From contig OY811978.1 in assembly GCA_963681505.1 (NCBI GenBank), positions 7,424,586-7,488,585 on the forward strand: a DNA stretch of 64,000 nucleotides, written 5' to 3'. Positions within the stretch are counted from its first letter, which is position 1; every line of letters starts with the position of its first letter. This DNA comes from Eunapius fragilis (Eukaryota; Porifera; Demospongiae; Spongillida; Spongillidae). Both the position numbers and the translations under genes were made by a program. This document shows, in pieces, positions 1 through 64,000 of the stretch. Under the pieces are notes generated by a model. It had not been told where the DNA came from. It searched no databases and saw nothing but the letters and a program-made list of their open reading frames with translations.

Positions 1-2470
1 TAAGCATATGAGTGAATCCATGTAGCACACAACATAATGGTTTACAGCAAGGGGAAAAGAGTCTTATGGTGGAAAGAGTGTGAATAGTCGTGACATGAGA
101 CATGTGTATGTTCATGGGTGTGGTTTATGGGTGTGTGTGTGCCAGCCGTGCAGATGAAATGAAAAACGGTGGGCATATATAATATATGTGCCAGCAGAAC
201 GCAAATCCCAAAAATAAGGAAGGGTTACATGTATTCCAGCCTACCTGGGCTGCAAGTGTCTTTAACTCGACCACGCCTCTCCCCTAGCCTAGCTGATACA
301 CCGTGCACTATATATCATGGCTATGACGTTCTGTTGTATGTTGTGAGCCTATTAATGGCCATGCAATGATTGGCACCCAAAGAGTATGACCGAATCGACA
401 GGGATGCAATTTCTACATGATGTTGTGCGGCGTATCGGTACTGGTAGTACCTACCGTACAATCCTTGTCAACACAATTGCACATCCTCCAAGAAAGAAAG
501 GTTCCAATACTACACACACACAACCACTCACACTCACTCACACACACACAAACGCACACACATGCACGCACACAAACACACACGGAAATTCCAATGCTAC
601 TTAGGATCAGTGGTTCTGGTGAGGATGACTGTCAAGTTTGCTACACATATGACCAAATGCAAAAGCCTATGGAACTCACAGGTCTGTAACATGTTTGGAA
701 GCGGCACTGCCCCAGATCCAAAAACATACATAAAATATGACATTGAGTGCTCTGATCCACAGATGGGTATGTTACCATATGTCTCATTAATGGCAGGGTC
801 CTAAACACAAAGGCATTAGCATATCTATTTGCTCCATGGGTGGCTTTGCATCTGGTCATAGCAAACTGACAGTCATACCCACCATCAACTAGATCTACCA
901 CTCTGTAAGAGGGACTTTAGTTTTGTATATAAGCCGGGCAGGAATACCATTCCCTGCTTTATCCCTAAAGATAAAGATCAGGGCCCTGGAAATTTTATAT
1001 AACAAAGGAAGTAATAAATAGTAAGTCCTAAGTCTTTTTGAACCTCTCAATGGTACACACTCAGAGCTTCAGTGTATATAGTGATTGGCATGGGACAGTT
1101 GTGAGTGTTGTGTCTGTATGAGTGTGTGAGTGTCTAAATGGATGCATGTAATGGAATATGGGACATGAGGCATGGTACGTCATGATGTGGCTAGTACTGT
1201 GAGACAGGAACAAATAGTCCAGTACATACAACACATTTATCCAGTACATACAACCAATGGGGGGAGGGGTTGGGAGGGGGGGCCTTCCTCTGAAAAAATT
1301 GTTGGGGCCTTTGACCCCATGGCCCCCATGCTCCTATACAACTGTGTATAAAACACACAATCCAGTTACACACGTGAAAAACACATCAGTCAGAATATAA
1401 ATAGTTGACAAAGAGGGTTGGATAGTAAGCCAGTGAAGGCACTGTAACCAAAAAAAGTTCAAATAGACAAAGCTTATGAGTGAATCCATGTAGCACATAA
1501 CAATTTACAGGGTGTACAGCAAGGGGAAAGAATAGTGGAAAGAGTGTGTATAAGTGTGACGTGAGACGTGTGTATGTGTTGGTTCATGGGTGTGTGTGTG
1601 CCAGCCATGCAGATGAAATGAAAAACGGTGGGCGTTTAAAATATATGTGCCAGCAGAACGCAAATCCCGACAATAAGGAAGGGTTACATGTGTTCCAACC
1701 TAGCTGCGCTGCATGTGTCTTTAACTCGACCACGCCTCTCCCATAGCCTAGCTGATACACCGTGCACTATATCTCATGGCTCTGACGTACTGTTATAGGT
1801 TGTGAGCCTATAAATGGCCAGGCAATGAGTGGCACCCAAAGAGTATGACCGAATCGACAGGGACACATATTGTTGTGCGCGCGTATCGGTACTGGTAGTA
1901 CGTACCGTGTTGTGTATGGTGATGGTAGCTGAATCCCACGCATTTTGATCGCTTAACGAATCTTGTTCGTTATAGAAGAGAACCACTGACGTTTGTAAGA
2001 ACGGTGGTACTTCAGTTGTACATGTAGTGGCATGGGCACGGGAGGTTATTGTATATTCATGTGCTCGGAATAGCGGGAACCAGGTTAATGGCGCGAAATG
2101 AACGAAAAATGTGCAATTACTTTGCACAGCTGTATCTCCATAACGGATCCAGTAAAAATGAACGAACAGGACAAATCGATAGGTACAGGACCCCTCTATG
2201 TATAAACCGAATTTGAAGTTAATTGAGATGTCCTGCCGAAAGATATGGCCGGTTTGAACTCCAAGGGGTATCGGACGTTGCAACACTGACACGAAGCTAA
2301 TGCAAGAGCCCAAAGTTTATTTTACCAGAGAGAAATGATGTAGTATGAAGTGTTGAAAATAGGAAGTCAATAGCATTTACGGTTCGGGAGATGTAGCGAT
2401 TTCAAAGTGAATCATTTTAATAACTTTATATTTATATAGCGATACATTTTCTCAGACCCTGTCCCAATTA
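1..2470 (+). repeat. Long repeat family R, copy A (left arm of a palindrome)
   Basis: This copy matches, in inverted orientation, 15067-19740 (copy B) and, in direct orientation, about 20830-23020 (copy C). A block of about 450 bp near position 1 recurs at about 1440-1910, so the family contains an internal tandem duplication separated by a CA-rich stretch (about 511-592). Short open frames occur, the longest at 1774-2313 on the minus strand (179 codons). Versions of it are broken in copies B and C, and I recognise no protein family. I read it as a non-coding repeat. The left edge lies outside the window. Confidence 0.8.
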
Positions 2471-2547
2471 TACAGTATATATAATTATAATTATTATATA
2501 TATATAATTGGGACAGGGTCTGAGAAAATGTCGTATCGCTATATAAA
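2431..2547. repeat. AT-rich palindrome centre joining repeat copies A and B
   Basis: Arms of about 40 bp (2432-2470 and 2505-2547) are near-perfect inverted copies separated by a 34-bp AT-rich spacer. They both correspond to the end of repeat R seen at about 22978-23020 in copy C. The right arm continues at 15067 once the Helitron is ignored. The site is therefore the centre of a giant palindrome of repeat R. Confidence 0.8.
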
Positions 2548-2830
2548 CAAGTAAATAAAAAAATTTCTCTTTGAGAAATAGAGTGGGATGTAGGATTGGC
2601 ATTGGTGGTGTAAAAAACAACGAAACAAGACCAATTATGGATTGGTACCAGAGACGGTCCTCCATTCATTTAGCCATGAACCATAAATTTCAACTTGTTA
2701 AATGTAGGACCGTCTTGTTGTATTCTGGTACCAATCCATAATTGGTCTTGTTTCGTTGCTTTTTACACCACCAATGCCAATTCTACATCCCACTCTATTT
2801 TTCAAAGAGAAATTTTTTTATTTACTTGTT
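2548..2830 (-). repeat. 3' terminal foldback of the Helitron
   Basis: Arms 2548-2660 and 2706-2830 are inverted copies with a 45-bp loop. The outer part (CAAGTAAATAAA, then the TTCTC hairpin, then GGTGTAAAAA) is shared with foldbacks at 15449-16552, 20571-20800 and 26011-26222, while the inner part differs. Each arm carries a copy of the Helitron 3' end, so the terminus is duplicated in inverse. Confidence 0.85.
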
Positions 2831-3837
2831 TCCTTGCTTTTTTTTCTTAACATGCACAGGGATTCTGAGTAGATTAACACTTATGCATTTGCAAACATGT
2901 CGTCAGGGGGATGAAACTATAGTTCTCAATAAGTTAATAACGAGCGCGTGCGCATAAATATACGTAGTTTCTCTGTGAACGAGACATGCGTTCTAATTAA
3001 AAATCAATAATAATGTACATTGATTATATGGAGACAGCAGCGGCGAGGAAGATGAACCCCTGGCTGGCTGGCCATTATTGCAACATGACAGGAAGTTGTC
3101 AGAGAAGCTAGCTATAGCAAGCTATAGTTGAAGCATTGTCAACAGCTACAGGTGTTGATTTAACACCTGTAGCAAGCTGAGGCAGGCAATCCTCAGTGAC
3201 ATGTGGTTTAGCTGGTAATCATAATAGTGTATAATGTCAAATCCAATTGGGACAGACAATAACAGTTCTGACATGTCTGCTGTTATATAGCCAAGGGAAT
3301 AGGTCCCCCATGTAAATCTGTTTGATCAGAAATGCATGTATTATCCGCCCAAGGCGGGGGTGTCATGAGTCCCTACACTCAATCATTGTTGCCTACTTTT
3401 GGCCACTCAACCATATACATCGACAATGCATGCTTTGTGCTCATTAAAGTTTTAATTCTTTACCTCACAGAGGACACTGGTCATTACATTAGTATACTAA
3501 GAACAATTTTCTTCACTTGGTGCTATGCTACACACAAAATGCCTGACAGTTGCCTGAATCGTAATGCCAAAACAAAATGAGTCTTGAATGCCAAACAGTG
3601 CACATACACAGAATATAGCACACATGAATACATATATCATGGGCTGTATTGCAGCCTTGGTGTGCTTTGACATCACATTGCACTTTGACATAAGACATCA
3701 TTTCTTATTCAGCACATCATACATAGTGACCAGAAAGACAAGCCGGCAATGTGTATACCTCTGCATCAGTGACAATCATTGTTCACATTGTAGTGTAGTA
3801 GCATGATATATTGTTTTCAACTACATCCACCAACCCG
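2831..3837. other. Non-coding 3' part of the Helitron
   Basis: I see no convincing coding sequence between the terminal foldback and the OTU fragment. A perfect 11-bp stem hairpin with a 5-base loop lies at 3146-3172. Its function is unknown, and it is too far from the terminus to be the Helitron 3' hairpin. Confidence 0.5.
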
Positions 3838-4119
3838 TCACCTTTCTAGTTGAGATGTGACAACATCAAAATGATTATTATTCCTCCAAAATAGACACAT
3901 GGACCGCTGCCCAACATCATCTATCATGCTGTCATCTATGGTTTTTGGGAACACTGTATCCCATATATTGGCAGTGGGATTATAGGAATATATGTTACAT
4001 TGCACTAAGTGAGCAAGTGTTAACATTTCTGCTGTGCTTCCCCATGTCCCAGAGTACCACATTCGGGTCGTACTGACGTAAGTTTCAATATCAGCTGTTA
4101 TACCTGTGAAGGGGGATCC
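3838..4119 (-). pseudogene. OTU-like cysteine protease, C-terminal half (split by hAT)
   Basis: The minus-strand frame carries GTWGSTAEMLTLA and, near the end, NNHFDVV, which resemble the second half of OTU domains, where the His of the catalytic pair lies in an N-H-(Y/F)-D motif. The frame ends with a stop at 3838. Its upstream end runs into the hAT terminal repeat at 4120. The matching N-terminal half is at 7796-7985 and the reading phase agrees across the two copies of the target duplication. OTU domains are known in some animal Helitrons. The activity is inferred and the gene is interrupted. Confidence 0.8.
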
Positions 4120-4455
4120 AGGGGTCGACTTAACGGTTACCATAAATGACATTCATATTATTGATGACGTTTCGCAGTAATTAAATTCATTGTAAAACGT
4201 CATCCCGCAATTGCACCGCACGTTTAATGCGATCAGTAGCGCGACTGAGAACTTAAAGGTGGACTTAGTGCGAAATGGGACAATGGCTCCTGCGCGCGCG
4301 CTCGTTTAACATGTGATAGGAAGCGAGCGCGCACAATGTGTCTTTGTTTGATTCTGTGCAAAATAATGGGGCAATAGCCACCGCTGATCGATAGCAGCCG
4401 CTTAAAACGACATGCATGAGGGCTCCATTGTAAGCGAGCTATATAAAACAATGGG

Positions 4456-5817
4456 GTGTATGCGCTGCTCTCTCAATCCAGGGTTAGTACATATAAGCAA
4501 GCATATTACTTTGCACACTATTTTTGGTGTCTCGATGAGCCTGCCATGTGTGAACCTGCTCGCCAGTTTAGGGATGAATGGTTGACTGCCTTTCCATGGT
4601 TGTGTTTTGAAGAAGGCAAGATGTTTTTTATGATATGCACATCACAGGATGGAGCAACAGGCCAATTTGTTGATGGTAGCACCAGCTTTCATACACATTC
4701 ACTAACAAAACATGCTGAAAGGTACATGTACACAGGCAGTAGTGTCCCATATATCATGCCAATGTTATCTAAAAACTGTAGCAGCCAGCATAACTCCTGC
4801 ATGCACACTCTGAGTGGGCATCCTTCAAGAGCTGAACAGTCAGTGATGTCTCGATTGGCTGTGCTGTTTCGAAATGCTCATGCCATTGCCAAGGCCGGTA
4901 GGCCATTCACTGACATGGAGTGGATGTGTGCTCTGGATGAGAAGAAGGGTCTTGATGTTGGGGCATCATATAGGACTGATAAGAAGTGCTGCGAATTCAT
5001 TCACTATATTGCAGAAGAGCAGCGGGTGGGTTTGCAACAAAAGCTTCAGTCAAACAACTTCTTCTCTATCATGGTGGATGGCACCACTGACTCGTCTGTT
5101 AGTGATGCAGAAATTATCTATATAAGGTACACTAGTACTTTGCTTGCTCAAATTCTTTTACTGGCTTATATACATAGGCAAGCTGTGAAAGGAGTGGTTT
5201 CTGTCCACTTTCTTGCCTATGTGAATATCACTCGAGGTACAGCTGACCACATATTAAATGCCATAGTGCTGGCATTGGAGAAGGGTCTCCAGATGACAAA
5301 ACAGACCATCTTCACCAAGCTGGTTGGATTTGGTAGTGATGGTGCATCTGTAATGACTGGGTGCAAGAGTGGTGTCAGTACTCGTCTGAAGAGGGAACAA
5401 CCACTGTTGTTCACACTACACTGCATGGCACATCGATTGGAACTGGGGTTCAAGGGAATTATTGGAGCAAATAGTTTTATGTCCACCTTTACAGAGCTGC
5501 TATTTGCCATCTATAATTTCTACTATTCCAGCGCACTGAACAGAGAAAACCTCAAGTCATCATGTGCTGCGGCAGGTGTGAAGTTCCTAGCACCCAGCAG
5601 GGTTGGTGGTACTAGGTGGCTGCCTCACACCATGCTGGCACTTAAGAAGCTGTGGAACATATACCCAGCCCTATTGCAGCATTTTGAACAGGTTAGAACA
5701 TTAAGATGGCACTGCAAAGCTAGCAAGGTAGTTAGTTATAATCCCTTTTTTAGTTATCCATTGCAACAGGTGCAGGTGTATCTACAGATAGCCAGGCCAA
5801 AGCAAAGGGCTTTCTAA
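4456..5817 (+). pseudogene. hAT transposase, N-terminal and catalytic part
   Basis: The 453-codon frame has an N-terminal TTF-type zinc-finger-like region (WLTAFPWLCFEEGKMFFMI, then CTSQDGATGQF and a HxxSLTKHAE segment). It then matches the DUF4371 RNase H-like core with VDGTTDSSVSDAE (first catalytic Asp region), a GFGSDGASVMTG motif (second Asp) and CMAHRLELG. This arrangement is typical of ZNF862-like hAT proteins. The frame is lost near 5817, where the homologous sequence continues in another frame. The start is uncertain: an in-frame ATG exists, but the first 30 residues do not look conserved. Confidence 0.85.
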
Positions 5818-6460
5818 AAAAGCTCTCATCTAAACGAACCATCTTGCTTGGGTCATTTTTTACGGATGTTGTAGACACTCTGCACACTGTGTCATTGGCC
5901 ATACAATCTCCAGTTTATTCCCCTGGGTACATCATTAAAACGTTAAAGTCAACTCTGAATACGCTACAGGCACTAACCGAGAGGTGAATGCCAAGTTGCC
6001 AACTTCACTGTACATAATTCAAAGTCAATTCTCTATTGCATGCATGTAGACCTGGCCACTATTTAACATCAGCCCTCAAAGATGAGTCATCGTTTCTGGG
6101 GGTCCCTTTATCGGGGAAGTACGATGCTGTTCAGCTGAAGGCTGACATGAATTGCCTTGTGGATGGCCTCACAGCACAACTGGAGGTGCGGCTTGGGGAG
6201 AATGGCAGTGACAATGTCACAAGTGCAATGCACATTCTCTCCCTACACTCTTGGCCTCACCAGACTGAGGATGCAAGTATGTTTGCACTATTTCTATCAA
6301 AAGAATGTGCTGCTAAGCATTCTATTTATTAAGTACAATTTGGAAATCAAGATGTAGCCCTCCTGCAAAGGCACTTTGGACCCATTCTTGAGAAGTGTGG
6401 TGTGGATGCCAGTGTTGTACACACAGAATGGGATTTGCTCAAGGATGTAGTGTAGGTTCA
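5818..6460 (+). pseudogene. hAT transposase, middle fragments
   Basis: Sequence after 5817 still codes, in shifting frames, for transposase-like segments: a stretch around 5820-5985 (TILLGSFFTDVVDTLH), a 98-codon frame at 6036-6332 (SGKYDAVQLKADMNCLVDGL) and a short piece at 6340-6450 (HFGPILEKCGVDASVV). At least two frameshifts separate them. I treat them as one decayed coding region continuing to 7627. Confidence 0.7.
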
Positions 6461-6726
6461 GCTCACGTGTAATGGCTTAAGTATTGGACTGGTACATTCT
6501 AAAAAAACTGTAGGTACTCTCTACTCAGGTGTGTTAAGACTGACTACACTTAAAATTATTAAATGGCTGCCAAAGGAAGCGTTTATTCATAAATATTCAT
6601 ACACAGACGTTACCACTGATTAATAATGTCCAATACATTTTCGATTGATAACGCGTAATTAATATATAATGTTGTTTCTATGACAACAGTTACGCACGGT
6701 GAAATAATTGACTTAATGTTAGAATT

Positions 6727-7027
6727 GAAAACCCGGGTGATTAAAGAATAGTTTTTCGCATGTTTCTGCAGTTCTTCTACTTCTGGGATACCCATATTTA
6801 ATCATTATACTAGGCTTTTTGATCATTATTTCGAAACGCTTCGAGCGCTTGCAGACAAACATTAAAACTGCGAAAAATTAAGCACAAAATTCATCATTTT
6901 CGTTGTGCAACTTATGCAAACGATGTTAGATTTCGTTGTGCCCACCCACAATAGTTAGACCAGTATCAAATAAACAATATATAACTGTTTTTGTCCACAA
7001 ACAACAATTTTAAATCACCCGGGTTTT
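6727..7027. mobile_element. Probable MITE inside the hAT gene
   Basis: GAAAACCCGGGTGATT at 6727 is mirrored by AATCACCCGGGTTTTG at about 7010-7027. Sequence from about 6470 to 7260 has no transposase similarity and separates the middle and C-terminal parts. The short inverted ends suggest a small non-autonomous element of about 300 bp. I could not define a target duplication, and the surrounding non-coding stretch may be a former intron. Confidence 0.45.
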
Positions 7028-7297
7028 GCGAAAACGTAAAGAAACGCCCCCATATTTCGGAGCGCGATGCATTGAACTACTAAGGTTGCTATGACAACTA
7101 TCAATTTAATTAATTTGCGGGATCATTGAACAAAGATTTGGTATAAAGAGAATAGCTTCAAGAAGTACCCAAACAGAAAAGCGGCATGTTGTAATGTTTG
7201 AATTCGCCGAAAATTCAAATTCCAAATACAGTGTAGCCAGTCTTAACATACCTGAGTAAAGGCTAAAGTTCCACCTAAGGAGCCAGAGTGGGTAGAT

Positions 7298-7627
7298 GTG
7301 TTCAAGAATGCCCAAGATTCATGTCCAAATGTGCTCCAGCTGGTGGATCTGCTACTGCCTTTGCCTGCCAGCAGTGCAGACTGTGAACGAGGATTCAGCC
7401 TGACTAAAGTCATCAAGTCAGACTGGAGGAGCAGGCTAAGGGACACCATGGTCACTGATTTGATGACCATACAGCTGCACAGTCCTGAAATTGCTGACTT
7501 TGATCCCACACCATCCATTCTTAGGTGGAAAGGGAGCTGCAAACGCAGACTATCTCTGTGCAGCAATTCTAGCTCAGAATCAGATGACGAAATGGAGTCA
7601 GATGATGAAATGATTGATGCTTTTTAA
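7298..7627 (+). pseudogene. hAT transposase, C-terminal dimerisation domain
   Basis: The 109-codon frame contains LLLPLPASSADCERGFSL and then RLRDTMVTDLMTIQL, the hallmark of the hAT C-terminal dimerisation region (A-x-x-x-E-R-x-F-S type). It ends with an acidic tail (SESDDEMESDDEM) and a stop at 7627. Coding sequence of this domain begins slightly upstream, near 7262. It belongs with 4456-6460. Confidence 0.85.
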
Positions 7628-7795
7628 AAAAAATGAAGTTACATTTTATCTTTTGCAAGTGGTTGCATGTGCAGCTTTACTTCGTGGTTGATGACGCGTT
7701 GTTGTAACAACATGTTATGATAGCTGCAAAAACATGCTATGATAGGCGTACCACATAAATGAATGTCATTTATGGTAACCGTTAAGTTGACCCCT

Positions 7796-7985
7796 GGGGA
7801 TCCCACTAATAATGCACTGATAGACCGCATGTGAGCAACTATAGCTTTCCGTGCCCTTAAGTGATGGTTTTGTGACCCTGTCAGAATGTATGAAAAACAC
7901 CTGAACAAACAATTTCCATCACCTCTTATTGAAACTATAGTTTGCAGGTTAGGGCGATTTAATACAACAGTAGGGCCACCTTGTT
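7796..7985 (-). pseudogene. OTU-like cysteine protease, N-terminal half (split by hAT)
   Basis: Reading minus from about 7970, the frame gives GDGNCLFRCFSYILTG, matching the OTU catalytic motif D-G-x-C with the nucleophile Cys, followed by HHLRARKAIVAHM. The frame runs into the hAT end at 7796. The C-terminal half with the catalytic His is at 3838-4119. An in-frame stop at about 7987 separates this from the upstream conserved segment. The protein is presumably a domain of the Helitron polyprotein rather than a host gene. Confidence 0.85.
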
Positions 7986-7986
7986 G

Positions 7987-8280
7987 CTATTGTGTTGCAC
8001 GTTCAAATACTAATCCCAAAAGCCTGCATTTATCCCGCTGCCATGTTTCATTTGTCTGATGATACCTTAAGTTAGGCCATGTTGTAAGACGTTCTTGAGG
8101 TACAACTATTATGTCACTGGAAGACTCGTGCATAACGTTAGGCTTCAGAGTAATTACACCATGACCCTTTTTAGTGTCGTGCTCAAGAGGTATGATAGTA
8201 CCTTTGATCTTATCACCATGGATCACAGGTAAATGATGTTGCTTGGTTACATTTGTGGGCTGAACCAAGTCATCTAATTT
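7987..8280 (-). pseudogene. Helitron segment between helicase and OTU
   Basis: A 93-codon minus frame (VQPTNVTKQHHLPV, then IKGTIIPLEHDTKKGHG and LTTWPNLRYHQTNETWQRDK) lies between the helicase end and the OTU start. It is one base out of frame with the helicase stop near 8274. I recognise the style of this segment from Helitron polyproteins carrying OTU domains, but have no named domain for it. Confidence 0.55.
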
Positions 8281-9427
8281 AGTACATTCAGTTCTTTTCT
8301 AGATATGTTTTTAACAGAATGCTCAATGCAGGGAAGGTCAGGTTTAAATGTTTTTCTTAGTCTATTTAATTCATCAATGCACTCTTTGCTGACCTTGATA
8401 GATTTAGGGTCAAAGTTGCAAAGGTACAAGCCTGATAAAGATCGCACCCTTGAGAGAGCTACATATGCCATTCCTGTTGTGAACACATCTTGTGACAGAT
8501 CTACTATGGCACAATCAAGAGAGATGCCCTGTGACTTATGTATGGTTATGGCATATGCTAGGATCAAGGGAAACTGTTTTCTCAGCACATAAAACCGCTT
8601 CATGATCTGAAATTTACTTTTAACACGCTGTATTTTAACACGTGAGGTTGGGGAATGATCAAATAGCACCTCAATTGAGTCCTTACTGATAGCGCTTACA
8701 CAACCAAGCGCCCCATTCACCAATCCACGACCAGTGTCAATATTTCTGCGTAACATAACACGAGCCCCCACTGCTATGGTCAACTCTGCTTCTAATCCAG
8801 CAGTATTATTACAGTCATGGTTAACTTTTCTAGTGCAGCAGAAGCTTTCGTTGTCCATTTCACTCCAGCAGTTTCATCATATTCATCAATGCAAGCAATT
8901 TTTACTACCTGCGACCCAGCCCGATCTAGCATTGTACTGTTGAACTGGTCACATGCTTTTCGTGTGGCAAGCAGACACACTGGAAACTGCTGCCCAGATG
9001 CCTGAAGTTCCACAAACTTTCCAAATGGTTTGCAATTTATAACAGTTCTTTGTAGGCATGCAATGGTTTTCTCAGATAAACAATTCACCCTAACATCATT
9101 AAGCAGGTTAGCAAACTCTGAATCTTTTTTCTGACGTTCATTAATAGTCAATTCATCATAAGATACAGTTTCACGCCATATGTTTACAGAGGCCAAACAG
9201 CCAAGGCGTGCAGCTATGACCAAATTGCACACATTCTGGAACACATGTGACCCATTGACAGGAGGCAACTGTAGTATATCACCCACAAAGAGAACATTAG
9301 CCCCACCAAACCACTGGTCACCACCAAACAACTCTTCTAACCTCAAGTGTATGTATGCTAAATTGAGGCTCGAGAGCATTGATACCTCATCTATGATAAT
9401 CAACTTCACGTGTTTAAAAACCAGCAC
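8274..9427 (-). pseudogene. Helitron PIF1-type helicase, C-terminal part
   Basis: Two overlapping minus frames (8792-9427 and 8274-8858) carry helicase motif II (IIIDEVSML), motif III (GDILQLPPV), and later ITIHKSQGISLD and VALSRVRSLSGL, which are SF1B PIF1-family motifs V and VI. A frameshift near 8830 separates them and another near 9420 separates this part from the Walker A portion. The enzyme would unwind DNA during rolling-circle transposition. In this copy it is inactive as written. Confidence 0.88.
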
Positions 9428-11804
9428 GCATTATTTTAACAGAGTCTTTTGGCAAGGGCCAGTAAGTGGATGTTTTGGATTCATGTTCAACAGGCAGCTG
9501 AAATAGCCTGTTTACAGTAACACCATTGATGTTGAATGCAGCTAAACCTGTTGGTGCCGCAATAGCACATGTCATTGCAGTATCTGGAGTGTCTTTCCAT
9601 ATGTCAGCAATTTGAGCCCGGATGGTATGTATTAAGAATGATTTACCAGTACCGCCCACACCCGAAAGAAACATTTGAAGTGGATGGAGTTGCCTGCATG
9701 AGCACACACCATCTTCATGCCTTCTTAAGTGATTCATGAGATCTACTACATTGCTGAAAACTCGAAATTGATCACTATTTAGCTTATCAATGCAGTTTTG
9801 TAAAGTGGCTTCTATTGGTACTTGTTCATTTCTGAGAAATACATCTTCTAGTGCATCTTTTGCTTCACCCTTCACAAACAAATCTTCTACTGGGAGATCG
9901 CAAGGCTCTTGCTCCTTATCCCTAGCCTCATTTATCTCTTTTACCTTGGATTGTGCCTGCAACATAGCCTGTAGTTTGTCATGGTGAGCAAACAGGTCTT
10001 TGTTGCAATGGATGTGACGGTTGAATGCTGCCTCAGCATTCTCACCCTCCCCTATAAGAGCACTTTCATTTCTGAAAGGTTCAAACAATAGCATGAGAGA
10101 ATAAAAATATTCTTCTCTCTGGTTTTCGTTGTTTGGATCAAAGAGCTTGTGGTTAGGAAGACGAGGGCTGGATACTTTGGTGTACATACGTTCACCACTC
10201 TGACTAGTACCACCGTATTCATACCACTTGATGAAATCATAAAGACATACAGATTCTAGCTGTATTGGCCTCTGAGGGTAATGAGTGTCCAGCATGCTTG
10301 CTTGTAAGATGTCAGTAGAATTGGGGTCACTCTCCTGCATCTTAAGCAGTACGTTGTGATCTTTCAACCTGCGCTTACGCTTATGTGGCAGTGAAACATC
10401 AACCCATTTCACCTGTTCTGATTTCTCGTATAAGTTATCACCTAATAATAGATCACTGGCTTCATACAGGCCACACTCCCTTGACCTGAAACTACGTACC
10501 CCAAAACTCCACAGTTTACTATATAGACTAGCATTGGAGTTAACTTGTTGCCACACATCTTGCATGTTACCCTTTTCTGCTTTAGTGACGTATCCTGTCA
10601 CATAGTGAGCTAAAGCAAGTGAAGACTCAGATATGAACTGGATGTCCATATTGGCCTTCCACATAAGAAGCAACAGCGGATTGAAGTCATTTACACATGA
10701 TTCTTCAGCAGCTCTTGGAAGATTGTAAATCTTCTTTCTAGATTTTAAACATTCTTCCACAGGGTTAAGCACAGCACACTCACATGGATCTCTAGGAAAA
10801 CCAAATCTGCACTTTGTAATGTAAGCATTTTTGACTTTTGTTCTGCGCTTGCAATAATTGGTACACCTGTGCAACTGGTATTTGGTTACAAGCCTATAGA
10901 GCTCAGGATTTTGATCTGCATTTGGGATTCTACATTTGATTCTTTCCTGAATCCACTTAATGACATCGTTGGGACTACTTTTACCAATGACTGGAGCATC
11001 TGCAATCCACAGCACAATATGATAATGTGGAGCTCCACGTGCTTGGTATTCTTCTTTATAGAAATAATGTTCTACCATTCCAAGCACTGCGCCCTTCAAG
11101 ACTAAACTATTAAAAAGCGCATGAAAATTAGCAGAGAATTTCCTCGACACAGATATAGGATCCTCTGTGCAGAGTCGAGAAATAGAATAACTCTCTGGGA
11201 CATCATTGACCTTCCTTAGGTAGTGAGATATGTGCTCATTATCATACTCTGCACATGAGAGTGTTACAAAAAGTGTAGGAGGTCCAAATTCCCTTAACAT
11301 GCATTTCAATTCTGAACTGCGCAGAAACCAGTATTGCTTTGTGCCACGCACAGATTGAAATATAGTAGAAAGATTTCTTTCAACCTCCTCATCTGACTTG
11401 GACACCTTTGAGAGGAAGGCACCAACAGGGATTGCACTTTTTGTACTTTTGAGAAGGTTGTAAATGCCTGCAGAAAGCTGCTTTATTTCATGCTGCCACA
11501 AGAGGAAGAATTTATATTGAGCATCTTTACGAAAACGACAATCTTTGTTAAGCAGCCTGGACTTTACATATTCAGCGAGGGAGAGTTTCAAAGCCCGTGC
11601 ATGGAACTCGCCAAATCGACCACTTGGAAACAAAGTTGGAAAGCGTGCTACATCAAGATGTACCTGCCTATTATCTATTGGATGCTCCTTCACCCTTTGC
11701 ATCATGTACTGCTCGATGTCCAGAGCAGTAGATAACTTCTGATCTAATGATCTAATAGTGTAAGACTGGAAAGCTGCTACATCATCAGATGTGAAGCTTT
11801 TCAA
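9414..11804 (-). pseudogene. Helitron Rep nuclease and helicase N-terminal part
   Basis: The 796-codon frame is the longest in the window's left half. The Helitron-like N region holds GAPHYHIVLWI with the HUH metal-binding pair (HYH), and further on HYVTGYVTKAEKG with tyrosines of the kind used to nick DNA. Near the C-terminus, FLSGVGGTGKSFLIHTI is the PIF1 Walker A motif. HUH Rep proteins nick and join DNA ends, and the fused helicase drives strand displacement. The frame overlaps its neighbours by 14-20 bases in other phases, indicating frameshifts rather than separate genes. Confidence 0.9.
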
Positions 11805-12795
11805 TCATACAGCTAGACGTGTTGTCGAAAACCTCAACAACCTTACGCCCCATCTCACTTAAACTAAAATCATTAATTGAACTGTACAGCCAGTTTCTAC
11901 TACTGAGTTTTTGTATTGCTGCTTTGATGCGATCGACATCAACTAAAGTTTGCCAAACTACTTTATCTTTAGTTGGGACACCATTAACAATAACATACAG
12001 CTGAGGATCAGGCAATGATGCATTTCCCTCTACCCCAGTAACTGTCTCAAATGTATTATAAAGAGGAAGAGGCAAATAGAACATAATGCCTTTGCATGCC
12101 TGTAATGAATTATGAGCAGGTTGGTTACCACTGTATGTGCCTAACCTTACTAAGGTTTGAAATGCTTTTGCCCTCTGAATTAGTTGCTTACTCAATGCAT
12201 CAAGCCCTTTCAACTCATCTGGTACTGGTTCAGTTATCAAACCATTTAGAATACACCGGGGAGGCATTGTGTTTTTATTTAGGTACTGTCGGCAATAACT
12301 ACACACATAGAGGTCATTGGTAACGACACCTATGTGATTCTTTAGTTGTAACCATATGGCAGTTTGATACTTTGTATCGTGCCTAAGATTTACACAGGAC
12401 ACTTGCTTCTGCTGGTGTAAGCGTTCACAGCTCAAGCAAGGGTATACTGGGTCATCTTTGTATTGTGACTCAAGATCTGCTATTAGCTCTGCATAAGTAA
12501 CTCTAAGATAACTCTCAATTGGACCAAGACCAGGTGTGGAGTTGTCGTTGCAAAAAGCAGCACTATTAGTGCCATCTTTATTGAACAGGTTTGCATTTTG
12601 CATAAAATCCATCAATCTCTCCACATCACCAGCACCAAGTGCCTCGTCAATAGTAGCAATGATTTTGTGGCTTTTCAGCACAGAATAAAGCAAACATAAG
12701 AACGGACGCAGGACTGGATAGTGTGCGGAACCAGACCAAATCACCCTTATTACAGATGGACAAGTTGGATATTTGCATGAAATTGGATGTCCCAA
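11785..12795 (-). pseudogene. Helitron region with DUF6570-like Cys motifs
   Basis: The 336-codon frame has paired cysteines (PCLSCERLHQQKQVSC, then LYVCSYCRQYLNKNTMPPRC) followed by LITEPVPDELKGLDALSKQL and RAKAFQTLVRLGTYSG. This is the order seen upstream of Rep in many Helitron polyproteins (DUF6570, by recall). It is followed by the Rep part after a frameshift near 11800. An in-frame TGA at 12808-12810 lies just upstream of the shown start, so the true protein extends further. Confidence 0.75.
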
Positions 12796-12807
12796 GAGGT
12801 CAGAACA

Positions 12808-13435
12808 TCATGTGCCCTTTTCCTCATCACAAATGTCTGCACATAGGTCACGATCAATGTGGCAACATTTATCAAGGTCACCTAGTGCTGCTCTAATGTC
12901 TGGTACAGAGTAACTTTGTTTTTATAACAATATCTACCTCTTCATCACTCAAGAGTCTACACTGACCTGTGCAAAGCCACTTTTTGGGACAGTCACTATC
13001 ACTACTGTCATTTTTGGGAAGGTCACTACTTTCACCCTTACTTTTACCCTCCTTTACTTCTTTAGCCACAACACACCAGCCATTAGTGTCAACAGGGATT
13101 GTTAACATATGTTTATCATGTGTGTATGATGTCTCATAGAAGTATGGCTCTGAGCTCTTCATATGAATTCCATTTCTATCAGAAATGTCACTGGGATTTA
13201 ATTTTAGTGCATTTATTGAGCGTACAGATTTTAGGAACATTGCTGCTTTTTCTCTCCGAATATTAAGCGCTAAGCCAAGCAATTTATTTGCACTTATTTT
13301 GCACACTGCTGCATGCTCTGATCTAGTGCATACTTTGTCAGCCAACCATTCATGCGCTTCCTTAAATTCTTCAATTACCTTTTCTTGTAAGTTTTTATTG
13401 CTATTTAGTGCTTTTTCAAGCAACATGCAATACAC
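12808..13435 (-). pseudogene. Helitron polyprotein segment upstream of the Cys-rich region
   Basis: The 180-codon frame (12893-13435) includes LGLALNIRREKAAMFLKSVR and PKKWLCTGQCRLLSDEE. Near 12900 the frame shifts, and the next phase continues (DIRAALGDLDKCCHIDRDLC) until a TGA at 12808-12810. I recognise no catalytic domain. Position and codon continuity place it in the Helitron protein between the basic repeats and the Cys-rich region. Confidence 0.65.
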
Positions 13436-13585
13436 CTGCCTTTGATAATCTCTTGGTTCAAAGAGACAAAACCTGAGTAAAAATTAAATTAAACATTTAT
13501 ATTTCACCTAAATTTAAATACAACAGAATGCTCAGTAACTTATTTCAACAGTACTTGCTATAGTATACAGTATTACATGCATGAC

Positions 13586-14446
13586 TCACCGATTAATCTT
13601 AGACTTCTTATTGTTCAGCATTTGGGAGGCAGTGTTTAGACTAGACCATGCTGAATATTTAGCCCTTTTAACTGCCTTTCTTGCTTCAGCATGAACAAGG
13701 TAGCGTTTGCGCTCCACCAATCCGTTTGGATTCAGGGTATTTTTGGTACCGTGCTCTTTCAGCGGCTCGCTTTGTTTCAGGGTCTTCGTCGTATTTTGCC
13801 CTTTTCTTTGCTCGCTTCGATTCAGGGTCTTTTTCATAGCGCGCCCGTTCAGCGTCTCGCTTTGTTTCAGGGTCTGCGTCGTATTTTGCCCTTTTCTTTG
13901 CTCGCTTCGATTCAGGGTCTTTTTCATAGCGCGCCCGTTCAGCGTCTCGCTTCGATTCAGGGTCTGCGTCGTATTTTGCCCTTTTCTTTGCTCGCTTGGT
14001 TTCAGGGTCTTTTTCATAGCGCGCCCGTTCAGCGTCTCGCTTCGATTCAGGGTCTTTTTCGTAGCGCGCCCGTTCAGCGTCTCGCTTTGTTTCAGGGTCT
14101 GCGTCGTATTTTGCCCTTTTCTTTGCTCGCTTGGTTTCAGGGGCTTTTTCATAGCGCGCCCGTTCAGCGTCTCACTTTGGTTCAGGGTCTGCGTCGTATT
14201 TTGCCCTTTTCTTTGCTCGCTTCGCTTCAGGGTCGTTTTTGTAGCGCGCCCGTTCAGCGTCTCGTTTCGATTCGGGGTCTCTTCTATAATGTTGTCGTTC
14301 GTCGGCACGCTTCTGCTCAGAGTTCGACTGGTAACGTTCTCTGGCTTTTTCTCTGGTTGCCATCGAACGACGTTCTTGCAAAATCTTGTCTTGTATGCAT
14401 CTCTTTGAGCTTTTCTTTGCTTTTCAGTTTGTTGACTGGAAGGCAT
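13586..14446 (-). pseudogene. Helitron N-terminal basic repeat region
   Basis: From about 13736 to 14300 the DNA repeats every 90 bp, coding on the minus strand for alternating 15-residue units of the types KRDAERARYEKDPES and KRAKKRAKYDADPET. The upstream 69-codon frame (14172-14381) stops at a TGA (14172-14174) where the sister repeats have CGA. A different minus frame is open for 286 codons from an ATG at 14446 but encodes an unrelated-looking repeat, so it is probably a by-product of the repeat periodicity. Such highly charged repeats are common before the Rep in Helitron ORFs. Confidence 0.7.
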
Positions 14447-15066
14447 GTTTCAACTATCGCCAAAAAGCTTAACACAAATAATGAACACACGTGCAAGGTC
14501 ACGTGCTTGATTCAAATAATTTTTGACCTCCGGCACATTGATCATAGTTCGAATAGCAATTTGAATGGACAAAAGCCCGACAACATATAGGTCCAAACAT
14601 TTAGTTGCGATCCTTATTCGACATTGTATACTTCATTTTCTATAGATTGGCAAAAATACACCCACGCACACTCTTTTTTCATTTATATCGAAACTGATAT
14701 AAACTATATAGTTTCAATATTCACAATGGATGAAACGTCGCATCGAGCGCTACATTTTGGTGCAAATATCATTGTTTTCCGCTTTTCCTAACTTGAGTTA
14801 TGTTTGACGAAAGGAAGAAGGAGAAGGAGAAGGAGGAGGAGAAGAAGGAGAAAAAAAATGGCGGATCCGAGAGATCGACTATACCGTCTGGAGACAACGG
14901 CAGGGTTGCGAACATCGCGCGTTGGACTATAGATGCAGCGTGTTTTGGGTAGATTTTATAGCGACTGGCAAGTGGCTACGAAGCGTATTTTCTGTTTTCT
15001 AACGCTCGATCGAAAACCACGCCTACGGAGCCAATCCTACATAGGACCTACTATCGTAGGTCCTGA
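14447..15066 (-). promoter_or_regulatory. Helitron 5' end: terminal hairpin and triplet tract
   Basis: On the minus strand the element starts TC and goes straight into a hairpin (15044-15063, stem GGACCTAC). Next come about 180 bp, then a pyrimidine triplet tract (GAAG/GGA on the plus strand at about 14808-14858), then the first coding ATG near 14446. The same layout recurs at 15893-16394, 16553-16988, 24976-25262 and 62177-62595. It must hold the promoter, but I see no motif I would call with confidence. Confidence 0.6.
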
Positions 15067-15448
15067 TATAAAGTTATAAAAATGATTCACATTGAAATCG
15101 CTACATCTCATGCTATTGACTTCCTATTTTCAACACTTCATACTACATCATTTCTCTCTGGTAAAATAAATTTTGGGCTCTTGAATTAGCTTCGTGCCAG
15201 TGTTGCAACGTCCGATACCCCTTGGGGTTCAAACTGGCCATATCTTTCGGCAGGAAATCTCAATTAACTTCAAATTCGGTTTATATGCAGAGGGGTCCTG
15301 TACCTATCGATTTGTCCTGTTCGTTAAATTTTTACTTGATCCGTTACGAAGATACAACTGTGCAAAGTAATTGCACATTTCTCGTTCATTTCGCGCCACT
15401 AGCCTACTACAACCTGGTTCCCGATACTCCGAGCACATGAATATACAA

Positions 15449-16988
15449 CAAGTAAATAAAAACATTCTCTCTGAGAAAGTTGGTGGGATATAGGTTTTTG
15501 CTGGCAAATAGTATACTGGTGTAAAAAGCAAGGAAACAAGTTTTATCAGAAGGGAAAATGTAATAGTCCTATATTTAGCACACTTCGACTAAGGCACAAG
15601 TACATAAAAACATTCTCTCTGAGAAAGTTGGTGGGATATAGGTTTTGCAGGCAAATAGTATACTGGTGTAAAAAGTAAGGAAACAAGTTTTATCAGAAGG
15701 GAAAATGTAATAGTCCTATATTTAGCACAGAAACAGCATATGCCTTAGTCGAAGTGTGCTAAATATAGGACTATTACATTTTCCCTTCTGATAAAACTTG
15801 TTTCCTTGCTTATTACAAAAGTATACTATTTGCCTGCAAAACCTATATCCCACCAACTTTCTCAGAGAGAATGTTTATATGTACTTGTTACCTTAATTTT
15901 TTTAACACCCAAATCACTGTTGCATCGCAGGTGTCCCCCTTTCATTTAACCGATTTAATTCAATCCAGATGTATTGTGAAAATTTTCTAGGTACTTTTGC
16001 TTAATTAGAATTGATAAGACCGTATATAGGCTTTTAGACTTTTGTGTATCAAAGCGAGTCCTCCAGCAAATTCTAAAGCTATTGGTGCAATTTTCATTGC
16101 TTAAAAGTGTTCCTGTCCCGAGTTATGAGTTCTCAAGAAGAAGAAGAAGCAGACGACCCGCCCATTATTTTTGGAAGGGGAACGAGGACAGCAGTATTTT
16201 TTTTTCTCGACAACCACGCGGTTCTACGACGTGAAACAAAAACGAAACTACTCAGTTTTGACTTCTAGATCGATTGCCGCAACAAGTTAGACGATCCGAT
16301 TGTCGGGAGCGAAGCTACGGTAGGGTCGCGGGATTTTAATTAAATTCATAGTCGGGGTCAAAACCTATATGGAAGTCTCTAGCGAGACTTCCGATATGCT
16401 GTTTCTGTGCTAAATATAGGACTATTACATTTTCCCTTCTGATAAAACTTGTTTCCTTGCTTTTTACACCAGTATACTATTTGCCTGCAAAAACCTATAT
16501 CCCACCAACTTTCTCAGAGAGAATGCTTTTATTTACTTGTTTCCTTAATTTTTTTAAAACGCATATAGGTAATTTTGCTTAATAAGTAAGACCGTATGTA
16601 GGCTTTTAGGCTTTTGTGTATCAAAGCCTAAAAGCGAGTCCTCCAGCAAATTCTAAAGCTATTGGTGCAATTTTCATTGCTTAAAAGTGTTCCTGTCCCG
16701 AGTTATGAGTTCTCAAGAAGAAGAAGAAGAGGAAGAAGCAGAAGCAGACGACCCGCCCATTATTTTTGGAAGGGGAACGAGGACAGCAGTATTTTTCGTT
16801 CTCGACAACCACGCGGTTCTACGACGTGAAACAAAAGCAAAACTACTCAGTTTTGACTTCTAGATCGATTGCCGCAAGAAGTTAGACTATCCGATCGTCG
16901 GGAGCGAAGCAACGGTAGGGTCGCGGGATTTTAATTAATTCATAGTCGGGGTCAAAACCTATATGGAAGTCTCTAGCGAGACTTCCGA
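15449..16988 (-). mobile_element. Composite non-autonomous Helitron derivative
   Basis: Flanks ending 15448 (A) and starting 16989 (T) join exactly as in copy A (2048/2049) and copy C (22607/22608). The insertion is therefore 1,540 bp with no target duplication. It contains two 3' arm modules (L2 15449-15596, L1 15597-15740), two inverted arm modules (R2 from 15741, R1 from 16395) and two 5' modules, each with a GAA tract and terminal hairpin (ending 16394 and 16988). Every internal junction is A/T or A/C, the bases of Helitron ends. Confidence 0.88.
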
Positions 16989-18218
16989 TAACCTCCCGTG
17001 CCCATGCCACTACATGTACAACTGAAGTACCACCGTTAATTTACGTTCTCACAAGAAGTTCCACCGTTCTCACAAACGTCAGTGGTTCTCTTCTATAACG
17101 AACAAGATTCGTTAAGCGATCAAAATGCGTGGGATTCAGCTACCATCACCATACAAAACACGGTACGTACTACCAGTACCGATACGCGCGCACAACAATA
17201 TGTGTCCCTGTCGATTCGGTCATACTCTTTAGTACGGGTGCCACTCATTGCGTGGCCATTTATAGGCTCACAACCTATAACAGTACGTCAGAGCCATGAG
17301 ATATAGTGCACGGTGTATCAGCTAGGCTATGGGAGAGGCGTGGTCGAGTTAAAGACACATGCAGCGCAGCTAGGTTGGAACACATGTAACCCTTCCTTAT
17401 TGTCGGGATTTGCGTTCTGCTGGCACATATATTTTAAACGCCCACCGTTTTTCATTTCATCTGCATGGCTGGCACACACACACCCATGAACCAACACACA
17501 CACACGTCTCACGTCACACTTATACACACTCTTTCCACTATTCTTTCCCCTTGCTGTACACCCTGTAAATTGTTATGTGCTACATGGATTCACTCATAAG
17601 CTTTGTCTATTTGAACTTTTTTTGGTTACAGTGCTTTCACTGGCTTACTATCCAACACTCTTTCTCAACTATTTATATTCTGACTGATGTGTTTTTCACA
17701 TGTGTAACTGGATTGTGTGTTTTATACACAGTGGTATAGGAGCATGGGGTCAAAGGCCCCAACAATTTTTTCAGAGGAAGGCCCCCCTCCCAACCCCTCC
17801 CCCCATTGGTTGTATGTACTGGGTTAATGTGTTGTATGTACTGGACTATTTGTTCCTGTCTCACAGTACCTGCCACATCATGACGTACCATGCCTCATGT
17901 CCCATATTCCATTACATGCATCCATTTACACACTCACACACTCATACAGACACAATACTCACAACTATCCCATGCCAATCACTATAAACGCTGAAGCTAT
18001 GAGTGTGTACCATTGAGAGGTTTAAAAAGACTTAGGACTTACTATTTATTACCTTCCTTTGTTCCAGGGCCCTGATCTTTATCTTTAGGGATAAAGCAGG
18101 AATAATATTCCTGCCGGGCTTATATACAAAAGTAGGTTTACAGAGTGGTAGATCTACATGGAATATCACAAAAGATAAATAGCACAGATTCCTAGAAGGG
18201 GCCCATGTATAATGCTAT

Positions 18219-18220
<2 letters not shown>

Positions 18221-18256
<36 letters not shown>

Positions 18257-18310
18257 ATGCACACACATACACGCACACATGCACACATACACGTACACAC
18301 ACACACAAAC
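18221..18310. repeat. CA-rich microsatellite in repeat copy B
   Basis: Near-continuous CA dinucleotides with a few interruptions. The equivalent GT tract in copy C lies at about 21308-21390. Open frames made only of His-Thr or Cys-Val here are artefacts. Confidence 0.9.
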
Positions 18311-19740
18311 CAGTGCTACTTAGAATTAGTGGTTCTGGTGGATATGACTGTCAGTTTGCTATGACCAGATGCAAAGCCACCCATGGAAGTCACCCATGGA
18401 ATGTTGATTTACATGACATAGTGGCAAATAGATAGGCTAATGCCTTTGTGTTTAGGACTCTGCCATTAAGAGACATATGGTCACATATACCCACCTGAGG
18501 ATCAGAGCAGTTGGTCATATTTTATGTATTTTTTGGATCTGGGGCAGTGCCGCTTCCAAACATGTTAAAGACCTGTGAGTTCCATAGGCTTTTGCATTTG
18601 ATCATATGTGCAGCCAACTTGACAGTCATCCTCACCAGAACCACTAATCCTAAGTAGCATTGGAATTTCCGTGTGTGTTTGTGTGTGTGAGTGAGTGAGT
18701 GTGAGTGTTTTGTGTGTAGCATTGGAACCTTTCTTTCTTGGAGGATGTGCAATTTATTTTGTAATGTGTTGACAAGGATTGTATGGTACGTACTACCAGT
18801 ACCGATACGCGCACATAACATCATGTAGAAATCGTGTCCCTGTCGATTCGGTCATACTCTTTGGGTGCCACTCATTGCGTGGCCATTTATAGGCTCACAA
18901 CCTATAACAGTACGTCAGAGCCATGAGATATAGTGCACGGTGTATCAGCTAGGCTATGGGAGAGGCGTGGTCGAGTTAAAGACACATGCAGCGCAGCTAG
19001 GCTGGAACACATGTAACCCTTCCTTATTGTCGGGATTTGCGTTCTGCTGGCAGTATATTTTAAACGCCTACCATTTTTCATTTCATCTGCACGGTTGGCA
19101 CACACACACCCATGAACCACACCCATGAACATACACATGTCTCATGTCACGACTATTCACACTCTTTCCACCATAAGACACTACTCTTTTCCCCTTGCTG
19201 TAAACCCTGTAAATTGTTATGTTGTGTGCTACATGGATTCACTCATATGCTTTGTCAATTTGAACTTTTTTTTCTATGTCTTTCGGTTACAGTGCTTTCA
19301 CTGGCCTAATATACAACCTCTTTCTCAACTATTTATATTCAGATTCATTCTCTTTATGTTTGGTCCTACATGTGCAAATATTCCATTACCTTCTATTTCT
19401 TTAGTGGTCATAATTGTATCAGCACAAAATGGTAGTATGTCTTGTCAGACTCATGCCCTCCACTGTATGCTCATATCCCATGGCCTCCTCTACATGGTCA
19501 TGCCCAAAGGCCTCCATGTCACTGATGTGGATGTGTTTTTACACATGTAACTGGACTGTGTGTTGCATGTATTGGACTGGTGTCAGTGGGGTAGGAAGCA
19601 CGGGGGTCATGGGGGCAAATGCCACAATATGTTTGTGAGAGGCCCCGGTGAGGCTCCACTATACATGTCCCATATACCATTCACTGTACTCAAATTCAGA
19701 GTGTGCTTCATTGGGAGGGTTTTGAAGACTCCTCTATTTC

Positions 19741-20053
19741 AGCTGATAGTAGAATGATGGGGGGGGGGGGGGGGGGGCTCATATCTCATGTCCCCATCAA
19801 GGTGCTCTTGTATATATAGCTGCATACTAGTCCTGAAGCTTCATCTCTGCTGTGTAAGTAGAATACCAACTCAGTGCTGCGTGTATACCCATTGGGAAAT
19901 AGAAGCCATGTCAGTGAATGCTCTGTATAAACTGTACAGTGGCCCAGTCTTTCCAAATCTTTGAGATAGGCTAGCCACTGCCACTTATGCAAGGCTTCCA
20001 TCTAGCTTGCACAAAAAATAAAATCCTCGAGAAAGAAAGGTACCAATGCTACA

Positions 20054-20100
<47 letters not shown>

Positions 20101-20104
20101 ACAT

Positions 20105-20163
<59 letters not shown>

Positions 20164-20570
20164 GGTGGTCTTGAAATAGCTTAGCAAGCTGTATCCGGAC
20201 CTCCACCAGTGGACACTATGCTAGCCTCTTTATGTTGGGACACCCATGCCACAACAAGGCCACCAATGGATGCATGTTACTTGCTCCTCCACATCAGGGC
20301 TTCCATCCCCACCAGTAGATACCTCTTTCACATGGGATTTCCCACCCACTTCACAGCAGATGCCCCTTGCTCCTCCACATCAGGGCTCCATAGATGTCAC
20401 ACTTCTACGTAGGGATCTCCTTCCCCCTTTTTACCATTCCATCCAGGAGACACACCCCCCCCCCTCCTCCACACAGTATACCCCTCCTAAACTGTGTAAC
20501 ACCACTAATGGTCTTATTTCAAAATACTCTAAATTTGTTATGTTCTATCTCATGATTAAAAAAACTGATG
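19741..20570. other. Non-coding stretch with poly-G and long CA tract
   Basis: It holds a G run at about 19759-19778, the longest CA microsatellite in the window (about 20055-20160), and a 21-bp direct duplication (TTGCTCCTCCACATCAGGGC...) near 20280 and 20366. I see no gene. Confidence 0.6.
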
Positions 20571-20800
20571 GAACAAGTAAAAAATAAAACATTCTTTGTG
20601 AAAAGTTGGTATATATGATTAAAAGGCAATATAGGTGTAAAAAGGAAATATGTAATAGCCCTACATTGAGAACGTTTGTAGGACATTATGTAGTTCAACT
20701 GTGCGTATTACATTTCCCCTTAGTAGACCCTTGTTTCCTTTCTTTTTGCTTTCCAATCCTAAATGCCATCAACTATCTCATAGAGAATGTCTTTATTACT
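20571..20800. mobile_element. Degenerate Helitron 3' foldback
   Basis: The left side begins CAAGTAAAAAATAAAACATTC and the right side ends GAGAATGTCTTTATTACTTG. They mirror each other, with GGTGTAAAAAG on the left and CTTTCTTTTTGC on the right. This is the same design as the foldbacks at 2548 and 15449 but with many substitutions, so probably an older copy. No matching 5' end was found nearby. Confidence 0.6.
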
Positions 20801-20829
20801 TGACTGCAAAGCTTCCATCTCTAGGTGAG

Positions 20830-21357
20830 CAGATCTAGAAGTAGCTTGTCAGCACATCACAAAAATAAATTGCAAAGAAAGATTCCAATGCTACGTAGAC
20901 ATACACATACACTCACATACACAAATACACACACACACACACAAACACACACGGAAATTCCAATGCTACTTAGGATTAGTGGTTCTGGTGAGGATGACTA
21001 TCATGTTTGCTACACATATGACCAAATGCAAAAGCCTATGGAACTCACAGGTCTGTAACATGTTTGGAAGCGGCACTGCCCCAGATCCAAAAACATAAAT
21101 CTGACACCAAGTGTTCTGATCCTCAGGTGGGTATGTGACCATATGTCTCTTAATGGCAGAGTCCTAAACACAAAGGCATTAGCCTATCTATATGTCACTA
21201 TCTCATGTAAATCAACATTCCATGGGTGACTTCCATGGGTGGCTTTGCATCTGGTCATAGCAAACTGACAGTCATACCCACCAGAACCACTAATTCTAAG
21301 TAGCACTGGTTTGTGTGTGTGTACGTGTATGTGTGTGCATGTGTGAGTGTGTGTGTG

Positions 21358-21388
<31 letters not shown>

Positions 21389-23020
21389 ATGTATAGCATT
21401 ATACATGGGCCCCTTCTAGGTATCTGTGCTATTTATCTTTTGTGATATTCCATGTAGATCTACCACTCTGTAAACCTACTTTTGTATATAAGCCCGGCAG
21501 GAATGTTATTCCTGCTTTATCCCTAAAGATAAAGATCAGAGCTCTGGAAATTTTCTATAACAAAGGAAGGTAATAAATAATATGTCCTAAGTCTTTTTAA
21601 ACCTCTCAATGGTACACACTCATAGCTTCAGCGTTTATAGTGATTGGCATGGGATAGTTGTGAGTGTTGTGTCTGTATGAGTGTGTGAGTGTGTAAATGG
21701 ATGCATGTAATGGAATATGGGACATGAGGCATGGTACGTCATGATGTGGCAGGTACTGTGAGACAGGAACAAATAGTCCAGTACATACAACACATTAACC
21801 CAGTACATACAACCAATGGGGGAGGGGTTGGGAGGGGGGCCTTCTTCTGAAAAAATTGTTGGGGCCTTTGCCCCCATGGCCCCCATGCTCCTATACCACT
21901 GTGTATAAAACACACAATCCAGTTACACACGTGAAAAACACATCAGTCAGAATATAAATAGTTGAGAAAGAGTGTTGGATAGTAAGCCAGTGAAAGCACT
22001 GTAACCAAAAAAAGTTCAAATAGACAAAGCTTATGAGTGAATCCATGTAGCACATAACAATTTACAGGGTGTACAGCAAGGGGAAAGAATAGTGGAAAGA
22101 GTGTGTATAAGTGTGACGTGAGACGTGTGTGTGTGTTGGTTCATGGGTGTGTGTGTGCCAGCCATGGAGATGAAATGAAAAACGGTGGTCGTTTAAAATA
22201 TATGTGCCAGCAGAACGCAAATCCCGACAATAAGGAAGGGTTACATGTGTTCTAGCCTAGCTGCGCTGCATGTGTCTTTAACTCGACCACGCCTCTCCCA
22301 TAGCCTAGCTGATACACCGTGCACTATATCTCATGGCTCTGACGTACTGTTATAGGTTGTGAGCCTATAAATGGCCACGCAAAGAGTGGCACCCAAACTA
22401 AAGAGTATGACCGAATCGACAGGGACACATTGTTGTGCGCGCGTATCGGTACTGGTAGTACGTACCGTGTTTTGTATGGTGATGGTAGCTGAATCCCACG
22501 CATTTTGATCGCTTAACGAATCTTGTTCGTTATAGAAGAGAACCACTGACGTTTGTGAGAACGTAAATTAACGGTGGTACTTCAGTTGGCATGGGCACGG
22601 GAGGTTATTGTATATTCATTGGTTGTAGTAGGTTAATGGCGCGAAATGAACAAGAAATGTGCAATTACTTTGCACAGCTGTATCTCCATAACGGATCAAG
22701 TAAAAATTAACAACAGGACAAATCGATAGGTACAGGACCCCTCTGCATATAAACCGAATTTGAAGTTAATTGAGATTTCCTGCCGAAAGATATGGCCAGT
22801 TTGAACCCAAAGGGGTATCGGACGTTGCAACACTGGCACGAAGCTAATTCAAGAGCCCAAAATTTATTTTACCAGAGAGAAATGATGTAGTATGAAGTGC
22901 TGAAAATAGGAAGTCAATAGCATTTACGGTTCGGGAGATGTAGCGATTTCAAAGTGAATCATTTTTATAACTTTATATTTATATAGCGATACGACATTTT
23001 CTCAGACCCTGTCCCAATTA
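20830..23020 (+). repeat. Long repeat family R, copy C (carries empty insertion sites)
   Basis: This copy is collinear with copy A from about position 490 onward. It ends at the same AT-rich sequence (about 23000-23030). It is uninterrupted at the positions corresponding to both Helitron insertions (22977/22978 and 22607/22608) and so serves as the empty-site reference. It includes a GT tract at about 21308-21390. Confidence 0.85.
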
Positions 23021-23071
23021 TATATATATATATATGCCTCTTGGTCACTAAGTAATGCTTTTGTATTTCAG

Positions 23072-23111
23072 GCAGTATATGCTGTAGTAAAAGAAGTTGA
23101 CAGACCACCAG
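23072..23111 (+). CDS. Candidate short internal exon, unrecognised
   Basis: A 40-bp open segment (AVYAVVKEVDRPP) is bounded by TTTGTATTTCAG and GTAAAG, good splice-site matches. I found no neighbouring exon that continues it. It could be a chance match, so this is a weak call. Confidence 0.2.
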
Positions 23112-23658
23112 GTAAAGACAATTTAGTGGTTTTGGTTTGGTGCACAGGCAAATAAGAGTATGGATGAAATGGTTGGATCAGATATATAGTTGTGGTGTGT
23201 TGATGGAAGAGATGAATCAGATCAATGTGTAGTTTGCTTGACTTGATTGTATCCTACATGATGTATGATTTAATCTATATGATGTGGTGTTGTATTAAAC
23301 TCCTTTGACCATACAAGTGTTGTGGGGGGTGGGGGTGGAGGGGGTTGCTAGGCATGCAACAAAATATCAACAACCATTTTATAACTGGAACAAAGCATAC
23401 AGGTGTCATGCCTGGTTAGAGGGCATCAACTGCTATGTAAGGTGCACACCATTCTTTTTGAGCATGATTTAAGAGGTACATAAAGTACAGTAAAAAGGTC
23501 ACATTTGGGGCAGCAGCTCTTAGATGTCCTATACTGAGAATGTGTATGACAACAGGACTGTTAGGTGGAGCTGGCCCAGAATGGGATGGGTCAGGAGTTT
23601 GTGTGGGAAGGGAAACCCTCACCCTTAATTTTGATTCTTGATGCAATTAGCATGTTAA

Positions 23659-23810
23659 GGCGACCATACACTAGGCAACAATGTTGCACGCAACTCAATG
23701 AATCAAATTATATTATGTTTTCAGTAAAACATTAGTTTACTGATATTTTACTAGAATTTTGCTAGAATTCATATTGTTGCGCGCAACACGTTGCCTGGTA
23801 TATGGTCGGC
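23659..23810. mobile_element. Short MITE with TTAA-like flanks
   Basis: Inverted ends of about 35 bp begin GGCGACCATACACTAGGCAA on the left and the mirror (ending GGTCGGC) on the right, with a shared TGTTGC(G/A)CGCAAC inner part. Flanks are TTAA at 23655-23658 and TTTA at 23811-23814. TTAA targets suggest a piggyBac or Kolobok type. Only the ends are present and no transposase. Confidence 0.65.
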
Positions 23811-24975
23811 TTTATACCCTTGTTATCAGAGGGGAACTCATTTATGGGTGAACATTCAAAACTAAAGGCACTCATAAGGAAATATGCTGACATTATGTAC
23901 TAGTGACATCATCTCTATAGTGTTAAAGCAGGTAGAGAGTTAAAGTTAACCTTTTGGTCATGCTTCAAAGCATGCTTAACCTTTGGTCCTGCTTCAAAGC
24001 ATGCTATAATGCAGTACTTACAAAAAGTGAAAAATGTGAATAGTATCTAAAGAAAGTATTATATCAGATATTGTAGGAGGATTGGCTGGTTTAAAAGTTT
24101 GTTTTGCATCATTTTTGTTATGTGCATAAGACATACATGTACTCTTAATCTATATTTCTGCTTCTGTATTATTACATCAAGTGTGCTTCTAGTAAGGTGG
24201 AATACATTGCCTTGCAATATAACCAGATATCATTGTAATAATTATTCCACTCTTCCTCAGATCTCATTACATCATCTAATCCATGTTATGCTGCCCAGCA
24301 AGATCTATAACATGCCTTTGAAATACAAAACAGTGCCATCATACATCTGACCTCAACACATAAACGCTCTAGCCAATACACAAACAAGTTTTCATAACAT
24401 CATATTGAGCATTTCATTTTTGTACAGATTTTTCAGATTCAGTTATATGCATATCTTTTTATGTATCAGGAATTGCAGCAGGACTTGGTTCCATACAATG
24501 TCAAGTACGTTGTGTTGTTTCCCGATTCATAGGCATAGTTTTGGCGATCTATGATGCAGGGGCTGCTGCTCAGGCCAATTGAACAAATGCCTAGTCCACT
24601 TGGCCCTTCTTGGCAGAATAGAACCTTAAAAAAGGCTGTGTTATTTTTCACATATAAATAAAGGCACTTCTATAAATATAATTTTAAAAGGTCATGCATT
24701 TCTCCTGAACATTGTAGGCTGTCAACTTTCCGTTTTACATTTACATATTCTTTGAACTCTGTCCAAGGTGTTGCGCCTAGAGGCTCAACGCGTATAGCTC
24801 TGCAGGGGCATGCAAATCGCTTTAAATTACCAATATGCCTCTTTGGTCAGTAATGTTTGTTTTTAAAATTTTATTTAGGGGCATTAAGTTGATGTAACTG
24901 GATTTAACCAAGGCAAGACAATTAAAGGAGTTGATCTCCACCTGCTATAACACCGCAAAGTTAGGTCTTTATCAA
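23811..24975. other. No confident gene
   Basis: AT-rich sequence. A 61-codon minus frame at 24466-24651 (ending YGTKSCCNS) looks protein-like in composition but has no recognisable motif or partner exon. A short similarity links 24835-24865 with 23033-23060. Nothing else is supported. Confidence 0.4.
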
Positions 24976-26222
24976 TCGGAACCTACGCGAGTAGGTTCCA
25001 TATAGGAATCCTGCAGTATCATGAATGTCATTATAAAAACGTCGGGTCACTTCGCTCTTAGTGGCAATCGAGCGATATCAAAAAGGAGAACATCTCTGCG
25101 CTGTATCTGTGTCGTAAGACGGTGTACTTCCAGAGAACAAAAATACTCGTCCCCATCGTCCGTACCCAGTCCCACCTAAAATTTCTCCTCCGTCGGCTTC
25201 TTCTTATTCTTATTCTTCCTTCGGGATAGTATAACTCACGACAGGAACGTTTGTAAAGCACGCCAAGTGTACCAATCGCTTCAGGACGCGTCCGCAGGTT
25301 ATCTTCGGGTGTCTATTAGACGCCTAACCGATCGGGCAATTAAATAAAGCGAGTAGTTCCTTATTTGGTGTTGATCTGCAAATAGCACATTACATCAGCT
25401 ATCAGAATGGTCATGACGCGCCGGTATAAATTAACCAGCGTTGTCAAATTCGATGGTTTTAATTTTACCATGCAATCTCAAGAACAATTCAAGCATCTGA
25501 ATGTGGAAAGATCCGTGCAGATGCTACCAGATCTGCCAAACGTGTGCATGTCAAGCGCGAACCGAAAGGACCAACAAAACGACCACCTAAAGGTACGTTA
25601 CAGCATCGATAAATGTTGGATCCATAAATTATGAGCATGCATGGTATATCGCTAAAATGGAAGGAATAGTGTAGTTACAGCGGTAGATACTGCGTCTCTC
25701 TCCGCTTTATAGTATAGTATGCACTGCCAAAGTTGCTTACGACAATTTGGTAATGTATTGCGGTGCATGGTTTATCTGATAATAGCGTGAGATCAGTTTA
25801 CGTATTATATGGCTTCGCGTTTGCTAACCTTTATTACCCTTTGGTCCTCAATGGAGGTAGGCTGGGGACTAGTATAATGGTACACCTCATCAAAATTGCA
25901 GATTCAAAATTAAATCTGTCATGATCACACAATTTGACGTTTTTGCTACCTCGGTCTATATGTTTCAAGAACTAAATACAATACCAAATCCACCAGAAAA
26001 ATTTAGGAAAAAATTCTCTATACGAGAAGGTTGGTGGTATATAGGAATCAAAGGTGATGGTGGTGTAAAAAGCAAGGGAACAAGGTTTCTGATTGAAAAG
26101 GAAAAATGAAATAGACCTATATTAGCAACAGCTAATATAGGTCTATTTCATTTTTCACCACCATCACCTTTGATTCCTATATACCACCAACCTTCTCGTA
26201 TAGAGAATGTTTTTATTACTTG
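24976..26222 (+). mobile_element. Non-autonomous Helitron, 1.25 kb
   Basis: The plus strand begins TC directly after an A (24975), with a terminal hairpin (stem GGAACCTAC, 24978-24999). A CTT/ATT triplet tract follows at about 25196-25222. The element ends with a foldback (about 26011-26222) whose last part has TTCTC/GAGAA and then CTTG, followed by T. These are the same ends as the 12.5 kb element. The foldback right arm has lost an internal piece of about 35 bp. It holds no Rep or helicase. Confidence 0.8.
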
Positions 26223-27348
26223 TAGAAACAAAGAGTGCAGAAATATTCAAAATCACATCTAGTGCAAAGTCTACACTATAAAAAATTGTAAACTCAGAAA
26301 AAGAAGAACTTTAACTAATAAAATACATGCACTTATATGCAAGCAGCGTGAGTGGTTGAGAAGTCCATGAGTGAGTAGGCAGTGATCAGTGAACAGGGAC
26401 ACATCATCAGGAGTGTGTAGTGGCAAGAGATGGATAAGGATCTTGGTCAGCAGACAGGATGTGGGTGTGGTGATATTCATGGCCTGGAGGCAAAGACAAG
26501 GCTAGGGGTTAAGTGTAGGAGGAGGGGCAATGACATCATATATGGGGCTACGGGTTAAATGTAGGTTGACACCATACATTAGTTGTATGAAGCATTCACC
26601 AGGGTATATTGGTTGGGCAAGTACAAATTAACATAAGTTTCAATGTCAGGGTTCTAGATTTTAAAACGTCTAGTCTACTGAAATAAAAACCTTCTGCAAA
26701 AAAAGAAAACGATGAAAAGATGCGAAAAATGTGATACCATAAGTTCTTAGTACACTCCACATGCTCAACTTTAGCACACACGCACACACACACACACAAG
26801 CACACACACACACGCACACACACACACACACACACCTGAATTAGCTGCAGATCCTAGGCCAGAGTCCAGAAGGGCTCGTGGTAGAATGTTCTCAGATCCA
26901 TACACTGAGGGTGCATACATTATCATCATGATTTTGGTTACTAAGGGTCCCAGGGGTTAAATCGTGTGGGTCCTGAGGTATTATAAGACTACAGCTACAC
27001 TTATGTGAAGTAGATCCGTTACCCAAAGGAGCAGACTTTATTTCCCATGGCATCCAATTGTTGTGTCCAGTAGTAAATAAATCACTTCCTTTGGGTCTGC
27101 TTTGAATGTGTGGAAAACAGGCTGTGTGCATAGCCACACTAGCCCAACTTAGATGGAAACATAGTACAAACACCAGCTACTGTATAGCAAAGTTCAACAT
27201 AGCATTTCAATACCAGCTCACAGTTCATAGAATGGGGTAGGCAGTAATAATTAATGTCATTGGAAAACACTCTCTACACTTTAGCTGCACATTTACCTGG
27301 TGCACTCCTTATCTGAGAGGACTTTGACTGAGACATGGAGTGCTCACC
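26223..27348. other. Region downstream of the NF-kappaB-like gene
   Basis: Contains a CA tract (about 26779-26836) and short open frames without known motifs, the longest on the minus strand at 26892-27173. Because the Death-domain exon ends with a stop at 27349, this may include its 3' untranslated region. I found no poly(A) signal I would defend. Confidence 0.4.
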
Positions 27349-28015
27349 TCAGTCCTCCACAGAGAAGCGATCTATGACAATCACTGCATCCTTCCTGTCC
27401 ATATCAACAAGTGCCTGTCTCAGGTCTGCAATACATCCATCTCATGCCTACATATAAAGTGGGGTACATCAGAACACATGTACTTAGGGATGTACTGATG
27501 GGTCCTCCTCACATGGTGTCATTGATGATCACCTGGGTAGAGGTAACATTGCCCTCACCTCATACGCTACCAGGAGTTCTTTGGTGGGGCTGGTCATTGA
27601 TTGAAGAGTGGAGGCATAGTCTCCCATGTTAAGGCGTTGGCACAGCTCCCTGGGGTGTAACAACATACACCACGTCATAACACACGCACACACTGGTGAC
27701 TACTTGCTACGCACACACACACCCAAGCTAGTCATGACAGTGCATAGTGATCTGTATAATACAGTAGCTCTTGCTATTGGATGCCTTCATATCCATCAAC
27801 AGTTCTAAAGCACACAAATGTACGTTACCTTAACACACACATGCACCATGGTAACAAAAACTTCTATTCTGTGTTATGTAGACACTACCTCCAATCAGCT
27901 CCTTCCTTGGTGGAACCCAACAACACTGCCAGAGAAATCCTTGCTCTGAAGTCAAGATTTTCCATGTCTCCCTCTGTCTTGATGCTCACAGACTTTAGCT
28001 GACTGGAAAGAGGAT
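27349..28015 (-). CDS. NF-kappaB-like gene: three Death-domain exons
   Basis: Minus-strand exons: 27889-28015, 27559-27649 and 27349-27425 (stop TGA at 27349-27351), each with AG and, where needed, GT borders. They code for DFRARISLAVLLGS...GADWR, then ELCQRLNMGDYASTLQSMTS and SPTKELLVAYE, then DLRQALVDMDRKDAVIVID. The order and the K-x-L-x-x-x-Y-E and L-x-x-A-L-x-x-M pattern match the C-terminal Death domain of NF-kappaB p105/p100. UNC5-type or other ankyrin-Death proteins are the alternative. The phase between the last two exons does not join, so a small exon is missing or misplaced. Confidence 0.7.
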
Positions 28016-28167
28016 CTGAAATGTAAGAGTTCAGCACATCATTGATCATGAGGTAAAAAAAAACCATCATTGATAATGAGGTAATCACCATCAAGACCAT
28101 GAAATATGCAGCTTAGTAAAAGCAACTGTTCCTTCTAACACACACACACACACTCACGCACACACAC

Positions 28168-28310
28168 ATAACTTCATCTTCATTCTCAACCACCTCCCCT
28201 CCCTCCCACTCCAGTGCATTTTGCAGAAGCTTCACAATCTCATCATGATTAGCACATTCAGCGTGGGTCAGTGGGGTTTCCCCTTCAGTGTTTATTCAAA
28301 CATTTAATAG
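28168..28310 (-). CDS. NF-kappaB-like gene: late ankyrin-repeat exon
   Basis: The minus strand reads NTEGETPLTHAECANHDEIV then KLLQNALEW, a clear ankyrin repeat (G-x-T-P-L then I-V-x-L-L), followed by an acidic stretch (VVENEDE). It lies about 150 bp upstream of the first Death exon on the same strand, as expected for p105/p100. The best splice acceptor (TTCTCATTGTGCAG) is at 28311, but from there the frame meets a TGA at 28296-28298. A later, weaker acceptor would avoid it. The donor is not resolved. Confidence 0.6.
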
Positions 28311-28692
28311 CTGCACAATGAGAAGATGGGAAGTAGCAAGAAATCAAAAGTCTGCATGTCTTTATTCATCAATCTACAGAAGAATGACCTAACACACTAT
28401 CAATATCATGCTTATATTCCACCTACATGTATGAGCTAAATTCCCACCATTAATAAGAGATTCTGTCCCACAACTTTATCCCAAAATAATTTAGGGTAAA
28501 GACTTACATGTACGTACATGTATGCAAGTATAAGGTATATGCAGAAATACGGGTTTTGTTTAGGGAGTAAATGTGCTATATACAAATGGTGTTCTTGGGA
28601 AGGCAACCATTCAGTCTCATAGCTAGCCCCTCAACAACCTGAACTTTTTGCTGAAAAAACAATGTCCTCTCGGAAGAACATGATTTCGCGCC
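28311..28692. other. Intronic sequence, no gene seen
   Basis: AT-rich sequence between the ankyrin exon and the minisatellite. No open frame with a recognisable motif. Confidence 0.4.
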
Positions 28693-28936
28693 CCCAGCAG
28701 CTCCTCCTCCAGCAGTGACTCCTCCTCCAGCAGTGACTACTCCTCCAGCAGTGACTACTCCTCCAGCAGTGACTCCTCCTCCAGCAGTGACTCCTCCTCC
28801 AGCAGTGACTCCTCCTCCAGCAGTGACTCCTCCTCCAGCAGTGACTCCTCCTCCAGCATTGACTACTCATCCAGCAGTGACTACTCCTCCAGCAGTGACT
28901 ACTCCTCCAGCAGTGACTACTCCTCCAGCAACTCAT
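28693..28936. repeat. 15-bp minisatellite
   Basis: About 16 tandem units of the type CCTCCAGCAGTGACT, differing mainly at one position (ACT or CCT). It is open in both strands (Pro-Pro-Ala-Val-Thr on plus, Ser-His-Cys-Trp on minus) purely because 15 is a multiple of three. I do not call it coding. Confidence 0.9.
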
Positions 28937-28965
28937 TCATATGGTGGCCCGGTAGATCGCGGTTG

Positions 28966-29140
28966 TCATAACATCCACATAGCGGTTTTGCGGTCGTGCA
29001 GTTATCCAGATAATAAATTTGCTGTCGTCCAGATCCGCGGTTTGCATGTCCACATCCGCGATTTGCGGACGTGCGCATGTCCACATCTGCAATTTGCTGA
29101 CGTGACGTGATCCAGATCAGCGATTTGCTGTGATCCAGAT
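28966..29140. repeat. Degenerate tandem repeat of about 30 bp
   Basis: Five to six imperfect units carry the core ATCCGCGATTTGC, variously followed by GTCC or GTGATCC. It directly follows the 15-bp minisatellite. It contains TGACGTGACGTGA, which resembles CRE-type sites. No function can be claimed. Confidence 0.6.
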
Positions 29141-29614
29141 ATGGCCCGAGGAGACGATCCCGAGATTGACAGTACGTTTTTTTTTTTCGTTCCTTCTGCT
29201 CGCTAACGCGCACATTTTTTCTTTCCACTTGTGCGTAGGATGGATACTCAGGTACTGGAGAAGAAGAAAACCGGTGGTTATTATTCTATCATATCTGAGG
29301 CTGTTACACCGTGTGGCTGTCGGGTGTAGTCTCGTTCCCAGACCACACTAGCAGCTGCGGATGGATTACATCAACGCTACGCTAGTGGTCCGAGAAACTG
29401 GCTAACAAAATTGATTCTATGCCCGTGCCGTACAATCAGAATGCAGGTGCTCCGTGACGTCACGATAATTAGGTAATATATTTGAATTATTTATAGCGCT
29501 ATTTATAGAGCAGGTAATAGAGGATTCCCACCGTGACGTCACGTAGGACGTCACGTTCTATGAATTTTTTATGTCCGCCATATTTAGAGGATTCAATATA
29601 TTGGTGTGCATTGA

Positions 29615-30118
29615 ATGCCAGTCAGTTGTGGTGTTGTGGGTTGCTCAAATAACAAAAAAAGAGATAAAACACTGCGTTTTTACAAACTTCCGGCAGTGGT
29701 GCGTGGTTCTGATGTTAAAACTTTGGAGCTATCAATACGTCGTCGACAGCAGTGGCTCGCAAATATCAACAGGCGTGACCTTACTGCAATGCAGCTACAC
29801 GAAACAAAATCAACGCTGATTGTATGCTGCAAACATTTTATAAGTGGTGAGTTGTAATGCCTTGATGGAATGATATTTACTTTTTGTCATTGTAAAGGAG
29901 TGCCTGCAAAGTTGTTCGACACAACCAATCCTGATTGGGTTCCAAATCAAAATATGGTTCATGTTACAGCAAAGGATTGCGCGCAATCACTGTCTAGATA
30001 CAACCGTTTAAAAGTAAGAAAGCAAGAACAACACTCAGCAAACCCAGAGGATGGTTTGGGAACTTCTGAACCTCAAACTGATGACACAATTACATCAGGT
30101 CTCTTTGAATTACCACTA
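29615..30118 (+). pseudogene. Transposase N-terminus: THAP zinc finger, two exons
   Basis: Exon 29615-29846 codes for a THAP domain: CGVVGC near the start, the FYKLP segment, RRQQWLANINR, and CCKHF with the C-x-x-H ligands. A 51-bp intron (GTGAGT to TAAAG) leads to the next exon at 29898, which reads VPAKLFDTTNPDWVPNQNM. THAP domains bind DNA at element ends. The 3' border near 30118 is uncertain. The reading frame later breaks, so the gene is probably dead. Confidence 0.85.
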
Positions 30119-30199
30119 TCAGGCAAGCTGCATGCTTGTAACTATTATTCATTCAATTAATTATTATTCTGCAGAATACTTACATCATAATGACCTTGG

Positions 30200-31270
30200 A
30201 TGACGGATGCATCATGCCAAACTGATACCATAGGCACAAGGAATGAAGTAGATGATACAAAAACTGATGTAATGATCCAAACAGCACTCACAAAAAGAAC
30301 TATAGAGGCAATGGAGGAAGAGCTTCAAAGACAAGAAGAAATAATTAAAGAGTTGAAAAAGAAGGCAAGTACACCTTTTGATAAAGACTTCTTTATGTCT
30401 GACGATGACAGAGTTCTGTATTACACTGGCCTGCCTAATTTTACCACCCTGTCAGCATTGATAAAGGTACTTGACCAAGCCATTCCATCTAGCCACTCAT
30501 TTACCAGTTTCCAGCAAGTAGTGTTGTGCTTAATGAGAATGAGGTTGAACATACCATATCAAGACTTGAGTCAGCGTTTAGGTGTTCCCCGATCAACAGT
30601 ATCTCGCACATGTTTATCTCTTCTAGATGTGATACATGCAAAGTTATCTCCACTGATTCATTGGCCTGACAGGGCAGAAATAGAAGAAACTACACCAATG
30701 TGCTTTAGAAAGCATTATGGTACCAAGATTACAGTGATCATAGACTGTTTTGAAGTATTTATTGAAAGACCTTCCAACCTTAAAGCCCGCGCCCAAACTT
30801 GGAGTACATACAAGCATCATAACACAGTTAAATATTTGATTGGAGTAACACCTCAGGGGTCTGTATGTTTTATCTCAGAAGGGTATGGAGGAAGAGCAAG
30901 TGACAAGTATGTCACTGAGCAATGTGGCTTCTTAAAACATCTTCTACATGGAGACACTGTTATGGCAGACAGAGGGTTAGCATAGGTGAAAGCGTTGGAA
31001 GCATGGGAGCAAAAGTAGAAATGCCTTCATTTACAAAAGGGCAAGCACAACTCAGCGCTAAGGATGTTGAAAGATCCAGAAAATTGTCTAATGTTAGAAT
31101 CCACATTGAGCGAATTATTGGACTGCTGTGTCAAAGTACACCGTCCTAAGTGATACAGTTCCTGTTGATTACCTAATGAAAGGTTCTGATAATGTACCAA
31201 CTCTTGACAAGATAGTGCATGTTTGTTGTGCTCTAGTTAACTTATGCCCTTCTGTTGTGCCATATGACTA
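30200..31270 (+). pseudogene. DDE transposase (DDE_Tnp_4-like)
   Basis: The main frame starts with a coiled-coil segment (MEEELQRQEEIIKELKKK) and a helix-turn-helix-like region (YQDLSQRLGVPRSTVSRT). The RNase H-like core follows: TVIIDCFEVFIERPS (first Asp), GDTVMADRG (second Asp), and [11 protein letters not shown] (Glu), the last in a shifted frame. One-base deletions near 30980 and 31137 disrupt the gene. The end, LCPSVVPYD, reaches a stop near 31270. Confidence 0.85.
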
Positions 31271-31342
31271 AACTTTAATTTTATTGATGATTGCAACTGG
31301 CAAACTTGCACGCTACACTTGGGCTAAATACAAACACATGCA

Positions 31343-32177
31343 TCACATTTGTACCTTTCTTTTAAAATCCTTTGTACAATCAGGACAATACCACTTACCA
31401 GCTGGAATTCGTTTCAGTTTTAAACATTTTTGATGAAACCATTGGATTTTGCATTTATCATTGTCACATCCTATCATTACATCTCTCTCTTCATTGTAAG
31501 GTTGTTTGCAGTAGCACCATGCACCTCCATCACTGCCCTCCATTGGATTTATAGCTTCAGAGGTATTGCAACTTCTAGAGTAATACCTTCCTACAAGCTC
31601 AGGCAAAACTGCATTCTGAAAGAAACCACTTGATTTCTGTACAATCTTCTGTGTTGTACCCACATCCACTTCAATTCTTTCTATATGGCAATCTTTTTGA
31701 GTCCACATTGCAAAGTCACAGTAATCCAAACTGGTAACCAGTAGTTGTGCCTGGACCTGACTATACACTGATCTCTAATACAGTAGGGACACTTTATTTC
31801 AACACATCCTTTTCCACAGCAATCACATTCCACAATGGCATCTGGTGAAGATCCCAAGTATGGGAAATCCAGGCGTATAAAAAACCCACATTCTGTCACT
31901 TTGAAGTTGTCATGACTGCTACCTTCCACATTTGTGTACACTTTTAGTGCTTTTTTTTCATGGCAACATCCCCACTGAGTTGCTGCATTGGAGAATTTAG
32001 TACGTGCAGGGTAGCACACTTGCATTATAAGAGACTGTGATGGTTTTTTAATGTCAGTATGACATACTCTTCTCATGACTAAGGATGTAATTCTTCCTAA
32101 GCGAAACTGGAACCAAAGTCTATTTGTACTCTGACCTCTTGTTTCCTTTTCAACACAATCAACTTGCTCTTTGGTAA
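31343..32177 (-). pseudogene. YqaJ nuclease C-terminal part with PHD finger
   Basis: Minus-strand frames carry the YqaJ core (PYLGSSPDAIVECDCCGKGC then VEIKCPY, with the E-x-K pair of the PD-(D/E)XK fold) and a following helix (SQVQAQLLVTSLDYCDFAMW). A frameshift and probable small deletion occur near 31760. The C-terminus is a PHD finger (WCYCKQPYNEERDVMIGCDN, WFHQKCL, WYCPDC). The 5' side is cut at 32177 by the LTR element and resumes at 34944. YqaJ proteins are lambda-exonuclease-like. A PHD would read histone tails, an inference here. Confidence 0.82.
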
Positions 32178-32375
32178 TGTAAACTACACTGTTCACAGTT
32201 GAGAATATAACACTGTCACTATAATAATGAATGTCAACACGTGTACAGACAATCAGGTTAAATATCCCTCTCCCCATGCCACACCCACATCTCGAACATT
32301 CCGGGCTGTTCTTAATCACGTGAGTCCTAATTGCACTACATAGCTCCCTCCTTTGAAGGAGTCTGTCTCAGACTC

Positions 32376-33798
32376 TCAGATGTGGGATTCTTGGTAAAAG
32401 CCAGGGGGTGGACGGGCACGTGCGGGGTATCTGCGGGCTACAAGAGGGTCACCAATGATTGTACGATGTCCATCTGCATGTGGCTCCAGTACAGGGGCTT
32501 CAGGGTCTGGTGCTCCGCCTCCATCGTTGATTGGCCTGGCAGGATCTGGTGGAGCATCAATTCTGTCGGGTGGCAGGACCTCTTCGACCTCAGGTGATAG
32601 AGGTGGAGTGTCGTCATCACCATCCAGTAGCGTAATCCGTTCGTTCGGTCCTGTAACCCTTCTGACTGGTTTTGATCGTTTCCAGGGTTTATGCCGTTCC
32701 TCACGTATGGCAGCTTGTGGTTGCTCCATGCGTGTGTCCTCTGTACAGCGCTTCAGCCTATCAATCAAAGTGTACCACTAACTTCTTTCGAGGATTGCGA
32801 CAATCCTGCAACCGATAAGTGGTATCAGTAATCCTCTTGAGCACCTTCCAGGGTCCTGTCCAGGGATGGTGTAACTTCCTTGACTTTCCTCGGGCAACCA
32901 CAGTAGAGTGCAACCAGACCAGATCTCCTGGGGTATATGGTTTTCCATGACACTTCTGGTCATAAAACTGCTTTTGTGCCCGCTGTTCCTGGCCAAACTT
33001 AGTTCTCACCCGATCATACACCTTCTCTATGCTGTCCTTCATCCTGGTGGCATACTCGCTATGAGTGACCGTCTCCGGTGTGCAACTGTGGTACATCAGG
33101 TCCAGAGGGAGACGGGCTTCACGACCAAACATCAGGAAGAATGGGGTGTAGCCAGTGGTCGCTTGAATGCTGCTGTTGTACGCTAGACACACTCTCCTAA
33201 TATGACCATCCTAGTCGCCAGGCTGTTCCTTTGTCATGGTAGCCAGCATGTCAAGTAGTGTGCGGTTGAAGCGTTCTACAAGTCCATCTCCCTGTGGATG
33301 GTAAGGAGTGGTACGCGTCTTACGGATTTTAAGGATCCTGCACACTTCGGCTATCAGGTCAGACTCAAACTGGCGACCCTGATCTGAGTGGAGCTGCTCT
33401 GGGGTTGAGAACCGGCAGAAAAGCTCATCCACGAGTTTCTGGGCGACTGTGACTGCCTCCTGGTTGGGGATTGCATATGCCTCTACCCACCTGGTGAAGT
33501 AATCAGAGGCCACGAGAACATATGCATTGCCATCCTTGGTTTTAGGTAGAGGCCCCAAGATGTCAACAGCTACAATCTGCATCGGGTAGCCTGCTCGAAT
33601 GGTCCCTAGTGGGCCCCTTTGCCTAGGGGTAGGAGTTTTCCTTGTGACACACATGGGACAAGTGCGGCACCAGTTACGTACATCTGCCCACTGTCCAGGC
33701 CAATAGAAACGGGCTTGAAGTCGGCCCATTGTCTTCTCCTCTCCAAAGTGGCCCCCAGCAACGCCCCCATGTAGCTCCTCCAGGATCTGGTTTCGCAA
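32376..33798 (-). pseudogene. Ty3/gypsy integrase, broken
   Basis: The frame begins with an HHCC zinc region (HGGVAGGHFG, then CRTCPMC), continues through the catalytic core (VDILGPL, HSDQGRQFES, YHPQGDGLVERFN, the D-D-E residues) and the C-terminal GREARLPLDLMY and chromodomain-less tail. A TAG near 33208 interrupts it, where a Trp would be expected. A short TGAT duplication near 32765 shifts the last 130 codons. The tail after 32768 is proline-rich and ends at 32376. Confidence 0.88.
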
Positions 33799-33857
33799 TG
33801 AATGCGGGACAATTAGCTGGAACCACTCGGAGTCGTCTTGGTTGACAAACCGTCTCC

Positions 33858-34740
33858 CTAGGATCCCATTCCTGAGCTCCAGAGTGCGTCTCTCAACTCC
33901 TTTGGGGTGCTAGTGACCTGTGGGCTGCTGTCTTGTGTCCGGATGTTGGAAATCACTTCGATGTCTGCCTTATTTGCTGCCTGTATAATTCCTACTGTTG
34001 TTCCTTTTGACACCTTGGTAGAGGTGGAACTGAGGTTCAAAAGACGAACTGGGATGCATCCGTTCCGTGGGGTGGCTACTGCCCAAGCCACCAGCACCGG
34101 TAGTTTCCCATTCGTTGTGGGCTCCACGATCCACACCCCACTGGAAACATCTCCACAACCAGCTGCCATTACTTCAATCTCGCTCCGAGGTGGTATGCGT
34201 ACTGACTGTAGGAGGTTAACCACCATCCTAGGAGACTTCCCAACAGTGTCAGAACCGGATAGTGATATGACAATCTTCCCATTATTAAGTGTCAGGAGCC
34301 GCTCTCCAGCCAGAATAGTGCAGTTGTGTCGCTCCAGGAAGTCAAGACCAAGCAGCACTTCAGCTATCAGCCCATCCACCACAACTACATCTGCCATGAA
34401 GCTACCCTCTCCAACTATGATGGTGACTGTGGTGGTGCCCTATACTGCTATGGCAGTTCCATCTGGTCCAATTAGTTTGGTTCCACTCCATGGCTTCAGT
34501 TCAGTGCGGATACGTTGCCACACAGCACCCTGTAGGAGGGTCACTGCAGCACCAGTGTCCAGTAGAAGGGTGGCTGGTATTTTATTCACAAAGCCATTCA
34601 CTCGGTACGCGGGGGTGGGTGTGACCGAAAATAGGGGAAGGTAGGGGTTACTACTACTATTACTACTTTGAGCCATTGTACCTTGGCCCTCCAGTGTCTG
34701 GCTCTCAGAAAAGTCTTTCTCGCCGTTGAACAGTTCTGGT
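33858..34740 (-). pseudogene. Ty3/gypsy gag start fused to protease
   Basis: A short gag-like beginning (MANRPHVLPELFNGEKDFSE) is followed directly by an aspartic protease: LLLDTGAAVTLL with the catalytic D-T-G, then VLLGLDFL as the second motif. An in-frame stop near 34440 separates these. Most of gag, including any zinc knuckle, is absent. The frame ends at 33858, where reverse transcriptase should begin. Confidence 0.8.
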
Positions 34741-34943
34741 AAGACATGCGGCCGATTTGCCATCCTGCCGACTACGCCAATGTAAACTACACTGTTCACA
34801 GTTGAGAATATAACACTGTCACTATAATAATGAATGCCAACACGTGTACAGACAATCAGGTTAAATATCCCTCTCCCCATGCCACACCCACATCTCGAAC
34901 ATTCCGGGCTGTTCTTAATCACGTGAGTCCTAATTGCACTACA

Positions 34944-35859
34944 GTAACATGAAGCTGGATCTCTTTACATCTGTTTATGAGCTCAGGCAGACTTAGCTTC
35001 ATTGATTCAGGATCATAGACACTAGTTAACACATCTGGAAGTGTTGGACTTAGTGATTTTGGCTTTAGTTGATGGCTAAACCCAGGCATAACTGCAAGAA
35101 TAGCAGCCTTCTTAGAGCAGGTGCTTAAAACTCCCAAGAGGTCACTTAGCTCATCCGCTGTCATAGGATCAACATTTTTGAGCACTGGAGTGTCACATTC
35201 TGCAGGCAAATCACTTATATCAACTGCATCATCAAACTTTTGTTTTTTTTTTTCATTTTCATAAGCCCTTTCTCCTGTCGCAGTTGCGGAATCTCTAATT
35301 CGAACACGAGCTTCAATCCAAAAAAGTAAAGCGGCAACGTGAGTGCAAGCCTCACCTAGTCCGGCTACACAATCACAGTGAGCTGTGACAACTTTCCCCG
35401 TCTTCTCAGCGATGATCCAAGGTACAAGAGGCTTCTTATTAAGGCTTTGTGAGTGAAAAACCTGGGGAAGACAACTGCATTTGCACTATGGCTATTGTAA
35501 TGATTAATAACAAAGCTCACTCTTCCTTTCACAACTTCTAAGTCATTCTTCAACATCGATTGGATATCCCGCACCCAGCCTTCAGTAACTTGATTAAAGG
35601 CTTCAAGGCTCTTATAGCACTTAAGTTGTTGTGAAGTATACGCACTATGTGAGAAAAGCAAGTAGTTGACGATATCAGGGTACGTAATAGCAGGAAGAGC
35701 TTCATCGTTATCGTCTAGTGATGCGTAGCATGGGTCGAAGTCTAGGTAAGGATCGATGAAACCAATACAGGCGATTTTAGCTTTGTATCTTTCCTTTGAT
35801 TCTGAGTCGAGCGAACAAAGATATTCCGATTCACACGCTGTTTTACTGCTACACGCCAT
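34944..35859 (-). pseudogene. SWIM-YqaJ gene, N-terminal part
   Basis: The gene starts at an ATG at 35857-35859 and codes for YLLFSHSAYTSQQLKCYKSL and WVRDIQSM, then, after a frameshift near 35390, a SWIM zinc finger (CDCVAGLGEACTHVAALLFW). A linker follows (TPVLKNVDPMTADELSDLLG) and the sequence reaches the retrotransposon at 34944. The YqaJ catalytic part continues at 32177. SWIM fingers bind DNA or protein. The combination with YqaJ is typical of this kind of element. Confidence 0.8.
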
Positions 35860-35877
35860 TTGCTCAATCCTCTAAAT

Positions 35878-36170
35878 ATGGCGACCGGATATCGTTACCA
35901 TGGTCACGTATATCCGTGGGAACCCTCTATAGTACGCCTGGAGCTTGAAAATGCGATAATTCAGGCATCTCAACAGTTGGGTTATGCGACGATTCGTCCA
36001 GCCCAGAACAGAGCTATCAAAAGCTTAATGGAAGGGCGTGATGTTTTTATTAGCTTGCCGACGGGGAGTAGAAAGTCGCTATGCTTCTCTGTGATACCCT
36101 ACGCGTTCGATTACCTCTACAAACGCGTTGGCAGTATCGTGGTGGTCGTTTCACCCTTGATTGCTAAGTA
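35878..36170 (+). pseudogene. RecQ-like helicase N-terminal fragment
   Basis: The plus frame reads LGYATIRPAQNRAIKSLMEG, then DVFISLPTGSRKSLCFSVIP and SIVVVVSPLI, which match RecQ motifs 0, I and Ia. Walker A has Arg where RecQ proteins have Gly (GSRKS). After 36165 the sequence turns into a short tandem duplication and stops at 36234. The start codon lies only 18 bp from that of the divergent SWIM-YqaJ gene. It is a truncated gene or a captured fragment. Confidence 0.78.
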
Positions 36171-36252
36171 TTGGGCTATTCCATTTAATGCACAGACGAT
36201 TCCATTTAATGCGCAGACGGAGGGAGATCTTTGATTTCAGGTACTTTCCAAT

Positions 36253-36564
36253 TTATCGTGCAGTGACAATTAAGTACTTCTTGATCGAGTCGAAGCACCT
36301 TGGACACAAGTACCCTGATTCATACTCTCTCCCAGATTCCTTTGTTTTAGTTGTCTCGATAGGTAAACCCATTAAAACCGCTCTGCAGCGTTGCGATGTC
36401 GTACTAGCAAGCTGCCTCCTATTCGTGCATTCTAAAACCGGAGCGTCGCACAACTTGCATCTATTCATTTTACAAACGTATTGACCAATGACACCGTTAA
36501 TGAGTGTTGACGCGACACTTACACCCAATGACGTCATAACTGTTACGAACGTGCGTAGAACCAA
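36253..36564 (-). CDS. Cys-rich open frame, possible zinc-binding exon
   Basis: The 103-codon frame has CKLCDAPVLEC and GYLCPRCFDSIKK, two C-x-x-C pairs about 50 residues apart, resembling zinc-binding N-terminal domains found in some transposon-linked proteins. I do not recognise the family. It lies inside the right end of the THAP/YqaJ element. The lack of a partner exon makes it uncertain. Confidence 0.4.
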   Translation of the reverse strand: MVLRTFVTVMTSLGVSVASTLINGVIGQYVCKMNRCKLCDAPVLECTNRRQLASTTSQRCRAVLMGLPIETTKTKESGREYESGYLCPRCFDSIKKYLIVTAR

Positions 36565-36909
36565 TTTGGTTAGCTAGTTTCCCAGACCACTTCTAGCTGC
36601 TAGTGTGATCTGGGAACGAGACACCTCTAGCGTAGGGGTGATACAGTAATCCATCCGCAGCTGCTAGTGTGGTCTGGGAACGAGACTATGTCGGGTGGGT
36701 TTCAGGGCAGGTAGATTAGACTGCTATCAGTTGCGGCATTAATTTACGCAGTGCCACTTGGCTAAAGAAAAGAATGGCTGCACTTGGCCTAAGGAGGAGA
36801 ATGTGTTGCCAAACACCTATCGCTTTGGTTTATGCCGCCATCAAGGTGCTTGCTTGAGTACATGTACATGTGTCGTGAACCTTTATTTATAGGTTTTTCC
36901 TTATTGTAG

Positions 36910-37278
36910 ATCGAGGTACAAACCTCAAACGGCCTGTTGGGGTACCGAGCTATGTGGACACTGCTACAAACCAAATACGACTTTACTGTGAAACGGTATG
37001 CATTATTTCGTGTTCTTAAATGGTCCTCTAATTTTGTACAACAGGTGTACTGTAATGATGCTGCTAGCTATGGCTGATCCTAAGGGTACTGCACAAAGGA
37101 AGAAGCACAAACTCCAAAGGCGAACCTATCAGTCCAAGGTCGCATGGTGATGTTGCATGCATATGATGCTACATTAATCTCAGTGGTTTTATAGGGTCCA
37201 GATTGATGTTGGCACTTAGATGGGTATGACAAGTTGAAACCATTTGGGTTTCCTATTCATGGTTGTATTGATGAGTAA
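36910..37278 (+). pseudogene. Integrase-core (rve-like) gene fragment, three exons
   Basis: Exons 36910-36995, 37045-37138 and 37195-37278 have GT-AG borders and matching phases. They read LLGYRAMWTLLQTKYDFTVK, then TVMMLLAMADPKGTAQRKKH and LQRRTYQSK, then WHLDGYDKLKPFGFPIHGC. The WHLDGYDKLKP segment with its first catalytic Asp belongs to an integrase-core family common in invertebrate genomes. A TGA sits just before WHLDG, and the frame ends at TAA after IDE, so the copy is dead. Introns are 49 and 56 bp. Confidence 0.7.
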
Positions 37279-37640
37279 AGTTTATTAACATCCCAGTGTG
37301 ATTTTGATTCTATACATTTCTTTACCAAAGATTTTCACGTAAAATACTGTGACTGGAGGTTCATCCTTAAGTACAAATGCAAGGAAACACAGAATAAAAT
37401 GTAGCACAGATTACAATTATAAGCAGCAGAGTGCCTTAGTTTATATGGTACATGTACATACATACAAATACATACCACCCAGCTTGTAAACACCATACTG
37501 ACAGGAATACTGGAAGGAGTCAGTACACTGTGCAAAAAACCTAGTATACGCTAGCGTATATTTTTGCGTATATTTCGCGTATACCATCAATATACCAAGG
37601 GTAGTGTATATTTCGAATATCCACCTGGTATATTTCAAGA

Positions 37641-38342
37641 ATCCCTAGGTGACAATTATTCATTGTGCGTATTCTCAAAATATCACGAATACGCACACCG
37701 CAATGAATTTGCAACGCATTCAAATCTAAATAACTTACATGTATAACTTTGATATGAATAATTTGAAGCCTCCTATGTGAATTCGAACGTAGAGCATTAT
37801 GGACGTTTACCACTTGAACTATAAGCGTCGGTACGTATCTAAGATATTAATGATGCATGGCATGGCTTAACAAGTGGTTAAGATAAATGAGGAGGACAGG
37901 AATGGGGGTGCGTATGCCAGGGTTATGTGTTATCGCATGCGTCACGTGTGTTATGCTGTGCGATGTTGACCAGTGGGTACTTTTGGCAACACTAGCTAAG
38001 TTAACGAATGCGTAATTGTATGCTGTATACCAGTGGGTCAATGTGTCTACCGGATGGTAGGAAGCATGGGAGGCCATGTATGACCGGGGTCAATCTTTGT
38101 AACCAGGTAGCCCAGCAGGGTGGTGAATTGGCCGCCCATGCAACCATATATTTGCAGCTCATCATTTATATCAGCCATTGTTTTAAAGTGTGTGAGGGAG
38201 TAGGAGTATGGTCACGATCCCCAGTGAGAAGGACCAAGAGTTGCAGAGGTTAGCTGATATGGTTCAAATAGGCCAACAGTATGATCACCACTGAAATAGC
38301 AGTGAAATAGCAGTGACACCTTGTGGTCTTGGCACTTGATAG
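37641..38342. other. No confident gene
   Basis: Intergenic or intronic sequence between the GTATAC-rich repeat and the 154-bp satellite. The last 70 bp are a degenerate partial satellite unit. Nothing else is supported. Confidence 0.4.
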
Positions 38343-39657
38343 GTGAGTTGTACAATTTAATTTATTGTACACCGGCACGTAATCACCACCAGACGTTGAG
38401 GACAGTATGTCCCTAAAGCTTTTCATGCTTTGAGACCTTTCAACCTTGATGGGATCATTGGAGTCACGTGACTTTGGTGGGCGTGGTACTTGAAAGGTGA
38501 GTTGTACCATTTAATGTATTGCACACTTGCACGTAATCACCACCAGACGTTGAGGACAGTATGTCCCTAAAGCTTTTCATGCTTTGAGACCTTTCAACCT
38601 TGACGGGGTCATTGGAGTCACGTGACTTTGGTGGGCGTGGCACTTGAAAGGTGAGTTGTACTATTTAATATATTGCACACTTGCACGTAATCACCACCAG
38701 ACGTTGAGGACAGTATGTCCCTAAAGCTTTTCATGCTTTGAGACCTTTCAACCTTGATGGGGTCATTGGAGTCACGTGACTTTGGTGGGCGTGGCACTTG
38801 AAAGGTGAGTTGTACCATTTAATATATTGCACACTTGCACGTAATCACCACCAGACGTTGAGGACAGTATGTCCCTAAAGCTTTTCATGATTTGAGACCT
38901 TTCAACCTTGATGGGGTCATTGGAGTCACGTGACTTTGGTGGGCGTGGTACTTGAAAGGTGAGTTGTACCATTTAATGTATTGCACACTTGCACGTAATC
39001 ACCACCAGACCTTGAGGACAGTATGTCCCTAAAGCTTTTCATGCTTTGAGACCTTTCAACCTTGATGGGGTCATTGGAGTCACGTGACTTTGGTGGGCGT
39101 GGTACTTTGAAAGGTGAGTTGTACCATTTAATGTATTGCACACTTGCACGTAATCACCACCAGACGTTGAGGACAGTATGTCCCTAAAGCTTTTCATGCG
39201 TTGAGACCTTTCAACCTTGATGGGGTCATTGGAGTCACGTGACTTTGGTGGGCGTGGCACTTGAAATGGGAGTTGTACCATTTAATATATTGCACACTTG
39301 CACGTAATCACCACCAGACCTTGAGGACAATATGTCCCTAAAGCTTTTCATGCTTTGAGACCTTACAACCTTGATGGGGTCATTGGAATCACGTGACTTT
39401 AGTGGGTGTGGCACTTGAAAGGTGAGTTTTACCATTTAATGTATTGCACACTTGCACGTAATCACCACCAGACCTTGAGGACAGTATGTCCCTAAAGCTT
39501 TTCATGCTTTGAGACCTTTCAACCTTGTTGGGTTGGAGTCACGTGACTTTGGTGGGCGTGGTACTTGATAAGGTGAGTTGTACCATTTAATATATTGCAC
39601 ACTTGCACGTAATCACCACCAGACCTTGAGGACAGTATGTCCTTAAGCTTTTCATGC
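38343..39657. repeat. 154-bp satellite, about 8.5 units
   Basis: Units start at 38343, 38497, 38651, 38805, 38959 and then about every 154 bp to 39574. Each runs from GTGAGTTGTACCATTTAAT through CACGTGACTTTGGTGGGCGT. Copies differ by a few percent, for example ACGTTGAGG versus ACCTTGAGG. Each unit leaves a 51-codon frame open on the minus strand, but 154 is not divisible by three, so the array is not one protein. CACGTG and GGGCGTGG are repeated motifs. Confidence 0.92.
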
Positions 39658-39767
39658 TGTCTCAGGTACACAAACTTAATTGATGTGTGTGTAATTAGAA
39701 TATGACATCAGTTGTGTGGCATCATAGATTTTCGGTCACTTCCTGTGATGTGACCATATCGTCCTCT

Positions 39768-39778
39768 TCCCCCCCCCC

Positions 39779-39823
<45 letters not shown>
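39768..39823. repeat. Poly-C followed by TC microsatellite
   Basis: About 21 C residues, then about 17 TC dinucleotides. Such tracts are prone to sequencing error. Confidence 0.9.
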
Positions 39824-39826
<3 letters not shown>

Positions 39827-42022
39827 AACCCCTCTCTTTCTATTTCACTCTTACTGGATATCCATAATGCTCCATTTATACGCAGCACCCATTTATTAAT
39901 ACAAAATTCATCAATTGGAGCCAAGCACAACGTGGCTTGAGCGGAAAAATTACCGTTCGACGTTCTATTCGTCGAAATGAGAAACTGTTGGTGTTGGTTA
40001 GTTGCAAAATGCATTGGCTAATTGGCGGCTCTTCATCCGACAGATTGTACAATGCCCCCTTTGCTGAGCGCGCGTGGTTGGCTTCAATCTCCAAGACCGT
40101 TTCGAATCTTGAGAACGTAACTGCATTGTGTCCCGATCAGGTATCTCATTCTCTCACCATTATGATTTCCCGTAACACGTGGGTAGTACCTCAACCGGTG
40201 GTAAGTAATCATCACCTTTTTTTTCTCGAGTCAAATTTAGAGACGTCATAAAAACTAGCAAAGGCAGAGCGGGTAAGAGATTGCGTATTCATTCACGCTT
40301 GCTGTTTATCAGTGTCTGTTGTCAGAATTGAATTGAATACAAATTACTGATACGAAGAGCGGAGATAGAGAAGTAGCGGATTGCTTTGGAGTATAAGGTA
40401 AAGGCTTCAACCCTGTATATTCCCTGCAGCTAGACAAGGAAAGCTCAGATTCAGCTGAGCTTGTCAAGCAATCCCGCCGTCAGTGTAGGCCTCTGTTTGC
40501 ATTTGTATCGTATGGATGCTCTATTTTGCTGTAGCTATATGGACTATGGTGACAGTACAGGGAAGCAGTTTGAAGCCTACGCTCAACTACTGCCGCGCGT
40601 TTCGTTAGAAGAGGATGCAATGGATTTCTGAGCAACTCGTGGCAACGGCGGGTTGGAGGGCCACTACTGGAGTATATCCTTCCTTGATGGCTGGAGAGCT
40701 TGAACGTTGTCTATTGATTGTATTGCTTTATTTAATATTGATAATAATTTTAATACTAATCAAGCCAGTATACAACGAACATAATCGGGTGGCGTACCCA
40801 ATACAGTATACGGTCAACGTAGGTACAGTGTTGTATCCGGAGATATTAATTAAATCCTCCATAAACGCACGTGATACATTTGAGGATACTCGAAATATAC
40901 GCAGTGCGAAATTGGTTCTATACGCAAAATATACCAGTGGGATACTTCGCGTATACGCACGCGTATATTCATGCGTATACTCGAAATATACGCAAAATAT
41001 ACAATAGCGTATATCCTATTTTTTGCACAGTGGTAGTTTCTTATTTGGAAGCTCCATCAGAAATTCAGTGAGTATATTGGTAATTATTTATGTGGTTTAA
41101 TTTATTTATTTTTATTTATATGATTAATATTTCATAAGAATCACTGCGCGGAAGTATACCGTATACAGAGTAGCGCAGACACTGCATACTAAGTCATATA
41201 CGGATACATATGCAGAAACTCTAGTATCCGGACACATATGGGGACTCGTATGTGAGAAGACTAGTATGAGGAACAGAATGCTGTGCAATATTCAGAGGGG
41301 CCGAATGCGGAGCAGTAAGAAGGGGATATGCAGATCGATTTAACAAGTGGAAATACCGTCAAATACGTATGCCTGTAAGGTTCTTGTGCAGCATTCATAA
41401 AGAAGCAACGCGCTTGTCTGCGGACAGCTGTGATGGAGCTAGCTATAATCCTTGGTCAGCAGGCATCACTCATAATATTCTTTTTTTTTGATTTTATTAT
41501 TTTGTTATCTGTATCACGTGACTAGCACTTAATAGTTTATAGACCGCAGGGGGGAAGCACTTTGGAGTCTGGAGGGGTTAGTCAATTTTATCTAACAGCA
41601 TGCATGGAGTACTTCCCCGTAGCATGCATGCCGATTGGGTTACTTGCCTTTCAGATATAGCAGAGATAATATATATTATATAGACGCGGCACGCACCTAT
41701 TCCTGAACAAAACGATGTCTCATAACAGGGTGCTGGACGCGGTTGGCGGCATCTTTTGATAATGGGGACTAACACATAGGAGATGGTTGATTTGCGGGTT
41801 AGATGTTTATATAATATAAAACTTTTTGAACACACACGTGCATACACTCGCACGCATTCACACACATGTGCACACACGCGCACATGTTGCACACATACTC
41901 GGATCATGTATGCACTGATAGTCTTTCGTATCTGCTCAGATAGACATGCATAAACTTTAAGGTGCAACCATTGTGTGCTATGGGTATGTGTACTGTCTGT
42001 TACGTGTGTATTCTCTCCACAA
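39824..42022. other. Unassigned sequence with two open frames
   Basis: A 104-codon plus frame (39937-40251) and a 130-codon plus frame with a hydrophobic stretch LLIVLLYLILIIILILI (40615-41007) are open. Neither carries a motif I know, and the second runs into the GTATAC-rich repeat. I see no promoter or splice evidence. Confidence 0.35.
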
Positions 42023-42201
42023 ATGGCAGCCTCGTTAGATATTGATGACCCCACATCAGAGATGGAATTGATTCAGGTTATAATACACACTTCATTCAAC
42101 ACACAACACAACTGACAGTCAGTTGCTCAGTTGCATGTGCACATGTTACTTGTGTGTATTTTCTCTATCCTAGAAAACATACACGCCGGGCATATTCAAA
42201 G
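42023..42201 (+). CDS. Candidate first two exons of an unrecognised host gene
   Basis: Exon 42023-42076 (ATG start, MAASLDIDDPTSEMELIQ) is followed by a 97-bp intron (CAG/GTTATA to TCTATCCTAG) and exon 42174-42201 (KTYTPGIFK), which ends at AG/GTGAGT. All four borders and the phases fit. I could not follow the gene past the poly-G tract at about 42409 and do not recognise the protein. It would lie on the plus strand inside the span of the NF-kappaB-like gene. Confidence 0.4.
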
Positions 42202-42701
42202 GTGAGTTGAATTTAAAACATCGGCAAACAAGGTATTGTTGACAGAAGTGCAAATGGTGTGGGATGGGCATAACTCTGCCAGTTAGGGTCTATGAAGAAG
42301 TGCTCTAAGCTTACCCATTGTGATCTGGTCTGGGGGCGAAGCTAGAAGTTTTGCTTTTCAGGTAAAACTAATACTTCTTAATCCTGCTTGGTGGCAGGAG
42401 ACAGGGGAAGGGGGGGGGGGGGGGGGGGGGGGGATGTGCCACTGGGATGGGATGGTTTTAACTCTAGTCTTTATGGATACTTCTTTTTGGAAGGGATTGC
42501 TATGTAACTTGAGTCATATGATCAGTTTATGCAGACCTGGAACAATTGAGCTGCTGATAAGGACATGCACCTCAATCAGCTGCAACCAATGGACTTTTGT
42601 TGACTACATTTTATTTGAATGCTGAATTGCTTTGTATATTCCTGTTCCAAACTGTTATTTGAAGAATTCTATGGCTGTCTCAATCACTCACAAACTACAC
42701 A

Positions 42702-42740
<39 letters not shown>

Positions 42741-45350
42741 GCACACCTAATCATATTCATACTTACCTCAAACCTTAGAAACAGCTGCAACTACATGTCA
42801 ACAAGCCATATATGGAACAATCTGGAAGCATATAAGCACATTCATTAGAACAGGTTTCTGTTCTGATCTGGAATGAGACTATAGCTCAAAATCCTTTACA
42901 TTTTTCTGGCACAATGGACGCTCGGAGAATCGAACGTACAGAAGCCAATGCTATGATTCTCTTACCACTTCAATATAATAAGAAAAAACTGTATGTGCCC
43001 ACCCCCGCCCACTCCATCTTTACACCTGGCTATGCTCCGTTTGTATACACACAATAATATCTCAAACTTCTCACAGCGAATACTTATAGTGGACTGCAAA
43101 AAATTTGTGTACATAAATATCGATGTATCATTACTAAAGTAAACCAAATATTTAGGGGACATAGGATTATCAATAGGTACTATTATAGGATCTCACACAT
43201 AACTCAATCTTTTAATTATATATTATGATATATGCCCATGAATTGTAATATGAATATATGTAATTGTAACAATTATAATCTGATTTGTATCATAAAAAAG
43301 AACGACCAAAGTTATTCTGTGCCTTTAAAACATTCGTTACACAATGGAATATGCCCCTGGGTCACTATAGCCTCTATTGCACGTAAATATTATATATTAA
43401 GTTGGCTATATCAGTGTAGGCGGGGCACAATAACACTGAAATTGATGTCCAAAGATATCATCGAATAGATGTCAGTAAGTCACCTGCTGAACACATCTGT
43501 TGCACAAGGCCAAAGTTGAAATGACGCGGTACAACGCTGGCAGTGTTGCATACTTTCAACCAAGTGCTCAATGACTGATTTTTAATATTATAATGACCGA
43601 GGTCATTGACAGATCAGAGATGATACTATCTTGGGCCGGGTAATCGGCAGTAAATAATTATAAATGCAAGTTTGAAGTACAGAATACATTGGAAAGCAAT
43701 AACGGAATTAATTTCTGTGTACTGCAGCTTTAGTTATTGCTATTCTGAATGTAGCGCTCAATTGCAGTTTATATATGTACCCTAATTCCGATCTCAGCGA
43801 TATTTTAGCATGACCAAACTTTATCTTGTTCCAAATACAGTGAAATGTACCCCGCTGAGTCGAATTCTGTTGCACATAAGTCGACTATAAGCGTTAAAAC
43901 AAGTGTACTATAATGTGGGCGGGGCACAATAACAATCCTTACAACACCGATTCTTCCAAATTAAAACTACGTTCCAGCATGATTTCATCATGCACTACAC
44001 AAGCCAGGTCAAAGTCGGATGACATTAGTGTTGCATAGTTTGGACTATCCAGTGGCAGGGTTTAATACAGACTGAAAGCATTGGTTTGAGGCCTCTGGTT
44101 CCCATGCACCATGTGACATGTGGTCTTAAACATAATCCATGACAGTGCGAGTTTAACAAATTGAATCCGCAATGGTGTACTAATATATATTTAATGGTGT
44201 TCCCTGATGACACGATGGGCTTGAAAATCCAAACCAGATGTCGATGAGTCCTAAGGTGGGATACAAAGGTGTGTATTACACATGCATGAACACTAAACAA
44301 CCGCGAACAATGTAAGTGTACTCACAAGCTTGGCACATCATGGGTGCATGACACTCATGGTACCTCCCTCCCCATGTGCTGCACCACGTGATGCCCCCAC
44401 CTCCCTGTCAATCATCAATTTGGTTCAAATTTATTGTGCAAGCTCATATAACGACATAGACATAGCATTACAACACAACACACAATGAGCCATGTGTATG
44501 CATTTGGAGGGGTGGTCCCTCACACGGCTCCTGGAAAAAACCTACAGAAAAACCACTCCCACATCACATTACAAAAGACACATACTACACACAGTTCCAT
44601 TTTGTGCCTTGAACACTCCAGTTCAACATCTTGTTACGTTGTCCTGTCTCGCTGTCAATGAACACTCAACTGGAATCTGCCTAAAAAATAAAAACACAAA
44701 CAGAAAAGTTTAGGCTGACAATTCCTATGTGCACATTAAACCCCATCAAGCATGTTGCAGCGTCACATTCCGTGCAGCCAATCACATTGCAAAGGCGTAG
44801 ACAATGGTGGGAGGAAGAGAGGGGGGGCTTTAGCCCCCCCAGATTTTTGCAGTTGAGTTATAAAAATTTCTGAAGTTGTTAAAAATCAATTGTAAAGTGC
44901 ACACTATTCAATAGAGTTGTATGTGACATGCCACACACATGTATTACAATTGCATCCCACACTTGCAATTGCTGATTGTACAACTCTTTGGTTTCTGTGT
45001 AGCAAGCCAGGAGAGCAACGACATCGTATTCACAATCAAAACCCACGCGCACACGCAAAAGTAACCACAAATAACCCCACCCTTAAAAACTAGTCTACAC
45101 CCTTGCATTTGGGAGGGAGCTAAGTTTCTGTCAAATTTGTTGTACAGAAACATGTATAATACCTAAGGGCACACACACACATACAATAGAAAATGAAGTG
45201 CAGATTTAGGGCAGGGAGGGGGGACGGGGGGCATTACGTGTAACTGTTTAACTGAGACCGGCTAGGCCAGGAGACATACGGTGACAATTTAGTTAAAGTA
45301 TGGACAGCATGTGCTATGTTAGAAGAAGCTGCTGCAGTCACAAATCATTA
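42202..45350. other. Unassigned sequence with simple repeats
   Basis: Includes a G run at about 42409-42433, a CA tract at 42699-42733, and a short direct repeat GGCGGGGCACAATAACA near 43419 and 43915. A G/C-flanked segment GGGGGGGCTTTAGCCCCCCC lies near 44821. Open frames are short and without motifs. Confidence 0.4.
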
Positions 45351-45352
45351 TT

Positions 45353-46200
45353 GTGGGGGAGCACAGTACACCATGGGCAGATACAGGGGGGGTGGGGTTG
45401 CAACCCCCCCCCTCCCTCCCCATTTCATATACGTTTCCTCCCCCCCCTTCCGCTAGGCAGCCCCCCCCTCTTAGAGTGTCTGGCCTGAAGCGTACAGCAC
45501 CCTCCCCCCTGCATGCTTTCCATATCGCGGATCTGACCTGCTGCAGTGCAATCCTCCTTTTCGATATCAGCCCCTGTACACTGATGCTCTCCGACCATGC
45601 ACATCATCAGCACAGCTCTCAACGTGGGTGCGACATACGTGGTGCGTTAATCGACGGAGCAAAACCAATCACAGCTTAATACTGCATGACCGTGACAGCC
45701 AGTTGTATTGATGCCTTGGTGTAAAACAAAGTTCCAGGCCTATTGAAATTGTTTGTAAGCCGCTAAACAAAGCACATACACACATACATCAATGATCTGA
45801 TCATGCATTAGGCAGAAACAATTTCATATCCACAGGGCTTTATAGTACCTCAGCTGCGCTGGGCTTCGATTGGAGGTTATTGACAAATAATATTTAGTCG
45901 CGTGGTCACGTGTTTCTTGGCGCTAAAAATGGCTGTATGAAAAGTAGCACTGGCGGACGGAGGGGGGGGGTTGGGGGGGTTGCAACCCCCCCTTTCCTCC
46001 TATTACATAATACGCAAAATGCGGCATAAGTAAAAAAAACTCGTAATTTTTTCATGCATTTTAGCACACCGAATTAACGTTTTCAAAAGCTTCCGCGCTT
46101 CGCGCGGGAGGGGGCACATCCCCCTCCCGCACCCTCCCCCTTTTGGTGATCCCCCTCCACTACAACCCCCCCTTTCTTTAAATCCTGCGTCCGCCACTGA
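45353..46200. mobile_element. G/C-tract MITE-like repeats
   Basis: At 45951-46200 the ends mirror each other: CACTGGCGGACGGAGGGGG on the left and TCCTGCGTCCGCCACTGAG on the right. Long G and C runs and a TTCCGCGCTTCGCGCGGGA hairpin lie inside. A related G-to-C segment lies at about 45380-45470. The same style recurs at 61510-61960. This looks like a small non-autonomous family whose ends accumulate homopolymers. Confidence 0.55.
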
Positions 46201-46913
46201 GTAGGTAAGTATTATGTCTCTCTTATAGGTAGGCAGAGAGATCAACGAAGGTAAGTGGTCTTTATGGTTGTGTAATGATGCTCAATTTGGCCATGCGTTT
46301 CATCTTCCGTAGTTATTCGCGTGTCAAAAAAAAAAGAACACGCTGCTGCGTGGTAATTCTACGGTGGAATTCACTAATCACTTGTGCAGGGATCGTAGTA
46401 AGTGTTGAACGTGTGTGAGTGTTCTTTTAAACTCAAACCAGGCAAATCGATTTACGAAGAAAACATTAAAAGGTAGAGTCTTTACAATGCCGTGTTCTTT
46501 ACAATACAATAGATACACCGCTGAAGACAGAAATCGAGCGTACGCTTGGCAAGTAAACTCAAGTACGTTGGAAAATGTGTACCGTTTTGACATTTACCGT
46601 AGCGTGTTCTTTAATACAGAAAGCCGACAGCAAGCACAGCATAAAACCACTGGTCCACTACTAAACAATAGATCGAACCTGCCCTAGAAATGGCAAGTAC
46701 TACCCGCTGAAGAACTTGCTATGCGCACTCTATGTTCACAGCGCTTCAGTTGCTCCCAGTAAGTCATGGATGTTTATACCGCGGCTACTGACTTGACGCG
46801 CACTGTACCTCAACTTCAGGACCGAATGGATGCAAAGCAGCATTGATGATGGAGGAAAGAAGTATAGAAAGCAGAATTTTGTACTGCTTATTCATGTCGT
46901 TGTGATTTCATCA
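46201..46913. other. No confident gene
   Basis: A 90-codon plus frame (46415-46687) overlaps a 71-codon minus frame. Neither has a known motif. Confidence 0.35.
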
Positions 46914-47086
46914 CAGGGAAAAAACGTGTGGAATCAAATTCTGATTTTACAGAGGGTTTTTAAATCTTCTGAAAGATCATTGCCTGATCTTACATAGAAA
47001 ATCTGACGCGTGTGATTTGTGTGTGATTCTCTGTAATATCATGCAATGATTCAAAAATGATTCCGCGCATTTTTTCCCTGTGCATT
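46914..47086. mobile_element. MITE with CACAGGGAAAAAA ends
   Basis: CACAGGGAAAAAACGTGTGG at 46914 mirrors GATTCCGCGCATTTTTTCCC ending TGTG at about 47086, with about 25-bp inverted ends. It is 173 bp long and AT-rich inside. I could not settle the target duplication, so the superfamily is open. Confidence 0.65.
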
Positions 47087-47452
47087 ATATAAAGTTTGCA
47101 ACTCATATTATTATTGGTTATTGGGAATGGATATAGTAGCCGAATGCAGATCGGGATATGCTACGATAACCACTCGTATACCGAAACTCTGCATACAAAC
47201 ATCAAACGTATGCTGAAACGTTACAAGGGTCAGTATACGGTCATGAAACGTATACTGATTGATATACAGAGGTCGTATGCAGCAGACCTGATATCATACG
47301 TATATACAATGTATCCGTATCCGGAGTTATCGGGAGCCTGCATTCCAGTCGTACCTAAAACTGCATACGCGACGATTGCAGACCAGTTTTGTGTAATATC
47401 AATGCAATATACAACACCGCATACGGTATGCCTTCGCGCAGTGAATTATAAA

Positions 47453-47720
47453 CTAATGAAATGCATAAGAGTCAGGAGTAGTGGCCGCCACAGTAAGGCA
47501 CTGGATCAGGTAGCTGTTGCTTTTGGTGTCACCAGTTGTGGCTGAGAGCCTGCGACCTAGCTCTCTGAGAAAGATCAAGGAAAGAGGACTAAGTACTCCT
47601 GACATTTCAATGGCAATAGGGGTGAAACACATGCCTGGATGTCTTTCCAAATAGGAGTACTTAGCCTCTTTCTGGTCCTCTACCTGACTAGCAACAGTAC
47701 TGCTGTCACAGTGGGCTGAG
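47453..47720 (-). pseudogene. LINE-type reverse transcriptase C-terminal remnant
   Basis: The minus frame reads HPGMCFTPIAIEMSGVLSPL, then SLIFLRELGRRLSATTGD and SNSYLIQCLTVAAT. This F-x-P-I-A-x-E-x-x-G ... L-G-R-R ... Y-L-x-Q-x-L-S-V-A pattern closes many non-LTR retrotransposon ORF2-like proteins in invertebrates. Only the tail is present, a typical 5'-truncated copy. The family is not resolved. Confidence 0.6.
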
Positions 47721-47999
47721 AGGGGGCATAGGTGTTAGAACATGTGGCATCACAAACCAAAAGGTTACCGCTTTCCATGGAACCATCGGGACGTTTCCCA
47801 TCAGAGTGGTCTAGACTAATGGGTTCCAGTTTGGATGGGATGTGGGAAGTGGACAGGGCTCGGTGGAATATGAATATGTCGTTTAATTTTTATGTGAAAA
47901 ATAATTTCAGCGAATAGAAAGCTGGTGGTCTCAACTAAGAAAATCAAAATGTGATTGGTGGATTAACTTATTTAAGGTCAGTTTACATACATAATTGTA

Positions 48000-48810
48000 T
48001 GTGACTTAGATTGTAACTTTTGTGCAAGATTTTTACAATCGCAGGATCACTGTAGATTTCGTACGCGACAATCCACCCGCACTTCACGTTCAAAGGAATA
48101 ATGAATCACACGACACACATTACAATTATTACGTAACAACTAAATAGACACTCCCCCTTGACTAGCATAGCTGGTCAACAAGGGACATGGTTAACAAAGG
48201 GTTCAATCATTCAGTAGTTCCTGTATCCTAAATCTGGCGGCCTGGGCTGCTGCCCTTCTAGGACGATGAGAATCCTTATCCTCCTCAATGATAGGATCAA
48301 CCGAACGCTCTCCTTGGTCAGTGGCTGGTTCTTGCAATCCTGAAGGTACTACATCAGTCTCGAGTGGATAGATGTGCTGAACAGGTCGCCTCAACAGTAT
48401 TGGACGTCTATCACCTGATTGCACGCGTAGGGAAGTCCCCCTTACGCTTCCATCTGAACCATGTAGCAGCTCCTCAACTCGACCCATTCACCACAAGGAC
48501 CTTGGTTTGTTAGGCTCATGAATCATTACTACATCTCCCACGGCGATAGCATCGTTGGTAGGCCTTGCTTGTAAGTTACGATGACTTTCTCTCAATCCAG
48601 TGAGATACTTAGCCTTCCATCTTTCCCAGAAGTGGTGCAGAATTCTGTTTAGATAGACCATCCGCTGCGTCAGGCCAGTTCGGTCAGGATTGGTTCCGAA
48701 GTCTGGGTCTGTCTCACTGTTCACCGAATCAGGTAAATTGAGCAGACGGTGACCAACAAGCAAGTGGGATGGTGTGAGCGGTTCATCCACATCCTCTGAT
48801 GACACATAAG
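48000..48810 (-). pseudogene. BEL/Pao polyprotein tail (DUF5641) and 3' LTR start
   Basis: Minus frames 48488-48805 and 48203-48487 are in one phase, separated by a TGA at 48488-48490. They read LTPSHLLVGHRLLNLP, VYLNRILHHFWERWKAKYL, VEELLHGSDGSVRG and RRPVQHIYPLE, the DUF5641 region after a BEL/Pao integrase. After the stop, a purine tract TCAAGGGGGAG is followed by TGTCTATTTAG, the likely 3' LTR start (plus end 48150). The LTR far end is not determined. Confidence 0.8.
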
Positions 48811-48820
48811 AAATGGGGCG

Positions 48821-50074
48821 TTGTTTGTGGAAAGGTTCATCCGTTCAATCTACGTCGATGACCTTACTTGTGGATCCGACAGTAAAGAAGGAGCCATTGA
48901 ACTGTACACTAAGTCCAGGCATTGTATGGCTGAAGCGGGATTCAATCTAAGGAAGTTCATCTCCAATTCGTCAGCTGTTCAAGCTCACATTTCTTCTCAA
49001 ACATCATCCACAACAGAGATTGGTGATGGCCTACTTACACATGATGATGAATCCTACACGAAGACCACCCTAGGGGAGCATGAACAGTCGGACAACTCTG
49101 AGACTGCGAAGGTGTTGGGGGTGAAGTGGATACCAAGAGATGATGTCCTCATCTTTTATATCAGCAACCTTCACAGTATCGCTACTGTTACAGAACCCAC
49201 CAAACGGAACATTATTGGGCTCTGTGCGAGGTTCTACGACCCTCTGGGGTTTGTTTCGTCTGTAACAGTGCGATTTAAGATGCTATTCCAGGAAATTTGC
49301 ACTGCCAAGCTGGACTGGGATGCTCACTTAGATGGTGAATTACTGAAGAAGTGGAATGGATTGCTGTTGGGTCTTCGACAGTCACAACCACTCTATGTTC
49401 CACGCTGCTACTTCCATGGTCTTGACAAGCCTACTTCTTGCAACCTCGTTGGATTTTGTGACGCTTCAAAAAGGGCATATGCAGCAGTTGTTTACCTGAA
49501 AATGAGACTTGCAGATAAATGTGTCGTACGATTCGTTGATTCTAGAACATGGGTCGCCCCTCTGAACACGCAGACGATACCAAGGCTTGGACTGTTGGCT
49601 GCTCTTCTTCTTTCTCGACTATTATCCAGTGTAGCCAGTGCCCTAGGACCAGAGTTAGTACTTGGTGAACCAGTGTGTTATACTGACTCAAAAATTGCAC
49701 TGTTCTGGATCAGGAGATATGAGAAAGAATGGAGACAATTTGTTCAAAATCGTGTCAAAGAAATTCGATCCTTGATTCCTACCAAGTATTGGCACCATTG
49801 TTCTGGCGAAACAAATCCGGCTGATCTTCCTTCAAGAGGAGTCGATCTTTCTGAGCTGACCGAGAGCACATTGTCATGCCGCGTTTCTTCTCTCTTGCCC
49901 CTCAGGCACACCTGTCACCACACCACTTCCCTCAAGGCTAGCAGAGCTCTAGAGGACCACCTGCAACTCCTATGCTATTTGTACCTACCACCTGGAACCA
50001 CACTTAACCAATCTATTGGGGGTTACACTTTGGGCAGCACCCCTTTGGGCTTCTACCCTGACCAACCAAGTTAA
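48821..50074 (+). pseudogene. BEL/Pao reverse transcriptase and RNase H fragment
   Basis: The 417-codon plus frame opens with RFIRSIYVDDLTCGS, containing the YVDD catalytic motif, and continues with VLGVKWIPRDD, RFYDPLGFVSSV and LVGFCDASKRAYAAVVY, plus an RNase H-like stretch ending WHHCSGETNPADLPSRG. This is the Pao-type RT/RNase H order. It begins abruptly about 10 bp from the oppositely oriented DUF5641 tail, so it is not the same intact copy. The last 60 residues are not conserved. Confidence 0.85.
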
Positions 50075-50342
50075 ACCCATGACCGCTTCAAGGCAAGCCA
50101 GCGCTTCCTTGGTCCCAGACTTGGCCTGATGGACTCAACCTGTCACCGGGTTGCCGGATGATGCCCTTTTGGGCAAACTGTTATCATCAACTAATTTAGA
50201 CGCATGACGGGGACCTAGATGGGAGAACGCATCAGCCAGATATACCTTTGACCCATACGCACAAAAGAGCATTCATGCAACATTAATGGAATTTAAGCAT
50301 ATATGTATGATACCAATTGATGCCACAAATCAACTGTTACAC
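50075..50342. other. No confident gene
   Basis: Sequence beyond the BEL/Pao frame. Some of it may be retroelement-derived. No recognised motif. Confidence 0.35.
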
Positions 50343-50570
50343 ACATACAGTGCACACATACAAACACACACACATGCATACAAGCACACACACACACAAA
50401 TACATACATAAACACACATACAAACACACACATACAGATACACGTATAAACACACACAAATACACATAGACACATACACACACAAACACACACACATGCA
50501 CACACACAAATGCACACACAAACACACACACATACCAACACCCACACACACACATACACACATACACACT
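50343..50570. repeat. CA-rich microsatellite in the NF-kappaB-like intron
   Basis: Interrupted CA repeats with ACATA variants. The tract begins only a few bases beyond the splice donor at 50573, so it is the start of the intron following the first ankyrin exon. Confidence 0.9.
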
Positions 50571-50573
50571 CAC

Positions 50574-50968
50574 GTGTCTCCCTCCTGGTTCTGAACAGCT
50601 GTCAGATTCCTCTGTGCGGCCAGCAGATAACGTACATCTTTGGTAGAGGCCCAGGCCAACAGTGCATTGAACATGCACTCACACACTTGGAAGGCTGCCT
50701 CCTGTTTATCATGGAGGGCCTGCATGGCTTGTTGGAGCTCCGCAACCGTGGCCACGCCCCCAACCTTCATCTCTGGGAAAGAGGTGAGGGGATGGGTGGG
50801 GAGTAGGCGGATGCCATCTTCTTTGCCACCAAAACTGCTATCCCAGGCTATAGCAATTTACACAATGACCTGTCCTTCATCATGACATCACAATGTCCAC
50901 ACCATCACACTCCTCCTTACACTTCTGCTATGCTGGATTCCATATACCTGCCCCATGGTGGTCGTAGC
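50574..50968 (-). CDS. NF-kappaB-like gene: exons with linker and first ankyrin repeat
   Basis: Exon 50574-50834 (acceptor GGGATAGCAG, donor GTGAGTG) codes for FGGKEDGIRLLP, TVAELQQAMQALHDKQ and then ALLAWASTKDVRYLLAAQRN followed by LTAVQNQEGDT. The last part matches the start of the p105/p100 ankyrin domain, where A-L-x-x-x-A-x-T-x-D-V-x-x-L-L-A-x-Q-R is followed by G-D. A 21-bp micro-exon at 50948-50968 keeps the phase. The Rel homology domain is expected further upstream (higher coordinates) and was not found. The following ankyrin exons lie somewhere before 28310. Confidence 0.78.
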
Positions 50969-51122
50969 CTGTAGACAGGGACGTCTTATGATGATACAGA
51001 TCAGAGATAATATATCTCCGGTAAGATGCCCGCACGTAGTACTCAGATGCAAATAATTGCCAACATTACATACACACGCTGCCTTAGATCTATCCAGTTA
51101 GTGACAGGCCTGCCAGGAGGGC

Positions 51123-51305
51123 ATACACAGCCAAAAAAAAAACCGTAACTGATCAGCTGTTACGGATTGTTTTACGGATCCGATTGACGGTTTCGAAATC
51201 GGATCCGTAACAGTCGATTTGTCAAATGACGTGTAGCGGGTTGTTATTACGGTTCTGGCACAAATAGATATCTGATCCGTAACAAATCCGTAACGGATGT
51301 TTTGC
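51123..51305. repeat. Repeat rich in CCGTAAC/GTTACGG
   Basis: The segment contains GATCCGTAAC and its mirror several times, preceded by an A run. A related segment is at about 61000-61225. It could be a MITE with internal inverted repeats, but the ends are not clear. Confidence 0.5.
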
Positions 51306-51447
51306 CATAAATCGGCACATGAAAGACGCTTTAAAGCCCCTCCTACCTAGCTTTTTAAATTATTCATAACTAACGTTTGTATATTTAGAACAAAGAATAC
51401 AAAGCGTACACACAGGGCACAAACAATACACAACCAAATCTTATCCC

Positions 51448-51608
51448 GCCCGTAACGTGAGCGGTACCCAACTTTGCGTAACGTTAGCGTATACGGGACC
51501 GTAATAACCCTGTTAAATGAATAACGTATCATTTTCATTTACTTGCACTGTTACGGGCCCGTATACGCTAACGTTACGCCAAAGTTGGGTACCGCTCACG
51601 TTACGGCG
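51448..51608. repeat. Foldback with 60-bp arms
   Basis: Left arm 51448-51508 (GCCCGTAACGTGAGCGGTAC onward) is mirrored by 51549-51608 with few mismatches around a 40-bp centre. It could form a long hairpin and may be another MITE. Confidence 0.8.
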
Positions 51609-51639
51609 TTTCAAGAATTGGTTGTGTAGTCCATTTTCT

Positions 51640-51790
51640 CAGTTCCACGCAGCTTCAAGTTCCACGCGTGCAGGAACAGCTTCTCAGTTCCACGCGTGCA
51701 GGAACAGCTTCTCAGTTCCACGCGTGCAGGAACAGCTTCTCAGTTCCACGCGTGCAGGAACAGCTTCTCAGTTCCACGCGTGCAGGAACG
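51640..51790. repeat. 28-bp tandem array of a near-palindrome
   Basis: About five units of CAGTTCCACGCGTGCAGGAA plus a short spacer AGCTTCT. Each holds GTTCC and GGAAC half-sites around ACGCGT. The units are nearly identical. Confidence 0.9.
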
Positions 51791-51799
51791 GTTAGTTTG

Positions 51800-52573
51800 C
51801 TGTAGCTACAAATACAAAAAGATGTGAAATAGGGGAAAAGTAAAACATCCGACTGACCTTATTATTTGGAACGGTATCTGCAAAAGAACAGACCATGTAA
51901 CCAATGCCACATGAGCTCAATGCCTACATTTAGAGATGTAAGTTCTAGCGATGCTCTTCCACTGATGCGCATGACGTTCACCTGCTCAGAGAAATGTAAG
52001 TTAAACAGTACAGTACATTAGCCTTACCTGAAGGAGCAAAGTTCAGTAGAGTGCTGACTATTAAAAAGACTATAATAGAGCCTGTTAGAACAGGGGATAC
52101 ACACTACGGACAAAGCCAACCTGAGCAATGAGTTGAGAGACAGTTGCAGCGCAGAGGTGGTGTCTGAGCGTCAAAGGTAAACCCAACTTTCCAGCCATAC
52201 CCACGCTATTATCAGCAGCTTACCAAATGCATGAGCAGTACAATTGGGCTTCATGTTTCTTTCAGTAGGCCAACACCCCAAGCCTATGAGAGATGCACTT
52301 ACGGGAGCCACCTCATTCTGAAATGAACTGAAATTGAATCTCCTGACACATGCACGTTACAGAGGCTTACCAACAGCATAGCTTTCCACTTCTAGCTGTA
52401 TGTCAACTGTAACACAACCATATCCAAATCCAAACTGACTAAGTACGATGGAAGGGATCAAAACTATGCTGGGCGAATCTATACTGGTATTGGGTGGCGT
52501 ACCTGAGAGTTGGTTTGCTGAGCGCTGGTTCATTCTGTCTCGCACACCGGCCGTCTGTGTTGCCTCAAATAGT
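51800..52573 (-). CDS. Candidate exons of an unrecognised minus-strand gene
   Basis: The exon at 52372-52573 (acceptor TTCATTCCAG, donor GTAAGCC; LFEATQTAGVRDRMNQ, then VTVDIQLEVESYAVG) is followed by further short segments with splice-like borders (near 52300, 52160, 52060 and 51990). One of them codes for a hydrophobic SIIVFLIVSTLLNFAPS. Several alternative readings exist. An upstream exon candidate at 60604-60665 matches in phase across the hAT insertion. No family is recognised. Confidence 0.3.
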
Positions 52574-52799
52574 CTGGAATGAACATAAACCATAGGCGGC
52601 GGAAGGTGAATAAACCTGGGGGGGCGGAATTGTAGCGTAAATCGGAGGTGGGGTCTTTAATTATTGCCGATTTTTCCTTTTAACCCGCACGTTCTCTCGC
52701 TTTCTTTACAATGTACATGTACATGTACATGTAAATGACTGTGCAAGTACCCTCGCATGCAAAATATAATTTTCATTTTAACATGTACATGCGTATGTT

Positions 52800-54130
52800 T
52801 TACGAAAATTCTCCATAATATGCAATGAAGTCTTGGGCTATAGCAGCCAAATCAATTGCATCAGTCATCTCTTTGTGACAATGGAGTAAGAGAATGTTAT
52901 TCAGTCTACATTGAGTCATTGTTGATCTCAAGTAGTTTTTCAACCTTCTTAATGACGAAAAAGATCTTTCTGCAGTAGTTGTTATCATAAATATTTTAAC
53001 TAACTTTACCATATCTGAAAATACACCCAATGTTAAAGGTGAAGACGATAGTATTTCAGCAATCATTGAGACAATGCTAATATTTTTAAGGTGCATGAAT
53101 GAGGGCGTAGATTTAAGTTCCTTTATTAAATCGGGAAGCATATTTAACTGCCTTTGCATGTAATTTAGAAGGATTGAGATCTCTTTCATAAAATTTTAGC
53201 AGTTCACTGTCAATTTGTAATGAACCAGGTACATCCCACAGCTTCTAAAATAAGTCTTTCAATTGCAAGTGGTATTTGGAGTGATGGTTGGTCAAATCTT
53301 CTACTTAATTCATGACTACAACATTGATCACGTCAAAGTATATCTTCCTACAATATTCTAAAGGGGTTTCAAAAACATAAGGTTCACTGTCAGTATCAAT
53401 TCTTGGTGGCCTCCTAGCACGAGGCAGACATGGTGGATGTGTTAATAGGTTTGAATCGTTTAGGCAGTTTTCATAAAACAAATTGTACGTGCCACATTCA
53501 CTTGTCCTACAGCATCTTGCAACATGATATTTTTGCTTTGAAGAAACAATGATACTTCTTCTGTTATTGCAAATACAAGATGACATAATCTGAAACCAAA
53601 GTATGTTTGATATAATTCGAGCTGTGCCATAACTCCTCCAAATCGTCTGCCATAATCATCATGGCTAGTAGTATTGATCTCTCCAAATGTATGAATTAAA
53701 GTTTCATAATTCTTTAGAATTGAGTCCAAAGCACCTGCACGAACTGTCCACCATGTAGGACACAAAGGTCTAAGCCCAGGAGATTCAGGTGAGAATTCCT
53801 TTTGGCACTTCTCAAATACAAGATAACGCTTTGGAGAGTATTTAATTAATTGCAACATTTCACCTACTAAACCCAGACAGTCTCTAACAATTACACATAA
53901 TTTTGCTGCATCATACAGAGCTTTCTTTCAATCATTAAAACCATCTCTGATGAATGCTGGTTCTATGTTTTTGCTTAAACATAATTCTTTCTGTTCATAA
54001 TAAAGTCTACAATAGAAGCAGAATGCCTTCCTACTTGTAATACACAGGGTTAATCTTTGTACCACTTAATTTGGAATGATCGATATTCATTTTTTCCGCC
54101 AAACATTTGCCTTGTTTCTAACAAAATTAT
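52800..54130 (-). pseudogene. hAT transposase with TTF finger, internally deleted
   Basis: In minus order: a TTF-type zinc-finger remnant (about 53940-54100, KAFCFYCRLYYEQKE then FIRDGFND followed by a TGA), a jump to the late core (LCPTWWTVRAGALDSIL and YETLIHTFGEI), and the C-terminal dimerisation domain (TTTAERSFSSLRRLKNYLRS then MTQCRLNNILLLH) ending at 52800. Several frameshifts occur and the central catalytic DUF4371 region is missing. The order matches ZMYM1-like hAT proteins. Confidence 0.8.
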
Positions 54131-54475
54131 TTCATCTTGACAATAGTGAGGAGTGTCCTTTTTTCCACAGCATTCTGCTGCACATTTTGAGACATCTGTG
54201 CTACAATTGCAACAAAGAGAACAGCAACCATCTTACATTGCATGCATACAGTCAACATTTAACATCTATACCTTGTTAGATCATCATTATTGATTGATAC
54301 CATTGATGGTGAAGGTGGAGAGATGGATTTTGCGCTTCTACTTACTGTTTCACAAGTATTATGTTCATGGTTATGTTGAAAATTGGGAGTGCATTAAAGT
54401 AATATTAATAACACCTTGTTGGTCCTGATCATGTTGCACCATGTTATCAGTATCACTGTCTTGGTCAATGCCTTT

Positions 54476-54527
54476 GTATACACACACATGCACACACACA
54501 GACACTCATGCACACACGCACACACAT

Positions 54528-54566
<39 letters not shown>
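54476..54566. repeat. CA microsatellite
   Basis: CA repeats with a few CTCATG interruptions inside the hAT element. Confidence 0.9.
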
Positions 54567-54568
<2 letters not shown>

Positions 54569-55304
54569 ACCTGCATAATACATTTTTGAAATGGCATTTT
54601 TACACCTTTTTACGACTGGGAGTGGATGAAGATGAATCATCTGCACACTGGCTGTGGATGCCTAGAAACATGACAGCATAGTAAAGGTATTTCTAAAGGT
54701 ATGTCATGATATCGATCAGATGTGAATACCTGTACAACTCTTCTTAGAAAAGAATGAGCTGATGCTTTGCTGACGTTTCATCTCTCTCACTCTCTTCAGG
54801 AGTAATCCAGCAGAACGCCGAAGAAGTTGTAGCTACTTTGCAGTCTGCTAACTGTACACCGTTGCAGGAAACTTCGTATCACTGTACAGCAGATCGATGC
54901 CCAGACTATAGGCATCATTAATTTTATTGTTACAAATTCTACAGCGCTAATATGTACTAGCATACAAGCAACGATTATGCTTACAGAGCTCAGTTGAGAA
55001 TGAGAAATAGATGACTAAGACGATCAAGCACTGCAGTGCTGCTGAGAACGGGTCAGGGGGTGGTTGTGAAGTAAGAACAACGTCAAGATTCGAAGAAGCG
55101 TGCCAATTGCCGGATTATACCGTTAATTAGAATCAAACGCTGTAAACTAATTACCCTGCCGATACGCAATTTCAATTTGTTGCAGTCACAAGTTTTCCAG
55201 TCAGCTTAAAAATCTGGGGGGGGGGCGGAATGATGCTTCCGCCCCCCCCCCCCCCCCCCCCCCCCCCCCATGGCAAAAGTGGGGGGGCTAAAGCCCCTCA
55301 GCCC
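54567..55304. other. Non-coding part of the hAT element
   Basis: No coding sequence recognised. It ends in a G/C homopolymer region (about 55215-55290) that belongs to the terminal part of the hAT. Confidence 0.5.
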
Positions 55305-55473
55305 TGTTACGCTCAATACAACCACTCTTTTGGCAGATGCACACGGACTTCTCAGTCCACGAGATTAATCCCAAAAACTATGCAAAAGGATGGTCACGTG
55401 CCCCCGTGCCCAGTCCTACAACATCCCCTCCCTTTTATCTATCAACAGCAGCATACACACAAAATGTTCAAAG

Positions 55474-58400
55474 TTAGTGTTTCACGAAATCCTGAAACCG
55501 TGCTGGGGGTCTGGAGATACGACCACTTCGTGTCTTGTATTGATTTGGGCCAATCTCGCTCTGGACCAATTTCTGTGCAGGGTTTGGGTGAGTATTGGGC
55601 TCCGTCTCCAATGTTGGTTGTTCCTCTTCTGAAGCGCTTTTGTCCTGTTGCAGTTCATTGGGTACTCCAGCTGCTGTTGCTTGGGCTACAGGACCCTCAG
55701 CCTCTTTTGTGTTCTCCTCCAACACTTCTTCCGAGCATGATGGCTTGTTCTCTGAGGGCTTCAGAAACCTACGATTTCTCCGAACCAGCTGATCATCAAT
55801 GTCCACAATATAGGATCGATTTGACAAACGGCCCACACAAGTACCCCTGTCCCACTGAGTCTTGAACGCTCGCATATCTTGCGCCAGCACTGGTTGTCCA
55901 ACAGCAAGGGATGGCTGAGTCCTCTCTCGAGGTACCCTTTGATTGGCCCTCAGTATTTGCAGCTGCTGCTTCTTGTGCTTTTTCTCCAAAACATGGGGTT
56001 CAATGACTGGATCCCGTTTGTACTCTGCCATTGGAACAACTCCCCTTGTCCGTCGAGCCAACAGCCTCTGACAAGGGCTAGACCCCATACCAATGGTAGG
56101 GGTGTTCCTCCACTCTAGTAGGGCCAGATATGGATCTTTGCTTCTCCTCCACAGCTTCTTGGCGATTTTTACTGCCGATTCTGCCTTGCCATTGGACTGG
56201 CTGTTATACGGAGATGACAGAGTGTGTTCAAATCCCCAGGCTTGAGAGAAATCTGAGAACTCTCGAGCAGCAAACTGTGAACCACCATCTGAATGCACCC
56301 AGACTGGTATGCCATGGCGTGCAAACTGCTGCTTTGCTGCCTGAACTACAGATGAGGCTGAAAGGTCTGGCAGCTCTGACAACTCGAAGAAATCAGTGAG
56401 GTAGTCCACAACTATCAAGTAATCCTTTCTTTTAACCCTAAACAAATCCATGCCGACCTTTTCCCAGGGCTTTCCCAGAATCTCATGGACTAGCAGCTTC
56501 TCTTTAGGCAAAGTTGGGGAGGTTTCTTCACACACTGGACACTGACTCACTGTTATCTCGATGTCCTTACTCATGCCAGGCCAGTATACCACATCTCGAG
56601 CCCTTCTCACTGTGGACTGGACGCCCTGATGGCTGGAGTGCAAACGCTGCAGTATATCGGGCCTCATCTTCAACGGAATGACCACCTGCCCTGCTTTGTA
56701 CACAATACCATCCTGAACCGTCATAGTGTATCGAAAATTCCAATAGCTGCGCACCACCTCTGGTACTTGAGATATTACCGATGGCCACCCTAACGTGATC
56801 ACCTTCCGCAATGCCATCTGTTCCTCGTCCTGAAGTCCTGCTTTTCTCACCTCTGCAATACGTTGGTCACTGATAGGGATGTATTCTGATTCCTTGATGT
56901 CTTGCAGCTGGAACACCACCTCATCCAGCTTCCACTCAGTAGCCGTCTGACTCAGTGGTGCTCTGGACAACGTGTCTGCCACCACCTGCTGTTCACCTGG
57001 CCGGTACACCACATCCAGGGAATATCTTTGAAGCTGCAGCAACATCCTCTGTAGACGTCTAGGGGCAGCTAGAATGGATTTCTTTATGATGATTTCTAGT
57101 GGCTTATGATCTGTCTCTACCCGAATGTGTTTCCCAAAAATATACTGGTCAAATTTCTGGCAGGCAAAAACGATGGCCAAACATTCCAGCTCCAGAGCCA
57201 CATAGTTTCGTTCACTTCTTGTCAGGGACCGAGAGACAGACGCTACAGGACACCCTTCCTGCAGAAGAGTAGCTCCTAAACCTTCGGTACTGGCATCGCA
57301 TTGAAGAACAACTGGTTTTCGTACATCATAGAAGGATAGAAGTTGTTGTTTGGCAATCAAGTCCTTCAGTTTCAGGAACGCCTGTTTCTCTTTCTCTCCC
57401 CATTTGAACTCGGAATCTGATTCAGTCAGTTTCCTCAATGGTTCGCTCTCTTCTGACAGTTTAGGAATATACCTGGCAAGGTAGTTACACATTCCCAAAT
57501 ACCTTCGCACATCTGCTGGTCCTTTCGGCTCCGGCATCCCACATATTGCCTCTACCTTCGAGGGGTCAGGCTGAATTCCTTTTGTGGAAATGACATGACC
57601 AATGTAGAGCACTTCTGTCAAATGTAGGCGCATCTTATCCTTGTTTAGTTTCAGATGCTGTTCCCTAGCTCTGTTCAGCAGTTGCAATAGATTTGCATCG
57701 TGATTGAGTCTGGCTTCCTCCATTGCTTTCCCAACACCATACACTAGAATGTCGTCAGCAACAACTGCCACTCCTGTTAAGCCATGTAAAGCCTGCTGCA
57801 GATGCCGCTGAAACTCCTCAGGCGCAGAAGACACACCAAACGGAAGCCTCAGCCATCTGTAGCGACCCTGTGGACCCCAGAATGTAGTCAGAAAACTGCT
57901 TCTTTCAGACAGTTTTATTTGTAAGAACCCGTCCTTTGCATCCAGAAGACTGAACAGCTTTGCCTCTTTCAAATTTGGCAAAACATCGTCAATGGTCGGC
58001 ATGTTGAAATGGTTCCTGTGAATAGCCTTGTTCAGGTCTCTCGGGTCCAGGCAAATTCAGACTTGCTTCTTGTCCGGTTTCCAAACTGTTGTAAAGTTGC
58101 TGATCCAGTCCGTTGGCTGATCCACTGAAGCTATCACTCCAGCTTGCTCTAGTTGCACCAGCTTGCTCTCCACTGCTGCCCTCATGGTATGCAGGATCTT
58201 GCGTGGCCTGTTTTGAACTGGTAGCACCTTTTCATCCAAGTCAATGTCGTATTCGCCAGATAAACACCCTAAACCTGTGAACAGGTCTGCAAACTGTGAT
58301 AAGATCTGTGGCTTAGTGATTTTGCAGCCGCTGTTCACAACCGACACCTCCTCTAGTTTGTACGTCAAAAGCTTCAAGGTCAAACAAGTATCCAGGGACA

Positions 58401-59532
58401 ACAAAGAATGGTGCTCGCTCTTCAAAACTTCAAAAAGGAGCGTCTGTGTCCGTTCTTCTGGATCCAGCACCTGCAGAAAACACCGCCCCAATGACCGCTG
58501 AACAGAACCATCATACATCGTCAATGTTGTGGCACTCCTTTCCAGTGGTGGTTCTCCCAGTGTCCGGTGATCCTTCAGTGATAACACATTGCATGTTGCT
58601 GCAGTATCAAGCTGGCACTGCAATGCTACTCTGCCTTTCTTCACTGCAAACTGAAGTGTTCCTATAAGCTTCTTCCCGACTTTACGAACCGTCACTGAGA
58701 GAATGTCTTCTTGATCAGTGGTCACCAAATGTGTGCTCTCCTTCGTACGGCATTTTCTGGCAAAATGATTGAGTTGATGACACTTGGCGCAACGCTGTCC
58801 ATACGCTGGACACTGTCTTGGGCTGTGGAATGTACCACACCTAGAACACTCTGCTCCCTCTGTACCTCTTCGATCCTCCCTGTTTAGCCTGGTTTCTGCC
58901 TTTCTTACCACTCCCTTGTTCATTGCCGCTACCTCTTCCGATCCTTTCCTTTCACCAGTGGCTATTTCTGCAACCATCTCCTCGCCAACTGGCTTCTTTG
59001 CTGTCCACTGCTGCAAATCTGCCAATGTCGCCTCCATGCTCTGACACATCTAAATCGCCTTGGCTAGCTCAAGTTTGTCCGTTTCAAACAGGCGTCTTCG
59101 CATTCTTTCGTTGTCAAGGCCTCGAATCAGCACGTGCAGCATTAGGTCGTCCTTCAGTGCTCCAAAGTCGCAGTCCTTCACTTGCTTCCTAAGGTCAGCC
59201 ACGAACTGATCCACAGTGCGTTGTTCCTGTTTCATCTGGAAGAAACGGTCCCGAATTACATGCCTACTAGTTCGTCTAACGCATTGCTCGTCCAACTTTT
59301 TTATCACAGTGGCATAGTCCTCTTTGTCTTCGCCCTCTCCAAACACGAGCGCCTCGTGCATATCGTTGATTCGCTGACCTGCAACCCTTAGGAATATCGC
59401 TAATTTTACAGCAGACGCAGAATCCCCTTTTCCAATTGCTGTTAAGAACAGCCCGAATTCTTTCTTGAAGCGGGTCCATTGGTCCGTGAGGTCGCCCTCA
59501 CCCATGGGTTCTGGCACAAGGTACTTCTCCAC
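55474..59532 (-). pseudogene. Ty3/gypsy gag-pol polyprotein, two stops
   Basis: One reading phase covers the whole interval, interrupted only by a TAG at 59050-59052 and a TGA at 58057-58059. Gag (59050-59532) leads to zinc knuckles (CSRCGTFHSPRQC, CAKCHQLNHFARKC) and a protease (QLDTAATCNVL, Asp-Thr-Ala in place of Asp-Thr-Gly). The reverse transcriptase follows (VVADDILVYG holding the V-A-D-D site), then RNase H (LQCDASTEGLGATLLQ), HHCC zinc finger and integrase (VHSDGGSQFAA, SPYNSQSNGKAES). The gag start codon has been cut off by the insertion at 59532. Confidence 0.92.
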
Positions 59533-60382
59533 AGGGTTGCCGAAGGCCGGCCGACCTTTCAGGCCGACCTTTCAGGCCGGACCTTCTGGCCTGACCTTCA
59601 GGCCGGAACCCGGCCTGAAAGGCCACTTATTAAAGATGTAATTAGATTATTAAGGAATTATCGCAAGAATATATACAATCACTGTGAATTAATCAGTCAC
59701 ACGATATGCCGCATATACATCAGTAAGTTGCGCAGATCAACCAGACCGCCGAGACCGGTCCAGACATAACTAATCTAACTGTTCAGCACCATGCAAGCGG
59801 ATCTATACATAGATAGTACTATCTATGATCTATAAGAGAAGTAGCATTCACTTTTCGTGTTTCGGGAACTGAAAGCCAAGCATCAAACTCATCCTTAACT
59901 TCTCTACGTATATAGGTCGTTCGAAAAAGGGCTTGTGGCAGTGGTTGCACCAAGCTTTGTCAGCAAACCCTTCATATCCTCTCGTTACATGACATTTGTA
60001 CAATTTGAAATGTGCCCACACCACGTACGGAGGGTTGTTTGCGTCGTTGCGGGTACCTGATAAGCTCATCAGTGTTATAAACCCAGCGGTCTGGGTTTAT
60101 AGGAGACACAAGCTTATGGGATATATCTGCTACAGAGGAGCCACCAGTCTCTCCACAATCACCTGAAGCTGTATTCATAGCGCTAGTGACGGCGCTAACG
60201 AATGAATAAACGTCACGCGCGTCACGTGTACTTGTCTCATATATTGTAAATTAATATTTAATAATTTTAACATGGAATTTAATAACTGTATCTTTCGGGT
60301 CGACCTTTCAGGCCACGGGCCGGAGCCCTGGCCTGACCTTCAGGTCACAGGCCGGACCCTGGCCTGACTTTCGGCAACCCTG
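59532..60382 (-). mobile_element. hAT-type insertion with BED-like exon in the gag start
   Basis: Ends are CAGGGTTGCCGAA (59532) and TTTCGGCAACCCTG (60382), flanked by a perfect 8-bp duplication CTTCTCCA (59524-59531 and 60383-60390). Subterminal regions repeat AGGCCGGACC-type sequence. On the minus strand, 59848-60069 reads PPYVVWAHFKLYK and AWCNHCHKPFF, which looks like a BED zinc finger, the usual N-terminal DNA-binding domain of hAT transposases. The rest of the transposase is missing, so this is a deletion derivative. Confidence 0.88.
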
Positions 60383-60568
60383 CTTCTCCATCTTTAGACC
60401 TTTAAAATCCCACTCCTGACACCATGTTACGCTCAATACAACCACTCTTTTGGCAGATGCACACGGACTTCTCAGTCCACGAGATTAATCCCAAAAACTA
60501 TGCAAAAGGATGGTCACGTGCCCCCGTGCCCATTCCTACAACAAGCCCCCCCGGTTCCACCGCCTATG

Positions 60569-61509
60569 TAAACCCGATCACATCCGCGCTATAAATGACT
60601 TACCTACTGCATGACTGATTCTTCAAGCCATTACACCCACTCGCACATATGCAGACGGCAGCCAACTGCCCATCTGATATAATAAAACTGGCGCTCGGCT
60701 TAATTACCCTCAAGTGTCGGCCATTTTGTTGCACGTGTCACATTTGGGGATGGGACCTATGGTTTGTTCTCGGGTTTGTTTGCAAGTTGGTGTCAGAATT
60801 CGGATTCCTTGATTCTGGAACAGCACCTCATCTTGCGTCCCACTGCCGCTATCAACTGGGCCTAGTACGTATACGCTCTCCTACAAAATGGCAAACACAA
60901 AATACGTCATTCGCCGCGCCCACTTTATTTATTGATATTTTCACTTTATTTGTTGACACTATTGAGTAGCTGCGAGAAATTGGATAATCGGCACTTAACA
61001 AATCGTTTACGGTGCATGAAAAAAAAATGATACAGATATTTATCGTACAATAATACGGATATTTTAACGGAACTTATCACAATGTGTTACATCCCGCCAC
61101 AAGTTTCGGGATCAGTCACATCCTGTAACGCTTATCGGATCCGTAGCGGATAAATTTTCTTACCCGTAACCGTGTGCAGTTTGCCAATAACAATCCGTTA
61201 CGGAGCGAAATTTTGTGTAGATAGTGCTGCGTCAGAGCGACTATTAAGATAACAATGGAACAGCGAAAGGGTTAATTCTGCGATAAATTCTATTTTTAGC
61301 AGGTAATACTATATTTGGTATATAAGGGAAGCAAACCCTGCGTAGGTAAGCAATCCTTGGCATGCAAGAAGTAGTTTGTAAAATGCATTGGGGTGTGTCT
61401 GTTACCATCCCATTACCGCTTAACAGGACCAGTCTGAACAGGACTTTTTTTTTTCCATACGTTTTTCGATCGCTAGTGGGCGGTCTACCCAGAGATAATA
61501 TTATCTCTG
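60569..61509. other. Mostly unassigned; possible exon and repeat
   Basis: 60604-60665 (minus) is an open segment (CICASGCNGLKNQSCS) with AG and GTAAGT borders that would join in phase with the exon at 52573. 61000-61225 resembles the CCGTAAC repeat at 51123-51305. The plus frame 60649-60969 has no recognised motif. A short minus frame at 61244-61534 is also unassigned. Confidence 0.35.
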
Positions 61510-61976
61510 CAGGGGCGGATACAGGATTTTCCAAAAAGGGGGGTTGAGACCTGCAATACGAAATGCGGGGGGGGCTGTCCGCTTAAGGCCCGACACGAAA
61601 AGCGGGGGGGGGGGGGGGAGGGGGTGCTGTCCGCTTCAGGCCCGATACGAAAAGCGGGAGGGGGTGCTGTCCACTTAAGGCTCGATACGAAAAGCGAGCA
61701 GGGGGGGGGGGGGGGGGGGGGGGGTTGCTGTCCGGCGCTTCAGGCCCGATACAAAAAGCGGGGAGGGGTAGGGGGGGCGGTTTTATGGGAGGGGCGGCAC
61801 ATTGACAATGAATGCATGCGACGCCAGGGACGGATACGAAAAGCGGGGGGGGGGGGGGGGGGGGGGGGGGTGCTGTCTGCTTCAGGTCCGATACGAAAAG
61901 TGGGGGAGGGGGGGGGGGGGGGGGCTGCTTACCGTACGATGATTTATATCTTCGTTTGTGCGCGCGTGCGTGATAG
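61510..61976. repeat. Tandem G-tract repeat array next to the gap
   Basis: Repeated units of the type GCTGTCCGCTTCAGGCCCG followed by ATACGAAAAGCGGG and a G run of variable length, at least six copies. The first unit begins GGGGCGGATACAGGATTTT, like the G/C-tract MITEs at 45951. The array leads into the N gap, so its true length is unknown. Confidence 0.85.
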
Positions 61977-62176
61977 NNNNNNNNNNNNNNNNNNNNNNNN
62001 NNNNNNNNNNNNNNNNNNNNNNNNNNNNNNNNNNNNNNNNNNNNNNNNNNNNNNNNNNNNNNNNNNNNNNNNNNNNNNNNNNNNNNNNNNNNNNNNNNNN
62101 NNNNNNNNNNNNNNNNNNNNNNNNNNNNNNNNNNNNNNNNNNNNNNNNNNNNNNNNNNNNNNNNNNNNNNNNNNNN
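61977..62176. other. Assembly gap (200 N)
   Basis: Exactly 200 N, flanked by G-tract repeats on the left and a GAG triplet tract on the right. The round number suggests a placeholder size. Translated frames across it are meaningless. Confidence 0.97.
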
Positions 62177-62595
62177 GAGGAGAGGAGGAGGAGGAGGAGG
62201 AGGAGGAGGAGGAGGAGGAGGAGGAGGAGGAGAGGAGGAGGAGGAGGAGGAGGAGGAGGAGGAGGAGGAGGAGGAAGGAGGCAGGAGGAGGAGAGGAGGG
62301 GAGGAGGAGGAGGAGGGAGGAGGAGGAGGAGGAGGAGGAGGAGGAGGACGACGACGACGACGGAGAAGAATTGCATGGGACGAGATAAAACACGAACTTT
62401 TTTGTTCTCTTAAAGCAAACAGTTTGAAGACTGGAACAAAACATTAAAATGACCGCCTTTGCCTTCTGGATCGATAGGAACAAAGAGCTAAACTATCCGT
62501 TTCTTACTACGCGAGTTATACGCTGGGTCGCGTTTTTATAATGATTTCACGACCCGGGTCAATTTCTATATAGGAACTGCTATCGTGATTCCTGA
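62177..62595 (-). mobile_element. Helitron-family 5' end with expanded GAG tract
   Basis: A GAG/GAC triplet tract (62177-62362) is followed by sequence resembling the 5' modules at 15893-16988 and 14447-15066 (GATCGAT, AACTATCCG, GGGTCGCG). It ends in an imperfect terminal hairpin (62573-62592) and TGA before T, i.e. A/TC on the minus strand. The remaining element would lie to the left, in or beyond the gap. The Glu-rich and Ser-rich open frames here are artefacts. Confidence 0.65.
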
Positions 62596-62601
62596 TACAT
62601 C

Positions 62602-64000
62602 TGTGCTGCCACCCGCTGTATTTCGTTGTTGCGAAGTGTAACTGTAGTGTATTTGCCTGAGCAGAACTGTAGTGTATTTGCTTAACAGAAAACAATCACT
62701 ACCCTCACACCATATCACCAAAAATTCTCACGAGACTCACTCCCGCACACACGTGATCACACCTTATACTAATTTACTAACTAACAGTTCAATATTCTAC
62801 ACTACTCCTCCCACTGAGGAAAAATCTCCACAGACTCTTCACAGACCACCATCCCTGTATCGCACTGGTGGTTGTCGTGCCCTAGCAGGATTTCTTCGTG
62901 GAATCTCGGTAGATACTTCAGCTGGAATGGTACTTAGGGTGGAAGTTGCATTAGGGGTGGTTACTACTTTAGGCGGGGCCTCTGAAATCGACACTTCTTT
63001 TGGTGCTTCTAATATTCCACTTGGTTGTGCGTCAGAGGGCATTTGGGGTTTTGAAGAATCTTCAGTCCTGACAATGGTAGGTGGAAAATCCAACACAGGT
63101 GTGGCTGAGTATGGGGGGACACAAGGTTGAACCTCTAACAATGGATCAGGAACATCCTCAACCTGACGACACTGTGGTTCCCTTCTTAAAATTTGATCCA
63201 AGTGCCGCCTCCACAATTGCCCTTGTACTTCCACCTGGTAGGAAACTGGTCCAGTCTTCTCCACAATAGTTCCTGGTAACCATTTCTCTCCCTTCCGAAA
63301 ATTTTGCACCCACACAGTTTGCCCCAAATCAAAAACTCTTTCTTTTGACCGTCCATCAAAATATGACTTCTGAGTTTGTTGGGCCCTTTCTACTGTCTCT
63401 TCTAATTTGGGATGCAATAAATCCAGCCTACCTCGAAGTTGACGGCCAACCAGTAGTTGGGCAGGTGAACAACCGGTAGTCGAATGAGGAGTGGTCCTGT
63501 AAGAGAATAAAAACTGCTCCAGCCTCTTGAGTATATCCTCTTCTTTGCTTGTCTTGAGGGCATGCTTGAAAGACTTGACAAAACGTTCCGCTTCTCCATT
63601 GGATCTAGGGTGATAAGGTGCCACAAGAATGTGTTTGACTCCATTTACTCTACAGAACTTTTGAAACTCTGTGCTTGTAAATTGTGGCCCATTGTCGGAT
63701 ACAATTTGTTCAGGCAGTCCCCATCTAGCAAAAATTGTCCTCAAGGCTTGTATGGTTTTGGTGGAGGTGGTGGTTTCCATAGGCATAACTTCAGGCCACT
63801 TGCTTCGTGCATCTACTACAATGAACCACATTCATCCAAAGAAAGGTCCTGCAAAATCTAGATGAAGCCTCTGCCAAACTCTACGAGGGTACTCCCATGG
63901 ATGCAGAGGAGCTGTTTGTGGGTGATCCCGATTCTGGTTACAAGCAACACACTCCTTTACCAATGTTTCAATGTCACTATCTATATTTGGCCACCACACA
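62602..64000 (-). mobile_element. Ty3/gypsy element, 3' part (runs off the window)
   Basis: A likely 3' LTR spans 62602-62801 (TG to CA on either strand), preceded on the element strand by AGTGGGAGGAG. The integrase gene lies upstream. Only one LTR is inside the window, so the LTR limits are provisional. Confidence 0.6.
62839..64000 (-). pseudogene. Ty3/gypsy integrase, partial
   Basis: From the window edge inward the minus strand reads LVKECVACNQNRDHP (end of the HHCC zinc region), HPWEYPRRVWQRLHLDFAGP (first catalytic Asp), a TGA at 63832-63834, then MWFIVVDARSKWPEV, VSDNGPQFTS (second Asp) and YHPRSNGEAERFVKSFKHAL (Glu). The tail (WVQNFRKGEKWLPGTIV and a proline/threonine-rich end) stops at 62839. 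The TGA replaces an expected Arg codon in this conserved stretch. Different in sequence from the two other Ty3/gypsy copies here. Confidence 0.88.

Follow-up and report, generated by a model that had tools for sequence, protein, structure and literature searches.

We analyzed a window of 64,000 nucleotides of Eunapius fragilis DNA, in which an element of the Helitron type begins with TC at position 15066 and ends with CTTG at position 2548 (Table 1). The initial annotation had proposed these boundaries, the A and T flanks, the TC start and CTTG end on the coding (minus) strand, and an empty site in the repeat copy C with an exact match over at least 45 bases. All of these assignments proved correct. 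When position 2547 was joined to 15067, the flanks matched the reverse complement of copy C exactly over 77 bases (53 + 24), with the junction at 22977/22978 and one mismatch in 91 aligned columns. The same host inverted repeat has a second empty site in its left arm, at the reverse complement of about 2388-2472. Its alignment contained a 3-base gap and two mismatches, none of them at the junction, which was identical to that of copy C. Both empty sites (2/2) therefore break at one place, and they indicate insertion without target duplication, a feature of the Helitron superfamily. Because positions 2547 and 15066 are both A, the edge has a one-base ambiguity: the T of TC can be assigned to either end, and the target is AT regardless.

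We observed the same edges in other genomic copies, and none of those scored ran past them. The base matching 2548 was the end point of 40/40 scored 3' matches (40 of 785 candidates scored), while the base matching 15066 was the start of 39/40 scored 5' matches and the next base was the start of the remaining one (40 of 308 candidates scored). In the fetched loci, window copy included, A preceded TC at 30/30 5' ends and CTTG terminated 30/30 3' ends; T followed CTTG in 28/30, while L050 has C and L064 has A at this position. The 5' loci L024, L025, L028 and L029 have one common flank, L026 and L027 another, and the 3' loci L041 and L042 also have one common flank. Therefore we estimate approximately 26 (5') and 29 (3') independent insertions. 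A same-strand 5' partner within 20 kb, among the 40 listed 5' ends, was found for 17 of the 40 listed 3' ends, and the paired ends were 2,960-12,519 bp apart; 23 of the 40 listed 5' ends had no listed 3' partner.

Copy L069 (9,434 bp) contains one frame of 1,976 codons with the order DUF6570-Rep-PIF1-OTU (PF14214, PF05970, HYH, YVTGY, GVGGTGKS). It encodes a two-tyrosine HUH Rep fused to a PIF1-type helicase, which places it in the Helitron superfamily. The same pieces are present in the window copy, where GAPHYH (Rep HUH motif) lies at 11036-11019, YVTGYVTK (Rep Y2 motif) at 10604-10581 and GVGGTGKS (PIF1 helicase) at 9662-9639. A separate ORF precedes the long frame in L069 as well. No relative of a 473-aa Rep piece was confirmed among viral contigs. 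In the window copy the Rep-helicase is no longer encoded by one open frame but by pieces in different frames, and a nested insertion interrupts the OTU region, so the description of this element as a complete, autonomous-type copy does not hold. The nested insertion has inverted ends and an 8-bp duplication (GGGGATCC at 4112-4119 and 7796-7803). It contains an ORF (4447-5817), whose protein gave only zf-C17orf113 at E 0.084, below the cut-off of that family. We detected no hAT transposase in it, in terms of families above cut-off or matches to solved structures. Since 4120-7795 is a nested insertion, the Helitron part amounts to only about 8.8 kb, and not to 12.5 kb as had been annotated.

Table 1. 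Positions of the elements, termini and coding pieces identified in the window
Feature	Positions	Strand	Basis
Helitron-type element, family 1 (element 1, including nested insertion)	2548..15066	-	empty sites and other copies
Terminal palindrome of element 1, 281 nt	2548..2828	-	arm alignment
Short 3' hairpin TTTCTC AAA GAGAAA	2564..2578	-	sequence
3' inverted end repeat GCCAATCCTACAT, 40 nt before 3' end	2588..2600	-	
Nested hAT-like insertion, not Helitron	4120..7795	+	absent from copy L069; 8-bp duplication
PIF1 helicase pieces, mutually out of frame	8274..9430	-	PF05970, PF21530
Rep and start of PIF1 helicase	9414..11804	-	PF14214 2.7e-25, PF05970, motifs
DUF6570 piece of Rep-helicase	11785..12807	-	PF20209 6.2e-11
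N-terminal Rep-helicase piece (aa 1-195 of L069 frame)	12893..13483	-	
Repeat-rich ORF, 45-bp units, upstream of Rep frame	13586..14449	-	
5' inverted end repeat ATGTAGGATTGGC, element nt 25-37	15030..15042	-	
5' hairpin AGGACCTAC GATA GTAGGTCCT, element nt 3-24	15043..15064	-	folding vs shuffles
Second Helitron-type element, family 2, TC...CTTG	15449..16988	-	same host repeat as element 1
Copy C, empty site for element 1	22977..22978	.	joined-flank match
Third Helitron-type element, family 3, TC...CTTG	24976..26222	+	

The window holds three related families of such elements, each with A^TC (^ marks the junction), a 9-bp 5' hairpin, its own inverted end repeat and a palindromic tail. The hairpin of element 1 has a 4-nt loop, and elements 2 and 3 have a hairpin of this form at the 5' end as well; in element 1 its folding gave z -3, with 3/200 shuffles folding equally well. 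The end repeats are 13, 12 and 11 nt long in the three families; on the 5' side they start at nt 25, and on the 3' side they are set back 39-40 nt from the terminus. Element 2 is internally duplicated, and the 3' repeat of family 2 was taken from a tail copy inside the element. In element 1 none of 5000 shuffles gave a match as long, and across families the repeats matched over 7 nt at most. The 5' end of family 3 was recovered in two ways, by the expected repeat and by a scan for A^TC and a hairpin alone. A rule of A^TC followed by an 8-11-bp stem with a 3-6-nt loop listed five sites in the window, four of which are element starts or an internal copy of one. The initial annotation treated CTTG as a variant of the canonical CTRR end. 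The element is more than a canonical Helitron with such an end, and the annotation did not mention the 5' hairpin, the inverted end repeats or the 281-nt palindrome.

A further family, whose intact frames span about 1,995 codons, carries the repeat ATATAGGATTTG at its 5' ends; L032 is another 5' type with this repeat. From it CAAATCCTATAT was predicted near the 3' end of the family. A palindromic 3' end containing CAAATCCTATAT was found in L064, which has no common interior with the family of about 1,995 codons; the prediction was borne out only in part.

In element 1 the outer arm of the palindrome stops at the last base of the element, and the inner arm begins with CAAG at 2828. The arms are 97% alike over 105 columns and 90% alike over 128 columns. 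The tail palindrome of the examined copies is about 290 nt long with arms of ~130 bp; that of element 3 has 215 nt and a shortened inner arm. For family 2, 40/40 scored copies matched the palindrome, used as the query, on both strands. Mean arm identity, gaps included, was 0.917, 0.978, 0.990 and 0.941 in groups A, B, C and D, respectively, and the lowest value was 0.680 (L050). L082, L086 and L089 (orientation or end unmatched) were omitted from the arm alignment, and L050 and the window copy of family 3 from the comparisons of consensus differences and inner junctions. Scored copies were ranked by queries with both arms, and the fetched copies of families 2 and 3 were chosen from high-scoring rows, a selection that would overlook copies lacking a palindrome.

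A palindromic MITE with no relation to the element might by chance cover the 3' end of an ordinary Helitron1. The window does contain other palindromic repeats that end in CAAG/CTTG, and the 3' copies were retrieved by a query containing the palindrome. We rejected this explanation as highly improbable, since all 30 inspected 3' ends stop at the outer end of the palindrome and a matching 5' end was listed for 17 of 40. Moreover, the outer arm holds the complement of the family's own 5' repeat in three families, and the two other examined palindromes of the window are tails of TC...CTTG elements.

The two arms of the palindrome changed together as the families diverged. Divergence between families 1, 2 and 3 was 22-35% (gaps excluded), and over 128 stem pairs, defined from one sequence of the alignment (L041), 22-40 consensus changes between families were two-sided and all of these were complementary (0 two-sided non-complementary, 0-1 one-sided). 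In the first 112 nt, 0 columns differed between the inner and outer consensus in groups A, B, C and D, and in group C 1/114 consensus pairs was non-complementary. All six consensus differences between A and B (four base changes and two gap columns) were present in both arms, and their inner junction was identical.

Within groups, one-sided and two-sided deviations numbered 44 and 11 (A), 55 and 9 (B), 8 and 3 (C), and 45 and 2 (D). Those that were two-sided and complementary numbered 9, 9, 3 and 2, respectively, compared with maxima of 7, 5, 2 and 2 in 300 shuffles, so that the value for group D only ties with the best shuffle. A slid-stem control gave 0 in each of groups A, C and D, below the observed values. 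In group B it gave 8, 12 and 8 at -1, -2 and -3 (observed 9), which we put down to a 3-base deletion in both arms of four copies. Most arm mismatches were private to one copy (A 31/39, B 20/25, C 11/11, D 30/32). With A and B pooled, 39/63 were private and 18 recurred in two copies; some of the recurrent ones are perhaps alignment noise in A-runs. Both this pooled result and the excess of one-sided deviations within groups weaken somewhat the interpretation given below.

Each family could have re-made its palindrome independently, through snap-back copying or by joining two tails end to end, rather than having inherited it and kept it matched. The arms are near perfect in most copies and the inner arm begins with the element's own last bases, as re-making would produce. 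However, the families resemble one another in inner flank, in arm length and in a mid-arm motif, as one origin predicts (the inner-junction context is AAGGAAA^CAAG in families 1 and 2 or AGGAAA^CAAG in family 3 in most rows), and the shared junction and two-armed differences of A and B point the same way. We therefore regard re-making as quite improbable.

Gene conversion between inverted repeats occurs, and ordinary chromosomal conversion, independent of transposition, might have matched the arms. It predicts two-sided changes, as observed, and conversion in a source element would yield the same patterns. Continued conversion, however, predicts that the arms of one copy are far closer to each other than copies are, whereas mean arm divergence within one copy was 1.3-2.9% and that of the same arm between copies of one group 1.9-3.5% (gaps excluded), only a modest difference. 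This makes conversion an unlikely cause, and the arms may instead be kept alike by matching in a single-stranded intermediate.

The termini mix features of Helitron1 and Helitron2 and fail a tested feature of each. They share with Helitron1 and Helraiser (sections of PMC4778049) the TC start, the A^T target, a 3' hairpin near the end and a single Rep-helicase protein. They differ in ending with CTTG (30/30 family-1 ends) and not CTRR, and in having a 5' hairpin and inverted end repeats, both absent from Helitron1, as well as the long palindrome; the protein differs in its OTU and DUF6570 domains and RGAPHYH motif. Helitron2 is described in sections of PMC3627910 as having hairpins at both ends and asymmetric terminal inverted repeats (ATIRs), with the 3' repeat upstream of the 3' hairpin, and all this was found in our three families. 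The 5' repeat of Helitron2, however, lies 0-2 bp from the end as part of the 5' hairpin, whereas here it starts at nt 25, after a hairpin of nt 3-24. Its targets are TTTT^T/C; our elements have the target A^T and, in addition, the long palindromic tail. Compensatory changes of terminal features have been reported between two related Helitron2 elements (Bao and Jurka 2013, PMC3627910).

FoHeli1/2 of Fusarium resemble our elements in their start (TCAG), in a hairpin at each terminus and in ATIRs whose 3' copy is set back from the end by tens of bp; they differ in ending with ATTTT, in the target TNAT^T or TNAT^A and in a repeat that lies inside the hairpin (sections of PMC5148889). The nearest published likeness to the tail that we found is that of two subgroups of the related Chaetomium Helitrons, with imperfect palindromes overlapping ATIRs; in the same sections we found no palindrome of ~290 nt described for FoHeli1/2 or the Chaetomium Helitrons. 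Phytophthora proto-Helentrons are also in a mixed state, with an A^T target and a Helentron-like Rep, but have the ends TT...CTAG. Helentrons resemble our elements in OTU proteins, and HINEs in end repeats that are themselves palindromic; Helentrons differ in the presence of the endonuclease and in the TT target, and the palindromes described are short (sections of PMC4067079).

The OTU domain, the inverted end repeats and the presence of a hairpin at each end would also fit a plain Helitron2 or Helentron whose termini vary in the ordinary way. We consider this rather doubtful, as the target is A^T and not TTTT^T/C or TT, the 5' repeat follows the hairpin and is not inside it, and motif 2 of Rep, RGAPHYH, lacks the S found in Helentrons as well as the L found in Helitrons. 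Furthermore, a Pfam scan (E 0.01) of the 1,976-codon L069 frame, in which OTU was listed, found no endonuclease domain, the C-terminal AP endonuclease being a Helentron feature.

These elements probably represent a rolling-circle lineage of the Helitron superfamily with a hybrid terminus, the arms of which would be matched in a single-stranded intermediate and decay after insertion. The 5' end consists of TC, the 9-bp hairpin with a 4-nt loop and the repeat of 11-13 nt. The 3' end consists of the repeat complement, the short hairpin and ACTTG, all within one arm of the ~290-nt palindrome, whose second arm repeats this tail in inverted orientation. We infer that Rep, with its HUH motif and two tyrosines, would nick the A^TC end and the PIF1 helicase would peel one strand away, the stop being marked by the tail hairpin together with the end repeats, which match between the 5' and 3' ends. 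Bao and Jurka (PMC3627910) suggested for Helitron2 that pairing of these repeats terminates replication. The peeled strand would join an A^T site without target duplication. It may also fold into a hairpin of ~130 bp, and arm differences could therefore be repaired against each other. New copies would start with matching arms, which would then decay separately. Only tentatively do we suggest the stronger form of this proposal, a lineage with an obligate tail of ~290 nt, composed of two inverted 3' ends, which is proof-read in the single-stranded intermediate at every move of the element, so that tail and 5' repeat could change jointly and give rise to families with end codes of their own.

We found no description of a palindromic Helitron tail of ~290 nt in the available sections of the open-licence literature on Helitrons, hairpins, palindromes and long inverted repeats (including PMC5148889, PMC3627910, PMC4067079, PMC6213432 and PMC4778049; PMC6927752 had no bearing). 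Recognition of the Helitron 3' end is loosely defined (sections of PMC4778049). A series of families in which every change of the 5' repeat has its counterpart in the 3' repeat, and in which the arms stay matched, is a natural record of which end parts need to agree, and it makes both the termination of replication by pairing of the repeats and the hairpin repair of the intermediate testable.

We wanted to establish where element 1 begins and ends. The boundaries proposed for it by the initial annotation (2548-15066, minus strand) hold, as empty sites and genomic copies agree on them. Copy C, an uninterrupted copy of the host repeat, was confirmed as an empty site with its junction at 22977/22978: the joined flanks gave 77 exact bases across the junction and one mismatch in 91 aligned columns. 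Elements 1 and 2 lie in a large inverted repeat whose centre is near 2487. Its right arm received both Helitron-type elements, and its left arm is the empty site for both, with a junction for element 1 identical to that of copy C.

Features of the window and of the element termini
Feature	Coordinates	Description
Host repeat segments	1374-2547, 15067-15448, 16989-17700
Host repeat, single-arm copy	21931-23032
Element 1, 5' end (element strand)		TC, then 9-bp hairpin at nt 3-24, then ATGTAGGATTGGC at nt 25-37
Element 1, 3' end (element strand)		complement of 5' repeat 40 nt ahead of last base, then short hairpin, then ATTTACTTG
Insert in element 1	4120-7795	foreign, with 8-bp duplication
Tandem array	13686-14449	45-bp units, repetitive in at least two reading frames
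Element 2	15449-16988 (minus)	same design; same host-repeat arm as element 1; empty site present
Element 3	24976-26222 (plus)	same terminal design as elements 1 and 2

The genome (219 Mb, 24 contigs) was searched with each terminus of element 1; scoring covered 40 copies among 308 candidates for the 5' terminus and 40 among 785 for the 3' terminus. With the window's own copy counted in, the expected A/TC start was present in 30 of 30 fetched 5' ends and the CTTG/T end in 28 of 30 fetched 3' ends. When listed 3' ends were matched with listed 5' ends, 17 of 40 had a same-strand partner, at spacings of 2,960 to 12,519 bp, and 23 were unpaired. L021 and L022 (C1:18056561 and C1:18056821) are two complete family-1 5' ends with a single orientation and a separation of 260 bp; judged by eye, the sequence flanking L022 resembles the element's own interior, and one copy may be nested in the other. 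Some contig-9 copies (L024, L025, L028 and L029; separately L026 and L027) look like segmental duplications, some inverted, rather than separate insertions, because they have flanks in common.

Element 1 had been described as a complete autonomous-type Helitron of 12.5 kb, and this description was not sustained. Its coding region is in pieces in differing frames, and it measures approximately 8.8 kb once the foreign insert is removed; therefore, the window copy looks dead. The insert is hAT-like by its duplication and inverted ends; a family was sought for its protein, with no clear assignment. In the intact-frame copy L069 (contig 9; 9,434 bp), a single open frame of 1,976 codons encodes DUF6570, Helitron_like_N (Rep), PIF1 and OTU protease domains; the OTU match barely exceeds its threshold. 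Over 6,335 columns of the main coding stretch, identity between L069 and the window copy is 96%. Across many contigs of the genome, 31 of 91 Helitron_like_N places were within open frames of 1,976-2,096 codons. Many of these score identically, which suggests recent amplification.

We sought the start of element 3 in two ways, by looking for a complement to its 3' repeat and by a repeat-blind scan for A/TC plus a hairpin, and both led to the start of that element. Of the five sites that the scan returned on the two window strands, three were the starts of the elements, a fourth was a duplicate inside element 2, and the fifth, at 59828 (minus strand) with an 8-bp stem, did not resemble the other starts. 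The end repeats of the three families are 13, 12 and 11 nt long, and equal length was reached in 0, 0 and 3 of 5000 shuffles each (for family 2, the 3' side was taken from an internal copy of the tail). Matches across families reached at most 7 nt. The 5' and 3' ends therefore change together.

Most copies examined end in a palindrome with arms of approximately 130 bp, its length being 281-293 nt in family 1 (252 in L050), 290-291 nt in family 2 and 258-280 nt in family 3 (215 in the window's copy). The outer arm ends at the element's last base, and the inner arm starts with a repeat of the bases that close the element. In the window copy of family 1 the arms were 97% alike over 105 columns and 90% over 128; the tail of locus L041, folded as a single strand, gave z = -36. 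For family 1 and for family 2, each of the 40 scored copies matched on both strands, with queries that contained both arms; the 40 of family 3 were more mixed. The inner junction reads AAGGAAA/CAAG in the majority of rows for families 1 and 2 and AGGAAA/CAAG in family 3, and this likeness argues for a single origin of the palindrome rather than repeated formation. By eye, AAAAAGCAAGGAAACAAG (window 2612-2629 and copies; L041:1501-1800) stands directly before the inner arm and again inside the arms, and the centre repeats the end-repeat core CCTAYAT, as though the present tail had grown out of a smaller palindromic one. A further tail type, with GTCAATCCTATAT ahead of the 3' hairpin, was seen near family-1 elements (L048, 1-202, and L060); in L060 it forms a 295-nt palindrome with 88% arm identity.

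The target and start of these elements are those of Helitron1. Their repeats and double hairpin match Helitron2, except that the 5' repeat here is not part of the hairpin. An OTU domain is reminiscent of Helentrons; unlike in Helentrons, the domain scan of the L069 frame gave no endonuclease domain. The Rep motif is RGAPHYH; its A stands at the position for which Thomas and co-workers (PMC4067079) give S in Helentrons and L in Helitrons. RGLPHAH occurs in at least one Helitron-type Rep of the same genome (L001). Because of these mixed features and the RGAPHYH motif, we assign element 1 to the Helitron superfamily without a named subgroup. Our searches of the open-licence literature gave no description of a palindromic Helitron tail of approximately 290 nt; an earlier one may exist in subscription papers or Repbase entries. 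The nearest published likeness found was in two Chaetomium subgroups, whose end repeats are overlapped by imperfect palindromes (PMC5148889).

In total, 44 tails were aligned: for family 1, 11 from subgroup A and 18 from subgroup B; for family 2 (group C), six; and for family 3 (group D), nine. Inner and outer consensus did not differ within any group over the first 112 nt. Of 128 stem pairs, drawn from L041, every consensus pair was complementary save 1 of 114 in group C. Subgroups A and B differ in consensus at six positions, of which two are gap columns, and each of these differences was present in both arms; in stem pairs there were four two-sided changes and no one-sided ones. Between families 1, 2 and 3, 22 to 40 consensus pairs were altered on both sides, all complementary, against 0 or 1 on one side. 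With gaps left out, the two arms of a copy diverged by a mean of 1.3-2.9%, and a given arm by 1.9-3.5% across the copies within a group; the mean was 5.7% for A against B and 22-35% among families 1, 2 and 3. Had the arms drifted independently since the families split, their divergence would roughly equal or exceed that between families. It does not, so the arms have been matched to each other since then. As the means of this matching, ordinary gene conversion in source copies is a live alternative to the correction during movement considered below.

Within groups A, B, C and D, arm mismatches were private to a single copy in 31 of 39, 20 of 25, 11 of 11 and 30 of 32 cases, and one-sided deviations outnumbered two-sided ones (44 to 11, 55 to 9, 8 to 3, 45 to 2). 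Both results fit arms that would have been alike at insertion and decayed separately afterwards. With A and B pooled, however, just 39 of 63 mismatches were private and 18 recurred in two copies, which counts against this reading and lowered our confidence in it.

Helraiser requires its 5' end, and a hairpin close to its 3' terminus acts as a terminator; read-through increases when this hairpin is lost (PMC4778049). For Helitron2, Bao and Jurka (PMC3627910) proposed that, as replication ends, the 5' repeat pairs with the 3' repeat. Elements 1-3 combine a Helraiser-like 3' hairpin with Helitron2-like end repeats and add the long hairpin. The displaced strand would fold the tail into this long hairpin, which may be corrected against itself during movement.
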